Under the pieces are notes generated by a model that worked only from the letters and a program-made list of their open reading frames with translations, was not told the DNA's origin and searched no databases. Both the position numbers and the translations under genes were made by a program. Below are positions 1-20,003 of a DNA stretch of 20,003 nt, piece by piece. Position 1 is the stretch's first letter; every line of letters begins with the position of its first letter. The DNA lies in IMG/VR virus record IMGVR_UViG_3300034418_002841, positions 1-20,003 of that record. One strand, given 5' to 3'. The DNA is from a virus.

Positions 1-419
1 TTTCAAGAAGATACACAGATGTGGATATTCAGTTCTATGAGCCGAAGGTTTTCAGAACACAACATAAAACAAACCGACAAGCATCAAACGCCGAAGATCT
101 AATCAATCCTGTTCTGTCTTGTGGAAGCGATTGCGATGAGATGGTTATGCGACACCATCAAATGTCTCTTGATCTTTACGATAGAATGATGTCGGCAGGC
201 GTTTGCCGAGAGCAAGCCCGTGGAGTTCTACCACAGAACCTTTACTCTACCTATTGGGGCACGACGAACTTAAATAATCTGCTAAAGTTCATTGACCTTC
301 GCACGCACGAAGGAGCACAATGGGAGATTGTAAAAGTCGCTGAAGCCTGTCTAGAAATCGCCACCGACCTGTTTCCAGAAACGGTAGGTGCTTATCGTAA
401 GATTAAAGGCGAAGAATGA
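1..419 (+). CDS. thyX: Flavin-dependent thymidylate synthase ThyX, C-terminal part (5' end outside window)
   Basis: ThyX methylates dUMP to dTMP using FAD, NADPH and methylene-tetrahydrofolate. The frame is open from base 3 at the window edge, so the start lies upstream; a GTG at 21 is only an internal codon. The first residues read SRRY, matching the end of the ThyX signature RHRxxSxNExSxRY. Then come FYxP, a Gln-Ala-Ser segment, the conserved ARGVLPQ stretch and the C-terminal block LRTHEGAQWEI, which in ThyX contains the dUMP-binding arginine. The RHR part must lie upstream. It overlaps the next gene by 4 nt (ATGA). In phages ThyX raises dTTP supply. Together with the DUF3310 protein and the IMPDH/GMPR enzyme downstream it forms a nucleotide-supply group. 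The family call is firm; host versus phage origin rests on context. Confidence 0.93.
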   Translation, partial: SRRYTDVDIQFYEPKVFRTQHKTNRQASNAEDLINPVLSCGSDCDEMVMRHHQMSLDLYDRMMSAGVCREQARGVLPQNLYSTYWGTTNLNNLLKFIDLRTHEGAQWEIVKVAEACLEIATDLFPETVGAYRKIKGEE

Positions 420-619
420 AAGTCAAATCTATTAAATCAATCTATCTTTCTGAAAAGGAACTAAAAGCCGCAATCTGCAATTGGCTTCATATTCGTGGAC
501 GCCATGATTTAGCGACACATTTGGGAGATAACTTGTGCGAGTTTGAATGGACTCTTCAAGATGATGGTAGTTACCTTGCTGTCGATATGGATGGCACATT
601 TGAGGAGAACGAAGAATGA
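416..619 (+). CDS. Small hypothetical protein, 67 aa
   Basis: I do not recognise this protein. It is acidic in its C-terminal half and has a basic, helical N-terminal half (KSIYLSEKELKAAICNWL). No membrane segment or metal motif is visible. It starts in a 4 nt ATGA overlap with thyX, downstream of AAAGGCGAAGA, and ends in the residues ENEE in another ATGA overlap. That last junction is the first exact copy of a 16-nt cassette repeated at the next two gene ends. Coding status is supported by the tight overlaps on both sides and by clean SD spacing. Translation is probably coupled to thyX. Confidence 0.75.
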   Translation: MKVKSIKSIYLSEKELKAAICNWLHIRGRHDLATHLGDNLCEFEWTLQDDGSYLAVDMDGTFEENEE

Positions 620-903
620 AAGTCGGTGATAAAGTAAAAATAAACTATCGAGGCGAACCTGCTTATCGCTATAGTAGAAGCGAGGATCATCCAACCAAAG
701 GATTTTACTACGAGAATGGTGATGAGGCAGTTGTAATAAACCCAAACTATTACAAGCAAGAGATTAGAGAACACACAAACCTAGCAGGTTACACCTTCCC
801 GATTTCAGTAACCCTTGAGGGTGTTTTGGTTCTTATTGATGGCGAACAAGTGGTCGTGAAAGAAAAGGACTTGGAGAAAGTAATCGTGGAGAACGAAGAA
901 TGA
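616..903 (+). CDS. Small SH3/KOW-like hypothetical protein, 95 aa
   Basis: The protein opens with MKVGDKVKINYRG and continues with Tyr/Gly-rich beta-strand-like stretches (GDEAVVI, LEGVLVLIDGEQVVV). This pattern is typical of small SH3- or KOW-type beta barrels. Similar 'VGDxV' openings occur in three other small genes of the window (9253, 17608, 18959). The function is unknown. It overlaps both neighbours by 4 nt and ends in ENEE, encoded by the repeated stop/start cassette. The fold is inferred from the strand pattern only. Confidence 0.75.
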   Translation: MKVGDKVKINYRGEPAYRYSRSEDHPTKGFYYENGDEAVVINPNYYKQEIREHTNLAGYTFPISVTLEGVLVLIDGEQVVVKEKDLEKVIVENEE

Positions 904-1199
904 GTGCGCTCAAAAAGATTGAGAACCTTTCCAAGTATGCTTGGGAACAGGTTGATAGAAATCCAGAAGAAGCAAAAGAACTATTCAAGATGATTTATGA
1001 GTTGGCGAAAATGAGTAATAAAAAGAATGTAGATTATAATCCACTTTCTATTGACGAAGACTACTATATTACCCCAAGAGAAGTTGAGCCCCGCGAGTTT
1101 TCGCAAGAGCAAGAAGATAAAGATATTGCTTATCTTGTAAAAAATCTTTTTGAAGCAATTAAGATCCCGAAAGAATATTTTAAGGAGAACGAAGAATGA
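900..1199 (+). CDS. Small acidic helical hypothetical protein, 99 aa
   Basis: No family is recognised. The first ~40 residues look like a helix (LSKYAWEQVDRNPEEAKELFKMIYELAKM). The middle is Tyr/Pro-rich and the C-terminus is helical, ending in ENEE. The start ATG lies 8 nt after GGAG within the conserved cassette and overlaps the previous stop by 4 nt. Its own end repeats the same cassette, so it is almost certainly translated as part of the same operon as thyX and the genes around it. Confidence 0.75.
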   Translation: MSALKKIENLSKYAWEQVDRNPEEAKELFKMIYELAKMSNKKNVDYNPLSIDEDYYITPREVEPREFSQEQEDKDIAYLVKNLFEAIKIPKEYFKENEE

Positions 1200-1258
1200 G
1201 TGAGCAATGCCCTTATTGTGAATGCGATCCCTGCGATTGTGATTGGGGGAACGAATGA
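1196..1258 (+). CDS. Cys-rich 20-residue microprotein
   Basis: A 21-codon frame (20 residues) runs exactly from one ATGA junction to the next. It is preceded by the third exact copy of GGAGAACGAAGAATGA, which provides GGAG at ideal spacing. The peptide has five cysteines spaced CxxCxCxxCxC (CPYCECDPCDCD) with acidic residues between them, a pattern suited to zinc or another soft metal, like a half zinc finger or mini-metallothionein. It ends GNE, close to the ENEE ends of its neighbours. Its position, joined to both flanking genes by 4 nt overlaps, is the main evidence that it is translated. The function is unknown. Confidence 0.6.
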   Translation: MSEQCPYCECDPCDCDWGNE

Positions 1259-1494
1259 GTGAAAAAGTAAATCACCCCTCACACTATCAAAGTGGCGAGG
1301 TTGAAGAAGATGGAACATCAAAATACGAAGCAATCAAAGTTATTGAGGCTTGGGATCTTAATTTTCATCTTGGTAATGTCGTCAAATACATTTCAAGAGC
1401 CGGAAAGAAGTCAGAGAACAGTATTGAGGATCTAAAGAAAGCAGAGTGGTATTTGAGTCGATATGTCCAGTTCATACAAAAAACAAATAACTGA
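1255..1494 (+). CDS. DUF3310 / SaV-like protein (T7 gp1.7 family)
   Basis: The protein has 79 residues, starting from the ATG in the ATGA junction rather than the TTG 12 nt upstream. It shows the full DUF3310 signature: VNHPSHY at 5-11, GNVVKYISRAGKK at about 40-52 and EDLKKAEWYLSRY at 58-70. T7 gp1.7, a relative, has been described as a nucleotide kinase acting on dGMP and dTMP. Whether every member has this activity is unclear, so the enzymatic role here is an inference, although it fits the flanking thyX and IMPDH/GMPR genes. The next gene starts inside its last 32 nt. Confidence 0.88.
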   Translation: MSEKVNHPSHYQSGEVEEDGTSKYEAIKVIEAWDLNFHLGNVVKYISRAGKKSENSIEDLKKAEWYLSRYVQFIQKTNN

Positions 1495-1954
1495 TTACAT
1501 CAATAATGTTCTGAATGAAAAGAGAACAGAGTTCAGTGGTATGGCAGTGTGTCCTTTTGCTGCGCCAGAGTTGGCGAACAATAAGTTGATGATTGCTATG
1601 CTTGGGGAAGACGACAAAGGCATAAGAGATCTGTTAGAAGAGTTCGCTGCATCTGATTATGATAGTGCGATCATTGCTTTGCCGCATCATTTGGGCCCCG
1701 AGGACACAAAGCCTTTTCAAATCTTTATCAATAAGATTTTGAAGAGACTTGGTCTTGAAGATTACAAGAATATCTGTTTCAATCCCAATGATGAGGTGGA
1801 TATAGATGGCTTCAATCCGAGAGCAAAAGCGCCTTACTTTTTGATAAATATTGCGCACAGAAAAGTCCTAAATGATGCGCACAAGTCCTTGCGAAAAACG
1901 AAATACTATGATAATCTAAATGAACAATACAGAGAGTTTTTGAGGATAAAGTAA
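1463..1954 (+). CDS. Hypothetical protein with faint DUF1415-like features, 163 aa
   Basis: The frame overlaps the DUF3310 gene by 32 nt. A later ATG at 1541 (MAVCPF) is an alternative start. A CPFA motif near residue 30, a central loop-rich hydrophobic segment (DSAIIALPHHLG), an F.IFINKILKRLGL helix and a C-terminal PRAKAPYFLINIAH block loosely recall the order of conserved blocks in DUF1415 proteins (CPFA ... SPYP.LHLL). That similarity is by eye and weak. No signal peptide or membrane segment is visible. It lies in the nucleotide-metabolism operon but has no obvious catalytic signature. Confidence 0.7.
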   Translation: MSSSYKKQITDYINNVLNEKRTEFSGMAVCPFAAPELANNKLMIAMLGEDDKGIRDLLEEFAASDYDSAIIALPHHLGPEDTKPFQIFINKILKRLGLEDYKNICFNPNDEVDIDGFNPRAKAPYFLINIAHRKVLNDAHKSLRKTKYYDNLNEQYREFLRIK

Positions 1955-1956
1955 AA

Positions 1957-2205
1957 GTGAAGAAAATCAGAAAACATATTCCGGGTAAAAGAAAACGAGA
2001 AAAGAAGGAAGCAAATGAAAGGCTTGAAAAGCAAGCTGCTGCTTTCCTTGATCATCCCAAAGAATGTTGCGTTTGTAAAACTGAGTTTGAAAGAACGCAC
2101 GAGACAGTCAAAACTTGGCAAGTATCCGTAGTAGAAGATAGGGTGCGCTTGACTTGTCCCGATTGCTGGGGTAAAATAAACGAAGTATTGGAGAACATAG
2201 AATGA
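1957..2205 (+). CDS. Small zinc-ribbon protein, 82 aa (GTG start)
   Basis: It starts at GTG 1957, about 11 nt after GAGG and just after the previous stop. The first 30 residues are very basic (KKIRKHIPGKRKREKK), then comes a helix. The C-terminal half holds CCxC at 37-40 and CPDC at 67-70, a four-cysteine zinc ribbon. The basic tail plus zinc ribbon suggests nucleic-acid binding, but that is inference. It ends ENIE in a degenerate copy (14 of 16 bases) of the upstream cassette, overlapping the IMPDH/GMPR gene by 4 nt. Similar short zinc-ribbon proteins are common in marine phages. Confidence 0.75.
   Translation: MKKIRKHIPGKRKREKKEANERLEKQAAAFLDHPKECCVCKTEFERTHETVKTWQVSVVEDRVRLTCPDCWGKINEVLENIE
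2149..2177 (+). promoter_or_regulatory. Candidate sigma70 promoter upstream of the IMPDH/GMPR gene
   Basis: TTGACT (2149-2154), a 17-nt spacer and TAAAAT (2172-2177) lie inside the end of the zinc-ribbon gene. The predicted start of transcription, near 2184, would leave a short leader containing GGAG at 2190 before ATG 2202. Hexamer quality and position are good, but the site is inside coding DNA, so chance cannot be excluded. Confidence 0.4.
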
Positions 2206-3215
2206 GAGAAGGTTTAGCTTATAACGATGTATTGCTTGTCCCGCAGTATTCGGATATTGAGTCAAGAAAAGAAGTTAGTCTAAACTCTAAACTTGGGTTT
2301 ATTGATTGTGATCTGCCCATCATAGCGTCTCCAATGGACACGGTTTCAGAGGTGGCTATGGCGAAAGCAATGGACGCAAAAGGCGCCATTGCGATTATTC
2401 ACAGATACAATGATGTTGAAGATCAAGCAAGAATGGTTGCGGAGGCTAGTGATGGAAACTCATTGGTTGGCGCAGCAGTCGGAACATCTGGCGACTTTCT
2501 TGAAAGAGCATATGCTTGTTACGAAGCCGGCGCAGATGTAATCTGTGTTGATGTAGCGCACGGTCATCATTCTCTAATGAAGCAGGCTCTAAAACTGCTA
2601 AGGCAGATGGTTAGCGATGATGTTCACATAATGGCTGGAAATGTCGCAACCTTTGAGGGCTATGAGGATTTGGCTTCTTGGGGTGCGGACAGTGTCCGCT
2701 GTAACATTGGAGGCGGTTCAATCTGCTCTACACGCATTCAAACAGGACACGGTGTCCCTGGACTACAAACAATATTCGATTGTAGTAGATCTCATTTCGC
2801 CGGAACTGTTCCTATCATTGCTGACGGAGGCATTCGCAACTCCGGTGATATTGTAAAGGCTCTTGCTGCCGGCGCTGACTTTGTAATGTTGGGTTCTTTG
2901 CTCGCGGGAACAACAGAAGCCCCGGGCGATGTTTTAGTTGGCCGCGACGGAAGCAAACAAAAGGCTTACAGAGGAATGGCTTCAAAGGACGCTCAAATGT
3001 CTTGGAGAGGCAAGACCGCATCTTTGGAAGGTATCGCTACAACTATTCCGTATAAGGGAACAGTAGTGGATATTCTAGATGATCTAGAAAGAGGTATTCG
3101 TTCTGGACTATCCTACTCAGGAGCGCGAACCATTACAGAACTACAATCAAAGGCTCGATTTATCCGCCAGACTGCGAGCGGACAAACCGAAAGTGGGACA
3201 CACATCCTAAGATGA
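2202..3215 (+). CDS. IMP dehydrogenase / GMP reductase family enzyme, CBS-less
   Basis: This is a TIM-barrel oxidoreductase that interconverts IMP with XMP (IMPDH) or GMP with IMP (GMPR). Visible motifs are ASPMDTV at 42-48, VDVAHGHH around 116-123, AGNVAT at 145-150, the catalytic loop GGGSICSTR with Cys175, IIADGGIR at 205-212, GADFVMLG at 224-231, YRGMAS at 256-261 and [11 protein letters not shown] at 276-286. At 337 residues it lacks the two CBS domains of bacterial IMPDH; residues ~77-88 form a short linker where they would sit. The N-terminal half reads like IMPDH. The flap after YRGMAS lacks the Arg-Tyr pair used by IMPDH, which favours GMP reductase or an unusual IMPDH. The direction is undecided. 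The gene overlaps both neighbours by 4 nt. Confidence 0.93.
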
Positions 3216-3547
3216 AAAGGACATACCCAAAGGGACACTCTATTCTATCGTTCTCATTGGACTCAAAACTTCACGAGAACCTAAAGATTAGATTGTTCTA
3301 CGATGAGATCAAAACACAAAGCGAGTTCTTTCGGTATTGTGTTGAATCTTATCTATCACAAGACAAGCTTTTTATGGAGTTTCTTGACGATTACAAAATA
3401 AACAAGAAGGTTCAGTCTAAGAAGCGTGTTACGAAATCTCGCAAACTGCGTGAGGACGGCGAGAAAATGTTACAAGAACTTGCGCTAACAGAAGAAGATA
3501 TCGAGAACATATTTGATATATTAGAAGAGGATTTACCAGAGTTATGA
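3212..3547 (+). CDS. Probable ribbon-helix-helix-type regulator, 111 aa
   Basis: The N-terminal ~50 residues follow a strand (HSILSFSLD), a helix (SKLHENLKIRLFYDE) and a second helix (TQSEFFRYCVESYLSQD), the layout of ribbon-helix-helix DNA-binding proteins. A basic linker (KKVQSKKRVTKSRK) and an acidic helical tail ending in LPEL follow. The family call is from the predicted pattern only. It overlaps the oxidoreductase gene by 4 nt (ATGA) without its own strong SD and the next gene by 4 nt, so it is probably translated by coupling. It may regulate phage transcription together with the following sigma-like protein. Confidence 0.6.
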   Translation: MKRTYPKGHSILSFSLDSKLHENLKIRLFYDEIKTQSEFFRYCVESYLSQDKLFMEFLDDYKINKKVQSKKRVTKSRKLREDGEKMLQELALTEEDIENIFDILEEDLPEL

Positions 3548-3786
3548 GAGAATGTTCTAAAAGATGTTACATGCATCAAATACCTTGCACTCAAAGTGAG
3601 TGCAGACTTCATTTAGATTATGAAGATGATTTGAACTGCACCGACATTGCAGTTTATAAGCACGGCGAAATGACCTTACAACAGATCGGAGAACGCCACG
3701 GTATAAGCATTGTGAGAGCAAAGCAGATAGTTGATGAGGCGCTGCTCAAATTAAAAAAGACATTAGCAGAAGAAAATACTATTTAA
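3544..3786 (+). CDS. Sigma factor region 4-like helix-turn-helix protein, 80 aa
   Basis: Residues ~31-70 (NCTDIAVYKHGEMTLQQIGE, then RHGISIVRAKQIVDEALLKL) match the shape of sigma70 region 4: MTLxxIGxxxGIS as the first part of the helix-turn-helix and VRxxQIxxxALxKL as the recognition helix and tail. Cysteines at 4, 8, 15, 20 and 32 in the N-terminal part could bind metal. At 80 residues there is no room for region 2, so it is not a complete sigma factor. It could bind a -35-like element, act with host RNA polymerase, or be an unrelated HTH regulator. It starts in an ATGA overlap. Its stop lies inside the first CTATTTA motif, right before the acidic protein gene. Confidence 0.72.
   Translation: MRECSKRCYMHQIPCTQSECRLHLDYEDDLNCTDIAVYKHGEMTLQQIGERHGISIVRAKQIVDEALLKLKKTLAEENTI
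3779..3785 (+). promoter_or_regulatory. CTATTTA motif, copy 1 (candidate late-promoter box)
   Basis: First of five exact CTATTTA sites on the + strand, flanked ACTATTTAA. It overlaps the stop codon of the sigma-like gene and lies 40 nt before the ATG of the acidic protein at 3826. No -35 partner is evident. A promoter role is inferred from recurrence at gene starts. Confidence 0.45.
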
Positions 3787-3825
3787 AACAGCATATTCGC
3801 GAATAATTGTTAGGAGTTTTGCAGA

Positions 3826-4449
3826 ATGTCCAAGAAAACACTTTTAAACGAGTCACAGATTCGTTCTTTTATGAAGCTAGCTAAGCTAGAGCCTTTGACC
3901 CCAGGCTTTGTTGAGGGTCTCACAGAGAGCACCGATGATCTTGAAGAAGGTCGTGGTATGCGTATGCGCGCAGAGGACGAGATGGATGAGATGCGCATGC
4001 GTGATGAAGATGAGATGGACGAGGTTCGTGCCGACGACGCCGGCGGTGGTTTGCAGGACGCACGAAGAGGTCACGGCAGAGGTCGCGGACCAGCCGATCG
4101 CCTTGAGGAAGAGGAAGAGATGGAAGTAGATGCAGCTGAAATGGAAGATGCTGCCGGAGACGAGATGGAGATGGATGCCGAGGTAGAGGCACCAGTAGAA
4201 GCCCCAGCCGTAGACGCAGGCAAGATGGTTTCTGTTGATGATTTCCTTTCTGCCCTTGAGCGTGCCCTTGAGGACGCAATGGGTGAGGAAGTTGAGATTG
4301 ATGCTGATGAGCCAGCAGATGCTATGGATGATATGGCTGACGAGCCAGAGGATGCTGATGAGATGGGTGATGACGACGCTCTAATGGAGTCCATCACAAA
4401 GCGAGTCGCAAAGAGAATTCTTATGGAGGCTCTAAGCGCAAAGAAGTAG
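3826..4449 (+). CDS. Highly acidic, Met/Asp/Glu-rich repetitive protein, 207 aa (possible prohead core or scaffold-type protein)
   Basis: The ATG follows TTAGGAG at good spacing. The N-terminal 35 residues are ordinary and helical (LLNESQIRSFMKLAKLEPL). Residues ~40-125 are low complexity and dominated by E, D, M and R, with a near-duplicate unit MRMR(A/D)EDEMDE at about 45-55 and 56-66. A short Arg/Gly patch and a second acidic stretch follow. The C-terminus is a basic helix ending LMEALSAKK. Both ends hold LxE sites (LLNES, LMEAL). Acidic, cleavable proteins of this size occur as prohead core or scaffold proteins in T4-like phages, but there is no sequence match to prove it. The gene follows a CTATTTA motif and ends just before a promoter/terminator pair. 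Confidence 0.8.
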   Translation: MSKKTLLNESQIRSFMKLAKLEPLTPGFVEGLTESTDDLEEGRGMRMRAEDEMDEMRMRDEDEMDEVRADDAGGGLQDARRGHGRGRGPADRLEEEEEMEVDAAEMEDAAGDEMEMDAEVEAPVEAPAVDAGKMVSVDDFLSALERALEDAMGEEVEIDADEPADAMDDMADEPEDADEMGDDDALMESITKRVAKRILMEALSAKK

Positions 4450-4450
4450 G

Positions 4451-4479
4451 TTGACAAACTCTAACTCCTAACGTATATT
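4451..4479 (+). promoter_or_regulatory. Sigma70-type promoter TTGACA-N17-TATATT
   Basis: TTGACA at 4451-4456, directly after the stop of the acidic protein, is followed by a 17-nt spacer and TATATT at 4474-4479. The predicted start near 4486 falls inside the left arm of the terminator that follows, so the new transcript would lack the full hairpin. It should drive the gene at 4525. Confidence 0.7.
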
Positions 4480-4480
4480 A

Positions 4481-4511
4481 AAGACTGTGAGCAACCCTCA
4501 CAGTCTTTTTT
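4481..4511 (+). terminator. Rho-independent terminator
   Basis: A perfect 11-bp stem, AAGACTGTGAG (4481-4491) with CTCACAGTCTT (4497-4507), encloses a 5-nt loop CAACC. A T tract continues to 4511, then A and TTT. It would end transcription of the acidic protein gene. Confidence 0.88.
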
Positions 4512-4524
4512 ATTTGGATAAACA

Positions 4525-4923
4525 ATGCTAGAATTAACAACGAACGATTTAACCGCCTTCTGCGTGATGGCTTTCTTTGCCGGGGTATTTGCAAGTATGT
4601 TCTTGTCTCGGTTTCTGGAGATTGTGCATACTTGGAGGATAGTACAAGAGTCAGTTATCTCAATCATTTGGATGCTGACAAAGATGGTAGAAGACATATC
4701 CTTCCTACAGGAGTTAAAGTTAAAGCAGATGCGTGAGTCGGGCTTTACAACAGAACAGATTCGTCAGTTTCAAAAAGTTGACGACCAGTTCTTGACAAAC
4801 TGGAAGGACAATGCTATCATCTCCATAGTGAACAGATCCCCCCGACACTTCAAATCAATGTTACCGTTCCACGACTGGAACAGTGCTATGAGGTTCTTAA
4901 ACAACACCCTAAAGGGAGAATAG
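4525..4923 (+). CDS. Membrane-anchored hypothetical phage protein, 132 aa
   Basis: Residues ~10-29 form a hydrophobic helix (TAFCVMAFFAGVFASMFLS), and a second hydrophobic amphipathic stretch follows at ~41-52 (ESVISIIWMLTKM). The remainder is cytosolic-looking, with a helical segment (LQELKLKQMRESGFTTEQI) and a conserved-looking end (HFKSMLPFHDWNSAMRFL). I recognise the style from marine phage genomes but know no function. Upstream is the promoter at 4451; the SD is weak (TTGGAT). Its 3' part contains a candidate promoter for clpP. Confidence 0.78.
   Translation: MLELTTNDLTAFCVMAFFAGVFASMFLSRFLEIVHTWRIVQESVISIIWMLTKMVEDISFLQELKLKQMRESGFTTEQIRQFQKVDDQFLTNWKDNAIISIVNRSPRHFKSMLPFHDWNSAMRFLNNTLKGE
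4792..4820 (+). promoter_or_regulatory. Candidate sigma70 promoter inside the membrane-protein gene, upstream of clpP
   Basis: TTGACA (4792-4797), a 17-nt spacer and TATCAT (4815-4820), preceded by TGC as an extended -10. This is the same CTTGAC...TGCTAT signature as the groEL and 17.6 kb promoters. The predicted start near 4827 is about 105 nt before the clpP ATG. It lies within coding DNA, which lowers confidence. Confidence 0.5.
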
Positions 4924-4931
4924 GAAAAACA

Positions 4932-5582
4932 ATGGTTATTTTCAACAACGACACTCAGACCGAGGAGGAACAGGAAGAGATCAGCGATCATCAGGCTGCT
5001 ATGGTTATGGCGGCAATCGCTGGCGCCCAGGAAGGTCCTGAACCAAACACTCTTGGTTTGGTCGGGGACCTAAACGAAGAATCAGCCCAGGAGATCTATC
5101 ACGGTCTTATGCAGTTAAATGGAGGCAAGGTGTTTCCAAACCCTGTTGGGGAAGGAGAAGAAAGACCAGAGGACGTTCATTTTCTTATTTCAACTGGCGG
5201 TGGTGCTGTTTACGATATGTTCGGTATCATTGATATTATGGACATTGTAAAGAGACGTCGTGATATCGCAACACTAGGCACTGGCAAGGTCTTCTCGGCA
5301 GGAGTTCCTTTATTGGCTTCTGGAACAAAGGGTAAGCGTTTCGTGACGCGCAATGCTCGCATTATGATGCATCGTTGCTCCGCAGGCAATATGGGCTCTA
5401 CTGCTGATATTAAGGTAACTCATGATGAAATGCGAGTAATGGAGGATCAGATGGTTCAGGTTATCGCTGAGAACTCAAAGTTATCTGTGGGTGAGATCCA
5501 CAACATGTTCTCAAAGAACACAGATGAATATTTCTCTGCGCAGGAAGCAATTGAAATGGGTCTTGCTGACGAAATCATCTAA
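4932..5582 (+). CDS. clpP: ClpP-family serine protease
   Basis: This is an S14-type peptidase of 216 residues. After an acidic ~35-residue N-terminal extension come GLVGDLNEESAQEI, the oxyanion region STGGGAVYDMFGI at 87-99, Ser122 in GKVFSAGVPLLASGTKGKR, His147 in IMMHR and Asp198 in NTDEYFSAQEAIEMGLADEI. The Ser-His-Asp triad is therefore intact. ClpP normally forms a barrel fed by a Clp ATPase; none is seen here. In some phages ClpP-like enzymes act as head-maturation proteases, while other phages carry ClpP as an accessory host-like gene. Proximity to virion-type genes with (L/I)xE sites makes maturation possible but unproven. The SD AGGA lies 6 nt before the ATG, overlapping the upstream stop. 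Confidence 0.92.
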   Translation: MVIFNNDTQTEEEQEEISDHQAAMVMAAIAGAQEGPEPNTLGLVGDLNEESAQEIYHGLMQLNGGKVFPNPVGEGEERPEDVHFLISTGGGAVYDMFGIIDIMDIVKRRRDIATLGTGKVFSAGVPLLASGTKGKRFVTRNARIMMHRCSAGNMGSTADIKVTHDEMRVMEDQMVQVIAENSKLSVGEIHNMFSKNTDEYFSAQEAIEMGLADEII

Positions 5583-5608
5583 TTAGTATTAGTTCCCGAG
5601 GATTTACA

Positions 5609-7288
5609 ATGAATATTGATACACTAGTGGAGAGTTTCTACTCCAAAAAAGATGAGACCGAAAGCATCATCAATGAGGTTTTGAGTATCTTGGTGGGTAA
5701 AGTACAAGCTGAAGCCCTAATCAGAGAACAAAGAGAGCCAATCACTTTAAGCTTTGACGGTGTGCCTGATATTCCAATCTCGGAAATTCCCTGGTCTTCT
5801 GTTAAAACAGTTGAGGGCGGCGCAGAGATCCCAAGCCCGCAGAGAAAGCAACTTGAGCAGTTCTTGGATGACATCGCGGGAGATGATCTAAAAGATAAAG
5901 TTGAGGGTCTAGCAAAATTCTACGAGACAGATCCAGTACAACTTCTTGAGCAGGGCTTCTTTGGCGACTCTAATAAAGAGCGTATTTCAAAAGCTTTAGG
6001 TTATCTAACTTTTTATAAGACCCTAACAAAGATTATTGCTCACTTTAACGCTTCATCGGCTGGTTTCTCTTTTGAAGCTTTCTTGGGAGTCTTGCTCGGA
6101 GGCAAACAGGTTCCGACTGGTGAGGGAACGATTGCTGACTTGGTAACTGGAGATGGAACTCCGGTCAGTCTTAAACTTTATACCGAAGGATCTTTGAAGG
6201 TCGGAGGTAGTTTTACCGATTTGGTAAACGATCTTCGTAAGTTTGAGAAGATGCAGTATGTCGCTGTGACGAAGACTTTGAATGACGAGAATACAGCTGG
6301 ACGATTGGATTTTTATCGATTTGATTTTACTCTAGACAACGTTGCCAACATAATGCTTAATGGTGGACTAGAAAACCCGGAGCTTATGAAGCTGCCCACA
6401 GGGTTTGTAGAAAACCCGTCCGGATTTGAAGATATTGAAATTCCACCGCCTCCAAAGGTGGAAGAGTTGGTAAAAATCTACGAAGATAGAGTCGTAGAGA
6501 GAGGCCAGGGTAAATACCCAGAGGATATTCTAGAATCTGTGATCCAGCTTGTTAACCTTCCTGAAGGTACAGCGTACCTTACGGGCTCTCCCGCCAAGTT
6601 TGGACACCCCAAGAGTAGGCTAAAGAAGATGAGTCCTACTGGTAAAGTCGCCGCCCGATTTGCGGTTACACTAGGGTTATTGGAGGATGAGGTTCCGCCC
6701 AAGGTGCGTGCCGATGGAAGAGAGGCGGTTGAAAACTACAAGAAACAGCTGAATCTGGTTTCGGATATTTATAACGATGTTTTGGTCCCGGCTTATGCTG
6801 AGGTGGTTGCCGCAGCAGGTCGCTCTATCAAGGCTCGCCAAGAATTAATCGCGCGCGCCGGCGGTGATTATCTTGATTATGAACGCTCTGTCGAGGTCTA
6901 TAACCAGTTACCCTCACCCACCCTTAAGAAGAAGGCTTTGCTTCTTAGCCACGGCTATGTCAACACAGACCAGTTTGAATTAACACAGCCTCGCGTTCTA
7001 AACATCGATAGACTAGCGGATCCTTATGAGGTATTCCCACCGGGACAGGATGAAGTAAAACTAGGCTCTATTGAAGTAGGTCAAGAACAGGTTGTCAATC
7101 TTATGCAGAAGATCTCCGAAATTATCGACGCATCAGTCTTTGCAATTTTTGAGGATCTAAAGGTTCTAACTACAAACATTCAAAGCTACTTTGGTAATGG
7201 ACTGCAGAACGATAAAGAAGCTCAAACAGCAATTGAAGCATCCAAGTCTATTGGGGAACGCACCAAAGAACTACAAAGCGAAAAATAA
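5609..7288 (+). CDS. Large phage protein of unknown function, 559 aa, with a possible PD-(D/E)xK-like core
   Basis: The start ATG follows CGAGGATTTACA. No firm family is recognised. The segment at about 152-205 stands out. It reads SAGFSFEAFLGVLLGG, then GTIADLV, then GTPVSLKLY and GSLKVGGSFTDLVNDL. The Glu, the Asp and the S-L-K spaced after them resemble a PD-(D/E)xK nuclease core with Ser in place of the acidic residue before Lys. This is a weak reading. A proline-rich linker (IPPPPK) near 283 separates an N-terminal domain from a long, mostly helical C-terminal half with a likely coiled coil near the end. The N-terminus carries LVES and IINE, fitting (L/I)xE. It sits between clpP and groEL, so a virion or assembly role is plausible. 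Confidence 0.8.
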   Translation: MNIDTLVESFYSKKDETESIINEVLSILVGKVQAEALIREQREPITLSFDGVPDIPISEIPWSSVKTVEGGAEIPSPQRKQLEQFLDDIAGDDLKDKVEGLAKFYETDPVQLLEQGFFGDSNKERISKALGYLTFYKTLTKIIAHFNASSAGFSFEAFLGVLLGGKQVPTGEGTIADLVTGDGTPVSLKLYTEGSLKVGGSFTDLVNDLRKFEKMQYVAVTKTLNDENTAGRLDFYRFDFTLDNVANIMLNGGLENPELMKLPTGFVENPSGFEDIEIPPPPKVEELVKIYEDRVVERGQGKYPEDILESVIQLVNLPEGTAYLTGSPAKFGHPKSRLKKMSPTGKVAARFAVTLGLLEDEVPPKVRADGREAVENYKKQLNLVSDIYNDVLVPAYAEVVAAAGRSIKARQELIARAGGDYLDYERSVEVYNQLPSPTLKKKALLLSHGYVNTDQFELTQPRVLNIDRLADPYEVFPPGQDEVKLGSIEVGQEQVVNLMQKISEIIDASVFAIFEDLKVLTTNIQSYFGNGLQNDKEAQTAIEASKSIGERTKELQSEK

Positions 7289-7291
7289 TAC

Positions 7292-7319
7292 TTGACACAC
7301 ACAAATGGTATGCTATAAT
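7292..7319 (+). promoter_or_regulatory. Strong sigma70 promoter with extended -10, upstream of groEL
   Basis: Both hexamers are consensus: TTGACA (7292-7297) and TATAAT (7314-7319), separated by 16 nt, with TGC directly before the -10. The predicted start near 7326 gives a leader of about 20 nt that contains the SD GAGAGG before ATG 7346. It lies in the 57-nt gap between genes. Confidence 0.9.
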
Positions 7320-7345
7320 ACCAAGATAGAAAGAGAGGTTTCTCA

Positions 7346-8926
7346 ATGCCCAAGTGTGTATTTGAAGACCGACAGAGCCTCAACCAAAAGGTTCTGGACG
7401 GTGTTAATAAGCTTGCCGACAATGTTGCGGCAACTTTAGGACCGAAGGGTCGCAATGTTATCCTACATCAAAAAGGAAAAGATCCTATCATCACAAAGGA
7501 CGGCGTAACTGTTTCTGCGTTTGTTCATTTGGACGATGAGTTTGAAAACGCTGCCGCACAGATTTTAAAGCAGGCAACCTCCCAGACCAACACTATGGCT
7601 GGTGACGGAACCACAACGGCAACTGTGCTTTCTCGTGCTATTCTTAACAAGGCACAGCGATACATTACTGCCGGCGCTTCTCCTGTTGAATTGAAGCGAG
7701 GCATTGATTTGGCTGTGGATGCCCTAGTCCGAGAGTTACAAAAGAACGCACAACACATCGAAACTCTTGATGATGTAGAGAATATCGCAACCATTTCAGC
7801 TAACAACGATAGAACAATCGGCAAGTTGATTGCGACTGCTGTTGACAAGGCTGGCAAGGATGGCTCCATTACAATTGAGGATGCAAAGTCAGTTGAGACT
7901 TCCTTGGATGTTATTGAAGGTTTCCGAGTAGAAGCTGGATATGCTGCGTCTGCTTTTGTAACTGATGAGCGACGTGGTGCTGTCCATTATGATTCCCCGC
8001 TTCTTCTTGTTACAGACAATCGGATTGATTCAGTAGATCAAATCCTTCCAGCGTTGGAGATTATATCTCGCGATGGTCGTCCGCTTGTTATTGTTGCCGA
8101 AGAGATTGAAGGTCAGGCTCTTGCAGCTTTGATTATGAATACAGTTCGCGGTTCAATGAAGATTGCTGCTGTAAAGGCTCCCTTCTACGGCGAGAGGCGC
8201 CGGAACATTCTATCCGACCTAGCACTCTCAACAGGTGCTGAGTTCATCTCTACGGACGGCACAGTGCGTCTAAAGGATATCAAGCTACAACACTTTGGTC
8301 AGTGCCGATCAGTTGATATCACAAAGATCGGAACAACTGTTATTGGCGGCAAGGGAGACTTTGAGGAGATTGATCGTCGCATTGAACTTCTTAAGACTGA
8401 GCTTCTACAAACAGATGATATGCGCGAGTGCGATAAGATTCAAGAACGAATTACAAAGTTGGCTTCTGGAGTTGCGGTTATCAAGGTTGGTGCGGCAACA
8501 GAAGTAGAAATGATTGAGAAGAAGCATCGTATTGAGGATGCGCTAGAAGCAGTCAAGTCGGCACAGCAAGAAGGCATTGTTCCTGGCGGTGGAGTTGCCC
8601 TAGTTCGTGTATCAAACAATCTTCTGGATATAATGCTTGAAGCCGAGAACGAAGATCAAATGTTTGGTATTGAAATCGTCCGCGATGCTGTAAAGGCTCC
8701 GCTGCGTCAGATGGCTCAGAACTGTGGGTTGTCCCCTGACTTGGTGCTAGCGAAGGTAGAGGATGCCGAAGGCAATCTAGGTTACAACTTCCGAACAGAC
8801 GAAATGGTCGATATGTTAGAGGAAGGTGTTATTGATCCGGTCAAGGTTACGAGAACTGCCCTTCAAAATGCTGCTTCTGCTGCTGGAACATTAATCACAA
8901 CTTCTCATGCTATTGTGGAGGTATAA
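7346..8926 (+). CDS. groEL: GroEL-type (group I) chaperonin
   Basis: The protein has 526 residues and runs co-linear with E. coli GroEL through the ATP site: LGPKGRNV at 31-38, DGVTV at 52-56, GDGTTTAT at 86-93 with Asp87, and HRIEDAL with Asp398, then VPGGG at 412-416. ATPase residues are present, so it should be an active folding chaperone. In the apical domain the GYLSPYF segment of E. coli is GYAASAF here (199-204), so Tyr203 is replaced by Ala, while Leu234, Leu237, Leu259 and hydrophobic residues at 263/264 remain. The flexible GGM tail is missing; the protein ends right after the equatorial domain. No groES is visible nearby. It has its own near-consensus promoter. Phage chaperonins of this type presumably fold capsid or other phage proteins. 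Confidence 0.96.
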   Translation: MPKCVFEDRQSLNQKVLDGVNKLADNVAATLGPKGRNVILHQKGKDPIITKDGVTVSAFVHLDDEFENAAAQILKQATSQTNTMAGDGTTTATVLSRAILNKAQRYITAGASPVELKRGIDLAVDALVRELQKNAQHIETLDDVENIATISANNDRTIGKLIATAVDKAGKDGSITIEDAKSVETSLDVIEGFRVEAGYAASAFVTDERRGAVHYDSPLLLVTDNRIDSVDQILPALEIISRDGRPLVIVAEEIEGQALAALIMNTVRGSMKIAAVKAPFYGERRRNILSDLALSTGAEFISTDGTVRLKDIKLQHFGQCRSVDITKIGTTVIGGKGDFEEIDRRIELLKTELLQTDDMRECDKIQERITKLASGVAVIKVGAATEVEMIEKKHRIEDALEAVKSAQQEGIVPGGGVALVRVSNNLLDIMLEAENEDQMFGIEIVRDAVKAPLRQMAQNCGLSPDLVLAKVEDAEGNLGYNFRTDEMVDMLEEGVIDPVKVTRTALQNAASAAGTLITTSHAIVEV

Positions 8927-8928
8927 CT

Positions 8929-8935
8929 CTATTTA
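8929..8935 (+). promoter_or_regulatory. CTATTTA motif, copy 2
   Basis: An exact CTATTTA in the 29-nt gap after groEL, 20 nt before the ATG at 8956 and before its GGAGG site. The flank is TCTATTTAG, the only copy without A before the C. Confidence 0.4.
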
Positions 8936-8955
8936 GTGGAGACCGGAGGTGTGAG

Positions 8956-9243
8956 ATGATGACTGACGACGAACAGCAGAAACTAACTGTAATGTTAGTT
9001 GAACTTTCAGGCAAAATTCAAACTATGCTTGACAAGCAAGAAGAATTAGCGCAGAATGTAAGTAAGATCAAGGAGGCAGTCTACAATCCAGACTCTGGTT
9101 TATATGCGAGACTGAAGGAATTAGATATTCGCATTATTCAGCTAGAAGCTTGGAAGTCCACCAACACAAGAATTATGTGGCTTGTTGGTGGTTCAGTTGT
9201 CGGTTTATTGGTTAAGACAGCATGGTCGGTATTGTTCCCATAA
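8956..9243 (+). CDS. Small tail-anchored coiled-coil membrane protein, 95 aa
   Basis: GGAGG at 8945-8949 lies 6 nt before this ATG; a second ATG follows at once. The first ~70 residues are heptad-like (KLTVMLVELSGKIQTMLDKQ, then ELAQNVSKIKEAVY). A single membrane segment follows near the C-terminus (IMWLVGGSVVGLLVKTAWSVLF). The layout resembles XhlA/holin-associated or similar phage membrane proteins, but no sequence signature makes this firm. It is preceded by CTATTTA copy 2, suggesting expression with the virion-type genes. Confidence 0.75.
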   Translation: MMTDDEQQKLTVMLVELSGKIQTMLDKQEELAQNVSKIKEAVYNPDSGLYARLKELDIRIIQLEAWKSTNTRIMWLVGGSVVGLLVKTAWSVLFP

Positions 9244-9252
9244 GGATTATTG

Positions 9253-9486
9253 GTGTTTAAAGGAAAAGTAGGAGATTTAGTTCACATCCCGCAGGCTAGC
9301 CGCTTATTGTATTTTAGCCCTAATAGCAGGCAGGCACCTATACCTTGGGATACGATTCGCTTAGACGAGCCAAAGGTTGCTTTAGTTAGCGGAATAGGCT
9401 GGGCAGAAGGCTATGTCCAGATTATATGGAACGGCAAAGAATGGTCCGTTAGAGAAGAAGACGTTTTTACCTTAAAGGAGTTGTAG
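9253..9486 (+). CDS. Small SH3-like hypothetical protein, 77 aa (GTG start)
   Basis: GTG 9253 is chosen because AAGGA at 9242-9246 is 6 nt upstream; a TTG at 9250 is too close. The opening FKGKVGDLVHIPQ and later strand-like segments (KVALVSGIGWAEGYVQIIW, KEWSVREEDVFTL) suggest a small beta barrel related in style to the other 'VGDxV' proteins of the window. I checked it as a GroES candidate because it lies near groEL, but it lacks the GroES mobile loop and length. The function is unknown. Confidence 0.7.
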   Translation: MFKGKVGDLVHIPQASRLLYFSPNSRQAPIPWDTIRLDEPKVALVSGIGWAEGYVQIIWNGKEWSVREEDVFTLKEL

Positions 9487-9795
9487 ATGATACGTTTTGT
9501 AGAGGTCATAAATAAGACTGATAGAGACCCCCGTATGGAGAGAGTAGCGACACCACAGTTTGAGTTAGGCGAAATTTGGATTAACGAAAAGTATGTAGTT
9601 AATGTTCGTCCGCATCAAGGTTATGATACACTATTGAGAGAAGGAAAGATTGGTCTTGGTTTAGACCAAGCACATAGATTTACTACGGTTGTAGTCAATG
9701 AGGGCGGTCGCTCAACAACACATATTGTTCTTGGAGATCCAAGTGAAGTCGCTACTCGTCTAACAAACAACAGATCACAGTTACTGAAAGGCTAA
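9487..9795 (+). CDS. Hypothetical protein, 102 aa
   Basis: The ATG comes directly after the previous stop, with AAAGGAG at good spacing. The protein is mixed alpha/beta: MIRFVEVINK, then INEKYVVNVRP, a variable loop, RFTTVVVNEGG and THIVLGDPSEVATRL. The pattern 'I.N...V..V ... ttVvv..G...hiVl.....V' faintly recalls FlbD-like small proteins, but not enough to name it. No catalytic or metal motif is visible. It is translated in a compact row with the flanking genes. Confidence 0.7.
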   Translation: MIRFVEVINKTDRDPRMERVATPQFELGEIWINEKYVVNVRPHQGYDTLLREGKIGLGLDQAHRFTTVVVNEGGRSTTHIVLGDPSEVATRLTNNRSQLLKG

Positions 9796-9798
9796 GAA

Positions 9799-10197
9799 AT
9801 GCGAAGAAAAGCAGATATTATTGATAAGCCCTGGGGTCACGAAGAGATCTGGGCACAGTCTTCTCGTTATGCGGGAAAGATTTTGGTGATCAACAAAGGA
9901 CATAGATTGTCCCGACAGTATCACAGAGTAAAAGAAGAAACGATTATGGTCCTTGAAGGAACCTTGGTCTGCGAGGAAGGACCTACAGAAGTAGGTGGCG
10001 AGATCAAGCGACACATTATGGGTCCAGGCGAAATCTTTCACGTTCGCCCGGGAACCATCCACCGTTTCTGTGCGGAAGAAACAGACGTTCGCTTGGTTGA
10101 GGTGAGCACATCAGAGACCTCTGACGTAGTAAGGTTGGAAGATGATTACCGTCGTATTACGGATGTTCCAAGAACTCCGAGAACAAGCGGAAAGTAA
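9799..10197 (+). CDS. Cupin of the type II mannose-6-phosphate isomerase kind
   Basis: This is a single-domain cupin of 132 residues resembling the C-terminal isomerase domain of bifunctional ManC/AlgA proteins. It opens with the typical KPWGHEEIW at 10-18. Cupin motif 1 is GHRLSRQYHRVKEETIMVLEG (from residue 34) with His42 and Glu46/47 as likely metal ligands. Motif 2 is GEIFHVRPGTIHRF with His88. The end LVEVSTSETSDVVRLEDDYRR also matches the family. Stand-alone versions may act as sugar-phosphate isomerases. A phosphomannomutase-like gene lies 3 kb downstream, so a mannose or nucleotide-sugar role is plausible. The substrate is inferred. Confidence 0.87.
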   Translation: MRRKADIIDKPWGHEEIWAQSSRYAGKILVINKGHRLSRQYHRVKEETIMVLEGTLVCEEGPTEVGGEIKRHIMGPGEIFHVRPGTIHRFCAEETDVRLVEVSTSETSDVVRLEDDYRRITDVPRTPRTSGK

Positions 10198-10206
10198 CAT
10201 TTAAGA

Positions 10207-10213
10207 CTATTTA
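10207..10213 (+). promoter_or_regulatory. CTATTTA motif, copy 3
   Basis: GACTATTTATAG lies only 6 nt before ATG 10220, in a 22-nt gap without a clear SD. If it works as a -10-like late box, the transcript would begin at or next to the start codon. Confidence 0.5.
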
Positions 10214-10219
10214 TAGTTG

Positions 10220-12034
10220 ATGTATTTACGTCAAACTAATAATTGGAAAGAGTTTCTGCTTCAAGAGGCAATCGAACAAACCGGTTTGCCTCTTGAAGTA
10301 GTTGCTATGATCCGAGATCTCAGCAACGAGTTAGGTTCGGTTCCAGAAAAGGTTTTAACTTCACTTGGAACTATGGCTCGTAGTTACTCGTATGCTACGC
10401 CTCTTATCATTGATTGGATGAACCCGTCAGATGATGACAATAAATTTAGAAGTAACCCCGCAATATCAGATTTACAAGCTATTCTTTATGATCGCAGGAA
10501 GCCTCGTTCTGAAAGGACCGCCGAGGATGAAGCTCTTCGTAAGGAAATGGATAGAGACTTTATTCATCCTTTGGTAGCAGGAACCACAGGAGACAACCCG
10601 GATAATCCCCGGCTTGTAAACATTTTAGATACAAATCGTTATAGAAAGAGATACGTCAAGAAACTTAAAAAAGCGGGACTAACAGAAAAAGCAGAAGCAT
10701 CAGATAAGGTTTTTGTTGATGCTATGGTTAAGTGGGCAGAAAAATTTGTAATGCCTTATATGGAGCCCATTATAAAGGCTGTTGTAGAGGATCCGGATGA
10801 TTATCAATCAATATTAAAGTTTGTGAGTCGCATTTCCGATAAAAGGAAGCTGATCGCCGCAGCTGCAAAGGCTAAAAGACTATTAGAAAGAGAACCAGAA
10901 GATCCGCAGAACGTAGTTCATAAGTTTAATAATGGTTATTACTGGTATGATATCAAGTCTGATGCTTGTACTCTTGAAGGACAAAAGATGGGTCACTGTG
11001 GTAAAGGAATAGCTGGCGGCAACCTTTACTCTTTGCGTTCTCCATCGGGAACTAAAAAAGATCCCGATCCTCACGTTACAATAGAAATGACTGCGCCCGG
11101 TGTCATCTATCAAATCAAAGGCAAAGAAAACGACGCGCCTGTAAAGAAATACTGGCCTTATATTTCTTGGTTCATAAAGAATATTAAATCAACAGAGGGT
11201 AAGCCAGTTACAGGTTATATGGAAGAGAAAACCGGTCCCGGCTTTAGTGAGATGTATGATTACTTACAAGAACAAAATCCGGATGTGCTTAAGGAGGATT
11301 TTGCTGAGTTCGCAGATAGATACAAGGAAGGCCTCGCAGATTATGCGGAAGCCTTATTCGCCAACTTTGATATACTTGCAGGCTCACCGTCGCCCTACGA
11401 TACAATAAGGTCTCAAAATATAACCTTTAAGCATACCCCACGCGCAGTTGACTCCGACACCCCCAGTCTAACATTTTTTATCAGTTACAAACTCAAATAC
11501 AAAGCGAAGTTGCCGGATTACTTTAATTTACGCAACATCTCTTCTCGCGCTCGCGCAAAAAGGGGTGAGGAGTTAGACAAAATTCAAGATCATATTAAAA
11601 ATGAAATATTCCCAAAGTATTTTTCTAGCGGAACATCCGACACACTTCCAGAGCCCAGTCGTCCCAAGGCTGAACAAGGCGAAGGCTCTCTAAGTAATAT
11701 TTACGATTTACGTTATGATTTGAAATGGAAATGGGACGTGCGCGCACCAGACAAAAAGAAACTTAGAGAAGCCGTAAAAGAAGTAAAGAATGTTCTTAAA
11801 TATTTGGTTGGTGTTGACGCTGATGTGATGACTGTCGGTGGACTTGACCCCGAACAACTGCGAACCCTTCAGAAAGCATTTGATAAAGAAGGCGGCCAAG
11901 GTAAGATGGATATTACGGGCTTTGAAATGGAAGTAGAGAAGTATTTCGATAGTCTAGGGTTTCAGCCTTCTGATGACGAAGAGATGCTACAAGAAAGTAT
12001 CACATTTGATCGTTGGGCAAAAATAATAAAATAA
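10220..12034 (+). CDS. PcfJ-like domain protein, 604 aa, with prohead-type terminal tags
   Basis: ATG 10220 is preferred to TTG 10217. The N-terminus is a short helix, LRQTNNWKEFLLQEAIEQTG, with LQE followed by Ala as a possible prohead-protease site. The C-terminus carries MLQESITFDRWAKIIK. Residues ~240-320 match the PcfJ-like core: YYWYDIKSDACTLEG, MGHCGKG with Cys260, LYSLRSP at 269-275, HVTIEM at 285-290 and QIKGKENDAP at 298-307. PcfJ is named from an enterococcal conjugative plasmid; its biochemical role is unknown, and related domains occur in phages. The C-terminal half is charged and unrecognised. There is no clear SD, and CTATTTA lies 6 nt upstream. It is probably a virion-associated or internal protein. 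Confidence 0.82.
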   Translation: MYLRQTNNWKEFLLQEAIEQTGLPLEVVAMIRDLSNELGSVPEKVLTSLGTMARSYSYATPLIIDWMNPSDDDNKFRSNPAISDLQAILYDRRKPRSERTAEDEALRKEMDRDFIHPLVAGTTGDNPDNPRLVNILDTNRYRKRYVKKLKKAGLTEKAEASDKVFVDAMVKWAEKFVMPYMEPIIKAVVEDPDDYQSILKFVSRISDKRKLIAAAAKAKRLLEREPEDPQNVVHKFNNGYYWYDIKSDACTLEGQKMGHCGKGIAGGNLYSLRSPSGTKKDPDPHVTIEMTAPGVIYQIKGKENDAPVKKYWPYISWFIKNIKSTEGKPVTGYMEEKTGPGFSEMYDYLQEQNPDVLKEDFAEFADRYKEGLADYAEALFANFDILAGSPSPYDTIRSQNITFKHTPRAVDSDTPSLTFFISYKLKYKAKLPDYFNLRNISSRARAKRGEELDKIQDHIKNEIFPKYFSSGTSDTLPEPSRPKAEQGEGSLSNIYDLRYDLKWKWDVRAPDKKKLREAVKEVKNVLKYLVGVDADVMTVGGLDPEQLRTLQKAFDKEGGQGKMDITGFEMEVEKYFDSLGFQPSDDEEMLQESITFDRWAKIIK

Positions 12035-12194
12035 TTTTTCTCTAATGGTAACAAGCCTCATAGTTACTAATGGACATGAACGGGTTAGAAAGGGCTCAGG
12101 TTGTATGCAAAATTTAGCATCCCGTAAGGAGTTTGCAGGTAAATATACGGTGAGGTGATAGTGATAAAGTAACCTATTGCACGGAGGGTTTTTC
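12035..12194 (+). other. 160-bp intergenic region before the lipoprotein gene
   Basis: This is the longest gap in the window. It contains a direct repeat CTAATGG (12042-12048 and 12067-12073), a short inverted repeat GTAAC/GTTAC (12048-12052 with 12063-12067) and a possible weak hairpin CCGTA/TACGG (12122-12126 with 12146-12150). Two tiny frames of 15 and 17 codons are not convincing. I see no clear promoter or terminator. It may be a structured leader for the next gene. Confidence 0.35.
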
Positions 12195-13031
12195 GTGTCT
12201 GGGTGGATTAAAAACTTTATAATAGTAGCTTCTTTACTTTTGGTAAGTTGTACCGGACCGGTCTTACCAGAATCTAACTCTAATCTAAGTCCGGATTTCA
12301 TTCAAACACAACGCACAGTTGAAGTTCGAGACTCTCTCGGAGCAGTCTTGGAAGTCATTGATGCGATTAATTTTACATTAACAGAGAAAAGAACCAGACA
12401 GGCTGCTGTCAAGGTGCGTTCACTTTTATATGGCGGTCACGGCTCTGGCACTTACATGGTGGCCTATGGCCGTCGAGTTGTCGCAACGGCTGCTCACGTC
12501 GTCCGGAACGAGAGCACTATGCTTATAGAAGGTCGCGACGGTGAGGTGGTCATAGGCAAGGTTGTTTTTGTGGATCACAAAGTTGATCTTGCTTTTTTGG
12601 TTGTCCCTGAGATTGAAACCAGAACAGCCATCCGTTACAGACCAGAATCAAAGTATGACGAGAGACTAGTTGGCAAAAGTCTAACTTATACTGGCTTTCC
12701 TTCACACCACGATCTTCTTACAATTCATGGTTACATCGCGGCCTTAGAAAGAAATATGATTGTTTCCAATATGTTCGGGTGGTTCGGGTCGTCTGGTTCC
12801 GGCGTCTTTGACGATCAAGGAAGATATGTTGGCTGTGTATCTGGACTAGATGTTGGCCGATTTGGTCAGGGAGTTAGAATTCCGCTAGAGGACATTGTTT
12901 GGGTCGCGCCAATCAGCCAAATTGATCAGGAGCTTTTAAAAGCAAGAATCACAACATCTGATGTGCCAGAGAAGGAAATGAAGTCTATTCCTGGCGCAGC
13001 TGCTCCGAGAAGAGGCGGGTTGAGGGACTAA
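12195..13031 (+). CDS. Secreted lipoprotein with trypsin-like serine protease domain (GTG start)
   Basis: GTG 12195 has GGAGG at 12183-12187, spacing 7. The N-terminus is a lipoprotein signal: a Lys at 6, a hydrophobic core (FIIVASLLLVSC) and lipobox L-V-S-Cys19. The mature part contains a chymotrypsin/HtrA-type fold: GSGTYMV at 83-89, His101 in ATAAHVV, Asp131 in KVDLAFL and Ser202 in GSSGSGVF, then YVGCVSGLD. The nucleophile loop is GSSGSG rather than GDSGGP, as in some HtrA-like enzymes. All three catalytic residues are present. The product should be lipidated and face the periplasm or cell surface. Its target is unknown; superinfection exclusion, lysis or envelope remodelling are guesses. 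It sits among virion-type genes. Confidence 0.88.
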   Translation: MSGWIKNFIIVASLLLVSCTGPVLPESNSNLSPDFIQTQRTVEVRDSLGAVLEVIDAINFTLTEKRTRQAAVKVRSLLYGGHGSGTYMVAYGRRVVATAAHVVRNESTMLIEGRDGEVVIGKVVFVDHKVDLAFLVVPEIETRTAIRYRPESKYDERLVGKSLTYTGFPSHHDLLTIHGYIAALERNMIVSNMFGWFGSSGSGVFDDQGRYVGCVSGLDVGRFGQGVRIPLEDIVWVAPISQIDQELLKARITTSDVPEKEMKSIPGAAAPRRGGLRD

Positions 13032-13061
13032 GAAAATGCGTAATCTCCTTCTCTTGCAGAG

Positions 13062-13090
13062 TTGATTTATAATCGCAAGTCTGGCATAAT
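13062..13090 (+). promoter_or_regulatory. Candidate sigma70 promoter with extended -10
   Basis: TTGATT (13062-13067), a 17-nt spacer and CATAAT (13085-13090), with TGG directly before the -10. It lies in the 79-nt gap after the lipoprotein gene. The predicted start near 13097 leaves CAGGAG as SD before ATG 13111. Confidence 0.5.
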
Positions 13091-13110
13091 TACTAGACAG
13101 GAGTTAATCA

Positions 13111-13377
13111 ATGTTATCTTTAATACAGAGAATACTCCGAGCGGCAACATCATTCGATACCGTGCTTAGTCGCTTGGATAGAATTGAAAGCGCGATAAAT
13201 AAAATCGAGACAAAGATCAAAAAGTTTGATAAGATTGCTGATGAGAACGATGCTCTTTGGCAAATGCTCGATGAGCAAAGAGAAATGGAACAGATCTTTG
13301 TGAAGAATACAGAAGATTACAATAAAGAGATCGCAGAGATTCTTTTGAGGAACGCGAAAGTCCAGGGCGATGCCTGA
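13111..13377 (+). CDS. Small coiled-coil protein, 88 aa
   Basis: CAGGAG precedes the ATG at good spacing. Nearly the whole protein looks like one long helix with heptad spacing (LSRLDRIESAINKIETKIKK, then DENDALWQMLDEQREMEQ), without a membrane segment. Such proteins often oligomerise as structural or adaptor pieces, but no family is recognised. Its last 8 nt overlap the phosphomannomutase-like gene, suggesting coupled translation from the promoter at 13062. Confidence 0.75.
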   Translation: MLSLIQRILRAATSFDTVLSRLDRIESAINKIETKIKKFDKIADENDALWQMLDEQREMEQIFVKNTEDYNKEIAEILLRNAKVQGDA

Positions 13378-14107
13378 TAGAGTATATCTTTTTGACGTTG
13401 ACGGAACGTTAACCGAACCGAGAGAGAAGATTAAAGAACAGATAGAGGATGTATTCATGAGTTGGATTGCATCTAAGAACAAGAGTGTGTATCTTGTTAC
13501 GGGTTCCGATATCAGCAAAACCAAAGAGCAGCTTGGCGAGGATCTGATGGATGCTTGTCTTGGTGTTTTTACTTGCTCCGGTAATGTATTCAGGCAGGAA
13601 GACCAGATTATTTACAGTAACGTTTTCGATCCTGGCGATGAGTTTATTGCGGATCTGGAACTTTATTTGGAAAACTCTCAATGGCGTTCTAAGAAAGGCA
13701 ACCATATCGAAAAGCGTCCGGGAATGTTAAACTTCTCTACTGTTGGAAGAAACGCAAATCAAAATATGCGCAAGGCTTACGCACGTTGGGATAAGACTTC
13801 TCTTGAACGAGAGGATATTGTAGCTTATATAAACGACCTGTACCCCGACCTAGAGGTTTCCATTGGCGGGTCTATCTCTGTAGACATTTATCCTAAAGGA
13901 AAGAACAAAGGTCAGGTGGTTGAGAAGTTGAGAGAGCTTCACGGTGATGATGTTGAAATGATTTTTGTTGGAGACAAGAATATCCCCGGCGGAAATGATT
14001 GGTCTCTCGCACAACGTTTGGAAACTATTGAGGGTTCTCAATGGTATCAAGTTTTATGTCCAGAAGAAACACGCTGCCTTATTGAGTATGGGGAACTATT
14101 TATATAG
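13370..14107 (+). CDS. Eukaryotic-type phosphomannomutase-like HAD-family enzyme
   Basis: This 245-residue HAD-superfamily protein has the block order of eukaryotic PMM: DVDGTLT with Asp9 and Asp11, VTGSDxxKxxEQLG around 43-56, RPGMLNFSTVGRNA at 116-129, GGSISVDIYPKG at 166-177 and GDKNIPGGND at 201-210. PMM interconverts mannose-6-phosphate and mannose-1-phosphate, feeding GDP-mannose. The length matches PMM2-type enzymes (about 250). With the mannose-isomerase-type cupin at 9799 it suggests sugar-phosphate chemistry, for glycosylation of phage or host surface or for scavenging; the substrate is not proven. It overlaps the coiled-coil gene by 8 nt and ends one base before the next ATG, with CTATTTA inside its last codons. 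Confidence 0.87.
   Translation: MPDRVYLFDVDGTLTEPREKIKEQIEDVFMSWIASKNKSVYLVTGSDISKTKEQLGEDLMDACLGVFTCSGNVFRQEDQIIYSNVFDPGDEFIADLELYLENSQWRSKKGNHIEKRPGMLNFSTVGRNANQNMRKAYARWDKTSLEREDIVAYINDLYPDLEVSIGGSISVDIYPKGKNKGQVVEKLRELHGDDVEMIFVGDKNIPGGNDWSLAQRLETIEGSQWYQVLCPEETRCLIEYGELFI
14096..14102 (+). promoter_or_regulatory. CTATTTA motif, copy 4
   Basis: AACTATTTATATAG lies in the last codons of the phosphomannomutase-like gene, 5 nt before ATG 14108. It has nearly the same placement as copy 3. No SD is found at normal spacing; GGGGA lies 13 nt upstream of the ATG. Confidence 0.5.
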
Positions 14108-16126
14108 ATGAAACGCCAACTACAAATATTTAAAGAGTTTATTGAGGAAGCAAAAGACCCAGCATACTTCCAAGATACATTCAACTTCACAGTCCTGATC
14201 TCAATGGACAAGAACCGTGGTGGTTCCCGCGATGAAACTAAAAATGATATTCGCGCACTACCAGAGGTTCTAACTGTTACTCTTATCGAGAAGGAAAAGG
14301 GCGGTGTTCAGAAAGACTTAGGTAACACTTATCTTTCTACTTTGAAGATCCACGTTCGCAGACCTCGCGATACATCCAAAGAACTAATGATGAAGCGTGT
14401 TGTAAAGCAGATCGCGAGACTGAAAGGCGTTTCGGTTCTTCGTTACAAGGAGCGTAAGCCAAAGCAAAGAAGAAAAGCTTTCTACGGACCAGGGTCATAC
14501 ACCAAGAGAGTTCAGAATGTTAATGAGGGTGAATACTATCAGTCCTCAAAGCATATGGCTGACCTCAAAAAAGACTTCAAGGATCTTACTTCCAAGGGAC
14601 CACAAAAGAAAGGCGGCTACAAAAACGTAAGTGACTCGCCTGATTTCAAGTCCGCACCCCCCGGAGCCCCTGGTGGTTTAGAAGAGGCACTACTTGACGA
14701 AGCTATGAAGACTGCCGCCGATCTACCCGAAGGGGTTGTAGTAGCAGTTGATCTTCAACGGATGCCTATGAAATATAAGGTCTATTATGCGATGAGGGAC
14801 AACCCTAATGCTCCTTTGGTTGCAGACGATTTGGATCGCATGGAGGCAGGCATTGATATATATGGTGTGCTGGAGGCACACAGATCGTCAGGCGACCCGT
14901 ACAAGGGCACATACAAGGTTGCTACTGTAAAAGCCAGAGATGGCTTTGGTCCATTGCTTTATGACGTAGCGTTGGAAATAGCGTCTGATAAAGCCAGGGG
15001 TTTGAAAGCAGACGATAACAGCGTATCCGATGACGCTTCTGCTATTTGGAGATATTATCACGATAAGCGTGACGACGTTGAAAAGCGCGAAGCAGATCCT
15101 TACATTGACGACTGGTATGATTCTTATCGTGCTGGCGTAACAGATTTGAATAATCTTGCTCGGCATATGGCTGAGGCTGGATTTATTCCAGTAGCCGATC
15201 TTGAGTCAGAAAAGTCAATGAGAGACTTTGTTAAGAACAAGCGTCACCTTACAAAGATTTACAAGAAGGATTCAAAAGACACTACCACATCTTTGAAGGA
15301 CGCCGGTAAGATTGTTCAGGTTACAAAACAAAAGCCAAAACCAAAATACACGATTAAAGACCTTAGTCGCTTTGACCGTTTGCGCGAGGACATTCTAATT
15401 TCTGTTGGCAAGGAAGACGATCTTGCTACGTTTGAAATGCAGCCAGAATTCCAGCAGAAGATTTGGGACGGTGATGAGAGAATCCGCCCGGGCGTTAAGG
15501 GTGCTTTGATGGATATAGTTGATGAGTTTGTGGAGCGTTTAGATCTAGACGCGGAGATCAAAGATATAATTGTTACAGGATCTTTGGCCAACTATAACTG
15601 GTCAAAGTTCTCTGATATTGATTTGCATATCCTTATTGACTTCAAAGAAGTTAACGACAATGAAGAGTTGGTCAAACGTTTCTTTGATGCTGTTCGTTCC
15701 AACTGGAATAAGACCCACGACATAAAAGTCAAGGGACACGAAGTTGAGCTTTACGTTCAGGATGAAAACGAGCCACACGTTTCAACAGGAGTTTACTCTT
15801 TAATGAACGACAAGTGGCTCGTGAAACCAAACAAAGTCAAGCCTTTCATTGATAAGAAAACTGCCAAGAAAAAAGCAGCCGATATCGAAAGAGAGGTTGA
15901 CAAGGTGGCTTCTGTCCTGTATGATGGTAATCATGAAGCTGCACTAGACAAGGCAGCCTACTTGAAAGAGAAGATCAAGACAATGCGCCAAGCAGGCTTA
16001 GAAAAGGCAGGAGTATTCTCCCCAGAGAACCTTGCCTTTAAGATGCTCCGAAGGTCGGAAGCACTTAGTAAATTACATGACGTATACATTAAAGCATACG
16101 ATCAGACTTTAAGTCTTGACCAATGA
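14108..16126 (+). CDS. Multidomain virion-type protein with C-terminal nucleotidyltransferase domain, 672 aa
   Basis: The N-terminal helix QLQIFKEFIEEAKD holds IEE followed by Ala, fitting a prohead-protease site. Residues ~25-115 look like a ferredoxin-like alpha/beta domain (FNFTVLISMDK ... LSTLKIHVR), then a basic linker. More LxE sites follow at about 191-199 (GLEEALLDEA). Residues ~205-335 form a second domain with AcTase-like layout (YKVATVKARDGFGPLLYDVA, then SVSDDASAIWRYY). Residues ~485-555 are a Pol-beta-type nucleotidyltransferase: GS at 491-492, Asp503 and Asp505 in DIDLHILIDF, and Glu547 in VELYV. This fold includes MNT antitoxins, tRNA nucleotidyltransferases and antibiotic adenylyltransferases. 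The substrate is unknown. The fusion and tag suggest a packaged effector. It overlaps the Nudix gene by 4 nt. Confidence 0.85.
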   Translation: MKRQLQIFKEFIEEAKDPAYFQDTFNFTVLISMDKNRGGSRDETKNDIRALPEVLTVTLIEKEKGGVQKDLGNTYLSTLKIHVRRPRDTSKELMMKRVVKQIARLKGVSVLRYKERKPKQRRKAFYGPGSYTKRVQNVNEGEYYQSSKHMADLKKDFKDLTSKGPQKKGGYKNVSDSPDFKSAPPGAPGGLEEALLDEAMKTAADLPEGVVVAVDLQRMPMKYKVYYAMRDNPNAPLVADDLDRMEAGIDIYGVLEAHRSSGDPYKGTYKVATVKARDGFGPLLYDVALEIASDKARGLKADDNSVSDDASAIWRYYHDKRDDVEKREADPYIDDWYDSYRAGVTDLNNLARHMAEAGFIPVADLESEKSMRDFVKNKRHLTKIYKKDSKDTTTSLKDAGKIVQVTKQKPKPKYTIKDLSRFDRLREDILISVGKEDDLATFEMQPEFQQKIWDGDERIRPGVKGALMDIVDEFVERLDLDAEIKDIIVTGSLANYNWSKFSDIDLHILIDFKEVNDNEELVKRFFDAVRSNWNKTHDIKVKGHEVELYVQDENEPHVSTGVYSLMNDKWLVKPNKVKPFIDKKTAKKKAADIEREVDKVASVLYDGNHEAALDKAAYLKEKIKTMRQAGLEKAGVFSPENLAFKMLRRSEALSKLHDVYIKAYDQTLSLDQ

Positions 16127-16533
16127 TTAAAATAAGGATTGGTAAGAAAATGAAAGGATCGGCTGTTGCAATACTAGACGACGATAGCAATATGTTATTG
16201 TTGCTGCGTTCAGAGAAGTCTCGTTGGATGCCTAAAAAGTGGGGACTCCCAGGTGGCAAGGTTGAGAGCGGTGAAGAGCCGGAAGAAGCAGCCATCCGAG
16301 AAACAAAAGAAGAAACAAGTCTGAATATTCGGAACCTAACTTACTTAAAAGATTTTAGTAATAAATGGGTTGACTTGTTTTACACAGCCGATTATGATGG
16401 TAATATTCAAATTGATTTTGAACACGACGATTATGAATGGGTGTCTCGCGCTGACGTAGAGCAATACGACACAACGCCACAAATCGTAGACATATTTGAT
16501 TGGATTTTGAAAAATGAGCGAACAAACGACTAA
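16123..16533 (+). CDS. Nudix hydrolase
   Basis: The protein has 136 residues with a near-complete Nudix box at 45-67: Gly45, Glu51, Arg59-Glu60 and Glu63-Glu64, the metal-binding core. The usual Gly near the end of the box is Ser66. Upstream are AVAILDDDSNMLLLLRS and KKWGLPGGKVESGE, typical of MutT-like folds. Nudix enzymes hydrolyse nucleoside diphosphates linked to another group (oxidised dNTPs, NAD, nucleotide sugars, RNA caps); the substrate cannot be read here. ATG 16123 overlaps the previous stop (ATGA). An internal ATG at 16150 behind AAGGA is an alternative start that would remove nine residues and keep the domain intact. Confidence 0.93.
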   Translation: MIKIRIGKKMKGSAVAILDDDSNMLLLLRSEKSRWMPKKWGLPGGKVESGEEPEEAAIRETKEETSLNIRNLTYLKDFSNKWVDLFYTADYDGNIQIDFEHDDYEWVSRADVEQYDTTPQIVDIFDWILKNERTND

Positions 16534-16906
16534 CGAAGACGAAAGCCAAGTTGAAGAGCAATCTCCTGCTGAGGAGCTAATCCCCAAAAAGCCATCTCGT
16601 TTGTGCCCGCGCGGCATTCAAACTTTTACAGTTGCGCGCCAAGCAGACGAAACAGGCGTCTCTGGTGAGGGTGTTGTTATTGAAGGCGTTGTGTTGGCGA
16701 CAGGGCAATGTATCGCTCATTGGCTGTATCCGCGACCAAAGGGTTCCATTGCTATTTTTGATTCAATGAATGATTTTATCACAGTTCATATCAAGCCACA
16801 CCCAGGCAATCGCACCATTATTACATATGATGATGGCGAACAAGAGCGATACGGACTATTTACAGAAGAGGAAAAGTCAAATGAAAATAACGAAGTCCAG
16901 ACTTAA
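16514..16906 (+). CDS. Hypothetical protein, 130 aa, overlapping both neighbours
   Basis: This starts 20 nt inside the Nudix gene and ends 26 nt inside the next. The first ~25 residues are acidic and disordered (EQTTNEDESQVEEQSPAEE). The middle reads RLCPRGIQTFTVARQADETG, then GVVIEGVVLATGQCIAHWLY, FDSMNDFITVHIK and an acidic end. The alternation of hydrophobic residues suggests a compact beta-rich domain. I recall similar proteins in marine phage genomes without a known role. CTATTTA copy 5 sits within its coding region and probably serves the next gene. Confidence 0.72.
   Translation: MSEQTTNEDESQVEEQSPAEELIPKKPSRLCPRGIQTFTVARQADETGVSGEGVVIEGVVLATGQCIAHWLYPRPKGSIAIFDSMNDFITVHIKPHPGNRTIITYDDGEQERYGLFTEEEKSNENNEVQT
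16856..16862 (+). promoter_or_regulatory. CTATTTA motif, copy 5
   Basis: GACTATTTACAG lies inside the preceding gene, 18 nt before ATG 16881, with the purine-rich SD AGAAGAGG between motif and ATG. The flanks match copies 3 and 4 (GACTATTTA or AACTATTTA). Confidence 0.45.
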
Positions 16907-17552
16907 GCAAATTATTACAGAAGAGTTGCAGAACATTCTTGCCGAGGAGGATGGTCAAGACGACCCATTCGCTCCGGGCAACACACGGTATTTTGAGCCG
17001 GGTGAGAGAGAGGCATCGCGGAAAGCGCGCGGCGGGGCTAAGACTGCAAAGGTGGGCATTCGTTCCAAGGCAGCTGCCGACCGTCGTGTAAGAGGTGAGA
17101 TTCGCCAACGCGCTGAGAAGCTTCTAGACGCGTTATATCCGGATGCCTCTAATCCAGAACTAGTCTTCATCATTCGGCAAGAAGATGATGAGGGCACTCT
17201 TGTAGATAGTTTGTTTGGCTTTATGTTCCCCCGTGAGACCAAAATGGACAAGCCAAATCCTTACCTGATGGACAGAGTAGAGGAGTGGATTAAGACGCGC
17301 TCTGGAGATGAGGAGATTGCTTTGGAAGTTGGAGGGCGATCAAAGCCTGAGAACCTTGACTCGCTTCTTACTTATATCGAAACCAAGGGAATGGAACTAG
17401 GCAAGCAGATTTTTGACAAAGCCAAAGCTGATGCGGACAGTCGCCCAGCTAGAAACGTTCCCGTAGGTAGGGCTGCAACCCCTGGAACCCCAGAACGCGC
17501 CGCTCTCGACAGATTAATGAGTGCGGAAGTTCCGCCCAAGCGAAGACGATAA
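16881..17552 (+). CDS. Tagged hypothetical virion-type protein, 223 aa
   Basis: ATG 16881 is chosen over a start 111 nt upstream because an SD (AGAAGAGG) and the CTATTTA motif precede it and because the N-terminus becomes MKITKSRLKQIITEELQNIL, a basic amphipathic helix. That opening is characteristic of many marine phage proteins. It contains ITE and LAE sites fitting (L/I)xE. The central ~100 residues are mixed alpha/beta (LVFIIRQEDDEGTLVDSLFG), and the C-terminus is basic and disordered, ending PPKRRR. No known family. It is likely another head-associated or internal protein, by analogy with the 10220 and 14108 products. Confidence 0.8.
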   Translation: MKITKSRLKQIITEELQNILAEEDGQDDPFAPGNTRYFEPGEREASRKARGGAKTAKVGIRSKAAADRRVRGEIRQRAEKLLDALYPDASNPELVFIIRQEDDEGTLVDSLFGFMFPRETKMDKPNPYLMDRVEEWIKTRSGDEEIALEVGGRSKPENLDSLLTYIETKGMELGKQIFDKAKADADSRPARNVPVGRAATPGTPERAALDRLMSAEVPPKRRR

Positions 17553-17560
17553 GATAATCC

Positions 17561-17589
17561 TTGACGTGGCGCTCTCAGCCTGCTATAGT
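17561..17589 (+). promoter_or_regulatory. Sigma70 promoter with extended -10
   Basis: TTGACG (17561-17566), a 17-nt spacer and TATAGT (17584-17589) preceded by TGC. It sits in the 55-nt gap before ATG 17608, with AGAGG at 17596-17600. The signature CTTGAC...TGCTATA matches the groEL promoter. Confidence 0.8.
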
Positions 17590-17607
17590 GTATGTAGAGG
17601 TTGAGAG

Positions 17608-17859
17608 ATGGTTTTTCACGGAGACTACGAAGAAGCACTAAATGATTGGGGATCAAAAAACCCCACTTGTCCCGGCGATATAAGAGTTGGCGATCTTGTG
17701 AGATCAAAAACTAAATGGTTAGGTGGTGTGGGTATTGTCACAGACGTTTATAAGGTGACACACCTAAGTGGTGACTCTTGGTGGTGTTGCAAAGTTTACA
17801 TTGACGGCAAAGAACGCGCATTGCCAATCGGAGATTTTGAATTGGTAGAAAGGAGATAA
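17608..17859 (+). CDS. Small KOW/SH3-like protein, 83 aa
   Basis: The SD AGAGG is 7 nt upstream. After an N-terminal FHGDYEEALNDWG, the core IRVGDLVRSKTKWLGGVGIV and KVYIDGKERALPIGDFELV has the strand pattern of small SH3/KOW-type domains. The FHGDY at its N-terminus also occurs at the C-terminus of the 18959 product, encoded by the same 11 nt, hinting at recombination between such genes. The function is unknown. It is first in an operon with the membrane protein and lipoprotein that follow. Confidence 0.78.
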   Translation: MVFHGDYEEALNDWGSKNPTCPGDIRVGDLVRSKTKWLGGVGIVTDVYKVTHLSGDSWWCCKVYIDGKERALPIGDFELVERR

Positions 17860-17860
17860 G

Positions 17861-18205
17861 TTGAGAGATTTAATTTACGGCTTCCTACTTTTCTTTGTAG
17901 GGCAAGTGCTGATATGGTTTCAAACCAATGCTCAGTTTCTAAATGAATGGGCAAAGGAGCATCCCTTTTTAATGTCTTGTATATTCAGCATTCCAATATC
18001 TTATATGTTTATCAAAGCAACCGGGCTCGTTGTAAGCCACTTTGATGGTTTGCTTTGGCCTGGACGTTTTATTGGCTTCGCATCCGGCGTTGTTAGTTTT
18101 GCGTTCCTATCTTATTTCTTTATGGGCGAGGGTATTACAGCCAAAACAGGCTTGAGTTTGCTTCTCGCAGTTATTATTGTTTGTATTCAGGTGTTTTGGA
18201 AATGA
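17861..18205 (+). CDS. Polytopic membrane protein, about four TM helices, 114 aa (TTG start)
   Basis: TTG 17861 follows AAGGAG at good spacing and comes one base after the previous stop, so I accept the rare start. Hydrophobic helices lie at about 4-20 (LIYGFLLFFVGQVLIWF), 36-54 (FLMSCIFSIPISYMFIKAT), 68-88 (GRFIGFASGVVSFAFLSYFF) and 95-112 (TGLSLLLAVIIVCIQVF). The segment WFQTNAQFLNEWAKEHPFLM between the first two recalls a family of small membrane proteins I associate with marine T4-like phages, of unknown role. It overlaps the lipoprotein gene by 4 nt. Confidence 0.8.
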   Translation: MRDLIYGFLLFFVGQVLIWFQTNAQFLNEWAKEHPFLMSCIFSIPISYMFIKATGLVVSHFDGLLWPGRFIGFASGVVSFAFLSYFFMGEGITAKTGLSLLLAVIIVCIQVFWK

Positions 18206-18426
18206 AGAAGATTATTATTATTTGTGCCGTGCTAATGACTGGTTGCGCACATACACGTATGCCTCTTTTGAACGGTCGCTGCCCAAGCGACTTCCCTATC
18301 AAGGGAAATGCTGAATCAAGGTTATATCATACTCCGGGTGGTGAGTATTATCATTTAACTGTACCGGAAGTTTGCTTTGCATCAGAGGATGTTGCTCGCC
18401 AGCGAGGCTTTGGTAAATCCAGATAA
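18202..18426 (+). CDS. Small lipoprotein with a 'sunset'-like module, 74 aa
   Basis: ATG 18202 in the ATGA overlap gives a clean signal peptide: KK, a hydrophobic core IIIICAVLM and a lipobox ending T-G-Cys15. Minus-3 is Met instead of the usual Leu. The mature part contains CPSDFPIKGNAESRLYHTPG, YYHLTVPEVCF and EDVARQRGFG. This closely follows a ~40-residue module (IKGN..S..YH.P....Y..T..E.CF.....A...G) seen in other bacterial secreted or ribosome-linked proteins and sometimes called the sunset domain. The product should sit on a membrane outside the cytoplasm. Its role is unknown; a Rz1-type spanin is unlikely because it is not proline-rich. Confidence 0.78.
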   Translation: MKKIIIICAVLMTGCAHTRMPLLNGRCPSDFPIKGNAESRLYHTPGGEYYHLTVPEVCFASEDVARQRGFGKSR

Positions 18427-18440
18427 AGCAATAATAAACC

Positions 18441-18469
18441 TTGACTTCCCGAGCCTCCCATGCTACTAT
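18441..18469 (+). promoter_or_regulatory. Sigma70-type promoter with extended -10
   Basis: TTGACT (18441-18446), a 17-nt spacer and TACTAT (18464-18469) preceded by TGC, in the 62-nt gap before ATG 18489. The SD AGGAGG is at 18478-18483. It shares the CTTGAC...TGCTA signature of the promoters at 7292 and 17561. Confidence 0.65.
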
Positions 18470-18488
18470 ATGAGTGTAGGAGGCTACT

Positions 18489-18959
18489 ATGGATAGTCAT
18501 AAAGAAAACGAACTTTACGAAAGGTTCCCGCATTTATATAGAGAGAGATTGGCTCCGTTAGAAAGCTCAAAGATGGGCTGGGGTTTTCAATGTAATGATG
18601 GTTGGTATGATATTATTCACAAAATGTCTAAGAGGATTGCTGCGATATCGTCAGACGACGAGTTCGCACCAGCCATTACGGAAGTTTCTCGGAACGAAGA
18701 CGGGACGCTTTATGTTGAGGCACGCAATCTTACACCGGCAGTCTCAAATCTCATTGAAGCTGCCAAAGAACAATCAAAACTAACTTGTGAGAGTTGTGGA
18801 TACGCGCCAGCGTTTAAGCGATCCAAAGACGGTCCTATGAAGGATCGTGTGGCTTGTGGACGCTGTGCAAGACAAGCAGAAGGGAGTAAGAGGCATAAGG
18901 CACCAAAACGCAAGAGAAAGCCGCGTAGGGCGCCTGATGTAATGGTTGTAAAGCGTTGA
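18489..18959 (+). CDS. Zinc-ribbon hypothetical protein, 156 aa
   Basis: A full AGGAGG lies 5 nt before the ATG. The N-terminal half (ELYERFPHLYRERLAPLESS, then MGWGFQCNDGWYDIIHKMSK) is a pattern I recall from small proteins of many marine phages. The middle has E/A-rich helices. The C-terminal half holds two CxxC pairs (Cys100/103 and Cys123/126), a zinc ribbon, followed by a very basic tail (KRHKAPKRKRKPRR). Nucleic-acid binding is likely but inferred. The next gene starts within its stop codon (TGATG). Confidence 0.8.
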   Translation: MDSHKENELYERFPHLYRERLAPLESSKMGWGFQCNDGWYDIIHKMSKRIAAISSDDEFAPAITEVSRNEDGTLYVEARNLTPAVSNLIEAAKEQSKLTCESCGYAPAFKRSKDGPMKDRVACGRCARQAEGSKRHKAPKRKRKPRRAPDVMVVKR

Positions 18960-19183
18960 TGAAAGAATTTAAGGTAGGCGACTTGGTTCGCGATAAGTTA
19001 AATCAAAATAATAATAGTTACGGGCTTGGTGTTGTAGTTGATGATAATCTTGCCCCTTCAAAGGGGGAGTTATGGGATCGTCTCGACGGAGCCCTCGGCA
19101 AAAAGTATTCTGTTTATTTTACGAAGTTTGGAAAGACAATAACATTTCACGGAGATTATCTTGAACGAGTATCAGAGGACTGA
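18959..19183 (+). CDS. Small KOW/SH3-like protein, 74 aa
   Basis: ATG 18959 shares its first base with the preceding stop (TGATG), a reinitiation arrangement; a TTG three bases earlier is less likely. FKVGDLVRDKLNQNNN, GLGVVVDDN and KKYSVYFTKFGKTITFHGDY form a small beta-barrel pattern like the 17608 product (shared VGDLVRxK). The C-terminal FHGDY is encoded by TTTCACGGAGA, 11 nt identical to the N-terminal coding part of 17608. The GGAG in that stretch also acts as SD for the next gene. Confidence 0.75.
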   Translation: MKEFKVGDLVRDKLNQNNNSYGLGVVVDDNLAPSKGELWDRLDGALGKKYSVYFTKFGKTITFHGDYLERVSED

Positions 19184-19394
19184 GAAGTATACAAATCGAA
19201 GGATCAAGCAACTTAAGGGCGAGTTGTCTAGCGTTGAACCGTTGGCGTTGGATGCTAAGATGGAAAGATATACAAGTCGGCGCCTTTTTGAGCTTCGGTG
19301 CGAGGCAAAAGAAAGAGAAAACACTTTTTTGGTTGACAACGTGCTGTTCAGAGGGTATACTATGGCAACGATGGAGGTTTACCGTGGTGATTGA
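19161..19394 (+). CDS. Small hypothetical protein with two similar helical units, 77 aa (TTG start)
   Basis: TTG 19161 lies 6 nt after GGAG (19151-19154) inside the end of the previous gene, a 23-nt overlap. Two related basic helices are visible: EKYTNRRIKQLKGEL near residues 8-22 and ERYTSRRLFELRCEA near 35-49, suggesting an internal duplication. No known family. The end overlaps the next gene by 11 nt. The rare start and overlaps leave some doubt, but spacing and the lack of any other frame here support it. Confidence 0.6.
   Translation: MNEYQRTEKYTNRRIKQLKGELSSVEPLALDAKMERYTSRRLFELRCEAKERENTFLVDNVLFRGYTMATMEVYRGD
19333..19361 (+). promoter_or_regulatory. Candidate sigma70 promoter TTGACA-N17-TATACT
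   Basis: TTGACA (19333-19338), a 17-nt spacer and TATACT (19356-19361) lie within the end of the 19161 gene. The predicted start near 19368 is just before GGAGG (19373-19377) and GTG 19384. The hexamers are strong, but the site is inside coding DNA. Confidence 0.55.
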
Positions 19395-19770
19395 GGATTG
19401 GTCAGAGTTTGAGGATTGGTCAGAGTATAAGACTCGCAGCCTACTAAGCAATTTTACTTGGACCGATGAAGCTACTAGTGATTGGGTTGATATTTGGGAT
19501 GCTCTTTGGCAACTAGGGTTCCAATGGGAATGGAAGGTTGGTGATGGTTATGTTCGCCGCTATGATAAGTCGACTTTTAACTATTACTTTGTTCACGATC
19601 TTTACCTTACGCCTCCGCAGGAAGGTGCGATACCACTCCCGCAGATTCACGTTCTAAACGAGATCAAGGATGTTTTGCTAGATCATCCCGGCGATGATTC
19701 TCGTGTGGGCTATGCTATCAAAGCGATCAATGATTGGTTTAGCCATGTTATATTCCGAGAGAGGACATAA
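19384..19770 (+). CDS. Hypothetical protein, 128 aa (GTG start), with N-terminal tandem repeat
   Basis: GTG 19384 has GGAGG 6 nt upstream; in-frame codons before it overlap the 19161 gene too deeply. The N-terminus reads IEDWSEFEDWSEYKT, a six-residue duplication caused by an 18-bp tandem repeat at 19393-19428. The remaining sequence is rich in Trp and acidic residues (TWTDEATSDWVDIWDALWQL, FQWEWKVGDGYVRRYD) and ends in helices. No family is recognised. The next gene starts 1 nt after its stop. Confidence 0.72.
   Translation: MVIEDWSEFEDWSEYKTRSLLSNFTWTDEATSDWVDIWDALWQLGFQWEWKVGDGYVRRYDKSTFNYYFVHDLYLTPPQEGAIPLPQIHVLNEIKDVLLDHPGDDSRVGYAIKAINDWFSHVIFRERT
19393..19428 (+). repeat. 18-bp tandem duplication
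   Basis: Two adjacent 18-nt units, GAGGATTGGTCAGAGTTT and GAGGATTGGTCAGAGTAT, differ at one base. They keep the reading frame and encode EDWSEF and EDWSEY at the start of the 19384 gene. Confidence 0.9.
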
Positions 19771-19771
19771 A

Positions 19772-20003
19772 ATGAGAAACTTCCTAAACTTTGTTCGCGA
19801 TACCTTAATGTTCATTGGCTTCTTTATTGCTACTGGGGTGTATGTTACAACCGCAGCAGGTATGGCTACCATTGTTATCAATGACATTCAGTTGGACACT
19901 TACGTTACTTTGAGGACAGGCTTTGCGGCAGTGCTATGGATGATCCTTACCATCTGGGTACCGATTATTCTATTCTGCGGGTCAGGAAGAATCGACAGAA
20001 ATC
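19772..20003 (+). CDS. Small membrane protein, 3' end outside window
   Basis: The ATG at 19772 follows GAGAGGACATAAA and comes 1 nt after the previous stop. The frame stays open to the window end, so at least 77 residues are visible. Two membrane segments are clear: LMFIGFFIATGVYVTTAAG near 12-30 and FAAVLWMILTIWVPIILFCG near 51-70, with a short basic N-terminus. No family is recognised. It is probably cotranscribed from the promoter at 19333 or the one at 18441. Confidence 0.72.
   Translation, partial: MRNFLNFVRDTLMFIGFFIATGVYVTTAAGMATIVINDIQLDTYVTLRTGFAAVLWMILTIWVPIILFCGSGRIDRN

Follow-up and report, generated by a model that had tools for sequence, protein, structure and literature searches.

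The gene pair described here, a phage lipoprotein serine protease with an adjacent vWA lipoprotein, is a new candidate for phage remodelling of the host surface. We analysed a window of 20,003 bases, an IMG/VR virus record, in which the protease gene stands alone; its conserved vWA lipoprotein neighbour, a new finding that the original prediction had missed, has been lost from the window by deletion. Our preferred reading, a serious possibility short of probable, is a two-part envelope protease whose vWA lipoprotein would capture a ligand at the surface for the protease to cut, serving host-surface remodelling or superinfection exclusion.

The protease gene and its catalytic triad

The lipoprotein serine protease gene (12195..13031, + strand) was identified from its open reading frame, domain and homologues. 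The reading frame proposed earlier was borne out, with a GTG start following a Shine-Dalgarno GGAGGG (12183..12188, +, read from the sequence) and a product of 278 amino acids. A CACGGAGG-like sequence also lies upstream in most close relatives, and the untranslated leader 5' of the gene (12035-12194) includes a TAGTGATAAAGTAACCTA...CACGGAGG arrangement that recurs in them. A 37-amino-acid reading frame upstream of the protease was dropped as it is open in the window and the relatives L015 and L017 only. The signal peptide and lipobox occupy 12195..12251 (+), where a hydrophobic stretch precedes a standard LVSC lipobox at residues 16-19 (Cys19 codon, 12249-12251). The product thus has the signal peptide and lipobox Cys of a putative bacterial lipoprotein, as originally proposed; a lipoprotein-type Cys occurs in 21 of the 26 homologues and is absent in five.

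The predicted trypsin-type domain (12441..12833, +, residues 83-213) matches Pfam Trypsin_2 far above chance (E 1e-14, 55.9 bits against a 27.6-bit cut-off), and with this domain above its curated cut-off and a His-Asp-Ser triad the product is placed among trypsin-like (PA clan, Trypsin_2) proteases. It also matches PHROG 9683 'protease' (E 1.2e-11), and its best sequence-profile match is Jep (E 2.5e-10), which reads GQSGS. An AlphaFold2 model built from 26 sequences (mean pLDDT 77.5) is confident over a core spanning about residues 62-254, encoded on the + strand, and has a disordered linker behind the lipobox. This core is predicted to adopt an HtrA-like protease fold, its best solved-structure match by Foldseek being DegS without its PDZ domain (E 1.5e-11, target TM 0.76). 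A Pfam scan found no PDZ domain in the 278-residue protease, which has about 25 residues beyond the last predicted helix, and the curated HtrA-family cut-offs of NCBIfam are missed (best MarP, 31 bits against 250; Do family, 24.6 against 416). Because the PDZ domain is absent and these cut-offs are missed, we filed the protease as HtrA/V8-like, not as HtrA. PADLOC matches to LmuA and RT-Protease_XI are weak and domain-level, and were set aside as indications of defence-system membership.

Since DegS is the best fold match, the protease might act in regulation as DegS does, cleaving an anti-sigma factor of the host and so switching on the host envelope stress response. The enzyme is without PDZ, the domain that gates DegS, and no anti-sigma factor link was seen; of all the readings weighed here, we give this one the lowest probability.

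The trypsin-like triad claimed for this protein stood in part. His101 (codon 12495..12497, + strand, in TAAHVV) and Asp131 (12585..12587, +, in VDLAF), located by sequence and homologue alignment, were upheld, whereas the proposed Ser202 gives way to Ser200 (12792..12794, +), placed by homologue and HMM alignment. Both serines lie in the motif GSSGSG (residues 198-203). His101, Asp131 and Ser200 are invariant across all 26 distinct viral homologues, so that the triad is intact, and in the HMM alignment Ser200, within G-x-S-G, falls on the catalytic serine of DegP (GNSGG) and the serine of Jep (GQSGS). One homologue, L028, reads GASGAG and thus has Ala at 202, while Ser stands at 200 in every one. 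Because of this invariance, the alignment to the DegP and Jep serines and the Ala at 202 in L028, we assign the nucleophile to Ser200 in place of Ser202. The frameshifted form against which the relatives were checked occurs in none of the 26, and a dN/dS of 0.10-0.16 among close relatives shows purifying selection on the protease.

A pattern scan with the window protein alone reached one locus with a near-identical protein (95% identity); the wider homologue set was reached via neighbour genes, then alignment, with the addition of vWA loci that also carry the protease. All 26 distinct protease sequences gathered in this way lie on viral contigs. On the longest contig among the relatives (194 kb) we found genes for a major head protein of T4 type, a baseplate wedge protein, DNA polymerase, NrdA, a DnaB-type helicase and PhoH, and gene content of this kind suggests that the protease carriers are large T4-type phages, so far from environmental sequence only. 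The phage origin proposed for the gene agrees with both the IMG/VR virus record and relatives on T4-type contigs of up to 194 kb. At E 0.01 the window protease has no match in 50,697 phage records, and a distant member of the family has weak matches there, in genes whose annotation is DegS or protease. Among 84,980 prokaryote genomes, two pattern scans, which reach fairly close relatives only, returned no relatives of the protease.

A vWA lipoprotein gene beside the protease gene

A vWA lipoprotein gene adjoins the protease gene in 21 of the 26 homologues. The gap between the two is mostly -11 to 4 nt, and the protease is usually the first of the pair, with the order reversed in L049. The partners are about 310-370 amino acids long and have a predicted vWA/integrin I domain fold. 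The MIDAS motif DxSxS and its distal Asp are present in 18 of 18 partners and all 17 aligned partners have the lipobox Cys, so that the partner combines the MIDAS-adhesin features of (predicted) vWA fold, DxSxS with distal Asp, and lipobox. In the models, the lipobox is followed by a small beta domain formed from both ends of the protein, into which the vWA domain is inserted. Matches to the Bdellovibrio MIDAS adhesin family are weak (E 2.6e-7 to 6e-4), the curated NF052240 cut-off is missed (30 of 700 bits), and a match to myxobacterial CglD is weaker still. These similarities hint at that part of the bacterial tree as the host and are too weak to assign one. Many of the vWA lipoproteins (L016, L018 and other vWA loci) end in GDDDDSA repeats, possibly a host-lineage mark.

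The partner family was not found in the 50,697 phage records, and neither gene was found in eight other large phage records, a set containing no positive control and selected for sharing a nucleotidyltransferase domain or, for one record, a portion of the window's 605-amino-acid protein. Our literature search found no phage vWA lipoprotein/protease pair. A module kept across many large environmental phages and not found in the sequenced-phage collection therefore constitutes a concrete, testable gene pair.

The pair is kept in L031 and L049 although the remaining neighbours differ there, evidence in favour of the two genes being functionally linked. The distances of the protease also correlate with those of the vWA protein (Mantel r 0.73), a correlated divergence that could be expected from shared descent alone. 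Neither partner is strictly required, since L032, L034 and L035, three distinct homologues with plain signal peptides, have no adjoining vWA gene (the 69-kb record behind L034 has none at all), and two virus records carry a vWA gene (L052:9893-10798 and L053:9833-10798) and no protease homologue.

In the two-part reading, the protease would be an exported, lipid-anchored, PDZ-less HtrA/V8-type serine protease with the triad His101-Asp131-Ser200, and in its usual form the first gene product of a two-gene module whose second is a MIDAS vWA lipoprotein. During infection of a diderm host, both proteins would reside in its envelope. Through its metal site the vWA protein may bind a surface ligand and deliver it to the protease, and so select the substrate as PDZ domains do in HtrA; the protease would then cleave its target, either a protein of the host surface or one belonging to an incoming phage, leaving the infected-cell surface remodelled or superinfection excluded. 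We infer export and lipid anchoring from the lipobox, proteolysis from the intact and conserved triad, and substrate capture from the conserved MIDAS and the pairing of the genes; the weakest step of the mechanism is its purpose, whether surface remodelling or the exclusion of superinfection. That a MIDAS adhesin lipoprotein captures substrates in place of PDZ for an HtrA-like lipoprotein protease, and that the protease strips or disables host surface receptors after infection, seems to us doubtful.

The envelope location and protease activity expected from the sequence would also suit a role in lysis or release, with the protease weakening the envelope from its periplasmic face. On the 194-kb contig, however, the protease module lies at 182-184 kb, far from the single endolysin-like gene found (about 108-110 kb), and the vWA partner is not a lysis protein. 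We consider such a role very unlikely; binding at the surface would suit the partner better than lysis would.

Genes neighbouring the pair include groEL, HAD and nucleotidyltransferase genes, and no MoxR gene was recognised in the part of the neighbouring reading frames that was scanned. The window carries a proteostasis gene cluster with ClpP-like and GroEL genes (4932-8926). In some relatives an hsp20 gene lies near the protease, on its upstream side; that of L006 (L006:6751-7182) occupies the place of the window's 605-amino-acid reading frame (10217-12034). A second small lipoprotein with an MTGC lipobox is encoded at 18205-18426 (reading frame listed from 18181); it ends in a sunset domain (NF051437, E 6e-17) and is kept in most close relatives. 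The window phage also carries genes for a phosphomannomutase-like HAD protein (13370-14107) and an IMP dehydrogenase/GMP reductase homologue (2202-3215).

The main rival to surface remodelling is periplasmic quality control, in which a DegS/DegP-like enzyme supplied by the phage would clear misfolded envelope proteins in the course of infection, as the counterpart in that compartment of phage GroEL, ClpP and Hsp20. The HtrA-like fold agrees with it, as does the setting of the gene, a few kilobases from clpP and groEL in the window and with hsp20 close upstream in some relatives, which counts against the two-part model. Quality control nevertheless leaves the conserved vWA lipoprotein unexplained, the protease has no PDZ domain, and the pair is kept in L031 and L049, where groEL is absent from the stretch read. 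We regard this role as unlikely.

Loss of the partner from the window

On the 3' side of the protease stop codon stands ATGCGTAATCTCCTTCTCTTGC, which matches the opening of the L017 vWA gene letter for letter. This stub of the deleted gene (ATGCGTAATCTCCTTCTCTTGC..., 13036..13065, +) encodes MRNLLLLQS, nine codons, and then a stop. The deletion junction lies at 13057..13058: its left side corresponds to the vWA gene start in L017 and its right side, AGAGTTGATTTATAATCGCAAG..., to the 3' part of a small gene that in relatives such as L016 lies downstream of the vWA gene. A 3' remnant of that small gene, beheaded by the same deletion, remains at 13058..13116 (+, ELIYNRKSGIITRQELINVI). Relative to L017 and L016, the deletion removed about 1.1-1.2 kb, and contig 17971_000545 (L006/L015) has the same junction. 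The window protease, now without its partner, would be either active on its own or in the process of being lost. Its persistence is a point against the two-part model, and the natural deletion in this lineage provides a built-in comparison.

Low silent divergence and a tract of identity amid diverged genes show that the protease cassette lacking the partner has recently passed from one of these phage lineages to another. Silent divergence between the two partner-less contigs is 0.025 for the protease and 0.17 to 1.8 for their other genes; the window and L006 share 96-100% nucleotide identity over most of 12001-13200 (87% at 12801-12900), and identity drops outside this tract. The two proteases differ by 17 nonsynonymous and 5 synonymous changes, compared with about 50:97 against the partner-bearing L016 (Fisher p 2.5e-4), a comparison of 22 differences in one pair of young alleles with visible recombination. 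Relaxed constraint once the partner was gone could produce this nonsynonymous excess, as could diversifying selection, or recombination together with small numbers, and we treat it as a lead only.

Relaxed constraint bears on the most direct alternative use of the pair, in which the protease is a sheddase whose chief substrate is its own operon partner, so that the vWA adhesin is released from the cell surface. The adjacent, near-coupled genes agree with such an arrangement, and the 17:5 ratio in the partner-less lineage is as it would be under relaxed constraint, within the limits of that small and recombining sample. The triad has nevertheless stayed intact in this lineage and homologues without a vWA gene exist, which leaves shedding, in our estimate, distinctly improbable.

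Comparison with known systems

The phage protease shares with the HtrA family (DegS, DegP, DegQ) a trypsin-type domain, the His-Asp-Ser triad, predicted export to the envelope and the fold match to DegS-deltaPDZ. It differs in its low identity (about 20-22%), in being PDZ-less, in reading GxSGS instead of GNSGG, and in its predicted lipid anchor, where HtrA proteins have a transmembrane anchor or are soluble. The V8/Spl-like staphylococcal proteases (Jep, SplE and the glutamyl endopeptidases) likewise have no PDZ domain, and Jep is the best profile match; these enzymes are secreted proteins of Gram-positive bacteria, not lipoproteins, and, to our knowledge, have no vWA partner. HtrA-/trypsin-like proteins of tailed phages (Rhizobium phage AF3, Podoviridae sp. 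ct9P15, uncultured Caudovirales; PHROG 9683) have the same fold and are remote from the window protease, with fold-level matches at about 15-24% identity. We know of no lipid anchor or vWA partner among them.

Genes for vWA proteins and trypsin-like peptidases co-occur in VMAP/ternary conflict systems, where the vWA protein has been proposed as the peptide-capture part (PMC7159879). Those systems are defined by a MoxR ATPase, whereas the phage pair consists of predicted exported lipoproteins with no MoxR recognised alongside in the neighbouring reading frames scanned. The partner itself resembles the Bdellovibrio MIDAS adhesins (Bd0875, NF052240) in its lipobox and in the predicted beta-rich domain from both termini with an inserted MIDAS vWA (PMC11003981); unlike them, it is phage-encoded and protease-paired, and it scores 30 of 700 bits against their family. 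By its proposed role, the pair may be likened to Llp (T5) and Cor (T1, phi80), phage lipoproteins that act at the outer membrane of the infected cell in superinfection exclusion, in the case of T5 Llp by binding (PMC9586334). Llp and Cor are small and non-enzymatic, and Llp jams its receptor without cutting. Compared with such small binders, a phage-encoded protease at the cell surface, paired with an adhesin-like protein, would be an additional, enzymatic route to altering the surface of the infected cell.
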